A stretch of 64,000 bases of DNA, from the NCBI GenBank assembly GCA_035935655.1, contig DASYWW010000011.1, forward strand, positions 1-64,000. The letters run 5' to 3'. Under the pieces are notes generated by a model that worked only from the letters and a program-made list of their open reading frames with translations, ran no database searches and had not been told where the DNA came from. Shown here in pieces: positions 1 through 64,000 of the stretch. The DNA comes from Candidatus Bathyarchaeia archaeon. GTDB taxonomy: Archaea; Thermoproteota; Bathyarchaeia; 40CM-2-53-6. The position numbers and the translations under genes were made by a program. Positions within the stretch are counted from its first letter, which is position 1, and each line of letters begins with the position of its first letter.

Positions 1-507
1 AAGCTGTTCAGTCGCCTTAAACGCGGTTTCCTTCGCGAGTATCTCCTTTTCCTCTTGCTGAGTCTGCTCCCATTCCTTGGCTATAGTACTCCCGACTCTA
101 AACGACAAGTAGTATGCTACCACGCTCATAAACAACAGAAGCAATCCAAACAAGTTTGCCCAAGTAACGACTAGAACCCCGCTAACTGAAAGCCATTGCC
201 AGGTAGTCAATGCGAGGCTGTCAACTATGTAGCCTGTATAGATCAGGATACCAATTGCGATCACGCCAAAGACTGACACCTTCAGAAACGATCTTCGGGC
301 ATACAATCGATCCCAGCCGAAATAGGCTGTAGCCCCGATGATTACGACGAAAGTCCATAGCCCAGCAATTAGATACTTGATTGGTTCTGGTGCGCCGGCC
401 AAGTCAGCCCCAAGTATGGCCGCCCAAAGCGTTCCAAAGTATGTTATATCTCGCAGTATTTCCTGTCGCTTCGGGCGTTTCTGTGGAATAGCCGTTAGCG
501 TCGGCAT
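1..507 (-). CDS. Integral membrane protein, cut by window edge
   Basis: The reading frame starts at ATG 507 (minus) and stays open for 169 codons to the left edge, so the C-terminus is missing. The protein begins MPTLTAIPQKRPKRQ and then shows about four hydrophobic segments (roughly residues 24-60, 76-95, 103-125 and 125-140). A charged, Glu/Lys/Gln-rich tail follows (EWEQTQQEEKEILAKE), probably helical or coiled-coil and cytoplasmic. I recognise no family. It points away from the small zinc-finger genes to its right. Confidence 0.6.
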   Translation of the reverse strand, partial: MPTLTAIPQKRPKRQEILRDITYFGTLWAAILGADLAGAPEPIKYLIAGLWTFVVIIGATAYFGWDRLYARRSFLKVSVFGVIAIGILIYTGYIVDSLALTTWQWLSVSGVLVVTWANLFGLLLLFMSVVAYYLSFRVGSTIAKEWEQTQQEEKEILAKETAFKATEQL

Positions 508-597
508 AGATCATGATATCAACGAATAAGCTAATGTAAGTTGCCTGCCGAAAAAATCTGGATGTTTACAATAGTCCAGGGAGGAGACGAGAGGGGC

Positions 598-845
598 CTA
601 CGTACGACGTACCGCCTCCCCCGGCATAGAATTGACACGTTCGGATAAATATTCCAGAGCCCTTCGCATTTCCTCGTAAACAGCGGTCAGCTCCAACTTC
701 ATGGTCTCGAACTTCGCAATGCACCCGTCGTGGACGCACTAACTGACTCAAAGCCGTCCTTGCTCCTAGCATAGATCTTCTTTCCGTCGCCTCTACCCCA
801 CACTTTCAAAGAGACCCGCTGACGACACAGCACACAAAACTCCAT
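598..845 (-). pseudogene. Small Cys-rich protein with frameshift
   Basis: Frame one starts at ATG 845 with MEFCVLCRQRVSLKVWGRG (CxxC) and runs to about KDGFESVS. One base out of phase, the frame continues as CVHDGCIAKFETMKLELTA and ends in EAVRRT before TAG 598. Each half looks coding only in its own frame, and the total length (248 nt) is one base short of a whole number of codons. I infer a single-base deletion or an assembly error in a protein of about 81 residues whose CxxC and CxxxxC pairs could bind zinc. Left as it is, frame one stops at 699 after 48 residues. Confidence 0.45.
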
Positions 846-907
846 GCTCTTCTGCCGGAATGGTTCTGCTCTCTCTCACTTAACAAATCTCACGCCTCGC
901 CTAGCTT

Positions 908-1075
908 ATGGGAGCCCTTTGTCAAGTCAGAGGTTGCAAGAATCAGCCAGTGTCACTTTGTCCCGGCTGTGTGAAATTCTTCTGCGAGAAGCATGGTCGT
1001 GAGCATGAAGAAGCAGTCCGTGAAATGAGAGTAGAGGCTATGTTCCCAGCGGGAACCCATCCCCCTTCTGAATAG
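908..1075 (+). CDS. Tiny zinc-finger protein (55 aa)
   Basis: ATG 908 to TAG 1075. The spacing C-x4-C-x7-C-x2-C-x4-C-x2-H-x3-H (CQVRGC, CPGC, CEKHGREH) resembles B-box/AN1-like cross-brace fingers that bind two zinc ions. A short acidic/basic tail follows. A clear paralogue lies at 1481-1627 with the same order of ligands. The conserved ligand pattern in two copies makes this a real gene despite its size. The role is unknown; such fingers usually mediate protein or nucleic-acid contacts. Confidence 0.65.
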   Translation: MGALCQVRGCKNQPVSLCPGCVKFFCEKHGREHEEAVREMRVEAMFPAGTHPPSE

Positions 1076-1078
1076 TTT

Positions 1079-1381
1079 TCACTCCTCGGGATCTTCGTCG
1101 TCAACTTCAGTGTAGTAGCTATCCTTTCCGCAGTTTGAGCACCTACAATCCACTCGAATAGTGCTCCTCATGACTGATACAGTCTCCTTCCACTCTTCAG
1201 TTCTGATGACGTCCTCGTCACGGTTCTTGATCGTTTTCTCTCTCGGGAAGAGCTTCTGGACTGTTCTCCTATCCACTACAGAACTGCTCTTCTTTTGAAG
1301 AAACCCTTTCTGTCCACAACCGGGACATCTTCTACCGAAATTTCTCTGAAACCAGTTACGAGTGTCTACTCTTCCAAGCAT
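1079..1381 (-). CDS. Zinc-ribbon protein (100 aa)
   Basis: ATG 1381, stop 1079. A knuckle CPGC (residues 19-22) near the N-terminus pairs with CRCSNCG (79-85) near the C-terminus, a split zinc ribbon. The 55 residues between them are basic and polar. The C-terminus is acidic (EVDDEDPEE). It converges on the small finger gene ending at 1075 with only 3 nt between stops. The family is not recognised. Split ribbons of this kind are common in archaeal DNA-binding or transcription accessory proteins, but that role is only inferred. Confidence 0.6.
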   Translation of the reverse strand: MLGRVDTRNWFQRNFGRRCPGCGQKGFLQKKSSSVVDRRTVQKLFPREKTIKNRDEDVIRTEEWKETVSVMRSTIRVDCRCSNCGKDSYYTEVDDEDPEE

Positions 1382-1480
1382 AGAGGAGGAATTTGGACTT
1401 TCGCGCTCTTAAACACCGCTTGTAGGTACTCGTTCGAGTTTCTCTACTACTAATCAAAGTCCCCTGTCCTTACCTTACCT

Positions 1481-1627
1481 ATGCTATCCCCATGTCAGTT
1501 TGAAGGTTGCATAAGTGGATCACTTCTATGCTGTGACGACTGTCACAAATGGTTCTGCACGAAGCATTATCGTGAGCATAGAACGGAGAACCTAGTGGAG
1601 ACTTCCAAGGAGACTCCAAAACATTAG
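1481..1627 (+). CDS. Tiny zinc-finger protein (48 aa), paralogue of 908-1075
   Basis: ATG 1481 to TAG 1627. The ligand order matches the neighbour: CQFEGC, CDDC, CTKHYREH, giving C-x4-C ... C-x2-C-x4-C-x2-H-x3-H. The spacer between the first and second Cys pairs has the same length as in the first copy. The C-terminal tail is hydrophilic and diverged. Two copies within 600 bp suggest local duplication. The function is unknown. Confidence 0.6.
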   Translation: MLSPCQFEGCISGSLLCCDDCHKWFCTKHYREHRTENLVETSKETPKH

Positions 1628-1757
1628 TTTCACTTTCACTCCCGAAGTGGAGGGTAACACCTTGTATTACCACTGTCGGGTGTGAAAGGTGTTAAATGTC
1701 TGGTAGTACGAGATAAATGATCCAGATCAGCGCATTTCACTGACCCAGAATATTTCA

Positions 1758-1840
1758 GTGGGCACGGGCGAGCATCGGGTTCGAGACCGCCGGTCTCCGG
1801 CGTTCCAACGCCCGAAGTCACCGCCTCGCCCGGCCCGATT
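1758..1840. other. Strongly structured element, candidate ncRNA
   Basis: GGGC-A-CGGGCGAG (1760-1772) pairs with CTCGCCCG-GCCC (1825-1836), giving 12 bp with one bulged A. Two further hairpins nest inside: GAGACC-GCC-GGTCTC (from about 1783) and GGCGT-TCCA-ACGCC (from about 1799). Just upstream is CACTGA...TCAGTG. This is a three-way-junction shape of about 77 nt in a 385-nt gap that lacks a convincing gene. It contains TTCGAGA, like a tRNA T-loop, but no tRNA cloverleaf can be drawn in either orientation. The strand is undecided; the rest of the gap (1861-2012) shows nothing recognisable. Confidence 0.4.
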
Positions 1841-2012
1841 CACCATACGCGGACTAACTATATACGATGTTCTACACGGTAGAAACTGAAGGTATTCCAA
1901 ATTTGATTTTGGATTACTTTCAGTCGGGGTCTCTGTTCAAATATCGTGTGTTCGATTTGGTTTTCTGTTTAGAATCATTTTATGGAGGCAAGTCAATCGT
2001 AGTGGTCTCAAG

Positions 2013-2279
2013 ATGGGAATAGGGATAGAGAAACTCGCCATCGAGATCGAAGAGACAGCGAACGGTGTCTACCCGAGCGATAGGCCGCAACGGGAACTTC
2101 TCGTTAGCAAAGCTAGGAAAATTCAACAATTATCTCGACGAAGAAGGAGTGGTGTAGCGGAGCGGGTGGACGCTCTGATCTGTCACAAGTGCGACCTGCC
2201 TATGACGTTCAGTGAAGCAACAGGGAAATATCGTGTCTTTAGCTCTGGGAATTGCGGGAATAGAGTCGGAGTGTTGTAG
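2013..2279 (+). CDS. Hypothetical protein with C-terminal CxxC
   Basis: ATG 2013, stop 2279, 88 aa. The first 50 residues are helical and charged (EIEETANGVYPS, then RRRRSG), followed by CHKC and a single downstream Cys in SSGNCGN. A full zinc ribbon would need one more ligand; SSGNC stands where CxxC would be expected, so the ribbon may be degenerate. It lies 4 nt before the next ATG (2284), so the two are probably co-transcribed. The family is not recognised. Confidence 0.5.
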   Translation: MGIGIEKLAIEIEETANGVYPSDRPQRELLVSKARKIQQLSRRRRSGVAERVDALICHKCDLPMTFSEATGKYRVFSSGNCGNRVGVL

Positions 2280-2283
2280 CTTC

Positions 2284-2442
2284 ATGGGAATCGTAGACAC
2301 GATAGTTTGGGTCTACTCCAATGTTGACCCGTGGCGCATACTCGGCTGGATAGCTGTCGTGTTCACGATAGTTGCTATCCTCTTCGTTCTAATCATGGCT
2401 GCTAGCGGCAGAATACGGCTCACAGAAATATCAATACCCTAG
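2284..2442 (+). CDS. Small single-span membrane protein
   Basis: The most plausible start is ATG 2284 (MGIVDTIVWVYSNVD), giving 52 aa. An earlier in-frame ATG at 2212 would overlap the preceding gene heavily. One long hydrophobic segment (ILGWIAVVFTIVAILFVLIM) is followed by a short polar tail. A 6-bp hairpin lies 8 nt after the stop. The function is unknown. Confidence 0.5.
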   Translation: MGIVDTIVWVYSNVDPWRILGWIAVVFTIVAILFVLIMAASGRIRLTEISIP

Positions 2443-2449
2443 TATCCTC

Positions 2450-2464
2450 GCGTGGAGCCCACGC
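2450..2464 (+). terminator. Hairpin after the 2013-2442 gene pair
   Basis: GCGTGG-AGC-CCACGC forms a perfect 6-bp stem with a 3-nt loop 8 nt downstream of the stop at 2442. There is no T-run, so a termination role is inferred from position only. Confidence 0.35.
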
Positions 2465-2634
2465 TCCGGTTACTCGACACCTCAGCTAGCCGTACCCACT
2501 GTTTATCTGTCAGATTGGCTCCTCCAAGTCCAGATCAACCATGCAAAGCATGGCTTACTCAGCGTTTGTCTACACAGAGAGATGTGTCAACCCGAACTCT
2601 TTTGTGGCAAACGACGCCCTAATCTTGGCTAACG

Positions 2635-3678
2635 TCAGTTTTGAGAAGGACCTGGAGGCAGGGGAGGAGACGGAGTTGCAGGGGATAGGGCCGTGGGCTG
2701 CTGAGAGATGGTAAGAGCAAGTTGTCTGACCCATGCATTGCCCAAGTGGTTCTCGATCAGCTTCATGGTAGGAGTCCCGTTGAATGTGAGACTGGTAGCG
2801 TGAAAGACGGACAACACTAGGTCTTCGAGCACCGGGTCCTTCTCCAGATCATCGACAACGAGTCCGTAGGATCGTGCCTGATCCCTGCCGATGTGTCGTG
2901 CATGAGTTTTGAAGGTGGCGTGCTTCGCTAGCCGCTCTGCGACCATTCCCGCTTTCCATCTCCCGTTCTTCTGGCCGTGAAACATGAACCTTGCAAGCCA
3001 GCTCCTGACAAGTTCCCGGGATAACTTCAGGGCTTCCTCGCACTGAACAAGTAATGCAGGCCCGTATTGGGTGAGCATTGGGACCCATGCCCCGAGGTTG
3101 TTTCTATCTCGACATTCCTTCTTTGCGAGTGCGAATTGGTCCAGTATTGCCTGTGCAGGGCTAGACCCTCGAACTCCGCCCTCACCAATGACTGTGAATT
3201 GAGGATCGATAGGGCCAATCGACGACTGGGCACCCATAACAATCTTGTTTGCGGAGCAGGCAAGCATCGTCGCCGCCGACATCGCAGCATGAGGAATTAT
3301 CACACGGACGTCCGAGAACTCGGACCGGATGTAGGTAACCAGTGCCTCAGTGGCTTCAGCAGATCCGCCTGGAGAGTGTAGAATGATATCTAAGCCGGTA
3401 TCAGGAGAAAGACCTGTGAAAGCCTCCATAAAACCCTCCATGTCCTCTTCGGTAATCATTACTTGTTCCGGAGAAACGGGCACTGGCAAAGGGAGCGGGT
3501 GAGTCCATCGTGCAGCGTAAAGAACAGTACTTCTTCCCGTGTGTTGCTGGAGAGCTACTAGGTACTTCCGTCGGATCTCATCAAAGGCGATGGGACCCTT
3601 CTGTTGTTTGAGAGCGTTCAGCTCTTTGAGAATTGTCCCCCAAGGTGGCACTCTAAGCCCTGACCTTTGGGGCCCCAC
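2635..3678 (-). CDS. Serine dehydrogenase proteinase family protease (ClpP/SppA fold)
   Basis: 347 aa. Residues about 73-175 carry the ClpP/SppA-like core: ITEEDMEGF, then HSPGGSAEAT (101-110, oxyanion region), the nucleophile in PHAAMSAATMLA (Ser134), and GAQSSIGPIDPQF, which is characteristic of the SDH proteinase family. The C-terminal part (KHATFKTHARHIGRDQA, YGLVVDDLE) also matches that family. No signal peptide or clear membrane span is seen, so it is probably cytoplasmic or membrane-associated. It starts inside the stop codon of the 60-aa gene at 3678-3860, so the two form a coupled unit. The substrate is unknown. Confidence 0.85.
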   Translation of the reverse strand: MGPQRSGLRVPPWGTILKELNALKQQKGPIAFDEIRRKYLVALQQHTGRSTVLYAARWTHPLPLPVPVSPEQVMITEEDMEGFMEAFTGLSPDTGLDIILHSPGGSAEATEALVTYIRSEFSDVRVIIPHAAMSAATMLACSANKIVMGAQSSIGPIDPQFTVIGEGGVRGSSPAQAILDQFALAKKECRDRNNLGAWVPMLTQYGPALLVQCEEALKLSRELVRSWLARFMFHGQKNGRWKAGMVAERLAKHATFKTHARHIGRDQARSYGLVVDDLEKDPVLEDLVLSVFHATSLTFNGTPTMKLIENHLGNAWVRQLALTISQQPTALSPATPSPPLPPGPSQN

Positions 3679-3860
3679 TAGGACGAGGAGTCTGAGACGG
3701 TCGAAGTAGCTTCGGGAAACCGGAGATATTGTTTCGCAGAGGCAACAGTCTCTCTATAGTGTTCATACATCTTCATGGTCTCGGCCACGCCCGGCAGCTC
3801 CATAGCTCTCTTGAGCATGACATCCAAATCCGTCTTAGAACTGACCTGTCGCGACCGCAT
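3678..3860 (-). CDS. Small helical protein upstream of SDH protease
   Basis: 60 aa, ATG 3860. It is mostly amphipathic helix (DLDVMLKRAMELPGVAET, then YEHYRETVASAKQYL) with a Ser/Thr-rich tail. Its stop shares one base with the start of the protease gene, so translational coupling is likely. It may be a partner or regulator of the protease; this rests on context only. Confidence 0.6.
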   Translation of the reverse strand: MRSRQVSSKTDLDVMLKRAMELPGVAETMKMYEHYRETVASAKQYLRFPEATSTVSDSSS

Positions 3861-4126
3861 ACTCCTTCACTACTTTGGATGGCCCTTTCGCGTAATAAGA
3901 CTGTCCCTGTGCCCGCGTCTCGACTCGACGGTTACTACCCGAAGCGAAGACTGGACAATCCCATTGGTAACAATCGCTATCCCATCACCTTCCGAATTAC
4001 GATCTCTCGGTTATTCAAGCCGAACGTAGCTATGTCCTGTTTTGGAAAGATGATACTACTAGCCCAATTCTGCGGATCGAACGGCCTAACCCTCAGACGC
4101 CTTTAATTCATCTGACTATTTCAAGA

Positions 4127-4765
4127 GTGCACATCGAACCTGATGTCAGGACAGCACAAGAGAGGCCGGACGACGAGGATAGGAACAGTCATGCTGGCCG
4201 AATATTCTTAAAGGACAGATCAACGTTTCTTCTCCGAGAAATGTATAGACCGTGGCCTGAAGAGTCCCAGAAAGAACTCCGGAATGCTGTCATCGCTCTC
4301 TGGACTGTGATGTTCTTTGCATATTTTCTGGTTCCAGAGAATCTCACATTCCCACTGTTTAAGTTCCCGCTTCTGCTCCATCCGGTCTTCCTCGTCATGG
4401 TGATCTGCTGGGGCGTCTTCTTGTTCTTTCAAGTGCTCGCCCTGCTTCCAGTCGGCCGGGGAGCTAAGAGGGATGCGAGTGACTATTCTCTACTCTGGCT
4501 GACTCTTATTCCGTCAATATCATGGTTGTTTTGGGTGATCGTAGCACTTGACGTTACGTTCCCGTTCATTGACCCGATTGTAGAACCATTGTTTCTCGCA
4601 GGTGTATTAACCGCATCCTATCTCTTTGCGAACTACGTTTCCGAGGGACGGTTATCCGTCCAGTTGAGACGAGTTGCCGTCTGGCTCCAGGGCCGTGCCG
4701 TAACAAAAGCGAAAGCGGGCCGAGGCTTCCTGTTTTCAGCTTCGAGGCCGGGTCAGACGACATAG
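4127..4765 (+). CDS. Four-span membrane protein
   Basis: The GTG start at 4127 gives 212 aa; later starts are possible because the first 45 residues are hydrophilic. Hydrophobic segments: about 58-75 (ALWTVMFFAYFLVP), 84-107 (HPVFLVMVICWGVFLFFQVL), 122-143 (LWLTLIPSISWLFWVIVAL) and 150-168 (LFLAGVLTASYLFANYV). The tail is basic. No family is recognised. It is isolated between the protease pair and the restriction relic. Confidence 0.6.
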   Translation: MHIEPDVRTAQERPDDEDRNSHAGRIFLKDRSTFLLREMYRPWPEESQKELRNAVIALWTVMFFAYFLVPENLTFPLFKFPLLLHPVFLVMVICWGVFLFFQVLALLPVGRGAKRDASDYSLLWLTLIPSISWLFWVIVALDVTFPFIDPIVEPLFLAGVLTASYLFANYVSEGRLSVQLRRVAVWLQGRAVTKAKAGRGFLFSASRPGQTT

Positions 4766-4955
4766 GCTGGGAAAAGATAGGGTAAATCTGTTGCCTTACC
4801 AGCAAAAGGCTGGCTAGCCCATAGGCTGATCTGGATTCTACCTTGAAAGAGGACTCTCACTTCGCCCAATTTCTCTACCAATGAGTCTGATTTCGAAGAC
4901 CTCGATCTTAAGAGCTTCTCAGAGCTAAACTCCTGATTATGCTAACTCGTCAGGA

Positions 4956-5699
4956 TTGGTAGAAGGTCGCGAATTGGCAGATGTAATGATAGACCCATCC
5001 TTGCTCTTAGCGAGGACCAAGGCGAAGAGAACTCTTGACCTTGTGGCGAGACTGAAGGAGTACCGCTACGAGTTCTATCTCTCTAAATCGTTTCTAGAAT
5101 TTCTAAGCGCGATGGATGACAAATCTTGGCGGGGATATTTTGCTAGGTTTTACGGCGTTTTCCCTACGGAACGATTCGACCTCTTCAGTCTGATCCAGGA
5201 ACATCGACAACTCTTTACGATCTTTGAAGTGCATATTGCTAACAAGGACGCACATCACGATTTCTTCGAAAGTCTCTCTTTGCAGTTACGTTCAAGGGAG
5301 AGAGAGGATAAGTTCTTGCTTAACACGTTGCTTGAGGAGTGGGTCTTTCTTCAGCAGCATTCTTGGATAGTCTCCAGAGTCAGGAAACCATTCAACCGCT
5401 TCATAGACGCAGGATCAGCCTGCCTGCACCTCGGCAAAGAGGTCGTTGACAAGCTGGAAAGAAGGACGCTTCATACGGGCGAGGATCACCCGCTCAGTAA
5501 TCTGAGTCACCTAAGAGCATTTGGGAAATGGGCGGCCATCGGTGGGGACTCTGTTTTGTTCCTATTCAATCCACTCATGTCCGTTCTGGCAGGTTTAACG
5601 ATCAAGGGATTCCTGTTGCTTGACCCCGCTTCCCTACGAATACCAGGAGGTAAATCACGACTATTTTCCCGACTTCATAATCCACATGAAGAAGGATGA
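4956..5699 (+). CDS. Hypothetical protein, 247 aa
   Basis: TTG start at 4956, or ATG 4983 beginning MIDPSLLLARTKAKR. The second start followed by DLVARLKEYRYEFYLSKSF loosely recalls the opening strand-helix-helix of PIN-like nucleases, but the downstream acidic residues cannot be assigned with confidence. The middle is strongly helical and charged; near the C-terminus is a hydrophobic stretch (SVLFLFNPLMSVLAGL). The last 100 nt overlap, in another frame, a remnant of a type III restriction enzyme, so the C-terminus may be an artefact of a deletion junction. Function unknown. Confidence 0.5.
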   Translation: MVEGRELADVMIDPSLLLARTKAKRTLDLVARLKEYRYEFYLSKSFLEFLSAMDDKSWRGYFARFYGVFPTERFDLFSLIQEHRQLFTIFEVHIANKDAHHDFFESLSLQLRSREREDKFLLNTLLEEWVFLQQHSWIVSRVRKPFNRFIDAGSACLHLGKEVVDKLERRTLHTGEDHPLSNLSHLRAFGKWAAIGGDSVLFLFNPLMSVLAGLTIKGFLLLDPASLRIPGGKSRLFSRLHNPHEEG

Positions 5700-5896
5700 C
5701 AACACACAACTCAACATCATACTTGAAGTAAAGGGTTTCGAGGACGAGAAAGCACGGGCTAAGAAAACGGCAGCGCCAAAGATGGGTTGATGCGGTCAAT
5801 CATTATGGCGGCTATGGCAGATGGGCATTGCACGAGAGCAAGAACCCCAATGTCATTGCCGCTCTCATCGATAAGATCGCTAGGATGTCATCCTGA
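5599..5896 (+). pseudogene. Type III restriction enzyme (Res) C-terminal remnant
   Basis: From about 5620 a frame reads PLPYEYQEVNHDYFPDFI and later ILEVKGFEDEKARAKKTAA, which is the nuclease end of type III Res subunits (the E-x-K of LEVKG belongs to the PD-(D/E)XK site). One base later in phase it continues QRWVDAVNHYGGYGRW and ends ALIDKIARMSS at TGA 5896, again typical of Res C-termini. The change of frame near 5781 and the absence of the helicase part mark a dead fragment. No methylase (Mod) gene is nearby. Confidence 0.7.
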
Positions 5897-5961
5897 CCGA
5901 TTTGACCAGCCCTGCTCGCTTGGCCCGGTGAAGAACGGAATGTTTCCCATTCAATAGACAC

Positions 5962-5990
5962 GTGCTTCTATTCTGCCGGAAGCACTTTTT
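5962..5990 (+). terminator. Stem-loop with T-run
   Basis: GTGCTTC (5962-5968) pairs with GAAGCAC (5979-5985) over a 10-nt loop and is followed directly by TTTTT. It sits 65 nt after the restriction remnant on the same strand and has the form of an intrinsic terminator. Confidence 0.5.
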
Positions 5991-6095
5991 GGGGGGCGCA
6001 ATAGGACTGTTCTTTGAATGGTTCTTTCGATTCGACTCTCGCCGACCTGACCGTTCTTGGACTCTATTCGCGGTCTTCAGGGGGTCTCCAATGGC

Positions 6096-6320
6096 TCACT
6101 CTGCCTCCTTCTTCAACAGAGACGGAAACTCGCCTCGCCTCGCTTTTGCCTCAGACTGCTTGGATTCTCCGAGCTGAGGGACCTTGAATTTGAATGACGG
6201 CCATCTGGTCCCCTTCGCCTCTTTGTCGGATCCAATATTGTGTAACTCACTGGAGAAGCCTTCGTTTTTCGACCGCCAACTAGGCCACCTGAACTCTTTC
6301 TTCCGTTCTTGTTCGTCCAT
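6096..6320 (-). CDS. Possible small charged protein
   Basis: 74 aa from ATG 6320. It is very hydrophilic and has two loosely repeated blocks, FRWPSWRSKNEGF and TRWPSFKFKVPQL, which suggests a real, internally duplicated peptide rather than noise. There is no homologue I recognise. The alternative is that 5991-6460 is non-coding; nothing else is seen there. Confidence 0.3.
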   Translation of the reverse strand: MDEQERKKEFRWPSWRSKNEGFSSELHNIGSDKEAKGTRWPSFKFKVPQLGESKQSEAKARRGEFPSLLKKEAE

Positions 6321-6460
6321 TCAGTTTCACCTACCTCTCAACACCGACTCTGTGAGACTGAACCGCGACCATTTTTGCACCATCCGAGCAACACCCTTGC
6401 CTACGACAATTGCGGTGAAAGTCGTAGCCCACCCTAGATCAATCATTCTAAGTATCACAC

Positions 6461-7078
6461 TCATTGTGGGATTCTCTTGCGCCCTAGGTACTGCTCGGTT
6501 CGAGTCTTACGGCCATCGCTAACCTGGCGTTCGGAGATAGTGAATGAGCCCTCAGGGGTGATCTCTCGATCAATCCACAATCTCACGACTGGCTGCGTTG
6601 ATCCATTAATCTTGGCGATCCGATTCTCGGCTTCCTTCACAGTCACAGGTCCCAAGTCAAGCAAGCGATCAAGTGTCTTTTCAAAGTCTGTTTCGAGCTG
6701 GACATGACGCCGAACCTCGTAGGACGCGTTCACGTCGGGCCAAAGTGTTTCCTTCTTTCTCTCTACACTCTCCACTAGTCCCCGGGGATTGTGCTCTTGA
6801 CAAGATAGTCGCAAATTCTCAGGGTTCCAGTTGTGCGTATTTCCGTCTCGATGATGAATCTGCCAAGGTATCTCTGTACAGTCAGTCCCATAGCACTTAC
6901 CAGTCTGACGGTCTCTCAGGAAAGCTACCGCGATCTTGTAGGCTTGCGGAGAGAGTCGCGATCTGTATTTCTTTTTCTCTGCCTTCGCCGCGTCGAGAAG
7001 TACGGGTCCATTGGAAACAGGACCCGGTGCGTGACCTACGGTGTTCCGGTTTGATGGGCTCGCAGGCCCAGAGTCCAC
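6461..7078 (-). CDS. HNH endonuclease-domain protein
   Basis: 205 aa. The HNH core is residues about 62-97: CYGTDC (Cys62, Cys67), WQIHHRDGNTHNW (His75/His76, the metal-binding and general-base pair), NPENLRL (Asn88) and CQEH (Cys93, His96). The two Cys pairs would hold a structural zinc. The N-terminal 40 residues are Pro/Gly-rich and the C-terminal 100 residues are helical and charged, possibly DNA-binding. It lies between a restriction relic and an integrase, so a mobile-element or defence origin is likely. Whether it cuts DNA specifically is not known. Confidence 0.8.
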   Translation of the reverse strand: MDSGPASPSNRNTVGHAPGPVSNGPVLLDAAKAEKKKYRSRLSPQAYKIAVAFLRDRQTGKCYGTDCTEIPWQIHHRDGNTHNWNPENLRLSCQEHNPRGLVESVERKKETLWPDVNASYEVRRHVQLETDFEKTLDRLLDLGPVTVKEAENRIAKINGSTQPVVRLWIDREITPEGSFTISERQVSDGRKTRTEQYLGRKRIPQ

Positions 7079-7206
7079 GCCCAGATCTTTGCTGGGCTTA
7101 TTCTTGATTACTCATTTTGGTTGGGGTTACCGGAAGTTATTCTGGCCTTCCCCTATCCTCCAACGCGAGTGAGGCGAATTGCACAGAATTGCAAGATAAG
7201 CCTTTG

Positions 7207-7227
7207 CTGATGCGCCAGTAGCATCAG
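7207..7227. terminator. Hairpin between HNH gene and 7250-7456
   Basis: CTGATGC (7207-7213) pairs perfectly with GCATCAG (7221-7227) over a 7-nt loop. It lies just past the stop of the minus-strand gene at 7250. No clear T-run on either side; termination is inferred from position. Confidence 0.35.
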
Positions 7228-7249
7228 AGGTCGAATATTATGTCACTGC

Positions 7250-7456
7250 CTATTGAGAGTTGGGCGGGTTCTTGGGGTTGAGACGACGGTCGAGAATACT
7301 AGCAAAAGTCATGGCCGTACCATAGCTCGTCTCAAAGGTTGAGATTAGTTCCTTGACTATAACATACTTCCGCTTGCCTGTGGAGTGAATCAGGTCTTTG
7401 TGGTCACTGAGGACGGCTTCAACAATCTGTTTGTACTGGGGAATTATAGTGCCCAT
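7250..7456 (-). CDS. Small hypothetical protein (68 aa)
   Basis: ATG 7456. The helix-rich sequence (QYKQIVEAVLSDHKDL, KYVIVKELISTFETSYG, MTFASILDRRL) could be a small winged-helix or HTH-like protein, but no signature is decisive. It is the third minus-strand gene downstream of the integrase and probably belongs to the same element. Confidence 0.45.
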   Translation of the reverse strand: MGTIIPQYKQIVEAVLSDHKDLIHSTGKRKYVIVKELISTFETSYGTAMTFASILDRRLNPKNPPNSQ

Positions 7457-7653
7457 GGGGAAAAACTAGAGTGTGCGAAAAATAAGGTTTGTTAAAACAG
7501 ATATAGCAATAGTATGGTTGAGAGAGCGTAGTTCCGAGAAATTCCTCCTCCCTCAGTAGTTGACCTGAGCGAGTGCACGCCCAAGCCGTATCTTTACACC
7601 AAAAAATATGGTTTGCCAAATTGACCCAGTACGAGGCCAAAGATTCGCGGTTA

Positions 7654-7848
7654 CTAGGGCCCTAAGAAGAGATTCATGTTCGGCTTCTTGTTTCGACATC
7701 CGCTGCACTGAGCCTTGTGATACTTTAGCTCTGAGTTGAAGTCAGCGTCTAAGATTCCCCGAACCCCTGATTCTAGAACGAAGGCCCTGTGATCGAGAGC
7801 CACCGATAGTCGCCAGTTCTCGTCATAGAGACTTCTGACTATCTTCAC
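7654..7848 (-). CDS. Small protein coupled to the integrase
   Basis: 64 aa, start ATG 7848 overlapping the integrase stop by 4 nt, so translation is probably coupled. It contains VALDHRAFVLESGVRGI and a single CSGC knuckle near the C-terminus (AQCSGCRNKKPNMN). A half zinc knuckle may dimerise. No family recognised. Confidence 0.5.
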   Translation of the reverse strand: MKIVRSLYDENWRLSVALDHRAFVLESGVRGILDADFNSELKYHKAQCSGCRNKKPNMNLFLGP

Positions 7849-8987
7849 TTGGATTCCTTCTTGCTCACCAGCTTTCGAACCAGTTTCTCCAATTGATCGA
7901 TCCTATCTGCAAGCGGTTCGATGGTCATGGTCATCAGATCTGCGGAGTGTTCCTTCAACCGTTTAGGGACTAGCTCCTCAAGAGCTTCTCTTCTGCGTCT
8001 CTCTTCCTTGAGTTGCCTTTCCAGTTCGATGTTCTTCTCAGCAAGGTTGCCGAGCTCAGTTGTAACCTCTGGACTTGAGCCTTCAACATCCAGAAAAGCG
8101 TAGGCCTTCTCGTAGGCGGGTCTCAGAGTCTCCCATGTTCTATCTGTGTAGGACTTGGATCTTGCGTCAGGAAAGTGGCCCTCGAGCAATCGCTTTACGT
8201 CGAAGTCGAGCTCAGCTCTGTCGAGTGCCCCTTCGAAATATTTCCGGAATCCGTGATTTGGCTGGACCTTCGGGTCGATCCCTGCCTTCTCCTTGGCCCG
8301 CTGGACGACCTCTACTATGGTCGAGTACACCAAGTGTACGAGTCGAGCATCCGGTTTCGTGTCGACAAGCTTGTCCTTGATGCATTCGTTGAGTAAGCTG
8401 ACTGTTCTTTTCCCGATAAAGGTGAAGCCCGCCTTCTTGGTTCCCCGGTAGAATTTCGGTTCAAACCTAACTGCGCAGGGAACCGTTCCAGCCTTGAGAT
8501 CTTCCATAACGTGGTGATATTGGAGAGCAAGAATTGTATTGGCCCGAAGCCCTGTCTCGATTGCAATGTATGCATACAACTTGTGGACCTTGCTGTCCAA
8601 GTAGCCGAGTAGCTTCTTGATCTCCTCTCTTCGGTATCCTCTATGCCAATCTTCAGCAGTGTAGCTTAGCTTCTGTTTGGGCAGGTTGCGAACCCCATTA
8701 TGAGTCAGGAAGCTACGCCCAGCAACAATGTAGTTGATCCTGTTGCTCTCTGTGAAGCCTTCTGCCGTCTTAACGATAAGATCGAGAGTGTCGAAACCGT
8801 CGGGACGTGTCTTCGCCCATTGAAGAAACTGATCCGGGTCCATAGAACTCGCTCGCTTGAACATGACCATATACCGTGGATAATTGACAAGTGTAGACCC
8901 TTCCAACTCTCGAAGCCATCTCTGAACACTCTGATAGCCCCTAATCTGCTCGAGATCCGCCTCTGAGATGTCAACTACTCTCGGCAT
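7845..8987 (-). CDS. Tyrosine recombinase / integrase
   Basis: 380 aa. The catalytic set is visible: Arg148 in ETGLRANTIL, His245-x2-Arg248 in NHGFRKYF, His271 in LEGHFPD and the nucleophile Tyr280 in ARSKSYTD. Residues 1-110 form the SAM-like core-binding domain. After the catalytic domain, residues about 310-378 form a long coiled coil (NIELERQLKEERRRREALEE), as in several archaeal virus and plasmid integrases. It marks 4.9-9.0 kb as an integrated element. No clear att repeat was found, and the nearest possible RNA gene is the structured element at 1758. Confidence 0.85.
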   Translation of the reverse strand: MPRVVDISEADLEQIRGYQSVQRWLRELEGSTLVNYPRYMVMFKRASSMDPDQFLQWAKTRPDGFDTLDLIVKTAEGFTESNRINYIVAGRSFLTHNGVRNLPKQKLSYTAEDWHRGYRREEIKKLLGYLDSKVHKLYAYIAIETGLRANTILALQYHHVMEDLKAGTVPCAVRFEPKFYRGTKKAGFTFIGKRTVSLLNECIKDKLVDTKPDARLVHLVYSTIVEVVQRAKEKAGIDPKVQPNHGFRKYFEGALDRAELDFDVKRLLEGHFPDARSKSYTDRTWETLRPAYEKAYAFLDVEGSSPEVTTELGNLAEKNIELERQLKEERRRREALEELVPKRLKEHSADLMTMTIEPLADRIDQLEKLVRKLVSKKESK

Positions 8988-9101
8988 TGCAACGTAAGTA
9001 TGATATGAATCCTACACTTAAGGATGTGGAAAACTATGGCTTTTAGCCTAACTTAGTAGACAAAGAAAGGAGGTCCGCCCTATCGCCTAGGGCGGATTGA
9101 G

Positions 9102-9449
9102 CTAACGGCCTGAGGTATTGGAGGTGTTCACGGATGTACCTTTGAAGGTAAATCCGAGGAATCCTCCGATGAGGCCTAGGATCAATCCGACAAAGTTCAT
9201 TGATATTACGGAGAAGACGAGCACGAGTATTGACCCTATTTTCCTCTGGGCCGCGTTGTTGTACAGCAGCCAAGAACCTACGAAGGTGGCTATGCCCGCG
9301 ATGACGCTCCACGCCAAGGCCATGGTTCCAGTGAATATTGAAATGCTAATGGCCTGGATGGTTACGAAAGCTGTGACCAGGGTGATTAACCCTGCGAGCG
9401 CTGACAGCGCGAAGGCTGCTGTTGGCTTTGGCGACACGTTTACTGCCAA
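9102..9449 (-). CDS. Four-span small membrane protein
   Basis: 115 aa starting at TTG 9449, two codons after an in-frame TGA, so the start cannot lie further upstream; GTG 9437 is an alternative. Four hydrophobic segments: about 11-34, 38-62, 68-85 and 86-100 (GLILGLIGGFLGFTF), the last Gly-rich like small archaeal membrane proteins. The C-terminal TSVNTSNTSGR is polar. An opposite frame over the same DNA is its shadow. Function unknown. Confidence 0.55.
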   Translation of the reverse strand: MAVNVSPKPTAAFALSALAGLITLVTAFVTIQAISISIFTGTMALAWSVIAGIATFVGSWLLYNNAAQRKIGSILVLVFSVISMNFVGLILGLIGGFLGFTFKGTSVNTSNTSGR

Positions 9450-9594
9450 AGTTCATCCCGACAGGTAACTCACGCTTGTAGACTATCAACGAGCTGTAAC
9501 CCCCGAACCCGCTCCCGGCGCACCCTGACGCACAATCAGGGCAAAGATTCCACAAAGCCTTGCTCCGTCCTACCTCTCAGATGCTCTTGTGTCT

Positions 9595-9685
9595 GTGAAG
9601 CCTGGCTCGTGGAGGCGGGCACCTGCTCTCGAAGGAAGAAGGGTCGGGCTGATAGGGTTGAACGTGGGGGTTTCCTGTGCTTCAC
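9595..9685. other. Long-range stem in a 520-nt intergenic gap
   Basis: GTGAAGC (9595-9601) and GCTTCAC (9679-9685) could close a stem around a GC-rich 77-nt interior. The gap 9450-9972 has no convincing gene. The interior does not match tRNA, SRP RNA or RNase P landmarks that I know. Weak evidence. Confidence 0.25.
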
Positions 9686-9730
9686 GAAGGGCGGGGCGCG
9701 GGAAGAATAGACTCCTGGGGGGTCATGATT

Positions 9731-9767
9731 TAGTTAACAGAAAAGAAATAGTTAACAGAAAAAGAAT
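9731..9767. repeat. Direct repeat with GTTAAC cores
   Basis: TAGTTAACAGAAAAGAA (9731-9747) is repeated as TAGTTAACAGAAAAAGAA (9750-9767), 19 bp apart, about two helical turns. Each copy holds the palindrome GTTAAC. It lies about 200 nt before the aldo/keto reductase gene and could be a tandem operator. Confidence 0.5.
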
Positions 9768-9972
9768 TATTTGCAGTGGGTGAAAGCCATGGCCACCTCA
9801 CTGGTTGGAAAGAGCATGTATCTTTGAAGGGACCAAGATTGTCCTTCAAGATGGGGTCCCATTTTGACGGCCGATGCAGTCTACGACATGAAGGAGAAGG
9901 GATCATCTTCTTTATCGATCTCATTCAAGGTTAATCTATTGAACCCCCAGTTGCCATTTTCGGAAAGTTCGA

Positions 9973-10917
9973 ATGAAGTATAGAGTTCTGGGCAAGACCG
10001 GCCTGAAGGTCAGCGAAGTAGGCTTCGGCGCCTGGGCGATAGGCGGAAACGCCCACGGGAACAGCTACGGACCCACTGACGACAAACTGTCCTTAGCAGC
10101 TGTTGAAAGAGCGCTAGAGTTGGGATGCAACTTCTTCGATACGGCCGATGTATATGGCCACGGACACAGCGAGGAGTTGCTGGGCCAAGCTCTGAGGGGA
10201 CATCGATCGGAGGTGATCATTGCGACGAAAGTAGGGGGCGATTTTTACCACGGAGCTCCTAAGATGAACTTCAACGCTGACTATCTTGAGTTTGCGCTGG
10301 GAAAAAGCTGCGAAAGATTGGGCTCAGATTACATTGACCTATACCAGCTACATAACCCGCCAACCCAGCTGGTCAAGGATGGAAGGGCCTTCAAGATTCT
10401 TGAGAAGCTTAAGGCCTCAGGAATAATAAGACACTATGGTATCTCGATTCACGATCCACAGGAAGGTCTTCTCGCGATGAGAAACGGCGAGCTAGGAGCC
10501 GTTCAAGTCGCGTTTAGCATCCTGCGACAAGAGGCCAAGAACCAACTCTTTCGCGAAGCAACTAAGAACAATGTCGGTATCATCGCGCGAGAACCGCTAG
10601 CGAACGGCTTCCTCGCAGGCAAACTGAAAGCGGAATCAAGTTTTTCCCAAGGAGATATCCGCCATACTTTTCCCCTTGAGTACATTTCCCAACTCACACT
10701 TGCAGCGGACAAGTTGAGGTTCCTGGAATCGAAGAATAGAACTCTCGCACAGGCAGCCGTAAGGTTCGTGCTCGACCACAAAGACGTATCGACGGTAATC
10801 CCCGGAGCAAAGACTCGTGAGCAGGTCGATGAAGACCTTGCCTCCTCTGAATCTCCCTCATTGACCGGGGAGGAACTTCTTCGAATCAAGTTCCTTAGGG
10901 ATCAAGGGTTCAGCTAG
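9973..10917 (+). CDS. Aldo/keto reductase
   Basis: 314 aa, NAD(P)H-dependent oxidoreductase of the AKR TIM-barrel family. It opens with LGKTGLKVSEVGFGAWAIGG. The catalytic tetrad is seen as Asp56 in FFDTADVYG, Tyr61, Lys86 in IATKVGG and His127 in YQLHNPP. The C-terminal cofactor-binding loop (STVIPGAKTREQV) is present. Substrate is not predictable from sequence. The DUF309 gene follows after 20 nt on the same strand. Confidence 0.9.
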   Translation: MKYRVLGKTGLKVSEVGFGAWAIGGNAHGNSYGPTDDKLSLAAVERALELGCNFFDTADVYGHGHSEELLGQALRGHRSEVIIATKVGGDFYHGAPKMNFNADYLEFALGKSCERLGSDYIDLYQLHNPPTQLVKDGRAFKILEKLKASGIIRHYGISIHDPQEGLLAMRNGELGAVQVAFSILRQEAKNQLFREATKNNVGIIAREPLANGFLAGKLKAESSFSQGDIRHTFPLEYISQLTLAADKLRFLESKNRTLAQAAVRFVLDHKDVSTVIPGAKTREQVDEDLASSESPSLTGEELLRIKFLRDQGFS

Positions 10918-10937
10918 TTCGGGCTGATCGAAACCAG

Positions 10938-11546
10938 GTGGGTATGATGAGATACCTCGTGAGGCTTGCAAACGACCAAGCCTACACGCCAAACGACGTT
11001 AAGAGTCTGGAAGCGAAGATCCGGGAATTACTGGGGTCTGCACATAAGATCGGAAACTTGAGGATCAGCGCCAATGCGATCGAGTTCGACTTCTTCGGCA
11101 ACCAAGCAGATCTAAACAGATCCAAGAGCATCCTAGAAGCCAAGGTCTCAAAAGTGGTAACACTCAGATCCCTTGAATCCAGCATTCCTAAGAGAGAGGA
11201 GGGCGAAATGCTCCTGGAAGGAGTTGACTTGTTTAATCACGAGAGGTTCTGGGAAGCCCACGAAGTCCTAGAAGAGATCTGGCATCCTGCGAAAGGCGTC
11301 GGACGGGACATTATTCAAGGCTTGATCTTGACCGCTGCAGCACTCGTTCATTACCAGAAAAACGAAACAGCAATTTGCCTCTCAATACTCGGAAGAGCTA
11401 GAGGGAAACTGGGAGGGCTGGACCATTTCAAAGGTCTCGACATTAGACGCTTGAGGGAAAAAATCGGGAAGATGCTGGAGGATAAGATTCCCGAGTTGCT
11501 TGAGATCGAGTGGGTCAACGCGAAGACCCACGCGCCCGCCTTGTGA
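10938..11546 (+). CDS. DUF309-domain protein
   Basis: 202 aa from GTG 10938; ATG 10944 or 10947 are equally possible. Residues about 88-165 hold the DUF309 signature: LFNHERFWEAHEVLEEIW, then GRDIIQGLILTAAALVHY, a helical domain with conserved Glu/His. The N-terminal 80 residues look like a separate alpha/beta module (RYLVRLANDQAY). The biochemical role of DUF309 is not established. It probably shares a transcript with the aldo/keto reductase. Confidence 0.8.
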   Translation: MGMMRYLVRLANDQAYTPNDVKSLEAKIRELLGSAHKIGNLRISANAIEFDFFGNQADLNRSKSILEAKVSKVVTLRSLESSIPKREEGEMLLEGVDLFNHERFWEAHEVLEEIWHPAKGVGRDIIQGLILTAAALVHYQKNETAICLSILGRARGKLGGLDHFKGLDIRRLREKIGKMLEDKIPELLEIEWVNAKTHAPAL

Positions 11547-11602
11547 AGGGTATCTGTACCCTTTTAGCGGAAGAATCCAATTCGAACTGAAGGGAGGCTT
11601 CC

Positions 11603-12208
11603 ATGGCATTCGTGAACATTGACAACAGATACTCCAGCGCTCTCGCCATGGTTGCCGGCATTATTCTCGCCTTAACGAGGCCGGTTCTATCGAACTTGGT
11701 GCCGGGTAACGCGTCGAATCCATGGCTTGGACTATTCACAAGCCTTTCCTCCAATGGGCTAACAGTTTTCTCGGTTCTAGCGGGTATCCTTGCGATACTC
11801 GTGCAGATCGGAGGAGTCACTGTCTTTCTAGGGGGCCTGCTGTGTTATGCAAACCATCTCAGGTTAGGAAAGGAACTTGTTGGAATTGGAACGACATTTG
11901 GACTGGTTGACCTTTTGACCTCGATACCATCCCTCGCATCGGGCAGGTACGGGCCTCCGCTCTGGATTGCCTGGGCAGGTCTCTTTTGCGCTGTCTTCGC
12001 AGACAGACACATCAAAGGTCCCAAAGATTCGTACGCTGGAGAGGTACGAAAACTCCTAGTTTCTCTTCGTTCCCGAATGGGCCGGGAAACGGCTTCGAAG
12101 AAGAAGAGGGAAAGACAGGCTCGTAGAGCGCGGGCGAGAAAGAGAGCTACGAGACTCGCGGGGACATCAGCGAGACCATACAAACTCGGCAGCAACAGCG
12201 ACGACTAG
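11603..12208 (+). CDS. Membrane protein with basic tail
   Basis: 201 aa, ATG 11603 preceded by a GGGAGG ribosome-binding site. Three hydrophobic segments: about 13-33, 55-84 (ILAILVQIGGVTVFLGGLL) and 96-130. The last 50 residues are extremely basic (KKKRERQARRARARKRATR), consistent with a cytoplasmic, nucleic-acid- or lipid-touching tail. No family is recognised. Confidence 0.6.
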   Translation: MAFVNIDNRYSSALAMVAGIILALTRPVLSNLVPGNASNPWLGLFTSLSSNGLTVFSVLAGILAILVQIGGVTVFLGGLLCYANHLRLGKELVGIGTTFGLVDLLTSIPSLASGRYGPPLWIAWAGLFCAVFADRHIKGPKDSYAGEVRKLLVSLRSRMGRETASKKKRERQARRARARKRATRLAGTSARPYKLGSNSDD

Positions 12209-12322
12209 AGCCAATCCTCCGCCTAGAAGAATCGATGGCGTGTGAAGATAGGCGAAACCTCCGACAACGACAATAAGGATTATGAGTAATACCAGAAGAT
12301 CAGCGATGAAATCCTTGTCCAC
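12167..12322 (-). CDS. Small two-span membrane protein
   Basis: The frame reads VDKDFIADLLVLLIILIVVVG from GTG 12322, continues LLGGGLALVVAVAAEFVW and stops at 12167 (51 aa). An in-frame CTG and an upstream TGA lie before the GTG, so the N-terminus could be up to about 10 residues longer. Its 3' end overlaps the convergent gene by 42 nt. Hydrophobicity and codon pattern support it; function unknown. Confidence 0.45.
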   Translation of the reverse strand: MDKDFIADLLVLLIILIVVVGGFAYLHTPSILLGGGLALVVAVAAEFVWSR

Positions 12323-12421
12323 TTGATCCGTACTAATCGCCCTGTTTCTCAGCTTAATCTCGATGAGTGTTCAGCGGGCGCCTTGAAACTGTAGATAAGC
12401 TCTGCTCCGTCCACCTAGTAG

Positions 12422-13372
12422 CTAGCCGGTGATTGATCGTAGCAGGAGTAGAATGTTCCGTTTTCGTTCGCGCATTCTTCGCTTACTATAGTTGTACCAC
12501 TCCGGTCCATAGGGAATGTACTCGCTTACCCGATATCCTTCCTCTATCAAAGATGGCTTGATGTCATCTCGAATGCCTTTCAACATCTGAAACTCAAAGT
12601 CTCGTTTATGATCTTTAGCCAGGTCTCTAGCCTTATCGATGAGTTTTCCGTCATGCGTTCCGATGGCGAAACGGTTTCCTTCTTCGAAGAGCGTCGCCAT
12701 GAGCTTGAGATAGTTAGCGTCAACATCACTTCTTTTCTTGAAAGCAACTTCCTGGCTTTCGGGGTAGGCACCTTTCACCAGTCGGATTTTCCCCCCGCGA
12801 AGAACAAGGTCCCCGAGATCGGACTCGGTCCGTTTCATGTTTGCCTGAAGACAAACGCCCAAGCGTGGATGACTGGGAAGAATCTCCGAATACGTCTTTA
12901 GTGTCGCCTCTGCGTACGGTGAATTTTCCATGTCTATCCAGACAAACTGATCATAGGTTTCGGCTTTTTCCACTATTCGGAGGAGATTGGATATGTAAAG
13001 GGCAGGATTTGCGGCGAGCCCGATCTGGGATGGTTTTACAGAAATTGTGCCGTCGATTTTCTCTTGTTGTATCCTGTCGAGGAGCTTGAGGTATTCCTCG
13101 GTGTAGGCTTGAATGAGCTTCTCGTCTGGAGTATGCTCGCCTAGCCGGTTGAGGATTGCTCTGAGTTTTCTGTTGTTTACGTCGTGGGCAACTCTGATTG
13201 CGTCTTCAAGCGAGTATCCTGCAATCCATCTCTTCGCGACACGATAGAGAAGTCTTTCAGTCAGCCCTGGCATGAAATCAGACCTTGATATCCCGCAATC
13301 TTGGAACTGGACTGACCAAATTTCTTGACGATAAATGCTTTCAACTTGCCGGCGGCTAGAGAATGGACTCAA
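12422..13372 (-). CDS. Proline dehydrogenase
   Basis: 316 aa, the usual length of stand-alone PRODH. It is an FAD (beta-alpha)8 enzyme that oxidises proline to pyrroline-5-carboxylate at the membrane. Seen: FVWIDMENSPYAEATL, VCLQANMKRTESDL, KIRLVKGAYPES (FAD and substrate contacts) and the Arg pair of RRMRERKRNILLLL near the C-terminus. The start may be the internal ATG (MPGLTERLLYRV, residue 34), because the first residues overlap the upstream gene by 17 nt. It is the last gene of the tyrosine-degradation operon. No P5C dehydrogenase is in the window. Confidence 0.85.
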   Translation of the reverse strand: MSPFSSRRQVESIYRQEIWSVQFQDCGISRSDFMPGLTERLLYRVAKRWIAGYSLEDAIRVAHDVNNRKLRAILNRLGEHTPDEKLIQAYTEEYLKLLDRIQQEKIDGTISVKPSQIGLAANPALYISNLLRIVEKAETYDQFVWIDMENSPYAEATLKTYSEILPSHPRLGVCLQANMKRTESDLGDLVLRGGKIRLVKGAYPESQEVAFKKRSDVDANYLKLMATLFEEGNRFAIGTHDGKLIDKARDLAKDHKRDFEFQMLKGIRDDIKPSLIEEGYRVSEYIPYGPEWYNYSKRRMRERKRNILLLLRSITG

Positions 13373-14462
13373 GAACTTCTAGTGCCGTAGAGAACTCCTC
13401 TGGCCCGGAGGCGTCTCTTGCAATCTGTGGTAGATCCTGACGCTTGATTCCGTAATCACGCAATCTCTTCGAGAGCCCGAGGTCTTTGACCAATTCTTCG
13501 ACTCGATCGGCAGCGCACAGAGCTTGTTTGTTCTCGTTGAGTCCTATGGGAAGTCCTCCCTCTGCCTTCGCAATCAAAGCTAGCCTGTCAGGATGTTTCC
13601 GAGCCTGATGTCTCATCACCTCGGCAAGCGTCAGGCATGATGTGATGCCGTGAGGTATGTTCCAGGTGGCACCGATCACGCGGCCTATCGCGTGGCTTAG
13701 TCCGGTTCCTACGCTTTGGACTCCGGCGAAGGACATCCATGCCGCCATTTGACACGCAAGGCGCGCGGCCATCTCAGAGGGATTGTTCGTAGAATGTTTG
13801 AGATTCTGAAAAAGAAGCCTGATGGATTCGAGTGCCAGAGTATCGACGTATGGTTGGTGTCTGGGCGAGTAGATCGATTCCACTGCGTGGTCGAGGCTTC
13901 GTATTCCACTACAGGCCCAGAGCCAGGAAGGAGTATCAACTGTGACCTTCGGGTCGAGGAAGATAAAACGTGGAACAAGTCTTGAATCTCGAACGCCGGT
14001 CTTTCTTTTCGAGGTCTCATCGGTCATTCCTGCTGAGTACGAGAATTCAGCGGCTGAGAGGGTTGTCGGGATCGCGAGGTGAGCAAGGAGAGGTTTCGCG
14101 AAGTTTTCCGATAACTCCTTCACAACGACCTTTGTGGAGTCGATAGGGCTGCCGCCTCCAAGGCTAATCAGAGAATCCGCTCTAGCCATCTGAGCCTCGC
14201 TAACAGCTCGCTTTATGCCGCTAATCGGGGCGTGTTGTTTGATTCCGGAAAATACTCTCACGAGTCTCCGTCCCGATGCCTTCTCCACCGTCTCGACGAG
14301 TCTCGTCTTCTCCGCAATAGTCTGTCCTGTTACTACGAATGGACGTTGAGACTTGATCTTGTCAAGTTCTTCGGATAGTCGTGAAATTGAGCCGGGTCCA
14401 AAGTGGACCCGGTCGATGGGCAGGTAGGAATATTCGCCGCTGACGATTTGAACCTGGGACAA
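13356..14462 (-). CDS. Iron-type alcohol dehydrogenase, maleylacetate-reductase-like
   Basis: 368 aa. Family III (Fe) ADH fold: GGGSPIDSTKV (102-112) binds NAD(P); IPTTLSAAEFSYSAG (131-145) and SGIRSLDHAVESIY (185-198), GLSHAIGR (His257) and WNIPHGI (His271) carry the usual metal-ligand positions. The wording of these motifs is closest to maleylacetate reductases of aromatic-degradation pathways. Within a homogentisate operon such an enzyme is not a standard member, so the true substrate is open. It is coupled to PRODH by a 17-nt overlap and lies 36 nt after homogentisate dioxygenase. Confidence 0.75.
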   Translation of the reverse strand: MSQVQIVSGEYSYLPIDRVHFGPGSISRLSEELDKIKSQRPFVVTGQTIAEKTRLVETVEKASGRRLVRVFSGIKQHAPISGIKRAVSEAQMARADSLISLGGGSPIDSTKVVVKELSENFAKPLLAHLAIPTTLSAAEFSYSAGMTDETSKRKTGVRDSRLVPRFIFLDPKVTVDTPSWLWACSGIRSLDHAVESIYSPRHQPYVDTLALESIRLLFQNLKHSTNNPSEMAARLACQMAAWMSFAGVQSVGTGLSHAIGRVIGATWNIPHGITSCLTLAEVMRHQARKHPDRLALIAKAEGGLPIGLNENKQALCAADRVEELVKDLGLSKRLRDYGIKRQDLPQIARDASGPEEFSTALEVLESIL

Positions 14463-14498
14463 GAGCGTTAGCTTCGGACTTGGAAGAACGGGATCGGT

Positions 14499-15674
14499 CT
14501 ATTTCTTGACCGGTGTCTGCCAGCTGAACGGATAGTTGGGATCGTCCAGCTTCTCAGCGACTGAGGTCACCTTCAACGGCTTCTTAGTCTCGATCATAAT
14601 TGCCAGTTCGTTCGTAGAATCTTTTCCAATGCTAGCTTCCACGGCTCCCGGCTGGGGTCCATGGTGTACTCCTCTCCTGTGCAGCGTGAATGATCCTGCT
14701 TCGATTCCTCGACGGCTGCTGAAGTCTCCGCTGACATAATACAGGACTTCGTCGCTGTCAATGTTGCTATGGTTGTACGGGACGGGTATGGCTTGAGGGT
14801 GGTAGTCTAGTTTTCGCGGGACGAAAGATAGCACGTCAAACCCTGGTGCTTCGAAGGTCTGGTGGATCGGTGGCGGCTGGTGTACCCGACCGGTTAGGGG
14901 CTCGAAGTCGTTAACGTTGAAGATCCATGGGTAGAGATAGCCGTCCCACCCGACGACATCGATGGGGTGGTAGTCGAAAACATAGGACATCAACGAGTTG
15001 TCTATCTTGACCCTGACCTCAAACTCTCCAGGATCGTTATGTGGGACGAGTTTTTCTGGTCGACGGAAATCTCTGTCCGCGTACGGGGCCAGTTCTACCA
15101 ACTGGCCGTAATCGTTTCTATATCGTTTTGGAACTTCAATGGGCCCCGCAGATTCGGTTACCATGAACCGATTGTCTTTCCCATCCAGGTTTATTCTGTA
15201 TGTAGTCCCCCGCGGGGCGACGACGAAGTCTCCCTCGTGGAACGGCAGGATACCGAAGACAGATTCTAGGTTTCCTTTTCCTTCATGGATGAAGTATAGT
15301 TCGTCTCCTTGGGCGTTTCTGAAGAACCAGTCCATGCCGCGTGAAGGTCTGACGGTTGAGACGAACACGTCATCATTGTAAAAGAGTGGCTGTCGTCCTT
15401 CAATGGGATCCTTTGCCAATTCTGAGTTCTTGGTGCGGACGTGATGGTGACGATGGAGGTCGGGCTGCCAGCGAGTTATCGCGAGCTCCCTGAGTTTCTT
15501 GATGTGAGACACTTTCGTTGGCGGGTTGATGTGATAGAGGGTTGAGTAGACACCTGAGAAAGCTTCTGTCCCGAAAACCTCTTCCTGGTAGAGTGAGCCA
15601 TCTGGTTTTCGGAATTGGGTATGCCTCTTGGCGGGGAGTTTGCCGAGGCTATGATAACTGGGCAATTCGGTCAC
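14499..15674 (-). CDS. hmgA: Homogentisate 1,2-dioxygenase
   Basis: 391 aa, slightly shorter than the roughly 440 aa bacterial and human enzymes. It opens the ring of homogentisate to maleylacetoacetate using Fe(II) and O2. The cupin core is clear: DELYFIHEGKG, GDFVVAPRGTTYRI, and the C-terminal iron site NHSNIDSDEVLYY (His302, Glu309) with HRRGVHHGPQPGA (His337/His338). The start overlaps the stop of the FAH-like gene by 4 nt. Context and motifs together make the call firm. It implies aerobic metabolism. Confidence 0.92.
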   Translation of the reverse strand: MTELPSYHSLGKLPAKRHTQFRKPDGSLYQEEVFGTEAFSGVYSTLYHINPPTKVSHIKKLRELAITRWQPDLHRHHHVRTKNSELAKDPIEGRQPLFYNDDVFVSTVRPSRGMDWFFRNAQGDELYFIHEGKGNLESVFGILPFHEGDFVVAPRGTTYRINLDGKDNRFMVTESAGPIEVPKRYRNDYGQLVELAPYADRDFRRPEKLVPHNDPGEFEVRVKIDNSLMSYVFDYHPIDVVGWDGYLYPWIFNVNDFEPLTGRVHQPPPIHQTFEAPGFDVLSFVPRKLDYHPQAIPVPYNHSNIDSDEVLYYVSGDFSSRRGIEAGSFTLHRRGVHHGPQPGAVEASIGKDSTNELAIMIETKKPLKVTSVAEKLDDPNYPFSWQTPVKK

Positions 15675-16681
15675 TCTGACGTTTTCTCGGGGCGTATAAC
15701 TTTGTTTCTCAACATTCCGAGTCTTTCGATCTCAAGTTCCACGATGTCTCCGGGTTTCAGCCAGGGATGCACCTCGGGTCCGAGTTCTAGGATGGACCCT
15801 GTTCCAACCGTTCCGGATCCGAACACGTCTCCCGGTTGAAGGTGAACGGATTGTGATGCACGCGCTATCATCTGAGGGAAGGTCCAATGCATTTTGTCCA
15901 TGTTTCCCATTGAGAGTTGTTTGTTGTTGATCTTGGCGGTCATCTTGAGGTCAAACTTTCCCGGGCTGATCTTTCGGTCTTGCAGCTCGTCTGGTGTGAC
16001 AAGCCATGGTCCTAGAGAGGTGGCGAAATCCTTTGCCTTAGCTGGGCCGAGCCCTATTTTCATCTCGCCCAACTGCACGTCTCGTGCACTCCAATCGTTC
16101 ATTATGGTGTAGCCTGCGATATGAGCCTCGGCTTCCGTTTCTGGTATGTCGATTCCGCCTTGCCCGATTACGCAGGCAACCTCCAGTTCGTAGTCGAGAG
16201 TCTTCGTGTAGCCTGGATAGGGAACATTCTCTTCAGGGCCGTAGATTACATGAGGGTTGGAGTAGTAGAAGGCAGGGAACTCGTACCACTCTTGCGGCAT
16301 CGGAAGGCCTCGTCGGGCTCGCGCGGCCTTTACGTGGTCTTCGAATGCATAGAAATCCCGTAGAGTTGGAGGATCTGGAATAGGAGTCTTGATGATAGCA
16401 TCCTCCGTTCGAGTCATGAATCTGTGGACATTCTCCGGCGCGATTCTGTTGAAGATCCGCCAGGAAACTGACTGAAGATCATCCAAGAGTTTGGGATTCT
16501 TGGATAAGATCAGCTTGATCGAAGCTGCTGACGGCAGGTTTCGAATTGAACGTGGAGCAGGAATCTTCAGCTTATCGGCTATACTGGCAACCCGATCAAG
16601 GTCTAGTATCCATTCTCCCCACAGGAGCCCAGTGCGAGCCTTGGTCGGTGCTTTCTTTGTGTTGTAGGCGACCAGTTTCAT
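15671..16681 (-). CDS. Fumarylacetoacetate hydrolase family protein
   Basis: 336 aa. It would cleave fumarylacetoacetate (or maleylacetoacetate) to fumarate and acetoacetate. N-terminal MKLVAYNTKKAPTKARTG LLWG-type strand domain; the FAH core includes VIYGPEENVPYPGYTKTLDYE (acidic metal ligands), TIMNDWSARDVQ and FGSGTVGTGSILELG. No maleylacetoacetate isomerase gene is in the operon, so either it is elsewhere, isomerisation is spontaneous, or this enzyme accepts the cis isomer. It lies 6 nt downstream of HPPD. Confidence 0.88.
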   Translation of the reverse strand: MKLVAYNTKKAPTKARTGLLWGEWILDLDRVASIADKLKIPAPRSIRNLPSAASIKLILSKNPKLLDDLQSVSWRIFNRIAPENVHRFMTRTEDAIIKTPIPDPPTLRDFYAFEDHVKAARARRGLPMPQEWYEFPAFYYSNPHVIYGPEENVPYPGYTKTLDYELEVACVIGQGGIDIPETEAEAHIAGYTIMNDWSARDVQLGEMKIGLGPAKAKDFATSLGPWLVTPDELQDRKISPGKFDLKMTAKINNKQLSMGNMDKMHWTFPQMIARASQSVHLQPGDVFGSGTVGTGSILELGPEVHPWLKPGDIVELEIERLGMLRNKVIRPEKTSE

Positions 16682-16687
16682 CTGAGG

Positions 16688-17776
16688 CTAGAGGTTTCCG
16701 CGTTTTGCCTGTTCGGCTTCTATCGATTGGAACAGGGCCTTGAAGTTGCCTTTTCCGAAGGATTCGCTTCCCTTTCTCTGGATGAGCTCGAAGAAGAGTG
16801 TGGGTCTGTCCTGAAGAGGTTTGGTGAATATCTGAAGCATGTAGCCCTTCTCATCCTTGTCGACCAAGATGCCGAGGCGTTTGAGATCATCTATTCTCTC
16901 CGAGATTCCCCCGACCCGCTTGGGAAGTTCAGCGTAGTAGCTGTCGGGTGTTTTCAGGAACTCGATCCCGCGTTCTGCTAGTCTTGCGACTGTGCCGACA
17001 AGGTCTTCTGTGGATATGGCGAGGTGTTGTACGCCTGCACCTTTGAAATAGTCCAGGTATTCCTGAATTTGCGATTTTCTCTTTCCCGCGGCAGGCTCGT
17101 TGATCGGGAACTTGACAGTCCCACTAGGATTGCGCATGACCTTGGAACGGAGAGCGGAGTATTCGGTGCTGATGTCCTTGTCGTCAAAACTGATGAGTTG
17201 CGTGAACCCGAAAACATTGCCGTAGAACTCGACCCAATAATCCATCTTTCCCTCCTCCACGTTAGCGACCACGTGGTCCACGTGTTTCAATCCAACTGAC
17301 TCGGCTTTGCCTTGGAAAGGTATGTATCCAGGGGCGAATATTCCGCGATAATCGTGGCGCTCAATGAAAGTGTGAACGGTATCGCCGTATGCTGCGATGG
17401 CGGCACCTCGAATTGTACCATGATCGTCCTTGAGAACCTTAGGGGCCTGTATTCCCTTCGCGCCTCGGCGAACTGCCTCCTTGTATGTCCAGTCAACATC
17501 CTTGACCCGCATCGCGACATCGGCCACACCATCTCCATGCGTGATAACGTATCTGGAAATCGGATGGTCTGGAACTAGAGACGAGGTTAGTAGAAGTCGG
17601 ATATCGCCTTGCTGCATAAGATAAGAGATCTTGTCCTTGACCCCTGTCTCAGGCCCACTATAGGCGACGGGTGAAAATCCGAAACCGTTCTTGTAAAAGT
17701 AACTTGCCTGCTTCGCGTTTCCAACGTACAGCTCGACATAGTCAATTCCCTCAATGGGCAACGCGTCGTTCTTCAT
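16688..17776 (-). CDS. hppD: 4-hydroxyphenylpyruvate dioxygenase
   Basis: 362 aa, usual length. It converts 4-hydroxyphenylpyruvate to homogentisate with Fe(II) and O2. Two VOC-type domains are seen; the iron ligands lie in LKHVDHVVANV (first His), GVQHLAISTED (second His) and TLFFELIQRKG (Glu). Typical C-terminal motif GSESFGKGNFKALFQSIE. It is the first gene of the five-gene minus-strand operon, with a TATA-like box about 35-45 nt upstream of its start. The aminotransferase that would feed it is not in the window. Confidence 0.93.
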   Translation of the reverse strand: MKNDALPIEGIDYVELYVGNAKQASYFYKNGFGFSPVAYSGPETGVKDKISYLMQQGDIRLLLTSSLVPDHPISRYVITHGDGVADVAMRVKDVDWTYKEAVRRGAKGIQAPKVLKDDHGTIRGAAIAAYGDTVHTFIERHDYRGIFAPGYIPFQGKAESVGLKHVDHVVANVEEGKMDYWVEFYGNVFGFTQLISFDDKDISTEYSALRSKVMRNPSGTVKFPINEPAAGKRKSQIQEYLDYFKGAGVQHLAISTEDLVGTVARLAERGIEFLKTPDSYYAELPKRVGGISERIDDLKRLGILVDKDEKGYMLQIFTKPLQDRPTLFFELIQRKGSESFGKGNFKALFQSIEAEQAKRGNL

Positions 17777-17808
17777 CTTAGATCAAAACCCTGTCATCAA
17801 CTCTGAAC

Positions 17809-17820
17809 CATTTAACCTAT
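17809..17820 (-). promoter_or_regulatory. TATA-like box of the tyrosine-catabolic operon
   Basis: On the minus strand ATAGGTTAAATGG fits an archaeal box A (with BRE-like purines before it) and lies about 33-44 nt ahead of the HPPD start. A short or absent leader would result. Position-based inference. Confidence 0.4.
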
Positions 17821-17860
17821 TTCTCAGCTGCCGAGATGGGGTTACGAGAACCACAGTAGG

Positions 17861-18694
17861 TTAGAGAAGATTATCGGAGATGAAGCCCAGGACAATCTTC
17901 TCCACCTCGTCTGGCGCGTCCTCCGGAACAAAATGACCCGCCTTCACCTGAGTCAGCTTTGCATTAGGAATCATCTTTGTCACTCTCTCAGCGTAGGTCG
18001 GTGCCGTTTTTCCTGTTCCCCAGATCACGAGGGTCGGAATTTTGAGCCGAGGAAGACCCTGCTCGATCTCCTTCATTGGCTTGAAGCTAGGATGCGTGGG
18101 CGAATCTGGAAACATTCTTGGAAATGCCTGGTAGGCCTTCTTCGCCTCGTCGTCGGGAAAAGGAGCCCAGTATGCTTGCATGGCGTTCTCGGAGATGTTC
18201 TCAGGATGGACGGATGACTCTTTGACGATCGCGGGGGTAATTTTTGCTGCAACTTGTGGAGGAAGTCGATAGTCTGATGTTAGGAAAGTGTTCATGATGA
18301 CTAGTCCCGCGACGTTTTGTGGGTGTCGTATTACGTACTGCATTGCGAGGGGTCCTCCCCAGTCATGCAGTATCAGGATCAGATTTCTGAGCCCTAGAGA
18401 TTCGATGTAGCTGGACACTATTCTTGCGTGGTGTGGAAAGTCGTGAAGGTCCGGGTTCGGTTTGTCGGATTTTCCAAAGCCCATCAGATCGAATGCGAGA
18501 GCTCGATGACCGGATCCGGTGATGGCAGGGATGAGGCGTCTCCACATATAGGACCAAGCGGGGTTGCCGTGGATCATCACGACTGGACGTGTCCCCGATC
18601 CTTCGTCCACGTAGTGAATTGCCAGACCGTCTATGTGGACCCATCTTTCCGCGAAGGGCCAACCGTCAAAGTATGGCCAGCCTTGTCGGATCAT
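17861..18694 (-). CDS. Alpha/beta hydrolase, haloalkane-dehalogenase-like
   Basis: 277 aa. HGNPAWSYMWR (His42 onward, oxyanion region), nucleophile Asp111 in LILHDWGGPLAMQYV and catalytic His254 in KAGHFVPEDAP. Asp rather than Ser as nucleophile, together with HGNP, is the haloalkane dehalogenase/epoxide hydrolase pattern; the Trp after Asp (DWG) is the usual halide-binding Trp. A cap domain fits residues about 140-210. Actual substrate is unknown. It is downstream of, but separate from, the tyrosine operon. Confidence 0.82.
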   Translation of the reverse strand: MIRQGWPYFDGWPFAERWVHIDGLAIHYVDEGSGTRPVVMIHGNPAWSYMWRRLIPAITGSGHRALAFDLMGFGKSDKPNPDLHDFPHHARIVSSYIESLGLRNLILILHDWGGPLAMQYVIRHPQNVAGLVIMNTFLTSDYRLPPQVAAKITPAIVKESSVHPENISENAMQAYWAPFPDDEAKKAYQAFPRMFPDSPTHPSFKPMKEIEQGLPRLKIPTLVIWGTGKTAPTYAERVTKMIPNAKLTQVKAGHFVPEDAPDEVEKIVLGFISDNLL

Positions 18695-18921
18695 CTACAA
18701 GCCTCTTCAGCAGACTGTCGTTGACGAGATGCGCGGCCCGGTTGTGATATAGGGATTTAGTAGCCTCCGGCGGTCCATTCAGGTATCGAGTTTTTGACCG
18801 TGCTCCGAGACTATTCTGTGACGATTTCGCAACCACTCTGACATTTCTTCCACGTCCCAGACTCCTTGGGAGAAACTGTAATATCCGATTGCCATCCCTC
18901 ACCGGTTGAGCTGACGGGATA

Positions 18922-19749
18922 ATGGACTGGGGAATGAAAAACCGGCTTTCAAGAATAATCAAACCCGAGACCGGTAGAACAGTGATGCTTGCAGTAGACC
19001 ATGGCTACTTCATGGGCCCCACTCACAAGCTTGAGGAGCCTCGGAAGACAATCGAGCCCCTCCTGGCTTATTCCGATGCAATAATGTGTACTCGCGGGGT
19101 GCTCCGGACCTCCGTCGATCCCAGATCGAATGTCCCTATTGTCCTACGGGTATCAGGAGGAGCTAGCATTATCGGGGAGTCTCTGACAAACGAGGCTATC
19201 ACGACCTCTATCCACGACGCCGTTCGACTTAACGTGGCTGCAATGGCTCTTTCGATCTTCGTCGGGTCTGCCCACGAGCATCAAACCCTGACGAACCTAG
19301 GCAAGCTTGCGAACGAAGGCGAGGAACACGGCATTCCGGTTCTCGCCGTTACTGCAGTAGGAAAAGAACTGGAGAAAAGGGACGCGCGCTATCTTGCCCT
19401 AGCGTGTAGAATCGCCGCAGAGCTAGGAGCCCATTTTGTCAAGACATACTACTGCGAAGATTTCGGGAAAGTCGTCAAGGGCTGTCCAGTGCCATTGGTT
19501 GTTGCTGGAGGACCAAAACTTGAGACAGAACTAGACGCATTCCAGCTCGCCTACGACGCAATTCAGGAAGGAGCCGTCGGCGTCGATATGGGACGAAACA
19601 TCTGGCAGTCGGAACACCCCGTTCCTATGATAAAGGCGATCCGAGAGATAGTGCACCGTGGCGCGACTGTCAGAGAAGCCCAAGAAGTCTACAACCAGTC
19701 TAAGAATATCAAAGAGCCAGTAATCGTAAGATCCTCCGCAGCACGCTAG
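18922..19749 (+). CDS. DeoC/LsrF-type class I aldolase
   Basis: 275 aa TIM barrel of the DeoC/FbaB aldolase family. Seen: RTVMLAVDHGYFMGP at the N-terminus, Schiff-base Lys174 in AHFVKTYYCEDF, phosphate-binding VVAGGPKLET and GAVGVDMGRNIWQSEHP. Family members include archaeal fructose-bisphosphate aldolase, the ADH synthase of archaeal aromatic amino-acid synthesis and LsrF thiolase; the overall wording (ICTRGVLRTS-like, GVDMGRNIWQ) is closest to LsrF. Exact reaction is undecided. AlaX follows 16 nt later. Confidence 0.8.
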   Translation: MDWGMKNRLSRIIKPETGRTVMLAVDHGYFMGPTHKLEEPRKTIEPLLAYSDAIMCTRGVLRTSVDPRSNVPIVLRVSGGASIIGESLTNEAITTSIHDAVRLNVAAMALSIFVGSAHEHQTLTNLGKLANEGEEHGIPVLAVTAVGKELEKRDARYLALACRIAAELGAHFVKTYYCEDFGKVVKGCPVPLVVAGGPKLETELDAFQLAYDAIQEGAVGVDMGRNIWQSEHPVPMIKAIREIVHRGATVREAQEVYNQSKNIKEPVIVRSSAAR

Positions 19750-19765
19750 TCGACTTGAGGAGAGA

Positions 19766-20473
19766 TTGTACATTACCCGGAAACTGTACTGGGAAGAACC
19801 CTACTTGAAAGAATTTGCCGCAAAGATAGTTTCGATTGAAGGGCAAGCAGTTGTTTTAGACCAAACGCTATTCTATCCTCGAGGCGGCGGTGTAGCTTGC
19901 GACACCGGGACCCTGGACGCATCGAAGGTCAAGGAGACAACAAAAGCCGACGACGAGATAGTTCACACGCTAGAGTCACTAACATCTCTGAAGGTCGGAG
20001 ACAAAGTGGCGGGACATGTTGATTGGGAGAGGAGACACAGCCTGATGAAGATGCACACTGCCGGCCACCTTCTCAGCTCTTTGTTCTATTCAAGGGCCAA
20101 CTGCCGAATAACGGGAAACCAAATAGACGTGGACAGATCTAGAATGGATTTTGATCTCGAAGCCTTTGACCGGAACAAGATTGAGGGATATGTTTCCGAA
20201 GCGAATGAGCTGATTAGAAAAGATGCCCCAGTCAAGACGTACTTTCTGAAACGGGAAGAAGCCCTCAAGCTTCCTGACATGGTGAAACTTGCAGAAGCCG
20301 CACCGCCAGCCGAGGCCCAGCTTAGAATCGTCGAGATAGAAGGCATCGATCGCCAAGCCGACGGCGGACTGCACGTAGCCCATCTCAAAGAGATCGGACA
20401 AATCCAGCTGCTAAAGCTGGAGAACAAGGGAAAAACGAACAGACGACTATACTACGACCTTCGAAACTCATAA
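19766..20473 (+). CDS. alaX: Alanyl-tRNA editing protein AlaX
   Basis: 235 aa from TTG 19766. Stand-alone editing domain homologous to the AlaRS editing module; it deacylates Ser- or Gly-tRNA(Ala). Seen: LFYPRGGGVACDTG and the zinc pair His97/His101 in MHTAGHLLSS. In the second zinc motif, normally CGGTH, the sequence is DRQADGGLHVAH: Asp199 replaces Cys while His203 remains. Asp can ligate zinc, so activity is possible but altered. The size fits the medium-length class. Confidence 0.85.
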   Translation: MYITRKLYWEEPYLKEFAAKIVSIEGQAVVLDQTLFYPRGGGVACDTGTLDASKVKETTKADDEIVHTLESLTSLKVGDKVAGHVDWERRHSLMKMHTAGHLLSSLFYSRANCRITGNQIDVDRSRMDFDLEAFDRNKIEGYVSEANELIRKDAPVKTYFLKREEALKLPDMVKLAEAAPPAEAQLRIVEIEGIDRQADGGLHVAHLKEIGQIQLLKLENKGKTNRRLYYDLRNS

Positions 20474-20666
20474 CACGGATCTATTCTCGACTCCCTATTC
20501 CAACGTCAGCCGCCAAAAGATATCCCGCTGTAGTGGCCAGAAATGACCGTGTGTATCAGAAAGCGTAGTAATGATCGGTTCGCACGTTGAGCCACAACCC
20601 TTACCTTTCACAACTGCCCTTGGCGGCCGTTCAGGATTGGAAGATCCATCTGAAAGGCCGCTGTCC

Positions 20667-21101
20667 ATGCTTCGACCCAGCAAAGGGACAGTTGTGATCA
20701 TTGTCGCAATCTTACTGATCACTTCCTCCGTCGTGGCCTATTTTTACGCAATCTACCTGCCATCAACAGCGACAACGCCTTGCATAACGACTGGGCGCAC
20801 TCATTGCTTTACAATCGTTGCTAATTCGAACGGATACAACGCGAGTCGTAATCAGCCTCTCCCATACCCCATCATGAACGTTCAGAGAGGTGACACGGTT
20901 GTCTTGCGCCTCATCAACAACGATTCTACACAATCCTACGGCCTTGCGGTCCAGTCTTACACGCCGAACGGAATCGTCACACACCCTGGTGACACCAAGT
21001 CAACTAGCTTCCAGGCAACAACAACGGGCAAGTTCCGAATCTATGATCCCATCATCACAACAATCGAGGTTTATGAAAAAGCAGAATTGGACGTAAGTTA
21101 A
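20667..21101 (+). CDS. Cupredoxin-fold protein lacking copper ligands
   Basis: The likely start ATG 20667 (MLRPSKG) directly precedes a signal-anchor segment (TVVIIVAILLITSSVVAYF); an upstream ATG at 20571 would add a hydrophilic leader. The exported part aligns by eye with the cupredoxins at 27849 and 32014: LRLINNDSTQSYGLAVQSY and GKFRIYDPIITTIEVYE. In those paralogues the same places read HGF and Y-C-x3/4-C-x2-H-x2-M; here every ligand is replaced (His to Tyr, Cys to Asp). So it keeps the fold without a type 1 or CuA site. Role unknown, perhaps structural. Confidence 0.65.
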   Translation: MLRPSKGTVVIIVAILLITSSVVAYFYAIYLPSTATTPCITTGRTHCFTIVANSNGYNASRNQPLPYPIMNVQRGDTVVLRLINNDSTQSYGLAVQSYTPNGIVTHPGDTKSTSFQATTTGKFRIYDPIITTIEVYEKAELDVS

Positions 21102-21128
21102 TCCGAGCAAGATATTCGATTATTGAGG

Positions 21129-21701
21129 TCACCATTTTTCACGGTGGACAAAATCCTTGAAGGGTCGTCGTCCCCGTTTCAGCGAGGCCGAGGGAACCTC
21201 ACTGGCAAGGTCAGGATAACCTAGAGATAAGACCCCGACGGGCTCGTAGTGTTTTGGAATGCCTAGCTCTTTTCTCAGGATGCCTGGTTTGAAGATTCCA
21301 ACATTCCCCGCGAAGGCTGCCGCAAGCCCCTCGTCCGCAGCGGCGAGAAATACCAGCATGCAGCTACATCCGACGTCGAAATACCAAAACGGGACGGGCC
21401 AGTTGATTTCCTTGCCTCCCGAGCGGATCTTGTCAGGCTCGTGATACCTATCATGAACGATCTTCTCGCTGACGCAAGGTATCAATAGAACCGGCGCGTC
21501 ACTCTTCAGATCTCTGAGCTCACGGATCCTCTTTCGTTGTTCTTGGTCGGTTACGACTACGAAGGCGACCTCTTGGCTGTACCCGGCACTAGGATAGTGT
21601 TGAGCGAGGGAGAGAATCCTATCTATTTTCTCTCTCGGAACAGGGTCCGGTTTGAAGGCTCGAATCATCTTACGGCTGAGAACTGTTCTTGCGAAATCCA
21701 T
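21129..21701 (-). CDS. Nitroreductase family protein
   Basis: 190 aa, FMN-dependent nitroreductase-like fold. Seen: RKMIRAFKPDPVPREKIDRIL (FMN phosphate contacts, the R-x-F motif), LAQHYPSAGYSQEVAF, and ADEGLAAAFAGNVG in the region of the second FMN contact. It probably dimerises. Substrates of this family range from nitroaromatics and quinones to cofactor dealkylation; none can be chosen here. It is divergent from the ABC transporter genes. Confidence 0.8.
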   Translation of the reverse strand: MDFARTVLSRKMIRAFKPDPVPREKIDRILSLAQHYPSAGYSQEVAFVVVTDQEQRKRIRELRDLKSDAPVLLIPCVSEKIVHDRYHEPDKIRSGGKEINWPVPFWYFDVGCSCMLVFLAAADEGLAAAFAGNVGIFKPGILRKELGIPKHYEPVGVLSLGYPDLASEVPSASLKRGRRPFKDFVHREKW

Positions 21702-21815
21702 CTTGGTCGAATCTCGCTCGGGGCTTCCTCAAAAGTGTGCGTGGGTGAGTCGCGGGTTTTTATTCGGCTTCTCTTCGATTTGCTGAGTTCCTCACGCTTC
21801 ACAATCTAGAGTTGG

Positions 21816-22751
21816 TTGCCCGTGATAACTTTCGACAATGCTGGAAAACGCTTCGGCAATCTAGACGCTGTCAAAGACTTCTCCATCACCATCAAGGACG
21901 GAGAGATTCTTGGGCTTCTCGGTCCGAACGGAGCAGGGAAGACTACTCTCATGCTTATGATGGGAACCGTCTACCGCCCCTCGAGTGGAACAATAACAGT
22001 CAACGGCTTTGATGTTGTGAAGCATCCGAACGAGGTTAGGAGACTCATCGGAATCGCTTTCCAGGATCCCAGAGTGGACGGGATCCTGAGCGGGTTCGAG
22101 GTACTGAACTGGCACCTCAAGATGACCACAACCCACGACAAAGACGAGCGCCGACGCCGAGTCGAAGACGTCCTGAAAGCGCTGGACCTGTGGGACTCGC
22201 GGAAGAAACGGACGTGGCTGATGAGCGGAGGTATGAAGAAGAAGATTGAGGATGCAAAGATCCTGGTTCAGCGGCCGAGCATTGCGGTGTTCGACGAGCC
22301 CACCGCCTTTCTCGATGTTCCGAGCAGGTTGCTGGTCTGGAAGATGATCCGCCAGTTGAGAGACGAGGGATCTACCGTCATCGTCGCCACGAATATGATG
22401 GACGAGGCTGAACGGCTCTCCGAGAGAGTTGCGATAGTCAACAAGGGCAAACTGGTTGCGAGCGAAACCCCAGAACAATTGAAGGGAACCGTAAAGGGCG
22501 GAGAAGTGCTAGAGCTCACTCTAAACGATGGGCACGAATTCAGGCCTGATATGTTGACCAAGTTCCCAGAGGTCCATGATGTCAAGAAACAGGACAACAA
22601 GATTTTAGTCTTCCTCAATTCGGGCACACTTCTTCTGCCGAAGATAGTTGATACTCTAAGCACTCAAGGGTTCAAGATCGAAAGCGTCAAGCTGAAGGAG
22701 GTTAGTCTGGAGGATGTCTTCCTCACCTACACCGGGCAACGTCTTGAATAA
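21816..22751 (+). CDS. ABC transporter ATPase (ABC-2 exporter)
   Basis: 311 aa from TTG 21816. Walker A GPNGAGKTT (37-44), Q-loop AFQDPRVDG, signature LMSGGMKKK (a variant of LSGGQ), Walker B IAVFDEPTAFLD. The switch His is missing: the sequence is VIVATNMMDEAE with Asn193 where TH is usual, so hydrolysis control may differ. A C-terminal domain of about 90 residues follows, as in DrrA/CcmA-type ATPases. Two permease genes follow in the same operon, the first overlapping by 38 nt. Confidence 0.9.
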   Translation: MPVITFDNAGKRFGNLDAVKDFSITIKDGEILGLLGPNGAGKTTLMLMMGTVYRPSSGTITVNGFDVVKHPNEVRRLIGIAFQDPRVDGILSGFEVLNWHLKMTTTHDKDERRRRVEDVLKALDLWDSRKKRTWLMSGGMKKKIEDAKILVQRPSIAVFDEPTAFLDVPSRLLVWKMIRQLRDEGSTVIVATNMMDEAERLSERVAIVNKGKLVASETPEQLKGTVKGGEVLELTLNDGHEFRPDMLTKFPEVHDVKKQDNKILVFLNSGTLLLPKIVDTLSTQGFKIESVKLKEVSLEDVFLTYTGQRLE

Positions 22752-23526
22752 GACGACCGTAGCCGCGAAATCGCCTACTCGTCTTATTCTTCAGATGGCT
22801 CTTAGAGATGTGTCAGTCCTGTTCCGTACTCCTTGGATCATTATAACCAGAGCCCTAGCTTTCATCATACAGCTCTTTGTCTTCGCATTCCTGATTAGCG
22901 GCCTCATCCATATTCCAGGGCTCAATTTCTTCGAATACTACGCCGTTGGAAGTGTGGTAGCCACGATCGCTTCGATCTCGTTTGTTATCGGCTATGACAT
23001 ATTCGAAGAAGCAGAGGAAGGCGTACTCGATTATCTGCTGACGCTTCCTATACCCAGACGCCAGTTCATCATTGGACGAGCTCTCGGCGGAGCAATGAGA
23101 GCAATAATCTACACTATACCTATGTTCCTAATCGTCGCTTTCGTCTGGGGGTTCATTCAACCGCTATCCATTCTTACAGCTCTTCTCGCTCTATTCCTCT
23201 TGGCTTTTGGCGTTACTGGTATGTCGATAACCGTGGCTGTGAGCGTGAAGAGCGCCAACAGATTCGACGTCGTTCTCGCACTTCTGGAACTCGCGGTGTC
23301 AAGGGGAAGTACGGCTCTCTACCCTATCGCTTTCATGCCGTTCTATGTTTCGTTATTCGCCCCCTTCTCACCGGTTTCGTTTGCTGCTGATACTGCTCGT
23401 ATGTCACTCGTCAAGTTCACTCTTGACCTTCCCGCCTTGGCAGGCCTAGCAGCGTTCGTTGTCATTTTCCTCGGATTGGGCTCAGTGTTCTACTTCCGGC
23501 GTCTCGAAGGAGGAATCTACGGTTGA
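22714..23526 (+). CDS. ABC-2 type permease, subunit 1
   Basis: 270 aa with six hydrophobic segments, beginning after a short cytoplasmic leader (ILQMALRDVSVLFRTPW). The DrrB-like region between TM2 and TM3 reads EEAEEGVLDYLLTLPIPRRQFIIGRALGG. Partner of the ATPase just upstream and of the second permease, whose start overlaps its stop by 4 nt. The start could be one of the inner codons, since the first 38 nt lie within the ATPase gene. Export of a drug, lipid or polysaccharide is typical; substrate unknown. Confidence 0.85.
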   Translation: MSSSPTPGNVLNKTTVAAKSPTRLILQMALRDVSVLFRTPWIIITRALAFIIQLFVFAFLISGLIHIPGLNFFEYYAVGSVVATIASISFVIGYDIFEEAEEGVLDYLLTLPIPRRQFIIGRALGGAMRAIIYTIPMFLIVAFVWGFIQPLSILTALLALFLLAFGVTGMSITVAVSVKSANRFDVVLALLELAVSRGSTALYPIAFMPFYVSLFAPFSPVSFAADTARMSLVKFTLDLPALAGLAAFVVIFLGLGSVFYFRRLEGGIYG

Positions 23527-24290
23527 GCAATGCAAGGCTCATCCCTCTGATCATTGAGAGGGATGTGCGGGTTCTCTTCTCCGACGCGTTTCTTGTCGCA
23601 ATAATGTTCGCAAATTTCGCGATCGACCTATTTGTGACCGCCGCTACCTTCGGCCGGCTAGTTACAGGTCAAGGTGCAAACTACTTCCTCTTCATCGCGC
23701 CTGGCTCGAATCTCATAACGGCGATGGTTGCCGCATTTCAATCCGGCAGGGATGTCTGGCGGGAGAAGTACATCAAAGACCTGACATCGTACCTTCTGAC
23801 TCTCCCGGTGCAAAGGCCGGTCCTCGCCTTCTCAAGGGTCCTAGGCGGAGTAGTCAGAAGTGTGATCGCTACGTTCCCTGGGACCCTTGTCATATGCTAC
23901 CTTTACGGGATATTGTTTACTCCGAAGACTTTGGTAGCCTACTTGATAGTAGGCCTCTTCTCGCTGGGAATAGTCGGCCTCTCCATGGCTATCTCGGCGT
24001 TCTCTTCGAGCATAGAAATGTGGGTCACTGTCAGAAGTGCTATCCAGCTCTACCTGTCGTTTCTCAGCGCCCTCTTCTACCCGGTCAGCGTGTTTCCAAG
24101 CTTCCTCGCCCCGATAGTCTCGTCAAACCCCATGACGTGGGCTATCCAGGCATTCCGGCAACTTTCGCCCATTCCTTTCTCACAAGTCCCTGTGGGCGAC
24201 TCATTGGGATCGATCTTGATTCTCGCGGGACCCTCGCTGGCCTTTGCAATGCTCGGGACCATCTGTTACATCTGGTACTCGAAGCTATAG
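23523..24290 (+). CDS. ABC-2 type permease, subunit 2
   Basis: 255 aa, six predicted spans. The same signature as its partner occurs in DLTSYLLTLPVQRPVLAFSRVLGG, so the two permeases are paralogues and presumably form a heterodimeric channel. Last clear member of the exporter operon. Confidence 0.85.
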   Translation: MSNARLIPLIIERDVRVLFSDAFLVAIMFANFAIDLFVTAATFGRLVTGQGANYFLFIAPGSNLITAMVAAFQSGRDVWREKYIKDLTSYLLTLPVQRPVLAFSRVLGGVVRSVIATFPGTLVICYLYGILFTPKTLVAYLIVGLFSLGIVGLSMAISAFSSSIEMWVTVRSAIQLYLSFLSALFYPVSVFPSFLAPIVSSNPMTWAIQAFRQLSPIPFSQVPVGDSLGSILILAGPSLAFAMLGTICYIWYSKL

Positions 24291-24396
24291 GCGGCCAAGG
24301 CTTACCAGCATCCCCGAGGGATCCAACAAGTTGCAAGGCAGAAGCGGCCCCACAAAAACTGCTCGCCAAGGTACGAGAATCTCAAAACGAGCGCAA

Positions 24397-25194
24397 GTGA
24401 GAGACGAAAATTCATCGGTCACGAGGCCTGAGATCATCGAATCCCTCATCACGACACTGAAACCATTGGACTACGTTCATGCCTTCTGGGAAGGAGGCGC
24501 TGCAGCCTTTGAGAGGGTTGACGAATGGTCTGACATCGACGCTTACCTGTTGGTTGATGACTCGAAGATCGCTGAGACATTTCTCGCGGTCGAGAAAGCC
24601 CTCGAATCGTTATCTCCGATCAAGCAAAAGTACGTCGTTAGCCAGAATTGGCCAGGTGTGACCCAGGCCTTCTATTCCCTAAAGCGGGCGAGCGAGTATC
24701 TGCTTATCGACCTCGGCATCTTGACAGAGTCCAGCCCCGAGAAATTCTTGGAACCTGGAATACATGGCAAGGTAGTCTTTTACTTTAACAAGATCGGAGT
24801 AATCGAAAAGCCTGACCTAGACCATCGCGCATTCGACAAGAAAGTGGAGAAGAGGCACAGAGCACTGAGGGAGCGGTTTGGAATGTTCGGCAACTTTGTT
24901 CAGAAGGAGATAGACAGGGAAAACAGTCTCGAAGCGCTAGAATACTACCGGACAATCGTGATCGCGTCTCTTGTTGAGGCTCTTCGCATCAAATATTGTC
25001 CAGCTCACTACGATTTCAAGATGCGATACATTCACTATGAACTTCCTCCTAGGACTGTCAGAAAGCTGGAAAATCTCTGTTTCGTCAGAGGAAGAGATGA
25101 TCTTCAGAGAAAATACCTCGAAGCAGTACAATGGTTCAACAAACTTGCCAGAGAATCCAGTGCCTCGTCTGCATCCCAAGAGCCTGAGCTCTAG
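24397..25194 (+). CDS. Nucleotidyltransferase-like protein
   Basis: The best start is GTG 24397 (VRDENSSVTRPEIIES), about 265 aa; an upstream in-frame start at 24244 would overlap the permease gene. Residues about 30-60 read FWEGGAAAFERVDEWSDID, recalling the Pol-beta-type GS-x(n)-D-x-D motif (here GGAAA ... DID, with a third acid in ESLSPI or later). The remainder is helical with aromatic residues. It resembles KNTase/MNT-type minimal nucleotidyltransferases, but no substrate is clear. The first motif (GS replaced by GG) is slightly off consensus. Confidence 0.6.
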   Translation: MRDENSSVTRPEIIESLITTLKPLDYVHAFWEGGAAAFERVDEWSDIDAYLLVDDSKIAETFLAVEKALESLSPIKQKYVVSQNWPGVTQAFYSLKRASEYLLIDLGILTESSPEKFLEPGIHGKVVFYFNKIGVIEKPDLDHRAFDKKVEKRHRALRERFGMFGNFVQKEIDRENSLEALEYYRTIVIASLVEALRIKYCPAHYDFKMRYIHYELPPRTVRKLENLCFVRGRDDLQRKYLEAVQWFNKLARESSASSASQEPEL

Positions 25195-27035
25195 GGCGGA
25201 AGCCGCTCATCAGCTGACTTAGCCTTGGCTGCTGCATCTTTCTTCCGCCGCCAGTCCCTCCACAACAGGTACGCTACGATGACAAAGAAGGCTAGAGATC
25301 CGATATCCAATCCTACCCCTACATAATCTGGTCCAGCTGGTTGTCCGTTAGGCGGAGGCGGGGGGAGGCCGATACACTTTGCCGTTGATGTCGGTATTAC
25401 TTGTACTGCGAAGGCGAAGAGGATCAAACCAATTGTCACAGCTGTGCCGATCGGAAGTTTAGTATTCGACGTTGCAGAACCCGATCGCAATCTCCTTCTT
25501 CTGACCATGACGGTTGCTAGCAACAAGACTGCCGCCGCGACGACGATGGCCGGAAGGTACGTTTGCAGAAGGGTGAGAAATGAAAAATTACCGTGTACTT
25601 GGAGAAAGATGAATCCGACGGTTGAGGAGTTCCCGTTGGTGGCGACGATCCCAGCGGTGTAGAGTCCAGATGGTAAGTTATTGTCCGGGGTGATTTTGAG
25701 GGTGACGGTCTTGGCTTGGTTCGGGTTGAGGGTGAGGCTGTAATTTGACAGTGAAACCTCAGTTGTCGCGGTTTGACCGTACGTGGTGAAAGTACTCGTG
25801 ACACTTAGTCCAACTGTGACTGCAGTTGTTGCGGTGTTCAACAGGGATAATTGCGAGCTGACGGTTTGACCTGCGTTAACCATGGTCGGAGTGAGTGTAG
25901 AATTAATTGTCATATTGGAAATTGCATTCGAAGGGATCATCCCGATCCGGTTTGCCGTATATTCTGTGAACCAGAAGTTGCCGTTTGTATCTATGGCGTT
26001 TAGGAGAGAATATGCCAGCCCGGAGGTGGGAATAGCGAACTCATCCATAATCCCACTGACCCGGTCTAGGCGTCCGACTCTGTTCCCGAAGTGTTCGACG
26101 AACCAGAGTCTGCCCTGCTTGTCGATCGCGATGGTGGCCGGGGCGGTTGTCTTGAATGTTGAGGGCTGTGTCGTCGGGTACTTTCTGAAGGTCGAATTGG
26201 ATGGAATCAGTTGAGCGATTGAGCTTGCACCGTGCTCCGAGAGCCATACGTTCCCGCTCCTGTCGACGGCTATCCCGACTGGTGAAACTAATGAGACGGA
26301 GGGTGTGAATTCCTGGAATGTGTTGGAGGACATATCGAACCGTGCAACCTTATTCTCAAAACTCTCCGTTATCCATAGGTAGGACGTTCCGTTCTGGAGA
26401 GCAAGCTCAGCAGGGCCCGAGTTCGAGGTTGGTAGAGGATACTTCGTGACCTGACCTGTTATCGGATCAATTTTTCCTATGTTGTTCGCCGTTGTGTCTG
26501 TGAACCATACGTCGCCAGTGGCATTATCAGCGAGGACGAAGACTGGCGTCGACATGGGCGTCTTCGTCAAGTATTGGTTGAATTTTGGAGGCGAGGCGGT
26601 TGCATTGAGGACCCATATACTTGGACTGTTCTTGTTCTGATCGGTAAACCAGATTCTCCCTGAACTATCCAACGACAGAGATGCAGGGATTGCTCCCCCT
26701 GTCTCGGGTATGAGAAATTGGTTGAATGTTTTGGATGACTCGTTGAACTCTCCTATTTCGCCTGTGTTATACTCGACGAACCAGAAGATGTGGTTCGGGC
26801 CGGAGACGATTGCGTTCGGCCCCGGGTTCGCGTACGGTATCTGGAACTCTGTGATGGGAGAGTTGGAGTTTGGTTGTTGAGTAATCCATTTGGTTCCGGT
26901 CACTCCTTTGGTGTCGTAGTGCGATTCTAGGAACAGGGCGGAGAGGGACAGGACGCAGATTGCTGCGAACATGAGACCTAGGCGTCCCCTATTGCGCATC
27001 TTCAAACACAGGCATTTCTGCCTTAGAAGTCCCAC
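25191..27035 (-). CDS. Exported Vgb-like beta-propeller, membrane anchored
   Basis: 614 aa. N-terminal signal/anchor (LGLMFAAICVLSLSALFL), then about six propeller blades with the repeat IWFTD / VWLSEH / LWFVEHFGNRVGRLD, as in streptogramin B lyase (Vgb) and related NHL-like propellers. After residue about 390 comes an Ig-like beta domain (MVNAGQTVSSQLSLLNT), then a TM helix with RRRRLR, a second TM, a PPPPPNGQPAGP linker and a third TM. The propeller is therefore outside the cell. It overlaps the upstream regulator gene by 13 nt. Lyase activity is doubtful; a sensing or binding role is equally likely. Confidence 0.75.
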   Translation of the reverse strand: MGLLRQKCLCLKMRNRGRLGLMFAAICVLSLSALFLESHYDTKGVTGTKWITQQPNSNSPITEFQIPYANPGPNAIVSGPNHIFWFVEYNTGEIGEFNESSKTFNQFLIPETGGAIPASLSLDSSGRIWFTDQNKNSPSIWVLNATASPPKFNQYLTKTPMSTPVFVLADNATGDVWFTDTTANNIGKIDPITGQVTKYPLPTSNSGPAELALQNGTSYLWITESFENKVARFDMSSNTFQEFTPSVSLVSPVGIAVDRSGNVWLSEHGASSIAQLIPSNSTFRKYPTTQPSTFKTTAPATIAIDKQGRLWFVEHFGNRVGRLDRVSGIMDEFAIPTSGLAYSLLNAIDTNGNFWFTEYTANRIGMIPSNAISNMTINSTLTPTMVNAGQTVSSQLSLLNTATTAVTVGLSVTSTFTTYGQTATTEVSLSNYSLTLNPNQAKTVTLKITPDNNLPSGLYTAGIVATNGNSSTVGFIFLQVHGNFSFLTLLQTYLPAIVVAAAVLLLATVMVRRRRLRSGSATSNTKLPIGTAVTIGLILFAFAVQVIPTSTAKCIGLPPPPPNGQPAGPDYVGVGLDIGSLAFFVIVAYLLWRDWRRKKDAAAKAKSADERLPP

Positions 27036-27544
27036 AGGTCTATGAATCTGTCACTGGCCTTCTTCAGCAGATTCGGGTTCTGGTTCCTCAATAACAACCG
27101 GATCTGTTCAGGTTGTTCCAGCTCGTAGAATACGCCAAGATCGCTTGTTCGACTCGGCTTGACTATCCCTGCTCGCGTTAGATCTGCTATGTGCTCACTT
27201 ACTGTCGACTTTGCCAGTCCTGTAATATCGCAAAGCTGCTTGTTAGAAAGAAGGGAATCTGAAGCGAGGCTTTCAAGGATTTTGCGGTCGGTGTCCCCTC
27301 GAAGGAGGGGAAACATCCTTTTCTCTGCCTCACCAATGCCTGAAGGAAATAGTCGAGAGTAACCTCCATCTTCAACTCGGATGATCTCGCCAGTTTTGGT
27401 CAGTCTATCCACATGATACCGTGTAGTGTTGAAAGACATGCCCAGCAGTCTTTGGAGTTCTCTGAGATGGACTCCCGGGAGAATGGAGACGATGAATCGG
27501 ATTCTTACTCTACTGCTCACTTGTGTTCCCAAGAGTCTTTCCAC
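27023..27544 (-). CDS. Two-HTH transcription regulator
   Basis: 173 aa with two winged-helix modules. The first (residues about 18-65, GVHLRELQRLLGMSFNTTRYHVDRL) and the second (about 85-150, LSNKQLCDITGLAKSTVSEHIADL) are both ArsR/MarR-like. The pattern fits archaeal wHTH repressors. No metal site is evident. It overlaps the membrane protein gene upstream (27510-27824) and the propeller gene downstream, so these genes likely form an operon and it may regulate it. Confidence 0.75.
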   Translation of the reverse strand: MERLLGTQVSSRVRIRFIVSILPGVHLRELQRLLGMSFNTTRYHVDRLTKTGEIIRVEDGGYSRLFPSGIGEAEKRMFPLLRGDTDRKILESLASDSLLSNKQLCDITGLAKSTVSEHIADLTRAGIVKPSRTSDLGVFYELEQPEQIRLLLRNQNPNLLKKASDRFIDLWDF

Positions 27545-27824
27545 CTCGAACCAACAGAGCCAGACTGAAACTGGTTAGCATTAGAAAATCTAGAAAGTGG
27601 GATAAATGTATCCCTGTAAGCGGAATGTAGACCAACTGGTTTGACAGAAACAAGGTCTCCATAAGTTCCACGACTTGGCTTAGAGCAAGAAAGGTGAAAG
27701 CGAGCGAGAGAAACATGTATCGAGTATCTCTCCGGCTCGCGTAGGCGAGCAAAGAAATCAGCAAAACCACCGCAGAGAAGGCGACCAGCAGGACATGGAC
27801 AACTGCGTCAGTGCCAAACGTCAA
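27510..27824 (-). CDS. Small three-span membrane protein
   Basis: 104 aa. Hydrophobic segments about 8-27, 36-52 and 72-92; the loops carry RRDTRYM and a conserved-looking HLSHFLDF. The arrangement recalls membrane sensor modules paired with HTH proteins in archaea. It overlaps the following HTH gene by 35 nt, which supports joint function; the signal is unknown. Confidence 0.55.
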   Translation of the reverse strand: MTFGTDAVVHVLLVAFSAVVLLISLLAYASRRDTRYMFLSLAFTFLALSQVVELMETLFLSNQLVYIPLTGIHLSHFLDFLMLTSFSLALLVRGGKTLGNTSEQ

Positions 27825-27848
27825 TAATCTACCTCCTCCGTGAGACCA

Positions 27849-28391
27849 TCAAGGGTTGACGTTGACCTCTCCGCTCTGCATTAGGACATGGATTGAGCAT
27901 TCGATGAAGCAGTAGACTCGATACGAGCCCAACAGGCTAGCGTTGAAGGTCACATCGCTGCATTGGCCAGGGCCCAATTTGAGCCCCTTGTTGAAGTAGG
28001 TGGTTATCGCGAAGCCATGCGACTCGACTGTGTCATTGTTCACTACATGAATCGTAACGTTGGCTCCTAGTGTAACATTCATCACGGGCCAGGAGCCACT
28101 ATGGAACTTGCTACCGTTGAATCCGATGTTTATTCCTTCGTCGGCCATTACTACGACGAAGTAAGCCGAGTTTGGCGCTTTGGTAGGATGACTCGCGCAG
28201 CTAACGGTCCCAAGCCCGAACCAATGAAACGTGTATGCGGAAGTGAAAAAACCAGTGAGAGCGATCACAACAAGAATGCCGGCCAAAACTAGTTTTGAAC
28301 GCCTCGTTTTCAAAAGATTCGTAATATATGATCTCCGATAGGCATCACTCTCAGTACTGGTTTCCAAGTCGAAAGGCAAGGCACGTAGCAT
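27849..28391 (-). CDS. Membrane-anchored cupredoxin with CuA-like motif
   Basis: 180 aa: cytoplasmic leader, one TM (LVLAGILVVIALTGFFTSAY), then an exported cupredoxin domain. Copper ligands are visible: His in VESHGFAITTY and Y-C-F-I-E-C-S-I-H-V-L-M, i.e. C-x3-C-x2-H-x2-M. This is nearly the CuA motif of cytochrome oxidase subunit II and N2O reductase (C-x3-C-x3-H-x2-M), one residue shorter. It could be an electron carrier or a mononuclear red/nitrosocyanin-type site. Paralogues at 20667 and 32014. Confidence 0.75.
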   Translation of the reverse strand: MLRALPFDLETSTESDAYRRSYITNLLKTRRSKLVLAGILVVIALTGFFTSAYTFHWFGLGTVSCASHPTKAPNSAYFVVVMADEGINIGFNGSKFHSGSWPVMNVTLGANVTIHVVNNDTVESHGFAITTYFNKGLKLGPGQCSDVTFNASLLGSYRVYCFIECSIHVLMQSGEVNVNP

Positions 28392-28545
28392 GGAACCTTA
28401 ACAGTAGGATGAATTTAGCACTAGATCACAGTAAATCCCGTTGATTAAGAAAGTTGTGGCTCAACTCGCGAACAGGGGACGATTCGTCTGGTTCGTAACT
28501 TGAGCCAATAATCTTAGAAACATTCGTAGCTAAGATGGCGCAATC

Positions 28546-29352
28546 ATGCTAGGGTTCCCAGATAGTTTCCTACCTTGGACCGCGGCCACTTTGATTCCTG
28601 CCTTCCTAGGACTACTCATTATCGTCATGGCCGGAAATTTCTTGAAAGCAAAGTATCTGGCGGCCTTCGCAATCGGCGTATTTCTCTGGTTTTTCGTGGA
28701 CACGATTGGCGGAGCAGCGGGCCTCGACGTCAACTCCGGTTTCTCCGGGGGAGGCGGTCAACTTACACTTTCCGCATTATTTGCAATTGGTTTGCTGTTC
28801 TTCTTCACAATTGACCGAAATCGGAATATCCTTTCACCCCAGCTAGCGATTGGAAAATATGGATTGGTCATACCATGGCTCGTCGCCGCGGCACTAGGAA
28901 TTCATGGGCTCGGCGAGGGAGCCGCGTTCGGGGGGACCGCTGCCCTAACGTCAAGCACGTCATTGCTCGATGCTTTTGGAGGTTACTCAGGCGGGGTGGC
29001 CTACATCTTGCACAAGGCGCTTGAACCTATGATGATAGGTGCGTGCTATTGCGTCTACGCGAAAGAACATGCAAAAGGAGCTGCTGGTCGGCTAGGAGAC
29101 CTTCTCTTACTGAGCGTAACATTCGTGATTCCATCACTTCTCGGTGCAGCCACGGGTTACTATCTCACCTATGATAGTAGCTTCTTCTACGCTCTCGGCA
29201 CGGGCACCTCGGTCTACGCTCTCATCCGACTCGCGGGACCGCTCTTCGACAACACTCAACCTGCAAGCTCAAAGGAATCCATCAAGATGGCCATTTTGAT
29301 CGCGTTCGGTCTACTAGTGATATATTTCGCCGCGCTATTCCATTCAGGATAA
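28546..29352 (+). CDS. ZIP-family metal permease
   Basis: 268 aa with about eight spans. The two metal-binding helices are seen as ALGIHGLGEGAAFG (the HNxPEG motif of ZIP TM4) and ILHKALEPMMIGA (the HExPHE-like motif of TM5). ZIP proteins take up Zn, Fe, Mn or Ni. The neighbouring NikR-like regulator and NicO-like permease suggest that this block handles divalent metals. Start ATG 28546 follows an intergenic region shared with the divergent cupredoxin gene. Confidence 0.75.
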   Translation: MLGFPDSFLPWTAATLIPAFLGLLIIVMAGNFLKAKYLAAFAIGVFLWFFVDTIGGAAGLDVNSGFSGGGGQLTLSALFAIGLLFFFTIDRNRNILSPQLAIGKYGLVIPWLVAAALGIHGLGEGAAFGGTAALTSSTSLLDAFGGYSGGVAYILHKALEPMMIGACYCVYAKEHAKGAAGRLGDLLLLSVTFVIPSLLGAATGYYLTYDSSFFYALGTGTSVYALIRLAGPLFDNTQPASSKESIKMAILIAFGLLVIYFAALFHSG

Positions 29353-29489
29353 GATCGAACGCTTCTCCTCTTCTCCCGTCGATGAAGGAGTGCGACTGCG
29401 ATTATCAAGTCAGATTGATGCAGAGTCTCGGGTTCGTCCAGCGTCTGAAGAATCTCTTTCTCACTGATCAGCTGGGACCGTTTCGTCAA
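29256..29489 (-). CDS. Possible small protein behind the NikR-like gene
   Basis: ATG 29489 lies 7 nt after the NikR-like stop. The first 45 residues (LISEKEILQTLDEPETLHQ, then IAVALLHRREKRRS) look like a natural protein, but the last third is antisense to the ZIP gene. Either a short real gene with a convergent overlap or chance; low confidence. Confidence 0.3.
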   Translation of the reverse strand: MTKRSQLISEKEILQTLDEPETLHQSDLIIAVALLHRREKRRSVRSYPEWNSAAKYITSRPNAIKMAILMDSFELAG

Positions 29490-29496
29490 TTCTCAC

Positions 29497-29880
29497 TCAG
29501 ACTACGAGCAGCCTTACGCTTCTCAGCTTCTTCTCCTTCTGGAATGCACTAGTCATCGATGCGACCTTCCTCCCTTCTCCTTCTAGGAGAAACAGCTCGA
29601 AGCAGTTGTTTTGACCTATCTTATTGTGAATGTGTGTTTGCACGATATCATCGTAGGCGTGCTTCAATCGAGTGATTGGCTCTTCGTTCGATTCATCATG
29701 CGTAACTACGAGAATTGCGGCTACTCGGCCGGTGAGTGACGCTTTCTCCTTTGAGTCAGAGAGCAGGAGACGGATTGCAGTTCTCACGACGTCGGATCTT
29801 CCGGCGAATCCTTGGGATTCCTGAATCGCAGTCATAGAATCAACGAGTTCGATGGGAAGAGAGACGCTAACTATGGGCAT
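29497..29880 (-). CDS. NikR-like metal-responsive regulator
   Basis: 127 aa. N-terminal ribbon-helix-helix: PIVSVSLPIELVDSM and GFAGRSDVVRTAIRLLL. The C-terminal ACT-like metal domain has VVTHDESNEE and VQTHIHNKIGQNNCFELF: the His-x-His and Cys positions match the high-affinity Ni site of NikR. A perfect inverted repeat lies 51 nt upstream between it and the divergent NicO-like gene. It probably represses the metal transporters in response to Ni (or Co). Confidence 0.8.
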   Translation of the reverse strand: MPIVSVSLPIELVDSMTAIQESQGFAGRSDVVRTAIRLLLSDSKEKASLTGRVAAILVVTHDESNEEPITRLKHAYDDIVQTHIHNKIGQNNCFELFLLEGEGRKVASMTSAFQKEKKLRSVRLLVV

Positions 29881-29930
29881 TCAATTTACCTTCTACAGCT
29901 AATAACTTTCGGCCATTCCCTTATATCAAG

Positions 29931-29960
29931 ATTATTAAATTCCGGAAAATACTTAATAAT
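29931..29960. promoter_or_regulatory. Palindromic operator between nikR-like and nicO-like genes
   Basis: ATTATTAA (29931-29938) and TTAATAAT (29953-29960) form a perfect inverted repeat with a 14-nt spacer. NikR dimers of dimers typically bind half-sites about 22 bp centre to centre, and the same distance is seen here (22 bp). It lies directly in front of the GTG start at 29983, and its A/T half-sites could overlap a promoter. Confidence 0.6.
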
Positions 29961-29982
29961 TCCATCACAACCCTCGCGTGCT

Positions 29983-30849
29983 GTGACCACTCTTCTCCCG
30001 GAATGGATCGTTCTTCTGCTAGGTTCTCTGGGGCTTGGAATGCTCCACGGTGTCATTCCGGACGAACACACTTGGCCAATCACATTCAGCTACTCCGTGG
30101 GCTCGGCTACCGGGCGAGGGGGAATGCTCTCGGGCATATTCTTCGCCTCGGCCTTCACACTGCAACGCGCGATAATGGCTCAGCTCGTCTACTTTGCACT
30201 CGCTAGTTATCTCGCCTTCGATGAAGGCCTGAACGCTCTCGTGTACGTTGCTGTCGGAATCGCCATGTCTATCGCGGGATACTTGATACTTCGCGGAAAG
30301 TTGCCATCTTGGCATCCACTGACCCGATTCCTGCGTACTCGTGGTGGAACGCATTATGACGAGAAAGGAGTTTCAAGACGAGTTCCAACGCACTGGTGCG
30401 TGATCCATGGATTCATCGCTGGGTTCGGTGTCGACACGGGGCTATTCACTACCTTCATCTATTTGGTCGCTGTTCCAGCAATGCCGGCCGCGTACCTCGG
30501 ATTTGCTCCCGGAGCAGCATTTGGGTTTGGCACGTTAACCGTGTTGCTTGCAATCGGCTCGGTGTTTGGCGGCGTCCTCCAAATCGCAAAGAGGTGGGGT
30601 CCGGAACGAGTCCAACTCTTCGGCACGAGAGCCGGGGCACGCAGTTTGTTCTACGGTGGAATAATATTCATCATCGCCGGATTACTCTTTCGAACTGGTA
30701 TTCAAGACACCATTCCCCTAGACTTTGGCAATCTGATTGTTCTAGCGTTCATGATAGGTGTGATCGTTCCGGTAATGATCGTCACTTGGAGAGAAGTCAA
30801 GACGAGCCCTGCCCCCGACACACTAACTCATCTCGCTGAGTCTCCCTAG
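29983..30849 (+). CDS. NicO/NiCoT-like metal permease
   Basis: About 288 aa from GTG 29983 (VTTLLPEW); an in-frame ATG at 29812 would run back through the operator and the regulator gene and is unlikely. Around six to seven spans. TM1 contains GMLHGVIPDEHTWPI, equivalent to the HX4DH nickel motif of NiCoT/NicO permeases. A second His-rich helix reads WCVIHGFIAGFGVDTG. Control by the NikR-like protein through the operator is likely. Exporter or importer cannot be told. Confidence 0.7.
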   Translation: MTTLLPEWIVLLLGSLGLGMLHGVIPDEHTWPITFSYSVGSATGRGGMLSGIFFASAFTLQRAIMAQLVYFALASYLAFDEGLNALVYVAVGIAMSIAGYLILRGKLPSWHPLTRFLRTRGGTHYDEKGVSRRVPTHWCVIHGFIAGFGVDTGLFTTFIYLVAVPAMPAAYLGFAPGAAFGFGTLTVLLAIGSVFGGVLQIAKRWGPERVQLFGTRAGARSLFYGGIIFIIAGLLFRTGIQDTIPLDFGNLIVLAFMIGVIVPVMIVTWREVKTSPAPDTLTHLAESP

Positions 30850-30892
30850 TTTCTACTCGGAAAGACATGTTCGCAATAACTACACGATCAGT

Positions 30893-31076
30893 TGGTGCGG
30901 GGGGTGGGATTCGAACCCACGAAGGCCTACGCCACGGGATAGCACACCCGCGTTCTAGCTTAGACATCAATCGTATCGATGTCCTCACCGTATTGGGTCT
31001 TGAGTGTAGCGCGCGCGTGCTAGGCGCGACCCGCCCATCTGGTCAGATACCTTTGACCTGACTCTGGTACCCCCGC
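30893..31076 (-). tRNA. Class II tRNA with intron(s), Leu-like
   Basis: On the minus strand GCGGGGG (31076-31070) pairs with CCCCCGC (30903-30897), followed by A and an encoded CCA (30893). T-arm GTGGG-TTCGAAT-CCCAC is perfect. D-loop AGTCAGGTCAAA and the variable arm preceding the T-arm (GTGGCGTAGGCCTTC) are Leu-like. The 184-nt span is about 95 nt too long, so one or more introns are present; a strong hairpin GACATC...GATGTC lies in the middle. A CTCAAGA loop (anticodon CAA) is visible but I could not close the anticodon stem, so isotype and exact introns are unresolved. Confidence 0.75.
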
Positions 31077-31228
31077 AGACGGAAACTCCTCATCAGCCTC
31101 CTCAAATATGCCTTAAGGCTCGCCGATCTCGACGAAAAAGTTGCAGATATCCGGGATGTTCCCTCGAGATTCGCGGGAAAGATATTATTGCTCGAACGAA
31201 CCCTATCCAAGGCAAAAGTGTTGTCTTG

Positions 31229-31846
31229 ATGTCTCAGACCCAGACCCGCAAGCAGAAGATTCTAGGAGATGTCAAGAGGAAACGCCGCCAGAGAGCAATT
31301 ACCTCTCTTACCATCGCGGTTGCCCTAATTGCGATAATCATAGCGGCCGTGATCTTCCTTCGCCCAGCGCCAAGCGCCGTACCGCTCCCTGACTATCTAA
31401 GCCACTGTGTCGGAGGAGGCCTCTACCATTCGCACCCCAACTTGACGATTACGATAAACGGCGCCAACCTGCCGATACCCCTTAACACGTTCGATGCTTC
31501 TTGTGCACAACCCATCCATACTCATAACGAGCCTGGAGTACTTCACATCGAAACGGATCAAAATCGGGATTACACGTTGAGCGATTGGTTCCTACTCTGG
31601 GGTCATCATACGAACAATGCCAATTATGCGATCTTTAACTCAACCCAGATATTCACAAACAAGGTAGACGCTACGCATCACATCACAATGACAGTAAATG
31701 GGGTTAATGATACCAGCTACCAAAATCACCTGTTTCCTCGGAACGCTTCGCCAACAGGTGGGACTGGCGGGCAACAAAATACGCTCTGTGCTGCTCCGCA
31801 AGGTCAGCCGTGCGTCAAAGACAACATCGCAATAACTTACGGCTAG
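31229..31846 (+). CDS. Exported His-rich protein
   Basis: 205 aa from ATG 31229. A basic leader (RKQKILGDVKRKRRQR) and one TM (ITSLTIAVALIAIIIAAVIF) anchor it; the rest is outside. Residues contain HSHPNLTITINGANLPIP, PIHTHNEPGVLHIETD and SDWFLLWGHHT: repeated His suggests metal binding. The wording resembles conserved exported proteins of thaumarchaea whose role is not known. It precedes a cupredoxin and a propeller protein, so it may take part in the same surface or copper system. Confidence 0.6.
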   Translation: MSQTQTRKQKILGDVKRKRRQRAITSLTIAVALIAIIIAAVIFLRPAPSAVPLPDYLSHCVGGGLYHSHPNLTITINGANLPIPLNTFDASCAQPIHTHNEPGVLHIETDQNRDYTLSDWFLLWGHHTNNANYAIFNSTQIFTNKVDATHHITMTVNGVNDTSYQNHLFPRNASPTGGTGGQQNTLCAAPQGQPCVKDNIAITYG

Positions 31847-32013
31847 AAAAGAGACGTGGAAGGATTCAATGGGCACCTACCACGGCTTGTGACGAATTCG
31901 AGCTAGTCGGTAGTCCCCGAATTCTCTTCTTGAAGGTATTGTCGATGGCTCTATTACCGAGTCTCCGCTGGTTGATTCCAAGATTCGTGACATCAACTGG
32001 GTGAAGACCGTAG

Positions 32014-32436
32014 TTGAGAACTAGCGAGATGATAATCGTGGGACTTGCCGCGGCATTCCTAGCGACTGGCGGGGTCCTGGCGGTAGTGCTTACGCCTCCC
32101 TCATCCCCTTGCTCCGGGGTGTCAGGTGCAATTCGCTCCTTCACAATCATGATAGATTTGACTGGCTATAATGGGAGCGGATCACAAGGAGGGCCCTGGC
32201 CCGTTATTAGTGTTCAACGGTGCGATACCCTAGTTTTCAACGTGATCAATAATGATACCCAAGCTCACGGATTTGGAGTCGCGTCTTACTCCCCTGTTGG
32301 TTTGGAGCTTGTTGGGGGAAACCACCAGACGCTGAAATTTCAGGCAACCAAGACTGGACAATTTAGGATATATTGCACATACAGCCTGTGTACAGTTCAC
32401 TACACGATGAATAATGGCCTTCTGAACGTAACCTAA
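32014..32436 (+). CDS. Cupredoxin with CuA-like motif
   Basis: 140 aa from TTG 32014 (ATG 32029 is possible). Signal/anchor MIIVGLAAAFLATGGVLAVVL, then a cupredoxin domain. Ligands: His in DTQAHGFGVASY and Y-C-x4-C-x2-H-x2-M in FRIYCTYSLCTVHYTM. The second Cys is one place later than in the paralogue at 27849. It sits 3 nt before the propeller gene. Likely an extracytoplasmic electron-transfer or copper-binding protein. Confidence 0.75.
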   Translation: MRTSEMIIVGLAAAFLATGGVLAVVLTPPSSPCSGVSGAIRSFTIMIDLTGYNGSGSQGGPWPVISVQRCDTLVFNVINNDTQAHGFGVASYSPVGLELVGGNHQTLKFQATKTGQFRIYCTYSLCTVHYTMNNGLLNVT

Positions 32437-32439
32437 CTA

Positions 32440-33987
32440 GTGGCCGCCCGTGTTCTCATGAGACCAGCATATATCGTCGGACTCTTCACGATTCTCACAG
32501 TTCTCTCATTGCTCGGTCCCTCCTATGGCCAGCCTCCACGTGCCGCGGTGCCAACATTTGTTTTCCAGTCTAGCCCTCAGCATTACGTTACGCTTCTTCC
32601 CAAGCTCCCGAGCTCAAGCCCCAGCCCATGGATTGTTTACCCAACGAACACGACAATATGGGTTGCAGGCATAGCCACACCGCCCAAATCGCAGATCAGA
32701 GAGTTCTTTATCGACGGAACATCGAAAGGCGTCCTTAATCTAACAAATGCTATAGTCAACTCGATTCTCGCTGATCCATTGAATCCTTCAAGCAAAGTTT
32801 GGTTTACTGTGAACTCGACCTTGGCATTCTATGATACTAATGTTGGAATCCGGACAAATGCGATTACCTTTCAGGGCCAGAGTATCCAATATCTCGCTAA
32901 TGATAGGCGAGGTCGAATCTGGATGTCGATGCTGAGCTCGTCCGGGACGAACAGTAGCATTGCGATGTACGATCCTAGTGGCCCTTCGAATCAGACATAC
33001 CTGGTTCCAACCAGCGGCGCGCTAATTCAGGGGATCACTGTAAATGCTCAAGGGAATACTATATGGTTCGCCGAAGCCGGGTCCAAGAAAATAGGCCGTC
33101 TCATTCCAGAGGCTTTCCCGCCTGTAAGCGAGTATGCTCCTCCAGCATCTATCAACCTGTCTGCACCAATTCAGGTCGCGGTCGATGCTTCCGGCGGTGT
33201 CTGGTTTACCGATCATGGTAGCAACCAGTTTGGAGTACTCAATCCTGGGGCATCTCCTGCGACATCTACGTGGCGGGTGTTTCCGATTGGTTATTGTCCG
33301 GACAGCTGTGTCTACGGGCTACCGAACGCTGTTTTCGTGGACGCCAAGAACAGTATCTGGTTCTCGGAGCATATTGCCGGCAGGGTTGGTCACTACGACC
33401 CCTTGACAGGTGCTCTGACAGAATACGTGATCCCAAGCAGTTCCACTCCGCTCATGTGGTGGGCCATGCCTGGTCCAAACAACCTTGTCTGGTTTGTAGC
33501 ATGGGGATTGGGTCAAATAGGATACGTGAACGCTAGCATACCTGTTCCATTCTCTCTCTCAGGTCCCTCATCCGATGTTGTTGTCCAGAGAGGAACCACT
33601 GCAAACGTTCCCGTCCAAGTCAACTCTCATGCCGCTATGACAATATTTTTTGGACTTTCTCCTGTGACCCAGGACCAACCGCTACAGTTCCCCGCTCAAA
33701 TTTATGGGTCCTCGCCATCGAATCTAACGCTCAACAACAATTCCCACACGGTTAGCTTCGGCGTTTCCGCTGCCTGGAACGCTACACCAGGGCCTCGTTA
33801 TGTTGCACTAACTGCTTCTAATGGCCAAGTCGCCGTTAACGCTCACGTAAGAATCATAATCGTCGAGGCCTCGGCGCCTTATGTCGCCTTGGGATTTTCC
33901 TCCGCAATCATCTTGGGAGGCTCCGCGATTTACTTGCGTAAGCTCAAGAAGCCCAAAGTTCAACCTGTGAAAAAGACTCGAAGATAA
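32440..33987 (+). CDS. Exported Vgb-like beta-propeller, membrane anchored
   Basis: 515 aa, GTG 32440 or ATG 32458. Signal peptide (IVGLFTILTVLSLLGPSYG), several propeller blades (IWMSML, NTIWFAEAGSKKIGRL, GGVWFTDHGSNQFGVL, SIWFSEHIAGRVGHYD, LVWFVAWGLGQIGYV), an Ig-like domain (VVVQRGTTANVPVQVNSH) and a single C-terminal TM with a KKPKVQPVKKTRR tail. Same architecture as the protein at 25191, but with one C-terminal TM instead of three. Co-transcribed with the cupredoxin. Function unknown; the pairing suggests a surface redox or binding complex. Confidence 0.75.
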   Translation: MAARVLMRPAYIVGLFTILTVLSLLGPSYGQPPRAAVPTFVFQSSPQHYVTLLPKLPSSSPSPWIVYPTNTTIWVAGIATPPKSQIREFFIDGTSKGVLNLTNAIVNSILADPLNPSSKVWFTVNSTLAFYDTNVGIRTNAITFQGQSIQYLANDRRGRIWMSMLSSSGTNSSIAMYDPSGPSNQTYLVPTSGALIQGITVNAQGNTIWFAEAGSKKIGRLIPEAFPPVSEYAPPASINLSAPIQVAVDASGGVWFTDHGSNQFGVLNPGASPATSTWRVFPIGYCPDSCVYGLPNAVFVDAKNSIWFSEHIAGRVGHYDPLTGALTEYVIPSSSTPLMWWAMPGPNNLVWFVAWGLGQIGYVNASIPVPFSLSGPSSDVVVQRGTTANVPVQVNSHAAMTIFFGLSPVTQDQPLQFPAQIYGSSPSNLTLNNNSHTVSFGVSAAWNATPGPRYVALTASNGQVAVNAHVRIIIVEASAPYVALGFSSAIILGGSAIYLRKLKKPKVQPVKKTRR

Positions 33988-33993
33988 TTCGTT

Positions 33994-34302
33994 TTAGAGC
34001 AGTTCTATCTCGATGAAAACGTCGTCCGGTGCTCTTATCCTCATGAGTCTCTTCAAGAATCGCTCGTTGGGATCTACGTCGATGAGGCGTTTGTGAATTC
34101 GCATTTCCCACTTGTCGAAAGTGTGCGTTCCTTGTCCTGCGGGCGATTTTCTTGATGGGACGATGAGTTTCTTGGTGGGCAGTGGTATCGGTCCTTTTAG
34201 TTTCACGCCTGTTTTGTCGGCGATGTCGCGGATTTCGGTGCAGATTGTGTTGATGTCCTGGGGGTCTGTGCTGGACAGGCGTATTCTAGCTTTGGAAACC
34301 AA
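33994..34302 (-). CDS. rps10: Ribosomal protein uS10
   Basis: 102 aa, start TTG 34302. [18 protein letters not shown] at the N-terminus, the loop [27 protein letters not shown]-type region and [17 protein letters not shown] are standard uS10. A GGTTTTTAACC TATA-like palindrome lies about 55 nt upstream. In archaea rps10 follows the aEF1A gene, as here. Confidence 0.95.
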
Positions 34303-34340
34303 CCCAAGATACCTACATTCTCAACCTTTGTAGCGAAGGG

Positions 34341-34499
34341 TTAGGGCGGGTCCGGTGCGGTTAAAAACCTTGGTGTAAACTCACGTCCAACTTCAGTCGC
34401 GAGTTCGGGCGTTCTTACAACGACAAATACCTCATTGCATCGCACTATCACTGTTTTTGAACTGGATCCGAAGAAGGGTCCAACCAGACCGAAAATCTT
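34341..34499 (-). other. Coding-like frame without a normal start
   Basis: Between aEF1A and uS10 a minus-strand frame opens right after TAG (34500-34502) and reads KIFGLVGPFFGSSSKTVIVR, then VFVVVRTPELATEVGREF, stopping at TAA 34341. The pattern is protein-like (alternating hydrophobics, Glu/Arg), yet there is no ATG or TTG; an in-frame CTG lies 4 codons in and GTG 34451 would give only 36 aa. It may be a small gene with a CTG start, or a decayed one. Confidence 0.3.
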
Positions 34500-34551
34500 C
34501 TAACGGTCAAAGAGGCCTAAGGTGCCTTCGGAGAAAAGCTGTGTAGTCGCG

Positions 34552-35853
34552 CTAGCCTTTCGTGATGATCTCTTTGACCACGCCGACCCCAACGGTGCTA
34601 CCCATATCTCGGATAGCAAACCTTCCGAGTTCTGGAATATCCGAGAACGCTTCCAAGACCATGTTATGCAATGGTTTCATCTTTACTAAGGCGCTGTCCC
34701 CGACCTTTAGGAAGCTCGGCTTTTCCTCGACCACCTGGCCCGTTCGTGGGTCAATTTTCTTGATGAGTTCCTCGAACGTCACACCAACTGTGGCAGTGTG
34801 TGCATGCAACACTGGGGTATATCCTGCGGCGATGGCAGTCGGGTGGTAGATTATGATGATCTGTCCGATGAACTCTTTCGCGATCGTCGGTGGCTTGTCT
34901 GTGTGGCCCATGACTTCTCCCCGTCCGATCTCGTTCTTTGCGACTCCTCTGATGTTGAAGCCGATGTTGTCTCCTGGCTCAGCCTTTGGCATACGCACAT
35001 GATGGGTCTCGATCGATTTTACCTCGCCCATCTTTCCGGAAGGATTGAAGATGACCTTGTCACCGTCTCTAACGACACCAGTTTCGACACGTCCCACTGG
35101 GACGGTTCCAACGCCGGTGATGGTATACACGTCCTGTATCGGAACGCGCAGAGGCTTGTCCAATGGCTTCGGTGGCGGTGTGAAATCGTTGAGGGCATCG
35201 AATACGGTGGTTCCCTTGTACCATGGAGTGTTTGTGCTCTTTTTCGAGAGGTTGTCGCCGAGCCATCCGCTGGTCGGGACGAACGGGATCTTTGTGATGT
35301 CAAAGCCTACAGTCTTGAGCAATCCTTCGAGCTCTTTCCGCGCCTCTTTGTATCGCTCCTCGGAATACTTGACAGTCTGATCGTCCATCTTGTTAATTGC
35401 CACGACCAAGTTCTTGACCCCGAGAGTTCTTGCGAGGTATGCGTGTTCTCTTGCTTGTCCGCCAGGTCCGACGGCGACCTCGAATTCACCTTTCTTAGCG
35501 GAAATGACGAGAATTGCGACGTCTGCCTGGCTTGCACCAGTGATCATATTCTTGATGAAGTCCCGGTGTCCGGGCGCGTCTATAATAGTGTAGAAATTCT
35601 TCGGCGTCTCGAACTTTTGGAAAGAGAGATCGATGGTAACTCCTCTCTCCCTCTCCTCTTTGATCGTGTCCAGGACCCAGGCGTACTTGAAAGTATCACC
35701 TGCACCTGTCTTTTCAGATTCCTTCGCGTATTGCTCAATAGTTTTCTGGTCAATGTATCCTGCGTCGAACAGAAGGTGACCTGTTAGCGTACTCTTTCCG
35801 TGGTCGACATGGCCCATTACTATCAGGTTGAGATGGGGTTTTCCGGACGACAT
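34552..35853 (-). CDS. tuf: Translation elongation factor aEF1A
   Basis: 433 aa. G1 GHVDHGKST, DAPGHRDF (G3), NKMDDQ (G4), SAKKGE (G5-like). Delivers aminoacyl-tRNA to the ribosome. Domains II and III follow (VPIQDVYTITGVGTVPVGRV). ATG 35853 with a clear TATA-like box about 55-65 nt upstream. uS10 lies downstream in the same orientation. Confidence 0.97.
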   Translation of the reverse strand: MSSGKPHLNLIVMGHVDHGKSTLTGHLLFDAGYIDQKTIEQYAKESEKTGAGDTFKYAWVLDTIKEERERGVTIDLSFQKFETPKNFYTIIDAPGHRDFIKNMITGASQADVAILVISAKKGEFEVAVGPGGQAREHAYLARTLGVKNLVVAINKMDDQTVKYSEERYKEARKELEGLLKTVGFDITKIPFVPTSGWLGDNLSKKSTNTPWYKGTTVFDALNDFTPPPKPLDKPLRVPIQDVYTITGVGTVPVGRVETGVVRDGDKVIFNPSGKMGEVKSIETHHVRMPKAEPGDNIGFNIRGVAKNEIGRGEVMGHTDKPPTIAKEFIGQIIIIYHPTAIAAGYTPVLHAHTATVGVTFEELIKKIDPRTGQVVEEKPSFLKVGDSALVKMKPLHNMVLEAFSDIPELGRFAIRDMGSTVGVGVVKEIITKG

Positions 35854-35904
35854 TGTCTTAGTTCAAACTCCTTTCTCGAAACGGAGAGAGCAAACCCACC
35901 GTTT

Positions 35905-35917
35905 CTTTATAAAAAGG
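35905..35917 (-). promoter_or_regulatory. TATA-like box of aEF1A
   Basis: On the minus strand CCTTTTTATAAAG is a near-consensus archaeal box A, 52-64 nt before the aEF1A start, in an otherwise gene-free divergent region shared with glutamate dehydrogenase. Confidence 0.5.
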
Positions 35918-36041
35918 CTTGTCCAATGTTCCCAATCCTTTCTGCTCAAGAAAAAAACTGGAACCATGAATTTCCCTGAATTCTGAAGAAAGGTCTAAAT
36001 GGGAAGTTTCTCGCCGCTTGTTCGATTCGAAGGCACACTGA

Positions 36042-37331
36042 TTGCTAGAGACCACTTCTAAGCACGAAGCCGCCCCGTCGAGCCTCGGCATGCACAAAAC
36101 CCAGTACGACATTGCCGTTGAACAGTTCCAGCGTGCGGCCGATCTGATGAAGCTTGATCAAAACGTTCAGGAGATTCTTCGAAAGCCTAGAAGAATTCTC
36201 AGCATAAACTTCCCCGTCAAAATGGACGATGGAAGAATTCTCCTTTACCAAGGATTCAGAAGCCAGCACAACAACGCGCTGGGACCCTACAAGGGCGGAA
36301 TCCGATACCACCCTAACGTAACCATCGAAGAAGTAAAGGCGCTGTCCATGTGGATGACATGGAAGTGCGCGGTCGCAGGTATCCCATTCGGGGGCGCGAA
36401 GGGAGGCGTTACAGTTAATCCAAAACTCTTGTCCAAGCACGAACTCGAGAGGCTTTCAAGAACATTCTTTTCATTAATCAGCGAGATCGTGGGGCCGTTC
36501 CGAGACATACCTGCCCCTGATGTCTACACTGATTCTCAAACGATGGCCTGGTTCATGGATGAGTACAGCAAGACCGATCGGAATAACGCTAATGCGGTCG
36601 TGACCGGTAAGCCGATTATTATCGGAGGCTCTCTTGGAAGAGATTCAGCCACTGGAAAGGGCGTCGCTGTTACCATTGAGGAGGCGGCGAGACACCTCAA
36701 ACTTGACCTGAAGAAAGCGACTTGTGCGATCCAAGGTTGGGGAAACGTAGGATCCTTCGCCCACATGTTCCTTGAAGAGGCCGGAGTCAAAGTCGTCGCA
36801 GTCTCAGACTCGAAAGGTGGAATTTTCAAGAAAACCGGTCTCTGGTTCAACGAAGTCGCAGCTTACAAGAAGAAGAATCCGAGCATGGCGAATCTGCCCG
36901 GGTCCGAGACCATTTCAAATGAAGAGCTACTCGAATTAGAAGTGGACATACTTGTTCCGGCAGCCCTGGAAGACGTTATCACCGAAAATAATGCTCGAAG
37001 CATAAAGGCAAAGCTAGTCGCTGAAGGCGCAAACGGACCAACTACGCCTGAAGCTGATGATATACTCTTCAAGAAAGGCGTCACGTTGATCCCGGACATT
37101 CTGGCGAACTCTGGCGGAGTGAGCACGAGCTATCTTGAATGGGTGCAGAATCTCCAGCATTTGTGGTGGACTGCTGAGGAAGTGGACCATCGTCTAACAG
37201 CGATAATGAAGAAGGCATTTGCCGAGGTTTGGAAGACCAGTCAGGAGCAGAACGTTGACATGAGGACCGGAGCGTACGTCTACGCTATCGGAAAGGTCCG
37301 GGACGCTATGCAGATCCGAGGCTGGGTCTAA
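36042..37331 (+). CDS. gdhA: Glutamate dehydrogenase
   Basis: 429 aa from TTG 36042; a later in-frame ATG (MHKTQYDIAV) is a sensible alternative start. Oxidative deamination of glutamate with NAD(P). Motifs: GPYKGGIRYHP, MTWKCAVAGIPFGGAKGGV (active-site Lys), DIPAPDVYTD, and the Rossmann stretch GWGNVGSFAHMFL. Length and order are usual for the hexameric family. It links the amino-acid catabolism seen in the window to 2-oxoglutarate. Confidence 0.95.
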   Translation: MLETTSKHEAAPSSLGMHKTQYDIAVEQFQRAADLMKLDQNVQEILRKPRRILSINFPVKMDDGRILLYQGFRSQHNNALGPYKGGIRYHPNVTIEEVKALSMWMTWKCAVAGIPFGGAKGGVTVNPKLLSKHELERLSRTFFSLISEIVGPFRDIPAPDVYTDSQTMAWFMDEYSKTDRNNANAVVTGKPIIIGGSLGRDSATGKGVAVTIEEAARHLKLDLKKATCAIQGWGNVGSFAHMFLEEAGVKVVAVSDSKGGIFKKTGLWFNEVAAYKKKNPSMANLPGSETISNEELLELEVDILVPAALEDVITENNARSIKAKLVAEGANGPTTPEADDILFKKGVTLIPDILANSGGVSTSYLEWVQNLQHLWWTAEEVDHRLTAIMKKAFAEVWKTSQEQNVDMRTGAYVYAIGKVRDAMQIRGWV

Positions 37332-37349
37332 ACAACTTCTGCTACGACG

Positions 37350-37865
37350 TCAGTCCAGCAGCGCGGTGAGCTTTCGCTCTTCACGCGCCTCGTCAGCCAT
37401 GGCATCCATCGCCATCTTGTGAGTGACCATGTCGGTATCTCGAGTCTTGCTGGCGAGTCGCTGGTAGAATTCGAGTGATGATCTTTCCAGTTTGAGGCTT
37501 TCCTTAATCATCGCTTTAAGGTCATTTCCCCTGCGCGGCGGCTCTGAATAGGAAAAGAAAGCCTTCTTTTCCCAGTCAACCGGCTTGGATACCGGTATTC
37601 CACCGAGCTGGATGATTCTCTCCATGAATCTTGAGGCATGGTCCCATTCTCCGTCAGCCATTTCCTTGAACAGCTTCGAAAGAGGAAGAGAACTTATTCC
37701 GCTGGCTATCTTGCTCAAGTACAGATATCGAAAAGCAGCCAAAGTCTCTCCGGCAAGAGCTTGGTTAAGATCATCGAGAAGCGTCGGTTCCTTCTTGACT
37801 GACAAGACTGGTCGAACAGTTGCATAGGCTCCGGGAGTCTTTTTAGCCTTATTCCAAACAGCCAA
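37350..37865 (-). CDS. Ferritin-like diiron protein
   Basis: 171 aa four-helix bundle. Diiron-type ligands: Glu in LAGETLAAFRYLYL, Glu and His in DGEWDHASRF, Glu in KLERSSLEFYQRL and Glu in DEAREERKL. The order resembles rubrerythrin/ferritin-like domain proteins without a rubredoxin tail. Likely iron storage or peroxide handling. It converges on glutamate dehydrogenase. Confidence 0.75.
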   Translation of the reverse strand: MAVWNKAKKTPGAYATVRPVLSVKKEPTLLDDLNQALAGETLAAFRYLYLSKIASGISSLPLSKLFKEMADGEWDHASRFMERIIQLGGIPVSKPVDWEKKAFFSYSEPPRRGNDLKAMIKESLKLERSSLEFYQRLASKTRDTDMVTHKMAMDAMADEAREERKLTALLD

Positions 37866-37944
37866 ATGTTGTGGAAATCACAAAGCGGGAGCATGATCGA
37901 GGGACTGAACTCTGAACGCCTCTAGCCGTGCAACTTCGCCTCAT

Positions 37945-38784
37945 TTGAACGCGTATTTGACTCTGATACGACCCCCCAATACCATAATGATCGGGCTTGC
38001 CGTAGTCATTGGTGAAGCGATAGGTATCGGCAGGCTCCCGGGCCTTCGAGAGGCCGTTTTCGGATTTCTGACCGCCTCCCTTATGATGGCGGGCACAATG
38101 GTGGCGAATGACATCTACGATATTGAAATTGACAAGGTGAACAGTCCGCAACGGCCAATCCCCTCCGGGATGGTAAAGACTAGAGAAGCTGCCGCATTGG
38201 CAGTAGTTCTCTCCGTGGGCGCGCTGGGGTTCTCCGCGCTACTCGGCGTATGGACATTTCTGACCGCGGTTCTCGCTCTTGCCCTGATGGCTTACTATAA
38301 CACGAGGGGAAAGAAATCCGGATTGATAGGAAATGCTGTTGTCAGCTTCAACGTCGCCCTGCCTTTCTTCTATGGAGGGCTTGCGGTGAATTCGATCAGG
38401 CCTCTGCTCTTCATCTTTTCAGTTGTCGCGTTTCTCGCAAACTTTGGCCGAGAAATTGCCAAGGGAATATCCGACGTCAAAGGTGACAGCCTCCGCCAGG
38501 TCAGAACCCTAGCAGTGGTCAGGGGACCCGGGGCCGCGGCGTTCGCCTCTGCAGGATTATTTGTTGTCGCGGTCCTCCTCAGTTTCCTCTCGCCGTTTCT
38601 TGAGAAAATTTCCTGGCTATACTTTCCTCCAATCATAATCACTGATGCTGGCTTTCTGTATTCAGCTTACAGGTTGGTAGGCAATCAGACACCGGAGAAC
38701 ATTCGGAAAGTCAAGGGTCAAGTTCTGCTGTGGATGCTGTTAGGCCTTGTGGGCTTTCTTCTGGGCGGTGCCGCTCTCCTTTGA
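37945..38784 (+). CDS. Digeranylgeranylglyceryl phosphate synthase (UbiA family)
   Basis: 279 aa from TTG 37945, about nine spans. First Asp-rich motif NDIYDIEIDKVN followed by SPQRPIPSG, and the second in REIAKGISDVKGD, both coordinating Mg-prenyl diphosphate. LIRPPNTIMIG is the usual N-terminus. It adds the second geranylgeranyl chain to GGGP in archaeal ether-lipid synthesis. It converges on HMG-CoA reductase with a 45-nt overlap of coding ends, which is unusual but both frames are sound. Confidence 0.88.
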   Translation: MNAYLTLIRPPNTIMIGLAVVIGEAIGIGRLPGLREAVFGFLTASLMMAGTMVANDIYDIEIDKVNSPQRPIPSGMVKTREAAALAVVLSVGALGFSALLGVWTFLTAVLALALMAYYNTRGKKSGLIGNAVVSFNVALPFFYGGLAVNSIRPLLFIFSVVAFLANFGREIAKGISDVKGDSLRQVRTLAVVRGPGAAAFASAGLFVVAVLLSFLSPFLEKISWLYFPPIIITDAGFLYSAYRLVGNQTPENIRKVKGQVLLWMLLGLVGFLLGGAALL

Positions 38785-40068
38785 CTTTGACATTTCCAAC
38801 AAGATCTCTCTGCCCCTGTCAAGTCGGACTTTCCGCTCAGCGACCATCTTGTCCGCTACTAGATCTATTAGATCTCCTTGAGCTCCGGCCATAGCGGCAA
38901 TATTTCTGGCGTGAAGAGACATATGTCCTTTCTGAATCCCCTCCGCTGCCAGGGCTCGTAGCGCAGCCATGTTCTGGGCCAAGCCCACGGAGGCCATGAC
39001 CTCCCCTAGCCCGCGAGCTGTCTTCACGCCAAGAATTTTCAAGGATATCTTCGCCATGGGATGTACGGCGGTGACTCCGCCGATTATTCCGACGGCAGCG
39101 GGAATCTCGATTGCTCCGACGAGGTTTCCTTTGGAGTCTTTCTTCCAGGTTGTTAGAGGCGAGTAATGTCCAGATCTCGCTGCATATGAATGCGCCCCTG
39201 CCTCTATCGCCCGAGTGTCATTCCCGGTGGCGAGGCACACGGCGGTCACGCCGTTCATCACTCCCTTGTTATGCGTTGCACATCTGTACGGGTCGGCGGC
39301 AGCAAATGCGTACGCTTCCACAATCCCGTCAACGATGTCCTCGCCCCCCAGGGCTTCCTTGGAAACGATTGTTGTTGCCTTTGCGATTCTTCTGTCCGCA
39401 AGGTTTGAGATGATTCGCAGTCGGGCTTGACCCTTTGAGATTTTTTCAAGCATTGGTGCCACGGCTTCAGCCATAGTGTTGACGACATTGGCGCCCATGG
39501 CGTCGCGGCAGTCGACCAGGAGTTCTGCAATGACCAATGTTCCGACTTGGCTTGGTAGAATTCTAACGCGGAGGTCCTTTGCCCCTCCTCCCATCGACAC
39601 TAGGGTCGGGTCCTGTTGGTTGGCTTTCTCAAGGATCTCCTTTCTTGCGGAGAGAATTGTCTTTTCAGCATCTTTCGGTGACGGACATTTCACGATCTGG
39701 ATCTGACTGATCATTACAGGCTCTGTACTAGTCGCTGTGAAGCCGCCTGTTGGTCGTGCCATCTTGGCTGCGTTGCTTGCCGCTGCGACTACGGATGGCT
39801 CTTCTATTGCCATAGGTACGAGGTAGTCTTTGCCGTTTATCAGGAAGTTCGTAGCAATTCCTAGCGGAATAGGAAACACGCTGATGACGTTCTCGATCAT
39901 TCTTTGAGCAGTTGCGCTCGGTATTGTTCCATTAGCTAGAGTCTGAGCCTCTTCAGAGGTTAGACCTGCGAACTCTCTGACAATTCTGAGTCTCTCCTCC
40001 AAAGGAAGCTTGTAGAATGAGGCATTTGTTGAGCTTCTTTTCAGAACAGACGTTTCCAAGTCTTCCAC
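38740..40068 (-). CDS. HMG-CoA reductase, class II
   Basis: 442 aa. Reduces HMG-CoA to mevalonate (or works in reverse). Class II hallmarks: ERLRIVREFAGLTSEEAQ, MIENVISVFPIPLGIATNF, AIEEPSVVAAASNAA (catalytic Glu), HNKGVMNGV (Lys), DAMGANVVNTMAEA (Asp) and GHMSLHARN (His). These match Pseudomonas-type and Archaeoglobus/Thermoplasma enzymes rather than class I, which most archaea use. It lies 4 nt after the IDI gene, in the mevalonate cluster. Confidence 0.92.
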   Translation of the reverse strand: MEDLETSVLKRSSTNASFYKLPLEERLRIVREFAGLTSEEAQTLANGTIPSATAQRMIENVISVFPIPLGIATNFLINGKDYLVPMAIEEPSVVAAASNAAKMARPTGGFTATSTEPVMISQIQIVKCPSPKDAEKTILSARKEILEKANQQDPTLVSMGGGAKDLRVRILPSQVGTLVIAELLVDCRDAMGANVVNTMAEAVAPMLEKISKGQARLRIISNLADRRIAKATTIVSKEALGGEDIVDGIVEAYAFAAADPYRCATHNKGVMNGVTAVCLATGNDTRAIEAGAHSYAARSGHYSPLTTWKKDSKGNLVGAIEIPAAVGIIGGVTAVHPMAKISLKILGVKTARGLGEVMASVGLAQNMAALRALAAEGIQKGHMSLHARNIAAMAGAQGDLIDLVADKMVAERKVRLDRGREILLEMSKSKESGTAQKKAHKA

Positions 40069-40071
40069 AAT

Positions 40072-40620
40072 CTAGCTCTTCTTAACCCGGGCATCCGCAA
40101 GACCGGGGTATTCCTTTCTCAGTTTGTTAAACGCGATCGGAAACCAAGGGGTATATTTCGCCGGATTCTTGTCCAAGTCCTTCTGCAGCTCGGCGAGGGT
40201 AATCCACTTCCAATCGTCTACCTCTTCAGGATTCGGTTTGGGGTCTCTATCATATTGCCCGACGAAGACATGGTCAAACTCGTGTTCTGTCAAGCCGCTC
40301 TTCGGATCAGTCGCCTTGTACACAAAACTGAAAGTTTCCTTCAATGGAGCATCAAAGCCTAACTCTTGCTTCAACTTTCTATGAACAGCAGCCTCCAGCG
40401 TCTCGCCTTTTGTCGGATGGCTGCAACATGGGTTGCTCCAGAGGCTTTGAAAGTGATGCTTTGCCTTTGATCGGAGCTGGAGAAGAGCCTCGTTCTTGGA
40501 GTTGAAGATGAAGATGGAAAAGGCTCTATGCAGTTTCCCGCCATCACGATGAGCACTCAGTTTTTCTTCGTATCCGATCGGATTGTCTTTCTCATCGACT
40601 AGAACAATCATTTCAGGCAT
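40072..40620 (-). CDS. idi: Isopentenyl-diphosphate delta-isomerase, type I
   Basis: 182 aa Nudix-fold IDI. Interconverts IPP and DMAPP. Seen: HRAFSIFIFNSKNEALLQ, SLWSNPCCSHPTKGE (active-site Cys and metal His), AVHRKLKQELGF (Nudix box) and FDHVFVG with Glu ligands. Most archaea use the unrelated flavin type II enzyme, so a type I gene inside the mevalonate cluster is noteworthy. Confidence 0.92.
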   Translation of the reverse strand: MPEMIVLVDEKDNPIGYEEKLSAHRDGGKLHRAFSIFIFNSKNEALLQLRSKAKHHFQSLWSNPCCSHPTKGETLEAAVHRKLKQELGFDAPLKETFSFVYKATDPKSGLTEHEFDHVFVGQYDRDPKPNPEEVDDWKWITLAELQKDLDKNPAKYTPWFPIAFNKLRKEYPGLADARVKKS

Positions 40621-40689
40621 TTTCGTCCTCCATTAGGCGAGGTAGGAAACGCTCTTTTTCTGCCTTTCCGAACCGGAGACAATCAGGGA

Positions 40690-41682
40690 CTAACCGACTC
40701 CTCCTAAGTCAAGAGAGACGTTGTAAATTGTTCCTCCTATCCTCCGCAAGCGCCTAGCAATATTCGATCGAGCTTTTTTGTCGTTGCATAGGACGATTAT
40801 GCAACCGCCACCTCCTGCTCCCGTGAGTTTCGCTCCAAGAGCTCCAGCTTTCCTGGCGGTAACGACAAGTCTATCGAGCTTAAGAGTTGAGACGCCAATC
40901 TGGCGAAGCAATTCGTGGTTTCTATTCATCAAGGACCCCAGCTCGTCGTCATCCTCCTTGCCTAGAGTCTTGACCACGTCATTCGATATTGTAGTGATCT
41001 CGTCTAGATGTTTTTGAAACATTGCTGTTTGTTCTCGGGATCTCTTGACTACCGACCCTACCAAGGCCTTGGTGGACCTGTGGACGCCTGAGTCGCAAAC
41101 AAGAATCAATGGCGGGCGCTTGACGTTGACAGCTTTGATCTTCGAAGGCTTTCTGAACTCGATAATTCCTCCATAAGTGCAAGTTGCCTGGTCTACCCCC
41201 GAGGGATGACCATGAAGATAGTTCTCTGGAATGAAAGCAAGCTCGAAAATTTCTCGCCGGTCGAGGCGCCTGCCTCTTGATTTCGCTACTGCAGAGATGG
41301 TTGCAACTGTAGTAGAGGCAGACGACCCCAGGCCCGCGCCGATCGGAATCTGACAGTCTGCATCTATGTGGACACTTCTGTCTTTCGCCACCAAGTGGTC
41401 GAGCGTCGCACTCGCTGCCAGGCGCAGCGGTTCTAGAAGCTCTTGATTCTCCGCAACCGATGACCTACTGCCAGCGTCCCCGACTAAATGAAGTGGGATG
41501 TCAGCGTTTACTTCAATCTGGCCATTCTGAGAGGGCCGCACCTCTATTTTTGAGTAAAGATCGACAGCCATGGCAACGGCAGGAGCGCCGAGGACAACGA
41601 ACTGTTCTCCCGTCAGGATAATCTTTCCAGGCGCGCTGGACGAAACGGTCGCTCGTGAAATCGATGGCGAGGATGAGCTCAC
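40690..41682 (-). CDS. mvk: Mevalonate kinase
   Basis: 330 aa GHMP kinase. ATP loop PIGAGLGSSASTTVA, catalytic Asp in HGHPSGVDQATCTYGG, and motif III KLTGAGGGGCIIVL. Phosphorylates mevalonate. Start overlaps the MEMO gene stop by 4 nt. No isopentenyl phosphate kinase gene lies next to it as in many archaea. Confidence 0.92.
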   Translation of the reverse strand: MSSSSPSISRATVSSSAPGKIILTGEQFVVLGAPAVAMAVDLYSKIEVRPSQNGQIEVNADIPLHLVGDAGSRSSVAENQELLEPLRLAASATLDHLVAKDRSVHIDADCQIPIGAGLGSSASTTVATISAVAKSRGRRLDRREIFELAFIPENYLHGHPSGVDQATCTYGGIIEFRKPSKIKAVNVKRPPLILVCDSGVHRSTKALVGSVVKRSREQTAMFQKHLDEITTISNDVVKTLGKEDDDELGSLMNRNHELLRQIGVSTLKLDRLVVTARKAGALGAKLTGAGGGGCIIVLCNDKKARSNIARRLRRIGGTIYNVSLDLGGVG

Positions 41683-42527
41683 TTCGTAAATGCGATCGCC
41701 GCGTAACCGACTACTGAACGCTTGTCCCCAGCCGTGTCTCCACTCGTCTGGTATGATAGCAACTTGACGTGCCTCGCGCCCAAAATCTTTGAGGCGTGGA
41801 TGACTGCGGTGACAGGGCCGTATCCACAGGCTGAGACTTGGTTTTCTTCGATCGTGTCATGGAATTTTCTCTCCTCCATTTCGAGCACAGTTTGGATCGC
41901 TTCCATGTCTTTTTTTTTCGCCGATTCTTGGGATTCGTAGTGGGTCCAGTCGGATGAAGCGATAAGCATCGCTCCCGTTCCCGCTGACGCTTTCGCGATT
42001 GCGTCGCCTATCTCTATGCTCGTCTCGAGATCTTGGAGCATCATGCAGATCGGTACGAATTGGAACCGTCTAGGGTAGATGAATTGTAGGAAGGGAAGTT
42101 GGACCTCTATCGAGTGCTCCCTTTTGTGTGCTTCCTCTTCCACATCGACTAAGCCAGAAAATTTCGTGATTGAGGAAGCCAATGATTTGTCTAAGGGAAC
42201 GTCACCAAGCGGGGTTGCCCATTGCCCATCCGTCATTGTTGAGACACCGCTTCCATAACCAGTATGATTTGGTCCTACGATTATCACCGACTCTCTCAGT
42301 CCTGACGAGGCTAATTGGTAGTAGCTGTTCGCAGCGACTGGCCCGGAATAATCGTATCCTGCATGAGGCACAACTATTGCCACGAGCTGATCGTCATGTG
42401 TTCCGGGAACGGATGGGACCGATCTTGGTCCGAGAGGATGCAAGAAGCAGTTGTGAATCTGGGTTCGAAGCGCGCCTTCGGTGTCAGAATAGAAAGTGCC
42501 TGCGTGTGCGGGCGGGCGTGTTCTCAC
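41679..42527 (-). CDS. MEMO-family protein
   Basis: 282 aa. MEMO/class III-dioxygenase-like fold: MRTRPPAHAGTFYSD, VVPHAGYDYSGPVAA, GPNHTGYGSGVSTM, KREHSIEVQLPFLQ and SSDWTHYE carry the conserved His/Cys-type metal and active positions. Function in archaea is not established; the gene is very often next to rps2 and mevalonate kinase, as here. It overlaps rps2 by 4 nt. Confidence 0.9.
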   Translation of the reverse strand: MRTRPPAHAGTFYSDTEGALRTQIHNCFLHPLGPRSVPSVPGTHDDQLVAIVVPHAGYDYSGPVAANSYYQLASSGLRESVIIVGPNHTGYGSGVSTMTDGQWATPLGDVPLDKSLASSITKFSGLVDVEEEAHKREHSIEVQLPFLQFIYPRRFQFVPICMMLQDLETSIEIGDAIAKASAGTGAMLIASSDWTHYESQESAKKKDMEAIQTVLEMEERKFHDTIEENQVSACGYGPVTAVIHASKILGARHVKLLSYQTSGDTAGDKRSVVGYAAIAFTK

Positions 42528-43198
42528 GCCTCTCCAGCTCGTCCCATCGGCATGGCGGCAAGCTTCGTTTCAAAATCGTCCACCGTCTGTGGAATTGTTC
42601 CGTCTGCTGGGAGCTCTCCTCTTTCTCGAAGCACCTGTCTAGCGAGGAGCCAGTAGACGACAGCCAACGCCCTCCTTCCCTTGTTGTTTACAGGAATCAC
42701 GAAATCAACACCAGCAAAAACGTTGTCGGTGTCGCATAGGGCAATGACGGGGACACCTACAGAAGTAGCCTCCTTGATTGCTTGCCAATCGGCTCTTGGA
42801 TCGGTTACCAGAATGACTTGCGGTTCTGCATGGTGGGGTTGGAGAGGATTGGATATTAGTCCTGGCATGAATCTGCCAACTATTGGAACCGTCCTCGTGA
42901 CCTCTGCGAACTTTTCCACAGGGGTCTTACCGTAGAGTCGGGATGACACGGCCAGCACTCTGCCAGGGTCGAATCGGCCCATGAATCGGGCGGCGATCCT
43001 GATCTTCTCGTTGGTATCGCCGATGTTGAGAATGAATAGCCCATCGGGGCGAACTCGGAAAATGTACCTTTCCATATCCACAGTCTTGATTCGTGTGCCA
43101 ATGTGGAGGCCAGCGGCTAAGAGTTCTTCGAGAGATAGGAGGAGGTTTTCCGCTCTCGGTATTGCTTCTCTATCCTCGATGTCTTGGCTTTCCAACAT
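42524..43198 (-). CDS. rps2: Ribosomal protein uS2
   Basis: 224 aa. LLAAGLHIGTRIKT, RVLAVSSRLYGKTPVEKFA, RFMPGLISNP and VILVTDPRADWQAIKEA are standard uS2 blocks. Translated after RpoN (10-nt gap) and before MEMO (4-nt overlap) in one long minus-strand operon. Confidence 0.96.
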   Translation of the reverse strand: MLESQDIEDREAIPRAENLLLSLEELLAAGLHIGTRIKTVDMERYIFRVRPDGLFILNIGDTNEKIRIAARFMGRFDPGRVLAVSSRLYGKTPVEKFAEVTRTVPIVGRFMPGLISNPLQPHHAEPQVILVTDPRADWQAIKEATSVGVPVIALCDTDNVFAGVDFVIPVNNKGRRALAVVYWLLARQVLRERGELPADGTIPQTVDDFETKLAAMPMGRAGEA

Positions 43199-43208
43199 GG
43201 TTCCTCGT

Positions 43209-43433
43209 CTAGATAATCTCTGCTCGTTTCTTGGCGGAGACTTGGGGGTACTTTAGGAACTCGTCGATAATTTCGACGTGCGTTATGAGCATTCTTCGAC
43301 AGCAGTATCTTCGAATTCCCAGCTCGTCAAGTACCTTGATGGGTCGGTCCCCAGCTCTAACGCGCAGGCTGAACGTTTCCCACTTGTCAGCTATCAGCTT
43401 GCCGCAAGTGAAGCATCTTACCGGGATGATCAT
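43209..43433 (-). CDS. rpoN: RNA polymerase subunit N (Rpb10)
   Basis: 74 aa. [19 protein letters not shown] gives the first CxxC and [17 protein letters not shown] the second Cys pair; together they hold the structural zinc. Normal size and normal position between uS9 and uS2. Confidence 0.96.
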
Positions 43434-43440
43434 TTCATTC

Positions 43441-43851
43441 TTACCTGTACGATTTCTGTTTTCTTCGTCGTGCGCTTGGCCCGCCGAATTTCTTGGGTTC
43501 TGTTACTCGTTGATCCCCAGCTAACATCACTCTGTCGAAGGCGATGAAGTTCTTTCTTAGCTCGCTGCTCTTGGTCCATGTGGCAAGTGATCTTGCGATC
43601 GCGATTCTGGCCGCTTCGGCTTGGCCCATGAAACCTCCGCCATTAACGGATACGCGGATGTCCACTCCTCTGGCTCGGTCCCCAGCGATGATCAATGGCT
43701 CTAGGATCTTCATACGGACGACCTCGGGACTAACGTAGTCGAGTGAATGATCGTTAAAGTAGATTCGACCTTTTCCAGGTTTCACGACAGCGCGGGCGAT
43801 TGCGGTCTTTCGCTTTCCCGTTTCGAGAACAGGTTTCTTTTTCTCACTCAG
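43441..43851 (-). CDS. rps9: Ribosomal protein uS9, apparent CTG start
   Basis: The conserved body is clear: [33 protein letters not shown] and the C-terminal [10 protein letters not shown] that reaches the decoding site. GTG 43785 would cut off the conserved opening [19 protein letters not shown], which is in frame upstream. Reading back, no ATG, GTG or TTG occurs before this block; the frame runs into the uL13 gene. The best start is CTG 43851 ([15 protein letters not shown]), overlapping the uL13 stop as CTGA. About 136 aa. The start is inferred; the identity is not in doubt. Confidence 0.9.
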
Positions 43852-44309
43852 GCGGGAATGCCCCCAATCTCTTCGGCTAGCTGAGCAACGGTGATGAAGG
43901 GAACTCTGAGCTTGGACGCGTTCGCGTGAGACACAGTGTTGTAGGTTTTTCCCTCGTATTCTTTTGGAACGCCGATGTAGACGATGATTCTGTGAAATGC
44001 GTCTTTTCCGTGAGTCTTCTTCCAGGGGAGCATTCCCCTGATGACCCTCCGGACATAGTTGTCAGGTCTTCTGGGATGAGTTGGGGCTTTTTCCTGGTTG
44101 CCAAGAGTTCGGGTTTTCAATTTCGTCTTCGCTCGAGCGACAACTCTTGCTCTTGTCCCGGAGATAATAGCGCGTTCAGCGTTGAGCACGACCATCTTCT
44201 TCCCTTCGAGGGCTTGCTTCGCGACATAACTCGCCATTCTTCCTAGGATCAGATTTGACGCGTCAACGACCTCTTCTTCCGGTGAGAGAGACGCAACTAG
44301 TTTCTTCAA
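43848..44309 (-). CDS. rpl13: Ribosomal protein uL13
   Basis: 153 aa. VVDASNLILGRMASYVAKQA, VVLNAERAIISGTRA, PDNYVRRVIRGMLPWKK are uL13 blocks. ATG 44309 overlaps the RpoD stop by 4 nt. In most archaea eL18 separates RpoD and uL13; here it is absent. Confidence 0.96.
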   Translation of the reverse strand: MKKLVASLSPEEEVVDASNLILGRMASYVAKQALEGKKMVVLNAERAIISGTRARVVARAKTKLKTRTLGNQEKAPTHPRRPDNYVRRVIRGMLPWKKTHGKDAFHRIIVYIGVPKEYEGKTYNTVSHANASKLRVPFITVAQLAEEIGGIPA

Positions 44310-44941
44310 CTTTCCATCATTCCTCCAAGTCCTTCTCCGAAGCCGAGAGATTTCGCGTTGATAATCCGTGCGGCCTCAAGGACAATCTTTTCGGGAGGCA
44401 TAGTCCCAGTCGACTCGACTAGGAACGTGAAGGTCCGGGCCTTCTCGTCATAGCTGTAGGTAGCGGCTGAGACAGATTGCCATTTCGCGTGAACGTTTCC
44501 TCTGCCAAGTCGAGCATATGCTTCGAGCTTGATCCTCTGGCCCTGTGTGAGTTTCACGATCGGAATCTTATCTGAGACCGGCTTGACTTCCGGGTTCTCA
44601 GGTTTGAGTTGCGAAGAATATACAACCTCAATTGGTTCAGATGCTTCTATCTCCATCGAGAATGATGCTCGGCATTTCTCGCAGCCCAACTCGCTCTTGC
44701 AGGTGCATTCCTCGGGCAAGTTGTAAGACCCATCGGTTGTGACGGGGACGAGTCCTAGTCGGTGCGCGAGAATCTCATCGTACATGACGGAGTTGTTTTC
44801 TAGAATCATGACATCATCGATTGCCATCACCGGGATCTCCGAGATCATTATCCGGCGCAGCGCGTTAGCGAACGCAGGTGATACATCCGAAAGCACGAAG
44901 CGGAGAGTCTCTTGTTCTTTGCTTAGGAGTTTGATGTCCAT
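44306..44941 (-). CDS. rpoD: RNA polymerase subunit D (Rpb3-like)
   Basis: 211 aa. FANALRRIMISEIPVMAIDDV is the alpha/D dimerisation motif. A loop with Cys79, Cys81, Cys87 and Cys90 (CTCKSELGCEKC) matches the zinc loop of eukaryotic Rpb3. There is no second Cys cluster in the C-terminal half, so the [4Fe-4S] domain of some archaeal D subunits is lacking. First gene of the uL13-uS9-RpoN-uS2-MEMO-MVK operon. Confidence 0.95.
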   Translation of the reverse strand: MDIKLLSKEQETLRFVLSDVSPAFANALRRIMISEIPVMAIDDVMILENNSVMYDEILAHRLGLVPVTTDGSYNLPEECTCKSELGCEKCRASFSMEIEASEPIEVVYSSQLKPENPEVKPVSDKIPIVKLTQGQRIKLEAYARLGRGNVHAKWQSVSAATYSYDEKARTFTFLVESTGTMPPEKIVLEAARIINAKSLGFGEGLGGMMES

Positions 44942-44990
44942 CTAGCTATCATGCTTCCAAGGTGAAGGTGTCCCGGGCAAGCGGTCCGGA

Positions 44991-45002
44991 CTTTATTTAA
45001 AG
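44991..45002 (-). promoter_or_regulatory. TATA-like box before rpoD
   Basis: Minus-strand GCTTTAAATAAAG, about 50-61 nt ahead of the rpoD start, is a good archaeal box A and the likely promoter of the rpoD-to-mvk operon. Confidence 0.5.
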
Positions 45003-45089
45003 CTGACGAGAAAATGAGCCCGAAAAACCGGAAAGACCACGAAAAAGCTCCGACTGGAGCCTTCGCGGCACAGGTTGGCCTTCTAGTCT

Positions 45090-45629
45090 CTAGATGGAGA
45101 AGAAGAGGATTCCGAAGTATATGTTGACCAGGCCGATCGCGATAGCGATCGGTGGGAAGGCCAGCACTGAGCCTATGAAGTCAAAGAGGTCTTCAACGAA
45201 CCTGAGCAATGTGTAGATTGCGAGAGTTGCGATAAGGAAGACGATCACGAGAACAGTGGAGCTCGTGAATAAGGATGGTACGAGCGTTCTTAGAAAATAC
45301 GATATGAGCAACCCTAGGGCGAGGGAGATGATGGAAGCCCAGCGAACGTTTCGAATGGGGCGTGATATGAGTAAGATCCCGAGAAGGATCATGGCTGGCA
45401 AGAAATACTTCAGGTAGGGGGAACTCGTCGCCGCTATCGCGTCAGAAATTGCACCTGAAAGAAAGTTGAACCCTAGGGCGTAGTCTACCGAGACTATCAG
45501 CACGACTATGCCGACAAGGAACCCGAGTACGGTCAATGCGCGTCCGAGCGATTGTGAGACGCGTTTGAAGAGAGGTGCGCAGGCGCACAAGCCTCCCGCA
45601 ACTAGAATTGCGCCCGCTGAGAGGACCAT
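45090..45629 (-). CDS. Five-span membrane protein in the ribosomal block
   Basis: 179 aa. Hydrophobic segments: about 1-18, 29-50, 73-92, 95-118 and 120-140, with a sixth at 148-178. Ser/Leu/Ile-rich with few charges (KRVSQSLGRAL, RPIRNVRW). It occupies the place where rps11 normally lies between rps4 and rpoD. No family recognised. It is on the same strand as its neighbours but has 47 nt to rps4 and 150 nt to rpoD. Confidence 0.6.
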   Translation of the reverse strand: MVLSAGAILVAGGLCACAPLFKRVSQSLGRALTVLGFLVGIVVLIVSVDYALGFNFLSGAISDAIAATSSPYLKYFLPAMILLGILLISRPIRNVRWASIISLALGLLISYFLRTLVPSLFTSSTVLVIVFLIATLAIYTLLRFVEDLFDFIGSVLAFPPIAIAIGLVNIYFGILFFSI

Positions 45630-45676
45630 ACAGTGTCTAGGTGTCGGGTTGGCACGTGTTAGGTTTAAGTGGCTTG

Positions 45677-46366
45677 TTACTTTTTCTCGGGTTCCGGCTC
45701 AGCCGCGAGCTCTTCGTCCGGCTCGACCAGTTCGAGAGGTTGCTCCGCCTGAACCTCTTCCTTGATCTCTGGCGAAACCACCGGGATCACTGGCATTGTC
45801 GGTGCTGCCGCAACCGGGGCCTCTTCTATAACTCTAGCAAGCCTCTTACCTCCAGGTGCGGCGCGAGCGGGGTGCTGCGAATTTGTTAGTGGGCTTCTCT
45901 GGTCGAAGGCGATTCTTGATTCTTCGTCGCGCTTGACAAGGTAGCTTGGCACTGACACGATCTCGTTTGCGATGCTAATGTGTCCGTGGCTGACAAACTG
46001 GCGTGCCTGGTGAATACTTTTTGCCAGTCCGGACCGGAATACGATTGTCTGCAGGCGTCTCTCCATCAGGTCCTTGACGTTGAGATCGAGAATGTTGTCA
46101 ACGCTAGCAGATTCGGGCAGGATTCCGAGTCGTGCGAGACGCTTGAGGTATGGACTCTCAATCTGGGACTTCTGTTCTTCTGCGGCACCGAGGAGAGTTC
46201 TTGCGATGCCGCGGATCTTCGATAGCATCGTCTCATGACGTCTAAGCTCCCGCTTGTTTCTGAGGCCATACTCCCCAAGGAGATGGAGCTCCGCTTCAAG
46301 CTGCTCCTTCCGCCAAGGATGACGAGGAGTCTCGTATGTCTTTCGCGGCTTTCTAGGGTCCCCCAA
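45677..46366 (-). CDS. rps4: Ribosomal protein uS4 with acidic tail
   Basis: 229 aa from TTG 46366, 3 nt after the uS13 stop. S4 RNA-binding domain: RRLQTIVFRSGLAKSIHQAR, FVSHGHISIANEIVSVPSYL. The last 45 residues are an Ala/Val/Pro/Glu-rich extension (EVQAEQPLELVEPDEELAAE), not part of the usual core. Confidence 0.95.
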   Translation of the reverse strand: MGDPRKPRKTYETPRHPWRKEQLEAELHLLGEYGLRNKRELRRHETMLSKIRGIARTLLGAAEEQKSQIESPYLKRLARLGILPESASVDNILDLNVKDLMERRLQTIVFRSGLAKSIHQARQFVSHGHISIANEIVSVPSYLVKRDEESRIAFDQRSPLTNSQHPARAAPGGKRLARVIEEAPVAAAPTMPVIPVVSPEIKEEVQAEQPLELVEPDEELAAEPEPEKK

Positions 46367-46369
46367 GCA

Positions 46370-46870
46370 CTATTCCTTCTTCTCTTCCTTTTTCCCCGAA
46401 GCCGCAGCACGTGCTGCTTCCATGAGTACCTTCTTCTTGACTCCCACAGCTTTTCCTGAACGGCCAGTGGTTCTTGTTCGCTGGCCTCTCACTTTGAGAC
46501 CCAAAGAGTGTCTGATTCCTTTCCAGCTCTTGATATCCTTCATCAGATCGATGTCCGCCTTGTTCCTGAGCGCGAGATCCGGCCCGACAAGGTGCATGTC
46601 TCGTCCACTTTCGATATCCTTTCTGCGGTTGAACAATCGTGAGGGTATTCCGTGCTTTGCAGGATCCTTGATGATGTCCTCTAGCTTTGCAATTTCCGAC
46701 TCGGAGAGACTTCCTATCCTCGCCTCAGGGCTGATCCGGGCTACTTTCACGACAGCTTGGGCGAAGTTTGGCCCAACTCCTCGTATCCGGCTCAGTCCGA
46801 ACGGCACCTTCTTGGTTCCATCCACATCCGCTCCAAGGACGCGAAGGATGAGCCTAAACTCTCTCGACAT
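46370..46870 (-). CDS. rps13: Ribosomal protein uS13
   Basis: 166 aa. FGLSRIRGVGPNFAQAVVKVA (helix-two-turn-helix), SWKGIRHSLGLKVRGQRTRTT near the C-terminus, and a Lys-rich tail. ATG 46870 with a box A 37-48 nt upstream. First gene of the rps13-rps4 unit. Confidence 0.96.
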   Translation of the reverse strand: MSREFRLILRVLGADVDGTKKVPFGLSRIRGVGPNFAQAVVKVARISPEARIGSLSESEIAKLEDIIKDPAKHGIPSRLFNRRKDIESGRDMHLVGPDLALRNKADIDLMKDIKSWKGIRHSLGLKVRGQRTRTTGRSGKAVGVKKKVLMEAARAAASGKKEEKKE

Positions 46871-46906
46871 GGCACTTACACGAGGAAGAGGAAGCCTACC
46901 TCATCG

Positions 46907-46918
46907 CTTAATTTAACG
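46907..46918 (-). promoter_or_regulatory. TATA-like box before rps13
   Basis: Minus-strand CGTTAAATTAAG lies 37-48 nt upstream of the rps13 start and fits archaeal box A. The rest of the 350-nt gap (46871-47222) holds the inverted sites at 47045 and the speD promoter (TTCTTAAATACG, about 47149). Confidence 0.45.
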
Positions 46919-47044
46919 TTTCGACTTTGCGATAGCTTTGCGCCTCACGAAACAAGCACTTAGCAGGTTTGTGTCTTTTCCATTTTTAGATCTCGTCGGC
47001 TCATCTCGGTCGCTCAATTCTAACTCTGAGTTTTGGTTGCAAAC

Positions 47045-47129
47045 TTTTTTCTCCGGTGAAAAAGTTCGTCCAACGAAATTTTTCTACGACAGCGGATTTT
47101 TTTCTCACCGGAAAAATTTACCGACGAAC
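47045..47129. promoter_or_regulatory. Inverted pair of sites upstream of speD
   Basis: A near-palindrome TTTTTTCTCCGGTGAAAAA (47045-47063) recurs inverted as TTTTTCTCACCGGAAAAA (about 47099-47116). Next to each lies GTTCGTC (47064-47070) or its complement GACGAAC (47123-47129). The order CCGGTG, GTTCGTC, CACCGG, GACGAAC is interleaved, so as RNA it could form a pseudoknot; as DNA it looks like an operator pair about 53 bp apart. It ends about 90 nt before the speD start. Confidence 0.45.
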
Positions 47130-47222
47130 TCGGGTGATGTGTAAACAATTCTTAAATACGCCACGCGCCTTGTTGGCCATTCATCCGAAAAAAATTCGCA
47201 AAAAGAGAAATCAACTCCAGAA

Positions 47223-47645
47223 ATGTTCGGACCCCATCTTACACTGGATTTGTCGGAGTGTAATCCTGAAAAGCTCTCCGACCTTTCTTACATTTACAAT
47301 CTCCTAGATGACCTACCGGATGTTATCGACATGCACAAGATCACAGCGCCATACGTGTTCGTATACAAACCGAAAGGAAATCCCACCGAGTGGGGCATCA
47401 GTGGCTTTGTGATCATCGCCGAGAGCCACATCAGCATTCACACTTTCCCAGACAACAAGCACGCTTTCATGGATATTTTCAGCTGCAAACAATTCGACAT
47501 TCACAAGGCCGTCAACTATATCACATCAAAGCTTGAGGCTCACAAAGCTGACAAGAGACTCTCGGGAAGAGGAAAGGAGTATCCGCGGCAGGTTATGGCC
47601 GCAAGAGAGATAGTCGCAAGATCGCGTCCAACGCTCAAGCACTAG
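47223..47645 (+). CDS. speD: S-adenosylmethionine decarboxylase proenzyme
   Basis: 140 aa. Pyruvoyl enzyme for spermidine (polyamine) synthesis. Self-cleavage is expected at Glu-Ser in IIAESHISIHTFPD; the following His and the Cys in FSCKQFDIHKA are the usual catalytic positions. ATG 47223; an archaeal box A sits about 65-75 nt upstream. Confidence 0.92.
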   Translation: MFGPHLTLDLSECNPEKLSDLSYIYNLLDDLPDVIDMHKITAPYVFVYKPKGNPTEWGISGFVIIAESHISIHTFPDNKHAFMDIFSCKQFDIHKAVNYITSKLEAHKADKRLSGRGKEYPRQVMAAREIVARSRPTLKH

Positions 47646-47769
47646 ACAGATTCCGGAACAAATTTTTCGATAGAACATGATTTGGCTCGGCACTAGAGAG
47701 TGCGCACAACGACGAAACCTTAAATGACGTATTCTATCGGCGCTTGACGAAGCCCCCAGAAGTGAGACT

Positions 47770-48066
47770 GTGCCAACAATCGAAGTCGGACGTGTCTGCG
47801 TCAAACTCAATGGAAGAGAGGCCGGCCGCAAATGCGTCATAGTCGATGTCATCGACAAGAACTTTGTTCTGATAACTGGGCCCAAGAAGGTTAACGGTGT
47901 CCGTCGCCGTCGAACCAACGTTAAACATGTAGAGCCGACCGCGGAGACTATCGAGATCAAGAAGGGCGCAGCTGACGAGGATGTCGCCAAAGTGGCCGAA
48001 AAGGCGAAAAAGACAAACTACCTGAAGGAAATAGTTACTATCAAAGAAATCAGCGTAGCCGCGTAG
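47770..48066 (+). CDS. rpl14e: Ribosomal protein eL14
   Basis: 98 aa from GTG 47770. KOW-type beta barrel: IEVGRVCVKLNGREAGRKCV, then VLITGPKKVNGVRRRRTN. The C-terminal half is Ala/Lys/Glu-rich. It is followed by cbf5, a usual archaeal neighbour. CCTTAAATGAC about 45-55 nt upstream may be its box A. Confidence 0.9.
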   Translation: MPTIEVGRVCVKLNGREAGRKCVIVDVIDKNFVLITGPKKVNGVRRRRTNVKHVEPTAETIEIKKGAADEDVAKVAEKAKKTNYLKEIVTIKEISVAA

Positions 48067-48182
48067 CCCCAACCCCATCCTTAGATCGCCCGATCCCGAC
48101 GTTACTTGTCGCAACAGACCGGTGCTGACTATGATAGTTTAAGAACCAGAAACCGCCCCTTGTCTGGTGGAGAAAAAATCGG

Positions 48183-49225
48183 TTGGCGCAACAGGCTCCC
48201 TGGAATAGGTCGCTGAAACTGCTCGTCAAAATCGATGATGAGACAGATCCTGCTTTAGGTTGTCCGCCAGAGAAAAGGACGATTGAGCAGCACATTCGGT
48301 TCGGCTTGATCAACCTGGACAAACCCTCAGGTCCATCAAGCCACGAAGTCGTCGCTTGGGTCAAACGTCTCCTGCGGTTGCATCACGCTGGCCACGGCGG
48401 AACTCTAGAGGTCCTCCTTAGGACCGGAGTAATCCAATGGTCACGGGTGTTCTGCCGCTAGCTCTAGAAGACGCTACCAAGACGATTCAGGCATTCCTTC
48501 TGACCGGGAAGGAGTATGTCTGCGTCATGACCCTACACGGCGACGTTGACCAGACCAAAATCCGCGGAGTATTGAACGAGTTTGTTGGCGACATATTCCA
48601 GAAACCGCCTGTGAGGGCCGCGGTCAAGAGAGAAGTCCGGAAAAGAACAATCTACTCTATTGATGATGTGGAGATTGACGGAAGACAAGTTCTCTTCCGA
48701 GTTGCTTGCCAAGCTGGAACCTACATCCGTAAACTGGTCTACGATGTCGGGGAGGTTCTCGAAGTAGGCGCACACATGCGAGAACTCCGAAGAACACGAT
48801 CCGGATCCTTCACGGAACAGGACATTCACTCGCTATATGATGTCCTCAAACTTTCTCAGGCTTCTCCTGACGACAGAGAAGGGATGGTCCGGCAGATCGT
48901 GAGACCAATGGAGGCAGCGTTCGACTATGTTCCACGAATCTACATTCGCGACTCTGCGGTCAGCTCGATATGTCACGGTGCTGACCTCGCTGTTCCCGGA
49001 ATTGTCAAGCTGAGCGAAGGAATCCGTCCTAAGACTTCGATCGCGCTTTTCACGCTCAAAGGAGAACTCGTTGCATTGTCAAGAGCGCTCATGGGTACGG
49101 AGCAGATGATGAAGGACGAACGTGGACTCGCTGCGAAGACCGTGAGGGTGATCATGCCGACTGAGACGTATCCCAAGCTCTGGAAACCGAAGCATAGTCG
49201 TGTCGTGGTAAGCCAGTTCAATTGA
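48183..49225 (+). CDS. cbf5: tRNA/rRNA pseudouridine synthase Cbf5, intron-split
   Basis: Catalytic subunit of H/ACA RNPs. Exon 1 (TTG 48183) reads FGLINLDKPSGPSSHEVVAW and HHAGHGGTL; exon 2 reads VTGVLPLALEDATKTIQAFL, GTYIRKLVYDVGE and ends in a PUA domain (GADLAVPGIVKLSEGI). The expected motif GGTLDPxVTGVLP is broken exactly at the catalytic Asp codon by an out-of-frame 23-nt insert (48409-48431). Removing it restores GGTL-D-P-MVTGVLP. Length after splicing is about 339 aa, normal for Cbf5. Without splicing, exon 1 stops after 92 aa. Confidence 0.93.
48409..48431 (+). other. 23-nt archaeal intron in cbf5 with BHB-like fold
   Basis: Helix CTCT (48403-48406)/GGAG (48426-48429) is flanked by a 3-nt bulge AGA (48407-48409) on the 5' side and TAA (48430-48432) on the 3' side; GGTCC (48410-48414)/GGACC (48421-48425) closes the intron hairpin. 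Cutting after the second base of each bulge joins G408 to A432 and creates GAT, the catalytic Asp. This is the bulge-helix-bulge form cut by the tRNA splicing endonuclease. The outer helix is weak. The junction is ambiguous by one base (48410-48432 gives the same mRNA). Confidence 0.8.
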
Positions 49226-49395
49226 CAAGTGCGAGCACGAATAAGGTTAGCTTCGTCTGCAATTGTGGAGACGAGATTACGGTCGAGGTTATTCCGGATC
49301 AGGAGAATGAGGTTGTGTGCTCAAAGTGTGGCCAAGAGTATCGGTTCTTCGGACAGAGTGCTCTGAGATGGGGTAGCAGCTCAGGCGAAGAATAG
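49222..49395 (+). CDS. Small zinc-ribbon protein (57 aa)
   Basis: TTG 49222 overlaps the cbf5 stop by 4 nt. VSFVCNCGDEITVEVIPDQ followed by VVCSKCGQEYRFFG gives C-x-C ... C-x2-C, a one-domain ribbon. Its end overlaps the convergent protease gene by 15 nt. Coupled to cbf5, it may work in RNA modification; that is inferred from position only. Confidence 0.6.
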   Translation: MTSASTNKVSFVCNCGDEITVEVIPDQENEVVCSKCGQEYRFFGQSALRWGSSSGEE

Positions 49396-50226
49396 TACGG
49401 AAATAGCGACTAGTGCCCAGAGCGGGATTGCGACAGCCGCCCAGATCTTGCGGTCCCATGTGAAGACCTTCTGTCCATCCAGGATGAAGAAGGGGATCAT
49501 GTTGAACGCTCCAAGCCAGATGTTGATCTGCGCCCCCGTTCTAAGGAAATGAAAACTATGGCCGATCACCAGGTCCCCAAAGCCGAAAGCAGTGGAGGCC
49601 GCGAGAGCGATGCCGAAGATCGCGGCGGCTGCTATGTTGGCCATTGGCCCAACGAGCGAGATTACTCCGTTGGCCTTTCGATCGATTCCTTCGCCGAAAT
49701 AGCTGGAGCGTGAGGCGATGTATACGGCTCCGGGGGCTGCGAAGATGAAGGTGCCCTGGGAGATAACTGCGAACAGTAGAGCCATGATTGCGCCTACAGT
49801 CCAGAGTTTGAATTCTGCCCAGCATCCATAGCGTTGGGCGCTGAACTTGTGAGCCAGCTCGTGCCCGAGGAATCCTGTTCCGATCACTAGGAGTGTTAAC
49901 AGGAAGACTTCCAGTACTTCCAGTGGTCTTAGGCCGCTGAACACGTATCTCATTGAGAAGCTGAGACCTAGAACTAAGAGAGCTGCGCCGAGAGCATAGA
50001 GTTCCCGGCTTGAGATTGATGATAGCTTTGGCGCTCTGATAAGTCTCAGGTTTGCCCCGGTTGAGCGGCGTTCGACTCGAATGATTGGTTTTGGCGCCCT
50101 GGCCTGGTTGATATTGGGGCATTCGTGATTTTCAGGGAGTCGATGGTACACGCAATGTGTCCGGCCACAGTATCTGCACACATAGGGGATGAATTCTTCC
50201 GCCCCGCAGACGGCGCAGCGTTCCAT
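49381..50226 (-). CDS. AN1-finger / site-2 protease fusion
   Basis: 281 aa. Residues 1-40 are an AN1 zinc finger: C-x2-C (CAVC), C-x2-C (CRYC), C-x2-H (CVYH) and H-x-C (HECP). A basic linker precedes an M50 membrane metalloprotease with about six spans: GTGFLGHELAHKFSAQ (HExxH) and AFNMIPFFILDGQKV (the NPxDG-type third ligand, here LDG). Such proteins perform intramembrane proteolysis. The N-terminal finger could bring in a ubiquitin-like or other cargo, as AN1 does in eukaryotes. Confidence 0.85.
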   Translation of the reverse strand: MERCAVCGAEEFIPYVCRYCGRTHCVYHRLPENHECPNINQARAPKPIIRVERRSTGANLRLIRAPKLSSISSRELYALGAALLVLGLSFSMRYVFSGLRPLEVLEVFLLTLLVIGTGFLGHELAHKFSAQRYGCWAEFKLWTVGAIMALLFAVISQGTFIFAAPGAVYIASRSSYFGEGIDRKANGVISLVGPMANIAAAAIFGIALAASTAFGFGDLVIGHSFHFLRTGAQINIWLGAFNMIPFFILDGQKVFTWDRKIWAAVAIPLWALVAISVLFFA

Positions 50227-50359
50227 GACTGTCCAGTGATTGTCTGCTTGCCCACTTAAAATCGTGCCTGCAAGAGGAAATACCTGGTAGTAACTACCCT
50301 ATGTATTAGCTGGTTACGCGAGACTTAGAATCGCATCTCACGACTTGGCCGATTCAAGG

Positions 50360-50431
50360 GTGGCGTCCCCCGGATGCGGACACTGCCATTCGCCCGTTAA
50401 GGGTTGACGGCTGGCCCGCACCCACCGCCAC
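50360..50431. other. Rod-like hairpin, candidate ncRNA
   Basis: Four helices stack in order: GTGGCG (50360-50365)/CGCCAC (50426-50431), TGCGG (50375-50379)/CCGCA (50416-50420), GCCA (50385-50388)/TGGC (50412-50415) and CCGT (50394-50397)/ACGG (50407-50410), with small internal loops and a 9-nt end loop. It lies in a 550-nt gene-free stretch in front of a tRNA. Strand and identity are unkn own; no SRP, RNase P or 5S landmarks are seen. Confidence 0.4.
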
Positions 50432-50525
50432 TCTATTTCCTACTTCTCGAACGACTAATCTCTCGCATGTCTTCTTCTATCTGTCCAAAGGGGAAAATAG
50501 TCCCAGTGTCAAAGGGCAAGACTGG

Positions 50526-50654
50526 GCCGGGATTCCTGAGCCTGGTACAGGGCAGTCCACATCGAGAAACGTGGGCCTAGGCCTGGAAAAATAGGCTCCT
50601 GTCAGCCTGTGGTCCTTACGGGCCGCGTGGGTTCAAATCCCACTCCCGGCGCCA
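50526..50654 (+). tRNA. Class II tRNA candidate with intron, isotype unresolved
   Basis: GCCGGGA (50526-50532) pairs perfectly with TCCCGGC (50644-50650), then G and encoded CCA. T-arm GTGGG-TTCAAAT-CCCAC and D-arm CCTG-AGCCTGGTA-CAGG are good. A long variable arm GTGGTCC-TTAC-GGGCCGC points to Ser or Leu. The gene is about 40 nt longer than a mature class II tRNA, so an intron is implied. A loop ATCGAGA (Ser CGA?) is present, but no complete anticodon stem could be drawn. Confidence 0.6.
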
Positions 50655-50781
50655 ATCTAACAGTCAGGGCGAGCCAAGTCCTATGGTCAGTTTGTTGCAT
50701 GCCTGTTTCGGCTCGGATCTTCGTGCTACTCTCTTTTGAATATACTTGTTGAGAGGATTCATTTCCTAGGCTTTCTGGGAA

Positions 50782-50939
50782 ATGTCGGATGCTCCTTATG
50801 ATGTTGAGAAAGATCCGTATCCATTGATAAGTGGCGTCAGTCCGAGAGGCATAGTATGATCGACGCGTTGAGGGAGATGATTGACGAAGCTACAAGAATG
50901 GCGAAATCCAAGCGCGCTCCGGCTGGCGAAGAGGATTAG
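50782..50939 (+). CDS. Two tiny overlapping reading frames
   Basis: ATG 50782-50859 encodes 25 aa (MSDAPYDVEKDPYPL start) and ATG 50856-50939 encodes 27 aa (MIDALREMIDEATRM), overlapping as ATGA. The second is an amphipathic acidic helix. They may be two coupled peptides, or one broken gene. The following 103-aa frame overlaps the second in another phase, which hints at a frameshift. Confidence 0.3.
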
Positions 50940-51192
50940 GTGGACCCGTCGGGCAGGTCAGCTGATCTGGTACAAGGACGCGATTCTGAGAAGTATCAGC
51001 CTTGAGTCCATGGAGAATGAAATGTTCGTCATAAAGAAAGAAGTCTTCGAAAAGAAACCGGAACAAAAACCTCCGCCCGGCTACATGTACCAACCTTCGC
51101 TGAGCCCGCCAAGAGATCGGAGACCTAAGACCAAGAACAAAATCCGCAACTTTCGGGCTTACCAGCCGAGACAAGCTGATAAACAGCCCTGA
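50881..51192 (+). CDS. Hypothetical basic protein
   Basis: 103 aa from TTG 50881; the first 20 codons overlap the preceding small frame, so the true start may be later. The central part (GQLIWYKDAILRSISLESM, ENEMFVIKKEVFEKKPEQ) looks natural; the C-terminus is Pro/Lys/Arg-rich (PPRDRRPKTKNKIRNFR). No family recognised. Confidence 0.4.
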   Translation: MTKLQEWRNPSALRLAKRIRWTRRAGQLIWYKDAILRSISLESMENEMFVIKKEVFEKKPEQKPPPGYMYQPSLSPPRDRRPKTKNKIRNFRAYQPRQADKQP

Positions 51193-51440
51193 TCTCGATT
51201 TCAAGCAGGCGATTTTCAGAACGTACAATTCCACGCTTATCCCTAGGGGATTCCACGGGGATCAAGAAACCCTGGACAAGCCGATGACGAACCCCTCTCG
51301 AAAAACCAGCCCAGAATCCAGCCCAGACAGAACGAGGATCCGGAAAGCAATTTCTTATAACTTTTGCAGAGTCCCCGTGTGCCAAAGCGGGCGAGAGGAA
51401 AGCTAGAAGCAGTGAGATGCTGCAAGGTGCTAGTCTTTGT

Positions 51441-51554
51441 TGGTGCGGGAGGTGGGATTCGAACCCACGAACCCCTACGGGACAGGCGCCTCAGGCCTGC
51501 GCTTCCACGACCCTTGAACGAAGGGTCTCTTTGACCTGGCTTGGCAACTCCCGC
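51441..51554 (-). tRNA. tRNA-Leu(GAG) with intron in the D-arm
   Basis: Minus strand: acceptor GCGGGAG (51554-51548) with CTCCCGC, A, CCA. Anticodon arm CAGGC-CTGAGGC-GCCTG reads GAG; variable arm GTCCCGTAGGGGTTC; T-arm GTGGG-TTCGAAT-CCCAC. The D-stem 5' strand GCC needs GGC, which appears as G (51529) and GC (51502-51501) separated by 26 nt. That insert (about 51528-51503) contains GACCC...GGGTC and is best read as a non-canonical intron. Removing it gives a normal Leu tRNA of 88 nt including CCA. Confidence 0.88.
51503..51528 (-). other. 26-nt D-arm intron of tRNA-Leu(GAG)
   Basis: Stem GACCC (51527-51523)/GGGTC (51513-51509) with a 9-nt loop. Its ends fall between tRNA positions 23 and 24, inside the D-stem, not at the usual 37/38 site. 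Exact borders may shift by a base or two. Confidence 0.7.
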
Positions 51555-51652
51555 ATACCAAGTCTCTTCCCGCATCGCAAGGGAACAAATGCAAGGCCCT
51601 AATTGGCTTTCCCCGGTGTACCCAAGTCACGTTTTCCTGACGATACTGGAAA

Positions 51653-51665
51653 AACGTTTAATTCC
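51653..51665 (+). promoter_or_regulatory. TATA-like box before rpl15
   Basis: AACGTTTAATTCC resembles archaeal box A but lies about 80-90 nt before the rpl15 start, leaving a leader of about 55 nt. Confidence 0.35.
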
Positions 51666-51743
51666 GCCGCGACCGGTCCCCACAAACGCTCAGACTAGAG
51701 CATGATCTAGCAGCCAAAAGATCACACATGTGAACCCCCGGCC

Positions 51744-52190
51744 ATGACTACAGCAAAGAGAAAAACACGGAAGCTAAGAGGCTCTAGATGTCACGGGTGG
51801 GGACGTTCAGGTCAACACCGAGACTCAGGAATGCTCGGCGGCCATGGTAATGCTGGCTGGAAACGCCATAAATGGTCAGCAGTCATACGCTACGATTTGC
51901 AGATGGGAAGCCGAGGCTTCCACCCCGTCAGGCAGAAGATAACCAACGCGATCAACGTAGGCGACCTTGTTCTCCAGTTGGATCGTTTGATCGAAGAAGG
52001 CTCGGCGAAGCAAGCAGGAAAGATGGTCGAGGTCGACCTTGGAAAAGCAGGCTACCAAAAACTACTCGGAAATGGCGGGATAAGTCAGCCGCTAAGAATA
52101 ATTGTTGCAAAGACCTCCGAACGTGCCCAAGAAAAGATCGGAAGGGCAGGCGGAGAAATCGTCCTCCCAACAAAGACCAAAGAGGACTGA
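51744..52190 (+). CDS. rpl15: Ribosomal protein uL15
   Basis: 148 aa. KLRGSRCHGWGRSGQHRDSG and MLGGHGNAGWKRHKW are the glycine-rich N-terminal region of uL15. First gene of the uL15-secY-adkA-DUF106-eL34-cmk operon. secY continues in the same frame only 9 nt after the stop. Confidence 0.95.
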   Translation: MTTAKRKTRKLRGSRCHGWGRSGQHRDSGMLGGHGNAGWKRHKWSAVIRYDLQMGSRGFHPVRQKITNAINVGDLVLQLDRLIEEGSAKQAGKMVEVDLGKAGYQKLLGNGGISQPLRIIVAKTSERAQEKIGRAGGEIVLPTKTKED

Positions 52191-52199
52191 TCACTAACG

Positions 52200-53693
52200 G
52201 TCAGGTTCATAGAACTATTCCAACCCCTGACCAGAATCCTCCCCGGAGTCAAATCACCAACAAGAGACGTCGGCTTCACTGAGAAACTGATCTGGACCGC
52301 CATCACACTCGTCGTCTATCTGATAATGGCTGAGACCCCGATATACGGAATTACACACACTGGCAACATCAACGACCAGTTCGGACCCCTACGAGTCATC
52401 TTCGCATCAAACAGAGGAACACTGGTCGAGCTGGGAATCGGGCCCATAGTCACAGCCGGTCTAATCCTCCAAGTGCTCTCAGGCTCCAAGATGATCAATG
52501 TCGACTTCACAAACCCGGCAGACCGAGCGTTGTTCACCGGCGCGAGCAAAGTACTCTCGGTGTTCATGACTATCTTCGAAGGAATAGCCTTCCTGATAGG
52601 CGGAGCATACAACGTCACCAACACTGCTGGCCAACTTATCACGCCTAGTCTACAAGCTCAGTTCCTAATCCTTACTCAGCTCGTGGTCGCGGGCGTAGTC
52701 ATCATACTCCTCGACGAGATGCTGCAGAAAAAGTGGGGCTTCGGAAGCGGAATCAGCCTCTTCATAGCAGCAGGAGTCTGCCTATCCATAGTATGGAGCA
52801 CCATCGGACCAATATCCCCTGTCGCAGATGGAAAATACTTCGGCGCCATCTTCGCCTTCGCACAATCCATAGGACCGGTACTGCAGAACCCCGGCAGCTT
52901 CTCGTCATGGCAAAGCGCGCTCTACAGGGGAGGAAGCGGGCTCCCAGACATGGTCGGACTATTCACAACTCTAGGCGTGTTCATCCTCATAATCTACCTT
53001 AACGGACTAAGAGTGGAAGTCCCAGTCTCATACGCCCGGTACAGGGGTTTCAGGGGACGCTTCCCAATCAAATTCTTCTACGTATCAAACATACCCGTCA
53101 TCTTCGCCGCTGCCCTATTCGGAAACATCTTCTTCATTGGACAACTCCTCTTCCAAAGATACAATCCCACATGTTCCAGTTCGGGAATAAACTTCTGGCT
53201 CAGCCTAATCCCCGGCTGCTTCGTACCGACAAGCTCGACCAATGCACAACTCGTCCCCAGCAAAGGACTCGCCTACTACACCTTCGCACCCCGATCCATC
53301 ACAGTCGTCCTCCAAGACCCCATCAGAGCCGCAGTCTACATGGGCATCTTCGTTCTAGCCTGCGTATTCTTCGCCGTAACGTGGGTCGAAGTTGGCGGAA
53401 TGGACTCTAAAACAGTGGCAAAACAACTCATAGACTCCGGAATGCAGGTAGAAGGATTCAGACGTTCCGGCACCACCATAAAACAAATCCTTGACCGCTA
53501 CATTCCAACCGTAACAGTCATAGGCGGAATTACCATCGGAACCATAGCCGCAGGCGCTGACTTCCTCGGCGCATTCGGCACCGGGACAGGCATCCTACTT
53601 ACAGTAGGCATCATCGAACAATACTACGAGATACTCGTGAAAGAGAGGATTACCGAGATATACCCTGGAGTCAAAGGATTCCTCGGACAGTGA
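52200..53693 (+). CDS. secY: Preprotein translocase subunit SecY, start unclear
   Basis: Ten-span channel protein of the Sec translocon. Conserved N-terminus FIELFQPLTRILPGVKSPTR then FTEKLIWTAITLVVYLIMAETPIYG (TM1), plug region, KWGFGSGISLFIAAGV, and the cytoplasmic loop VSYARYRGFRGRFPIKFFYVSN. ATG 52326 would remove all of TM1, so translation must begin earlier. From the uL15 stop (52190) to 52326 the frame is open but has no ATG, GTG or TTG. GTC 52200 (where GTG would be expected) and CTG are the candidates. About 497 aa if 52200 is used. Confidence 0.93.
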   Translation, partial: VRFIELFQPLTRILPGVKSPTRDVGFTEKLIWTAITLVVYLIMAETPIYGITHTGNINDQFGPLRVIFASNRGTLVELGIGPIVTAGLILQVLSGSKMINVDFTNPADRALFTGASKVLSVFMTIFEGIAFLIGGAYNVTNTAGQLITPSLQAQFLILTQLVVAGVVIILLDEMLQKKWGFGSGISLFIAAGVCLSIVWSTIGPISPVADGKYFGAIFAFAQSIGPVLQNPGSFSSWQSALYRGGSGLPDMVGLFTTLGVFILIIYLNGLRVEVPVSYARYRGFRGRFPIKFFYVSNIPVIFAAALFGNIFFIGQLLFQRYNPTCSSSGINFWLSLIPGCFVPTSSTNAQLVPSKGLAYYTFAPRSITVVLQDPIRAAVYMGIFVLACVFFAVTWVEVGGMDSKTVAKQLIDSGMQVEGFRRSGTTIKQILDRYIPTVTVIGGITIGTIAAGADFLGAFGTGTGILLTVGIIEQYYEILVKERITEIYPGVKGFLGQ

Positions 53694-53702
53694 GCCAGAA
53701 AA

Positions 53703-54293
53703 TTGTCACGTACTATCATAGTAGCAGGGATACCCGGGGTCGGCAAGACCACCGTCCTGCAAGAACTGGACACTGTCGCCCACGAAAAGAACATTCCGCT
53801 GAAGATCCTCAACTTTGGAAACGTAATGAAAGAACTTTTCAAAAAGCGTGGAAAGACCGTCCATCGAGACCACATGCGCCGCCAAGACCTTGAACTCCAA
53901 GCCAAGGTCCAAGAACAAGCCGCGCGCGAGATCGCAAGGACCGGGGGTAAATCGGCAGTGGTCGTTGACACTCACATGTTCATCAGGACCAAGGATGGAA
54001 TCTGGCCCGGAACACCGCGAAGGGTCCTAGAAGCTCTTGACCCCGGCCTGATAATTCTGATTGAAGCAGATCCCGAGGATATTGCTAGGAGGCGGAATGC
54101 TGACAGAACACGCGAGCGAGATAGCAAAACCGTAGACGAAGCACGGACAGACCTTGAATGGTCAAGATACATGGCGAGCGCCAACGCAGTACTCGCAGGT
54201 GCACCGATTCAAATAGTTCTGAATCCTGACGGGCAGCAGAGACGAGCGGCTGAGGACTTGTTGGCCCTTATACAGAAGCGGACCCTCCAATGA
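53703..54293 (+). CDS. adkA: Archaeal adenylate kinase
   Basis: 196 aa from TTG 53703. P-loop VAGIPGVGKTTV; ILNFGNVMKELF and VVVDTHMFIRTKDG are typical of the archaeal (AdkA) type rather than bacterial Adk. Converts AMP+ATP to 2 ADP. Next gene overlaps by 4 nt. Confidence 0.92.
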   Translation: MSRTIIVAGIPGVGKTTVLQELDTVAHEKNIPLKILNFGNVMKELFKKRGKTVHRDHMRRQDLELQAKVQEQAAREIARTGGKSAVVVDTHMFIRTKDGIWPGTPRRVLEALDPGLIILIEADPEDIARRRNADRTRERDSKTVDEARTDLEWSRYMASANAVLAGAPIQIVLNPDGQQRRAAEDLLALIQKRTLQ

Positions 54294-54844
54294 CTTTCAT
54301 CGACGACATTCTGAACGCTTTGGCTGCTCCTCTTCGTCAGTACAATCATCCACCTGCTTCGACACTTCTTGTGCTTGGCGCAGCTATCGTCCTCTCGCTC
54401 ATCACCATGTCCGCCAACAGATTTCTAGTGAACTACAAGATGATCGCAAATTCAAGACGGGAGTACATGGCGTGGACCAGTGCGGTACGAAAGGCCAAGA
54501 AAGACGGAGACGAAAAGGCACTTGAGAAATTGATGAGACGTCAATCTGCCATGATGAAGATGAGTTCCCGCTCAACTTTCGAGCAGTTTAAGACATACCC
54601 GATTACGATCATTCCCTTTCTCTTGATCTACTATGCGGTGGTTAGGGCGGTAGGTTCGATCCCCGTAGCGTTCGCACCGCTCATTCTTCCTTTCACTGGG
54701 ACAACGGGTAATGGCATGTTCTCCGTACTGGGGTTGTTTTACTGGTATCTGATATGCTCGTTCACTCTCAGCATTCCTCTGTCGAGATTGTTTGGGGTCC
54801 AATCTTCGTTTTCAATGACTCCGAGCGGGGGAGATTCTAGTTGA
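54290..54844 (+). CDS. DUF106 / EMC3-like membrane insertase
   Basis: 184 aa, three spans: about 24-43, 103-120 and 140-165, with a charged coiled stretch (EYMAWTSAVRKAKKDGDEKA) between the first two and FEQFKTYPITIIPFLLIYY. This is the archaeal Oxa1/YidC/EMC3 superfamily protein, always near secY. Likely inserts membrane proteins. Confidence 0.88.
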   Translation: MTFIDDILNALAAPLRQYNHPPASTLLVLGAAIVLSLITMSANRFLVNYKMIANSRREYMAWTSAVRKAKKDGDEKALEKLMRRQSAMMKMSSRSTFEQFKTYPITIIPFLLIYYAVVRAVGSIPVAFAPLILPFTGTTGNGMFSVLGLFYWYLICSFTLSIPLSRLFGVQSSFSMTPSGGDSS

Positions 54845-55113
54845 CGCGCCCGTCACAGAGGACGAGCGGACGTCGAAAGAAAGTGCTTACTCTTCCGTCC
54901 GGAGTTAGGTCCATTCATTTTGCGCCGCGCGCTCACAAAACTGCACAATGTTCGCGATGTGGTGCCCAGTTGCATGGAGTGGTTACGGGGAGACCCGTCG
55001 GGGTGGCGCGGAGCTCTCGAGTCCCTTCGCGTCCCTATGCTGGAGTGCTTTGTGGCAACTGTTTGGCGTCTGAGATCAGACGCGTTGCTCGCTCGTCAGG
55101 TTCCATCGATTGA
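54841..55113 (+). CDS. rpl34e: Ribosomal protein eL34
   Basis: 90 aa from TTG 54841. CSRCGAQLHGVVTGRP and VLCGNCLASEIR give two CxxC pairs for zinc. TRPSQRTSGRRKK basic start. Lies between DUF106 and cmk with 4-nt overlaps on both sides. Confidence 0.9.
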   Translation: MTRPSQRTSGRRKKVLTLPSGVRSIHFAPRAHKTAQCSRCGAQLHGVVTGRPVGVARSSRVPSRPYAGVLCGNCLASEIRRVARSSGSID

Positions 55114-55700
55114 TTGTGACCATTAGTGGGCCACACGGGTCCGGCAAGTCCACGTACGCGGCGAAGCTGGCTGGATCGCTTGTTCTCCGCCATGTATCCG
55201 CTGGGTCGTTGTTCAGAAAACTAGCTGACGAGAGGAAGGTTTCGCTGGAAAAATTTCAGGAGATGGCTGCAGCCGATCCGAGTATTGACCGGTTGGTAGA
55301 TGAGAGGACAATGGCAGAGGCTGAAAAGGGTAACGTGGTCGTTGATGGCCAACTCGCCGGGTGGATTCTGAAGGAGATTTCCGACTTGAGGATCCTGTTG
55401 ACTGCGCCCCTAGTCGTACGACTGGAGAGGATTGCGGCAAGAGATCGCGTTAGTCTGGAGGAGTCACGAAGGCAGACCTTGCACAGAGAAAGAGTGCAAG
55501 CTGAGAGGTATAGGAAACACTATGGGTTCAGCGTAGACGACTGGTCAGTGTACCATCTAATCCTGGATACGAGCTTTGGCTCGATTGAGGACACAGCTAA
55601 CGTCCTCCTCGCCGCAGCTCATACCGCCGAGAACGCAAAGGTCGGGAAGAGCCCGGAGAAGAACCCGGGGCCACAGCCCATTGCGGCAGGCAGGCACTAA
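55110..55700 (+). CDS. cmk: Cytidylate kinase
   Basis: 196 aa from TTG 55110. P-loop ISGPHGSGKSTYAAKLA, RHVSAGSLFRKLADE, VVVDGQLAGWIL and RERVQAERYRKHYG (lid). Phosphorylates CMP/dCMP. Archaeal Cmk is usually about 180 aa; the extra C-terminal Pro/Lys tail is not conserved. Confidence 0.9.
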   Translation: MIVTISGPHGSGKSTYAAKLAGSLVLRHVSAGSLFRKLADERKVSLEKFQEMAAADPSIDRLVDERTMAEAEKGNVVVDGQLAGWILKEISDLRILLTAPLVVRLERIAARDRVSLEESRRQTLHRERVQAERYRKHYGFSVDDWSVYHLILDTSFGSIEDTANVLLAAAHTAENAKVGKSPEKNPGPQPIAAGRH

Positions 55701-55897
55701 TCGCCCATGACCGACTCGCCGAGCACGAAAGTAGCGAACTCCTCTGGGACCATATTCGAATAGACCCAGCAGCGATTCTCTATCGAGCCATCGTCGAGTA
55801 ACAGCATGCTCATGGCAGGGAGTCTAGCCATGGCCACGCAGGCCCCAATTGGGGATGACAACGTCTGGCAGTACAGAGCACCGAACTTGTAGTTCAA
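55697..55897 (-). CDS. Small hypothetical protein (66 aa)
   Basis: ATG 55897, ending 4 nt into the convergent cmk gene. ALYCQTLSSPIGACVAMARL and SMLLLDDGSIENRCWVYSNM look structured; three Cys residues could bind metal. Its first 33 nt oppose the start of the VIT-like gene. Not recognised. Confidence 0.4.
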   Translation of the reverse strand: MNYKFGALYCQTLSSPIGACVAMARLPAMSMLLLDDGSIENRCWVYSNMVPEEFATFVLGESVMGD

Positions 55898-56497
55898 GAG
55901 ACAGGGAGTCGAAGCGCTGAACTTGTCTTCGGCTCCATAGACGGCCTCTTCTCCGTACTGGGAATCATTTCGGCGGCCGGGTCCGCAGCGCTCATACCGG
56001 TCCAGATTTTCGCGACGGGTGTAGGCGGGGCGGTGGCAGGCGCTCTATCGGTTTTTGCAGCAACTTACCTGTCTGAGACCCACGAAAAGAAGACCCAGTT
56101 GCTGGAGGCAATAACGAGGACAAATCGCCAGCGGTTGAGACAAACAAACGGCAACAAGAAAAAACCGGTTCCTCTAACGACGGAGCATCCGAAAATCCAT
56201 CGACTATTGGGAAGAATCAATCGGAGGGCCCTGGGCTCCGGAGTGGTCACAGCGATGACCTCTGCTCTGGCCTCGTTGGCGTTGTTGTTTCCCTTAGTGC
56301 TCTTTCCGGTAACCTATGCTGTGACAGCATCCATCATCATCGGAGTCCTCCTTCTCTTCTTGCTTGGAGCGTTCCGGGGAGTTACTCTGAAACAGTCAGC
56401 CCCCAAATCAGCCTTGAAGATGGTAATCCTAGGAATCCTCGTGATTCTCGCGAGTAAAGTCCTCGGATCCTACGTTCTCAAGTTCGTAACTCAATAG
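55865..56497 (+). CDS. VIT/CCC1-like iron or manganese transporter, apparent CTG start
   Basis: 210 aa if CTG 55865 is used. Family opening ELVFGSIDGLFSVLGIISAAG (TM1) and ALSVFAATYLSETHEKK (TM2 with the Ser/Glu-rich end typical of VIT), then a basic cytoplasmic insert and TM3-5. GTG 56033 would delete TM1. Between the in-frame TGA (55856) and 56033 there is no ATG, GTG or TTG; CTG 55865 precedes AVQSTELVVQETGSRSAELV, a plausible N-terminus. VIT proteins move Fe/Mn out of the cytosol. Confidence 0.75.
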   Translation: MAVQSTELVVQETGSRSAELVFGSIDGLFSVLGIISAAGSAALIPVQIFATGVGGAVAGALSVFAATYLSETHEKKTQLLEAITRTNRQRLRQTNGNKKKPVPLTTEHPKIHRLLGRINRRALGSGVVTAMTSALASLALLFPLVLFPVTYAVTASIIIGVLLLFLLGAFRGVTLKQSAPKSALKMVILGILVILASKVLGSYVLKFVTQ

Positions 56498-57484
56498 CTA
56501 AGGGATACCTCCTCCAAGGATCTTCACCAGTTTTGTAGAATCAATATTCCCCCCAGACACGATGCAGACGATCTTCCCTGAACCAGCCTTGCCCGTCATA
56601 GCCGCAGCAACTCCCGCCGCCCCAGCGCCTTCAGCGACTATTCTGTTGCGCTCTATCAACAGCTTGATAGCCGCAGCAATCTCAGAGAGAGAAACGACCA
56701 AGGGCAGAAGCAGATTTCTTGCTCGTTCCCACATCTCAGGGAGAACACTCTTCCCTCCAATACCATCAACGAAACTTGGAACTCTATCGATCTCCGTTGC
56801 CCGGCCAACCCTGAACGAAGCAGACAGGGGAGCCGCGGTCTCCGGCTCCACGGCATAAATTCGGGTCTGAGGACTTTTCGCTCGGATCGCAGATGCGATG
56901 CCAACCGATAACCCTCCGCCTCCAAAGGGTATGACGACCGAGTCTACATCAGGCATATCCTCCAAGACTTCAAGTCCCGCAGTTCCGTTTCCCGCCATCA
57001 TTCGAATATCTGCGAACGGGTGGATGAAAACTGAACCGTCCAACGGCGGATATCGATGAGTCACAACGACCTTCCAAACATCATCAAAAGATACCTGGAT
57101 TATCTTAGCGCCAAATCGTCTGATTGCCGCGAGCTTCGTTTCAGGAGCATTATCTGGAACAATGACAGTGCAGGGAATCTTGTTTTGACGGGCTTGCCAG
57201 GCTAGGGCCTGTGCCATATTTCCGGCGCTGCAAGTGTATACTCCACGTTCTCTGGCCTCGGGACCGGCAAGAGCGATCGCATTACTCGCGCCTCGGACTT
57301 TGAAAGAACCTGTTGGCTGCAAATTCTCCAATTTTAGAAAGATATCTGCGGGTGCGTCGTCCACGTTCAGGCGCACAATTGGAGTTCGCAGAACTGTTCC
57401 TCTGATCCGGTCTCGGGCTTCTTCAACTAGTTTCAGGGGTATCGAACCCTGGATTTCTAGTGTTGAGGCAGTTTTTTTCAGCAT
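56498..57484 (-). CDS. Threonine dehydratase (or serine racemase-like), PLP
   Basis: 328 aa fold-type II PLP enzyme. Schiff-base Lys in NLQPTGSFKVRGASNA, SAGNMAQALAWQA, PFGGGGLSVGIASAI (phosphate loop) and CIVSGGNID. No ACT domain, so a catabolic type. Makes 2-oxobutyrate and ammonia from Thr (or pyruvate from Ser). Divergent RidA gene 62 nt away handles its reactive enamine product. Confidence 0.88.
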   Translation of the reverse strand: MLKKTASTLEIQGSIPLKLVEEARDRIRGTVLRTPIVRLNVDDAPADIFLKLENLQPTGSFKVRGASNAIALAGPEARERGVYTCSAGNMAQALAWQARQNKIPCTVIVPDNAPETKLAAIRRFGAKIIQVSFDDVWKVVVTHRYPPLDGSVFIHPFADIRMMAGNGTAGLEVLEDMPDVDSVVIPFGGGGLSVGIASAIRAKSPQTRIYAVEPETAAPLSASFRVGRATEIDRVPSFVDGIGGKSVLPEMWERARNLLLPLVVSLSEIAAAIKLLIERNRIVAEGAGAAGVAAAMTGKAGSGKIVCIVSGGNIDSTKLVKILGGGIP

Positions 57485-57546
57485 GTCCGGTCTTTATTTG
57501 GTCCCTTCTCTCAACTCTTAAACACCGAGGAAGGGGCCGACCAAGT

Positions 57547-57939
57547 ATGAAGAAGGAAGCTGTAAGAACAGGTCCAGCGCCTTTGGGTCTTCCATTCTCA
57601 CCCGCGGTCAAGTTTGGAGAATTATTGTTTGTTTCAGGACAGGGGCCTATTGACAAGAACGGGAAAGTCATTCCGGGAAATATCAGAGCTCAGACGAAGG
57701 CTACACTCGAGAACTTCAAGAGGATAATGGAAGCGGCGGGGTCCGACATGAACCATGTGCTGCAGACGACGGTCTACATCAAGGATCTGGCAGAGTTTTC
57801 TGAGATGAACGAGGTCTACTCCAGTTTTTTCGATGATCCTAAGCCCGCTAGGACGACGGTCCAGGCAGGGGATCTGCTATTCGGGATGAGGGTAGAGGTT
57901 CAGGGCATAGCTTATGTTCCGGATAAACAGAAGACGTAA
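57547..57939 (+). CDS. ridA: RidA/YjgF enamine deaminase
   Basis: 130 aa from ATG 57547. GLPFSPAVKFGELLFVSGQG, QTKATLENFKRIMEAAG and PARTTVQAGDLLFGMRVEVQG (the Arg and Glu contacts) are family signatures. Hydrolyses 2-aminoacrylate/2-iminobutyrate released by threonine dehydratase, which is divergent here. Confidence 0.92.
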   Translation: MKKEAVRTGPAPLGLPFSPAVKFGELLFVSGQGPIDKNGKVIPGNIRAQTKATLENFKRIMEAAGSDMNHVLQTTVYIKDLAEFSEMNEVYSSFFDDPKPARTTVQAGDLLFGMRVEVQGIAYVPDKQKT

Positions 57940-57971
57940 CCATATTCCAAAGTTCTCTGAGGGGTCGCTTA

Positions 57972-58310
57972 CTGAAAGACCGCAAACACCAGTTCCTCTA
58001 TCTTACGACTGAAGGCTGGAAGACCAAGACACCTCATAGAATAGAAATCTGGTATATCCGACATCAAGGACGCTTCTATCTCATCTCACAATACCGAGAC
58101 GAGGCTCACTGGGTACAGAACATCAAGAACCATCCGCGAATCTCATTCGAAGTAGACGGGGACAACTACGTGGGACTTGGGAGAGTCGTGGATCCTGATG
58201 ACGAGGCGGAGCTAGCGAAGCAGGTATCGGAGCTGATGGATGCCAAGTATCAATGGAGCGATGGCCTCATTGTAGAACTCCGACCGGAACCGGGAGTCCT
58301 GCAGAAGTAG
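57972..58310 (+). CDS. Flavin/F420-nitroreductase-fold protein, apparent CTG start
   Basis: A continuous frame reads LKDRKHQFLYLTTEGWKTKT, then HRIEIWYIRHQGRFYLISQY and HWVQNIKNHPRISFEV, ending QWSDGLIVELRPEPGVLQK at TAG 58310. The W-K-T-x-x-P-H-x-I-E-x-W-Y wording is that of the deazaflavin/FMN-dependent nitroreductase (DUF385-like) split-barrel family. No ATG, GTG or TTG precedes the conserved part; CTG 57972 has a GAGGGG ribosome-binding-like stretch 7 nt before it. About 112 aa. It lies 32 nt after ridA. Confidence 0.75.
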   Translation: MKDRKHQFLYLTTEGWKTKTPHRIEIWYIRHQGRFYLISQYRDEAHWVQNIKNHPRISFEVDGDNYVGLGRVVDPDDEAELAKQVSELMDAKYQWSDGLIVELRPEPGVLQK

Positions 58311-58370
58311 CTCTCCACGGCTGCTTCCATCGACAACCACAACCTTGATCGCAACTCGAGTATGGATGCT

Positions 58371-58399
58371 GGTCTGTAAACAGACCGAATCCCCCTTTT
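58371..58399 (+). terminator. Stem-loop with T-run
   Basis: GGTCTGT-AA-ACAGACC (58371-58386) is a perfect 7-bp palindromic stem followed by GAATCCCCCTTTTT. It lies 60 nt past the nitroreductase-fold gene and before the thioredoxin-like gene. Confidence 0.55.
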
Positions 58400-58424
58400 T
58401 CCGTAAAAACAGGAAGACAAAGGT

Positions 58425-58919
58425 TTGTACTTATATCGAGGACCCTCCGAGTTTTCTAGGACGATCGTATTGACGGTTTCAAGCCAGCTTTCAGCTGACA
58501 CAAGTGTAGAACTTGTTGAGTTTCAACACCTGAAGGGTTTGCCGAATAACAATGCAGTCGAAGCGCTTGTGAAAAACCTAGGCGTCGTCTATGTGACATC
58601 GATCACAAGAGATGGCTGTTCGGGTTGCACGGAACAGAAACCACTATATCGGGAACTCGCCCGAAAAATGAGCGCAGATCTCCTCGAAAAGGTCCACTTT
58701 TCGAATGTTCATATTCGGTATGCTGAGGATTATACGGCCGAGTCGTGGGAGAGCAAGAGAGTGTTTCGACACGCTGCGTATCCGACATATTTGATACACG
58801 TGAGATCGAAGGAGGGTGTTCTGGAGGTTTACAGGGCAGTTTATCCGACGATGGAGGAATTAGAGAAGCAGACACGAGAATCGCTGGACCTGGCGAAATT
58901 CTACAGGGACGAAGCTTAG
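58425..58919 (+). CDS. Thioredoxin-fold protein with CSGC
   Basis: 164 aa from TTG 58425. VVYVTSITRDGCSGCTEQKP carries the CxxC redox pair at the start of helix 1; HAAYPTYLIHVRSKEGVLEV supplies the cis-Pro strand. Larger than plain thioredoxin, with an N-terminal extension and acidic C-terminal helix. A disulfide reductase or a thiol partner; no partner gene is obvious. Confidence 0.7.
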   Translation: MYLYRGPSEFSRTIVLTVSSQLSADTSVELVEFQHLKGLPNNNAVEALVKNLGVVYVTSITRDGCSGCTEQKPLYRELARKMSADLLEKVHFSNVHIRYAEDYTAESWESKRVFRHAAYPTYLIHVRSKEGVLEVYRAVYPTMEELEKQTRESLDLAKFYRDEA

Positions 58920-58932
58920 AATCGAGCCCGCT

Positions 58933-59148
58933 CTAGTTCATCCTATCTTCAAGATCATACAGGCCAGCAAGAACCTCTTGCATACCATGGTTATCGAATA
59001 ATCGGAAGAATCCGCCGAGAACAAGGAATAGACCTCCAAGCTGGAGGCTCAGCACGGCTCGCGAGTAACCGAGTGTCCGGGAACCTAGAAGGAGAGACGA
59101 GATCGTCAGGGCGAGGCCGAGGAAGGCGACTATCTTGGTCTTGAGCAT
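58933..59148 (-). CDS. Small two-span membrane protein
   Basis: 71 aa, ATG 59148. Two hydrophobic helices: about 5-24 (IVAFLGLALTISSLLLGS) and 33-50 (VLSLQLGGLFLVLGGFF); polar C-terminus. Convergent with the thioredoxin-fold gene. Unknown. Confidence 0.55.
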   Translation of the reverse strand: MLKTKIVAFLGLALTISSLLLGSRTLGYSRAVLSLQLGGLFLVLGGFFRLFDNHGMQEVLAGLYDLEDRMN

Positions 59149-59295
59149 ATCAACACTACAGCATCAATCACAAGATATGGAATGGAAGATGTAGCTATAA
59201 TACTGACCCGACTTTCTCACGGAACAATAGTAAATGAGATCAAGAAAGGCACTTACGCGTCGTAAGATGCGCTCGCTAGTACCCCCCTTTTTGAC

Positions 59296-59725
59296 GAAAC
59301 GATTTCCTGTCTGGCGCAGATTCCGGGCGAGACAGGCAGGTCAGGGTGTGATCCAGCCTTGGATGGGGGTAACGCGTTTGCTGGCGCTATCCCGGATTTC
59401 ACGAACGATTTAGGATCGAAATCTAGGGAATGGTTCAGAATCGAGATCAGGGCTGAGAATGAACGATTTCGCCCACTGGAATTCTGCTTAACCTCTCTTG
59501 CACCCGCGAGATGTCCTGCTCTTATCCCCCCTCCTGCGTTCTAGACAAAGTTTCCTGTCTGGCATCGATAATGGGCGAATACTAAGATTCAGGCAGGATC
59601 CGGGCTTTGATGAAAAATCGTGACCGGGGACATCTAGCGCTTTTCCTGAACAATTTGGAGCGAGATCTCGATTGGTTATTCCAGATTTGAGATCAGGGCT
59701 GAAAACAGCCGATATCTGGCATAGC
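59296..59725. repeat. Diverged tandem duplication, two units of about 185 nt
   Basis: Unit 1 (about 59296-59485) and unit 2 (about 59541-59725) share, in order, TTTCCTGTCTGGC, GGCGA, CAGGCAGG, ATCCAGCCTTGGATG or ATCCGGGCTTTGATG, a stretch ending GCGCT, and GAGATCAGGGCTGA (identical in both) followed by AACGATTTCGCC or AGCCGATATCTGGC. Neither unit holds a reading frame that is conserved. The 617-nt gap (59149-59765) otherwise shows nothing. It may be a duplicated non-coding element. Confidence 0.6.
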
Positions 59726-59780
59726 CTGCCAGAGAATATGCTCTAGTCTTAAACCGCCAAGACTCTTGGCATACCTTAGC

Positions 59781-60158
59781 ATGTCGAAAGCCACGCTGAC
59801 AGTCGAACTGAAAGAACTGCATGACCGGGCAAGCGAAGCAGCCCAGTTCCTAAAATCAAAGGTAGAGGGAAAAATGAAAACCAAGGGGACACAACTACAG
59901 ATCGAAGGCGCAAGAACCAAAGAAGTCAAACTACTCCTCCACAAGTTCCTCCACCATCAGGGCTTGAACCACTACAGAGTCCTGAGCCAGAGCGGAATCC
60001 TAGAAGTTACGCCACCAGAGAAACATGTAGCGCGTGAACCGGAACGCGTAGGATCCCCTCCGACTGCACCCCAAACGACCCCGTATTATTTCCCGCAGAC
60101 ACCGGTTCTAACAGCGGAGAAAAAGAAGAAGACCAAGCCCAGACATAAGCACGTGTAG
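59781..60158 (+). CDS. Conserved-looking basic protein
   Basis: 125 aa from ATG 59781 (MSKATLTVELKELHDRA). An N-terminal alpha/beta module of about 75 residues (LQIEGARTKEVKLLLHKFLH, then LNHYRVLSQSGILEVTPP) is followed by a Pro-rich linker and a KKKKTKPRHKHV tail. The module could be a small RNA- or ribosome-binding domain. Family not recognised. It begins 55 nt after the tandem repeat. Confidence 0.6.
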   Translation: MSKATLTVELKELHDRASEAAQFLKSKVEGKMKTKGTQLQIEGARTKEVKLLLHKFLHHQGLNHYRVLSQSGILEVTPPEKHVAREPERVGSPPTAPQTTPYYFPQTPVLTAEKKKKTKPRHKHV

Positions 60159-60168
60159 AGCTTGAGTG

Positions 60169-60570
60169 TCAATTGCCTTTAGAGGGCTCGCCTGGTTTCA
60201 AAGGCCCCACAATCTCAACCACGTATCCTTCAGGGTCCTTGAAGCCCGCCGACCTAGTGCCCCAAGGACGGTTAGCTGGAGGATCTTCGAATTTCACGCC
60301 TCTTGACCTGAGAGACGAATAGACCTCATCGACATCGTTAACATCTAAATGTATTTCTGCCGTCGAACGGGAGAGCGGTGGGGCCCTGGTGAGTCTATGA
60401 AACGCAAGCCTAGATCCTTTGGTGTCGAACATTACGAAGTTATCGTTCTCCTGAGCGATGGGTAGACCGAGGGTTTCTTTGTAGAGCGCCTTGACCTCAT
60501 CGAAATGAACCGTCCAAAGGGTCACGTAGGATAGTTTGCTCAGCCTCATCGTCGAATCCCGAAAGAGCAT
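60169..60570 (-). CDS. VOC/glyoxalase-like protein
   Basis: 133 aa, two beta-alpha-beta-beta-beta repeats. Seen: SYVTLWTVHFDEVKALYKET, AEIHLDVNDVDEVYSSLRSR, RPWGTRSAGFKDPEGYVVEI with the terminal Glu metal ligand; the first position (His) appears as TLWTVH. Reaction unknown. Confidence 0.75.
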   Translation of the reverse strand: MLFRDSTMRLSKLSYVTLWTVHFDEVKALYKETLGLPIAQENDNFVMFDTKGSRLAFHRLTRAPPLSRSTAEIHLDVNDVDEVYSSLRSRGVKFEDPPANRPWGTRSAGFKDPEGYVVEIVGPLKPGEPSKGN

Positions 60571-60797
60571 GTGAGATCGCCACTATTAGCCTATTCTGGA
60601 TCAACGAGTTCTGCATTGGCCCCCTTTGGGACTGCTGTGAACTGAATGGCAATCCTCTCCTCCGCTAGTCGACGTTTCTTCTCAGGGAGTCAGTATTCCC
60701 TCGCAATATGGAGAGTTGAGTGAAGAGTAAAGGGTTGCGAACATGACTCTATTAGGAGCGGTGCCACTGGTGGGTGGCATTAATTTTGACAAAGTTC

Positions 60798-60965
60798 ATG
60801 ATGTCGCTTCGTGATGAAAACTTTCGCGTCCTAACGGGTGCCGCAATCGATCGCGGAATTTCCGTGCAAGAGCTTCTCCGAGCCGTCATAATTCCAGACT
60901 GGGTAAGGGAAACTCCCCGAGGCATAGTTGCCAATGCATTACCTTCTTTCAGAGCAGGTCGCTGA
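60798..60965 (+). CDS. Small helical protein, possible RHH regulator
   Basis: 55 aa from ATG 60798 (GTG 60774 possible). MSLRDENFRVLTGAAIDRG followed by ISVQELLRAVIIPDWVRE recalls a short ribbon-helix-helix, but the first strand is weak. Preceded by a small hairpin TGCCAC...GTGGCA (about 60761-60779). Otherwise 60571-60797 shows nothing. Confidence 0.4.
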   Translation: MMSLRDENFRVLTGAAIDRGISVQELLRAVIIPDWVRETPRGIVANALPSFRAGR

Positions 60966-61100
60966 CAGACAAACCATCGCAACCGTCTACCCAGTCCCTG
61001 AACTACTGAAATCGTCTTACAACTTCTATCGCTCTAAGCGCATCGCTTGCTACTCCTCGTAAGTCTTAAAACAGCGTTACCATAGCGCGTTGACATTAGT

Positions 61101-61160
61101 AGGCGCGTGAGTGGGGCCTTCCACCCGTTGCGCCATACAAACCCCGGAGTAGGGAGGCAA
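61101..61160 (+). promoter_or_regulatory. Structured leader of the queT-like gene, riboswitch candidate
   Basis: GGCGC (61102-61106) pairs with GCGCC (61130-61134); inside, GTGG (61111-61114) can pair with CCAC (61121-61124), and the loop GGGG could instead pair with CCCC at 61142-61145, just before the ribosome-binding site GGGAGG. That competing, pseudoknot-like pairing next to the start codon is how small preQ1 riboswitches work. Structure by eye only. Confidence 0.35.
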
Positions 61161-61757
61161 ATGAGAAGAGAAACCAAAGACAAGATTACAGTTCCCCGTT
61201 CTAGAAATCTCGCGCTAGCAGCCGTATTTGGAGCACTCTACGCAGCACTCGTCATCGGATTCGCTCCGATCAGCAATCTACCAATACAGGTGAGAGTAGC
61301 AGACGCTTTGATCCCTCTTGCCATCCTGTTCGGGTGGCCCTTGATCCTCGGACTAGGAATTGGAACCGTGGTCGGTAATTTCGTTTCCGATTCGATAACC
61401 GGATTCCCATCGGCCTCGATCGGACTGGATATTGTTGGCGGAAGTCTTGTCAACCTTCTCGCCGGATTCCTAGCTTGGAAGATTGGCCAACGAAGTTGGA
61501 ATATCAGGAACATGAACGCAAGCTGGTTCATCGCCACCCTCGTCGAAACTGCACTAATTTCGGTCGTTGTTGGAGGCTACCTCAGTATCGTCTTCCCTCA
61601 ACTACTAGCCCTATCAATCCTAGGGGTTCTCGCTGGAGAGGTTGTGGCGATAAACATCGGTGGCTTTGTACTCCTCAACATCATTGGAAGACCAAGAAGC
61701 CTAGACCTCCTCAGATCGTGGGGGCTGCAAATCTATGGAACTAATCGAGACAAATAA
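61161..61757 (+). CDS. QueT-type ECF transporter S component
   Basis: 198 aa from ATG 61161, behind GTAGGGAGG. About six spans. APISNLPIQVRVADALIPLA, GLGIGTVVGNFVSDSITG and SIGLDIVGGSLVNLLAGF are the QueT family pattern. These proteins take up queuosine/archaeosine precursors or related compounds with an ECF module, whose ATPases are not in the window. Confidence 0.8.
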   Translation: MRRETKDKITVPRSRNLALAAVFGALYAALVIGFAPISNLPIQVRVADALIPLAILFGWPLILGLGIGTVVGNFVSDSITGFPSASIGLDIVGGSLVNLLAGFLAWKIGQRSWNIRNMNASWFIATLVETALISVVVGGYLSIVFPQLLALSILGVLAGEVVAINIGGFVLLNIIGRPRSLDLLRSWGLQIYGTNRDK

Positions 61758-61761
61758 ATCG

Positions 61762-62844
61762 TCAGGCGAGTCTGACCTGCTTACCCTCAGCTGGCTTTAG
61801 GTCAGATAGTCTGACACCAACTAGCCTCATTTTCCGTCGGTCTTTCTCAAACTCTCTGAATAGCAACGTTACATATTCCCGGATGACTCCCAAGTCATCT
61901 ACATATCCGGTATGAGTTTTTTCTCGGGTGAATGTTACGAACCCTTCAAACCGTACCTTGATCCCAACTGTGCGATACCATAGAGCTTCAGCCAAAAGCC
62001 TGTCGTGAACCTCGTGACTCAGAGACTCTAACGCGTCCCGGACCATCGTCTTGTTCTGAATGTCTCTTTCGAATGTCTGCTCAACACTGATCGATTTCCT
62101 GAGCCCTCTCTCTTCCACGGGTGTCTCTTCGATCCCATTGGCTATAGCCCAGAGCCAGACTCCTCCCTTTCCAAACCAGTCCGTGAGCTTCTTCGCTTCT
62201 ACCTTGCGCAACTGACCGATTGTCTCGATTCCCTGGTTTTGGAGAAATTCGGTTGTCTTTTTGCCTACTCCACTGATCTTATTGACTGGTAAGTGTTCGA
62301 GAAACTTATCGACCTCCTCTGGCTGAACAAGGGTGAGCCCGTCCGGCTTCCGCATATCCGAAGCCATCTTTGAGATCGATTTGCTTGGCGAGATCCCGAC
62401 GCTGACCGTGAGGCCTTCTCGCTCTTTCAAGGCCTCTTTCAGGTTGGACGCTAGAACCTTTGCATCATCATACGTTTTAGATCTCTTGCTAACGTCCATG
62501 AATGCTTCGTCAATGCTTGTCTGCTCGAAAATATCGGCAAAGCCACGCATTATATCCATCACTCTCTCCGAGGTCTCACCGTAGAGCTTGAAGTCAGGCG
62601 GAACATAGATTCCCTGAGGACATAGCTTCCAGGCCATGCTGATCGGCATCCCGGATCGAACACCAAACTTCCGTGCCTCATAGGAACAGGACGTAACGAC
62701 TCCCCGACCCTTGCCATTCTTCGGGTCAGCACCGACGATCAATGGCTTGCCTTTCAATGAAGGGTCTCGATGGATCTCGCAAGATGGATAGAAAGCGTCC
62801 AGGTCACAGTGAAGAATTATTCTCGACCGCGAGCTTGACGACAT
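61762..62844 (-). CDS. dinB: DNA polymerase IV (Y family)
   Basis: 360 aa. HCDLDAFYPSCEIHRDPSL (metal Asp), VTSCSYEARKFGVRSGMP, FEQTSIDEAFMDVS (catalytic Asp-Glu), VGISPSKSISKMASDMRKP, and the HhH region KISGVGKKTTEFLQNQG. Translesion polymerase. Convergent with queT. The PCNA-binding C-terminal peptide is not obvious. Confidence 0.93.
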   Translation of the reverse strand: MSSSSRSRIILHCDLDAFYPSCEIHRDPSLKGKPLIVGADPKNGKGRGVVTSCSYEARKFGVRSGMPISMAWKLCPQGIYVPPDFKLYGETSERVMDIMRGFADIFEQTSIDEAFMDVSKRSKTYDDAKVLASNLKEALKEREGLTVSVGISPSKSISKMASDMRKPDGLTLVQPEEVDKFLEHLPVNKISGVGKKTTEFLQNQGIETIGQLRKVEAKKLTDWFGKGGVWLWAIANGIEETPVEERGLRKSISVEQTFERDIQNKTMVRDALESLSHEVHDRLLAEALWYRTVGIKVRFEGFVTFTREKTHTGYVDDLGVIREYVTLLFREFEKDRRKMRLVGVRLSDLKPAEGKQVRLA

Positions 62845-62847
62845 TTT

Positions 62848-63282
62848 CTAGGGTTCGTAGTTGTAGGCAAAACCTGTGTATCTTGTTTGAGCCAATGAGC
62901 CAGACTTCGGATCTACTTTGAGTCCAAAGTCTTCGAGGAACTTTGCTCCCAATACGGGAAGGGCCCCCTCGTAGGTGGCGGCTAGAGTTACGTTCTCTCT
63001 GTCGTAAGCAGCGACTACGACTGAATAGATCGAGGCGTCAACGGTGCTTCCGTCGTCCAGCTCCAACCTTGCCATCAGGGTCTCTAAGGAAGCGCCCACC
63101 TGAAACAAGATCTCAGAGGGGAGAGTTGTGAAGAAGAGTGATGGATCAATTGATACTCGGGAAATATACTTCTGCGCTTTCTCGCCCTTGACCGAAACTC
63201 TCGTCAAAGCAGGGGACATAATCCCAACCGTAAGATAGTAACGAGTTCCTTCCAGATAAGCTTCAGAGCATGTCGTGGCCAC
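62848..63282 (-). CDS. Clan AA aspartic-protease-like protein
   Basis: 144 aa. The pattern of a single retropepsin-like domain is seen: SRVSIDPSLFFTTLPSEIL, ELDDGSTVDASIYSVVV and GALPVLGAKFLEDFGLKVDP. In active members the first motif is D-T/S-G; here it is IDPS, so the catalytic triad is altered and protease activity is doubtful. It is 3 nt from dinB and probably co-transcribed. Confidence 0.6.
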   Translation of the reverse strand: MATTCSEAYLEGTRYYLTVGIMSPALTRVSVKGEKAQKYISRVSIDPSLFFTTLPSEILFQVGASLETLMARLELDDGSTVDASIYSVVVAAYDRENVTLAATYEGALPVLGAKFLEDFGLKVDPKSGSLAQTRYTGFAYNYEP

Positions 63283-63338
63283 AAGGACAAGTCAGTCTTC
63301 GACATTCTCCACTCTGCCTATCCGGGATTGGGACGAGG

Positions 63339-63812
63339 TTATCTCACGATCGTTGTGCCAACATAAGCGTAGGTTTCGGGCATTCCCATTTCTTGCAACG
63401 TCGAGTAACGACAATACCCGTCGACAAGGAGATTTCCTTCCCGTAACAGAACGATAGGCCAGATAACTGCTCCACGTGTCTCCAACGCCGTACGCAGCTC
63501 CAAACGACGCTCCGTCAGACGGTCCGCAAACGTTCGACCAGTCTTGACGTCCGAGGATCTCAAGATCAGAGGATTAAGCGTTACATCCCCGATGTTGACA
63601 ACCTCCAGTCTCCACTTCCGTTTTGGCAGCGAGTTAAGCAAGGCGTCGTCTCTTGGGTCACGCCCCATGCTCTTTTGATCCGCCTCTAGTTCTCTCCGTA
63701 CCTCCGTGTTGATGAAATCATGAATATCATCAGAATCCTCAAACACTCGATATTCGATGCTGCGAAGCCGACGCACAGTCGTCAAGTTCTCCGCCGCTGG
63801 ACGGACTATCAT
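63339..63812 (-). CDS. ParB-like domain protein
   Basis: 157 aa. C-terminal half has the ParB/sulfiredoxin-like core: LEVVNIGDVTLNPLIL and IWPIVLLREGNLLVDGYCRYSTLQEMG (GxxR, here GYCR). The N-terminal half is basic and helical. Archaeal members act in DNA metabolism or as nucleases. No ParA partner is in the window. Confidence 0.6.
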   Translation of the reverse strand: MIVRPAAENLTTVRRLRSIEYRVFEDSDDIHDFINTEVRRELEADQKSMGRDPRDDALLNSLPKRKWRLEVVNIGDVTLNPLILRSSDVKTGRTFADRLTERRLELRTALETRGAVIWPIVLLREGNLLVDGYCRYSTLQEMGMPETYAYVGTTIVR

Positions 63813-64000
63813 GATGTCGAAGTGCCTCCGACCCTGGTGCGGTCAGTCATAGCCCGTCCTACCTCAAACTACTCGCGTCCAGCTCTTAAAACTCGCCCCT
63901 TAGCCAGCCTGCGTGATCTCCTAGTTTGGAAAACAGTTTCAGTTGTCTCAACGAGAAATTGACCATTAACCTATTACATTAGGCAGAGTCGAAGGTCCTC

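Follow-up and report, generated by a model that had tools for sequence, protein, structure and literature searches.

A non-canonical intron at position 23/24 of tRNA-Leu(GAG), very probably excised by a two-subunit splicing endonuclease, in an intron-rich Bathyarchaeia genome

The window analyzed here, a stretch of 64,000 nucleotides from a Bathyarchaeia genome (G000; 65 contigs totalling 2.5 Mb, with a completeness of 95.8% and a contamination of 4.5%), carries a tRNA-Leu(GAG) gene that is interrupted within its D-stem, two further tRNA genes with predicted introns, and a cbf5 gene that is itself interrupted (Table 1). The tRNA-Leu(GAG) gene lies between a short ORF on one side and a run of ribosomal protein L15, secY and adk on the other, the gene names being read from the ORF translations, and the SecY of the window is 94-97% identical to Bathyarchaeota metagenome proteins, several of which are named for soil-depth samples. 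ARAGORN and Rfam, the latter at its gathering score, reported no tRNA anywhere in the window and missed all three intron-bearing tRNAs.

Table 1. Positions of the tRNA genes and introns of the window and of the two EndA-family genes of the source genome
Feature	Position	Strand	Description or basis
tRNA-Leu(GAG) gene	51554-51444, encoded CCA to 51441	minus	sequence
5′ exon of tRNA-Leu(GAG), positions 1-23	51529-51554	minus	GCGGGAGTTGCCAAGCCAGGTCAAAG; acceptor and D-arm 5′ side
26-nt intron at 23/24	51503-51528	minus	AGACCCTTCGTTCAAGGGTCGTGGAA; top BHB and cloverleaf solution
3′ exon of tRNA-Leu(GAG), positions 24-73	51444-51502	minus	anticodon GAG, 14-nt variable arm; stems
CCA end, genomically encoded	51441-51443	minus	sequence
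cbf5 BHB intron, 23 nt	48409-48431	plus	catalytic Asp codon split G^AT; reading frame and BHB
tRNA-Ser(GGA), two introns	50526-50651	plus	cloverleaf with BHB introns; conserved among relatives
tRNA-Ser(GGA) intron 29/30, 25 nt	50556-50580	plus	
tRNA-Ser(GGA) intron 37/38, 15 nt	50589-50603	plus	
tRNA-Leu(CAA), 181 nt	30896-31076	minus	three predicted introns (14, 24 and 58 nt); cloverleaf solution
EndA alpha, 189 aa	contig C12, L001:1216-1785		catalytic triad and crenarchaeal specificity loop
EndA beta, 173 aa	contig C62, L002:1465-1986	minus	without specificity loop

Read on the minus strand from 51554 to 51441, with slashes at the two intron borders, the gene has the structure GCGGGAG-TT-GCCAAGCCAGGTCAAAG/AGACCCTTCGTTCAAGGGTCGTGGAA/GCG-CAGGC-CTGAGGC-GCCTG-TCCCGTAGGGGTTC-GTGGGTTCGAATCCCAC-CTCCCGC-A-CCA. 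A script that enumerates bulge-helix-bulge (BHB)-type introns and scores the cloverleaf resulting from their removal singled out an intron of 26 nt at 23/24 as clearly the best solution; its excision restores a complete and conserved 85-nt tRNA with anticodon GAG and with fully paired acceptor stem (7/7), D-stem (3/3), anticodon stem (5/5) and T-arm (5/5). No alternative splice register around 23/24 both kept the D-stem intact and reached a comparable BHB geometry, and a self-splicing (group I) reading of the insert was discarded, as 26 nt is far too short. The first-pass annotation had described a 26-nt insert between positions 23 and 24 of an otherwise standard Leu tRNA, and both the cloverleaf search and the intronless orthologues described below bear this out; at the level of DNA, the 23/24 intron is confirmed by sequence comparison as real and conserved.

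The Leu tRNA genes found in the source genome are GAG, CAG, TAG, CAA and a probable TAA, and a second Leu(GAG) gene was not found in it. As only this one Leu(GAG) gene was found, its transcript has to be matured, although, given the fragmentation and contamination of this metagenome assembly, another copy that lacks the intron could have escaped binning.

At the splice site, a 4-bp central helix (UCAA with GUGG, 3/4 pairs with one A-G mismatch) is placed between two 3-nt bulges and continues into an intron-side inner helix of 7 bp (GACCCTT/AAGGGTC), with cuts predicted after the second base of each bulge. The strict hBHBh′ class has outer helices of at least 2 pairs on both sides; the exon-side outer helix here has just 1 bp, and the intron is therefore assigned to the relaxed, HBh′-like class. 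When the composition of the insert was shuffled, a motif in register, with a central helix of at least 3 pairs and an inner helix of at least 5, arose in 0.06% of the shuffles, and in 0.005% with an inner helix of at least 7. BHB-like motifs as such are common by chance in this DNA (168 per 20 kb on one strand), and the motif count was rejected as stand-alone evidence; therefore, we place the weight on the register of the motif and on how the gene compares with its intronless orthologues, the latter being the stronger argument. The mismatch makes this motif weaker than those of other relatives and counts against excision, since most relatives outside the nearest ones have a 4/4 central helix, while loci L008 and L094 have 2/4 pairs. 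A mismatched central helix is known at the experimentally fixed splice site of Sulfolobus tokodaii tRNA-Met (PMC4307357).

Comparison across the class places the insert at 23/24 in all 13 of the other same-family genomes that give an intact GAG gene, 12 from the same genus and one from a second genus. Additionally, two genomes that belong to a second family within this order, G057 (L205) and G014 (L204), have a 20-21-nt insert at 23/24. Among the insert carriers the exons are near-identical, and the intron loops vary in length (21-31 nt) and in sequence. Outside the order, many GAG orthologues of other Bathyarchaeia families (L103-L106, L108, L110, L111 and L114-L117) are intronless and 85 nt long, and share the identical junction TCAAAGGCG, apart from a T in place of the last C region in L110; their 5′ parts are near-identical to the 5′ exon except in the acceptor. 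The inner helix changes in pairs, from GACCC/GGGTC to AGCCC/GGGCT in the second genus and to GGGCC/GGCCC in the second family (G057), and a switch from U-G to U-A is seen among relatives at the first central pair; these paired changes argue that both helices have been kept.

The same comparison bears on two other explanations. The insert folds into its own hairpin in the precursor and the D-stem could still pair around it, so that the insert might stay in the mature tRNA as an additional hairpin that lengthens the D-stem. However, the intronless orthologues share the same junction, the exon-intron pairing stands in BHB register with a compensatory change, the splicing enzymes are encoded in the genome, and most other tRNA genes of G000 have BHB-geometry inserts too; we regard retention as extremely unlikely. 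That Leu(GAG) is a dead pseudogene with a random insertion has even less to commend it and seems next to impossible, because the exons are near-identical in 14 family genomes while the intron loop diverges, and this sole Leu(GAG) gene found in G000 keeps every stem intact, even though the gene body is lost in one relative (G106) and a second, 5′-truncated copy exists in G070. Excision of the insert as an intron is thus the reading followed here.

Leu(GAG) genes of the order differ in other respects as well. In two further families, the intron register, as read by hand, is compatible with the usual 37/38 site. Some relatives have a second intron at 7/8 (L010, L011, L014, L015 and L016), a position that is also interrupted in L149, the Leu(CAG) gene of G121; these tRNA-Leu 7/8 introns are 15-31 nt long with a 4/4 central helix, and the 15-nt one of L016 is almost without an intron-side helix. 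In G014 (L204), a further insert lies between the variable arm and the T-arm, besides that at 23/24. Of the G106 gene (L003/L158), just the acceptor 5′ strand and a 3′ part (GCGGGAGTTG-TCCCG...) are left, through deletion of the body or assembly collapse, and the extra Leu(GAG)-like 3′ part in G070 (contig C37, L206), with T33 changed to C and without a recognizable 5′ half, is either a truncated copy or a half gene.

A broad-specificity, two-subunit endonuclease had been predicted in the first-pass annotation, with a genome search for catalytic and structural EndA subunits as the way to check it. Such a search found two separate tRNA_int_endo (EndA-family) genes in G000, alpha on C12 and beta on C62. 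The best solved relative of alpha is the Aeropyrum pernix EndA (E 1.7e-41, match over its length), and in the alignment with this enzyme and that of Methanocaldococcus jannaschii the Tyr/His/Lys triad of alpha is intact (DFAVY, IDHAPF and VRKQF). Alpha also has the specificity loop, in which its K42 and K44 align with K44 and R46 of A. pernix; the basic residues of this loop are conserved in crenarchaeal enzymes and were proposed to orient the RNA (PMC12397907). The loop occurs in alpha sequences across the class, with the first Lys replaced by Arg in a few (L126 and L147), and is absent in the alignment from beta and from the M. jannaschii enzyme. Beta lacks conserved catalytic Tyr and His residues: the His is absent in 25/25 aligned beta sequences and the Tyr is not conserved.

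With the triad and loop on alpha, and with beta lacking the loop and a conserved Tyr and His, an (alpha-beta)2 enzyme is predicted, in support of the earlier expectation. Relaxed motifs at non-canonical sites have been associated with (alpha-beta)2 enzymes (PMC4090602, PMC4033280). The A. pernix EndA, an (alpha-beta)2 enzyme (PDB 3p1z/3ajv), resembles that of Bathyarchaeia in its alpha length (186-189 aa), triad and crenarchaea-specific loop, in which the Lys and the basic residue align; the quaternary structure and activity of the Bathyarchaeia counterpart are predicted from its genes. It could be argued that a homomeric endonuclease makes the cut and that the second EndA-like gene has another role, as the Korarchaeum alpha-2 enzyme bears the same loop alongside non-canonical introns (PMC4033280) and the loop is located on the alpha subunit here. 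We consider this very unlikely, since most genomes of the class have two EndA-family matches, one alpha and one beta, and since beta lacks the conserved Tyr and His in the manner of structural subunits.

RtcB is present in G000 as well. Its match on C11:125223-128030 (minus strand) comes in two pieces about 490 residues apart within one 1006-aa open frame, an arrangement suggestive of an intein in this ligase.

Based on the gene anatomy, its conservation, the intronless orthologues and the alpha, beta and RtcB genes observed here, we propose that the insert is, with high probability, a non-canonical archaeal tRNA intron that is cut by a heterotetrameric EndA and whose exons are joined by RtcB. 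First, the exon UCAA, directly before the bulge AG^A, would pair in the pre-tRNA with the intron end, beside the intron hairpin, and this fold would present a relaxed bulge-helix-bulge motif without an exon-side outer helix. Alpha and beta are predicted to assemble into an (alpha-beta)2 tetramer, which we infer to cleave pre-tRNA-Leu(GAG) after the second base of each bulge. Upon cleavage, RtcB would perform the ligation of positions 23 and 24, by which the D-stem would be restored and the intron lost.

The cbf5 intron, which had been cited together with that of Leu(GAG) in the earlier annotation, proved to be real by frame restoration and by its BHB helices: its removal joins GHGGTL-DPMVTGVLP in one frame, the central helix is paired at 4/4 positions and the inner helix has 6 bp. 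All Bathyarchaeia loci in which this position could be located are interrupted there as well, and the intron is presumed to be a substrate of the same splicing machinery. A BHB intron that separates the first base of the catalytic Asp codon from the second, at exactly this place, is also described for crenarchaeal cbf5, in a study whose species table, in the part consulted, does not include Bathyarchaeia (PMC2738675). Among the papers searched, none reports the cbf5 intron in Bathyarchaeota, which is weak evidence of novelty.

The interruption of Leu(GAG) is not an isolated case in its genome. By an approximate script parse, one or more introns are predicted in 31 of the 33 archaeal-type tRNA genes parsed in G000. 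When cloverleaf rules were applied strictly and with the fewest introns, 22 genes were resolved with 40 introns, namely about 1.8 per gene, and only Arg(GCG) and Leu(CAG) were left intron-free; this tally was made by hand without two bacterial-looking genes, and as the script is heuristic, the counts are approximate. The genes that stayed poorly resolved include Leu(TAA), Asp and Ser(CGA). For Leu(CAA), the three-intron solution (D-stem 3/3, anticodon stem 5/5) is clearly ahead of the next one; for both this gene and Trp, the two-intron solutions that the script chose automatically had poor stems, and three-intron solutions were preferred. The two genes left out form a bacterial-looking tRNA-Ile/tRNA-Ala pair on a 5-kb contig (C19), which is likely contamination in the bin.

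This pattern resembles the multi-intron tRNA sets of Thermoproteales, in which most genes are interrupted, often two or three times and at many sites. In Pyrobaculum calidifontis, 46 genes hold 71 introns, and the Thermoproteales mean is 0.84 per gene (PMC8450103), compared with the strict count of 40 in 22 genes, and approximately 31 of 33 resolved genes interrupted, in G000. A plain Rfam tRNA scan of G030, from the same genus, gave mostly long or low-scoring matches, whereas G039 and G143, from two other families, gave mainly normal-length matches, indicating that Bathyarchaeia of those families, unlike G000, have mostly uninterrupted-length tRNA genes. Therefore, judged from these genomes, the high tRNA intron load is probably a trait of this lineage.

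Non-canonical D-arm introns are already known, and cDNA together with EndA cleavage has verified those of A. pernix tRNA-Thr(UGU) and S. tokodaii tRNA-Glu (PMC4307357). The intron reported here resembles these crenarchaeal D-arm introns in being short, in its relaxed BHB motif and in its association with an (alpha-beta)2 EndA (PMC4307357, PMC4090602). However, theirs lie at sites such as 20/21, 22/23 and 25/26, and 23/24 is not named in the review's open-ended ('etc.') list; moreover, the tRNA is Leu(GAG) and the host a soil Bathyarchaeia, not a thermoproteal archaeon. The Leu(GAG) 23/24 intron thus adds one site and one lineage, and its value lies in the setting, in which the signature of a broad-specificity endonuclease occurs together with introns in nearly every resolved tRNA gene. 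It also cautions that in genomes so rich in introns, general tRNA callers can miss nearly all tRNAs.

In conclusion, we lean towards the view that the tRNA gene set of this lineage ranks among the densest in introns of all organisms, that this density arose after the split from other Bathyarchaeia, and that the cbf5 Asp-codon intron is old and common to Bathyarchaeia and Crenarchaeota. If this is true, the proliferation of tRNA introns extends beyond the hyperthermophilic Thermoproteales. As other Bathyarchaeia have a similar EndA but mostly uninterrupted-length tRNAs, possession of the enzyme appears separable from the accumulation of introns, and this contrast between enzyme and intron load among Bathyarchaeia would serve as a natural experiment on the spread of such introns.
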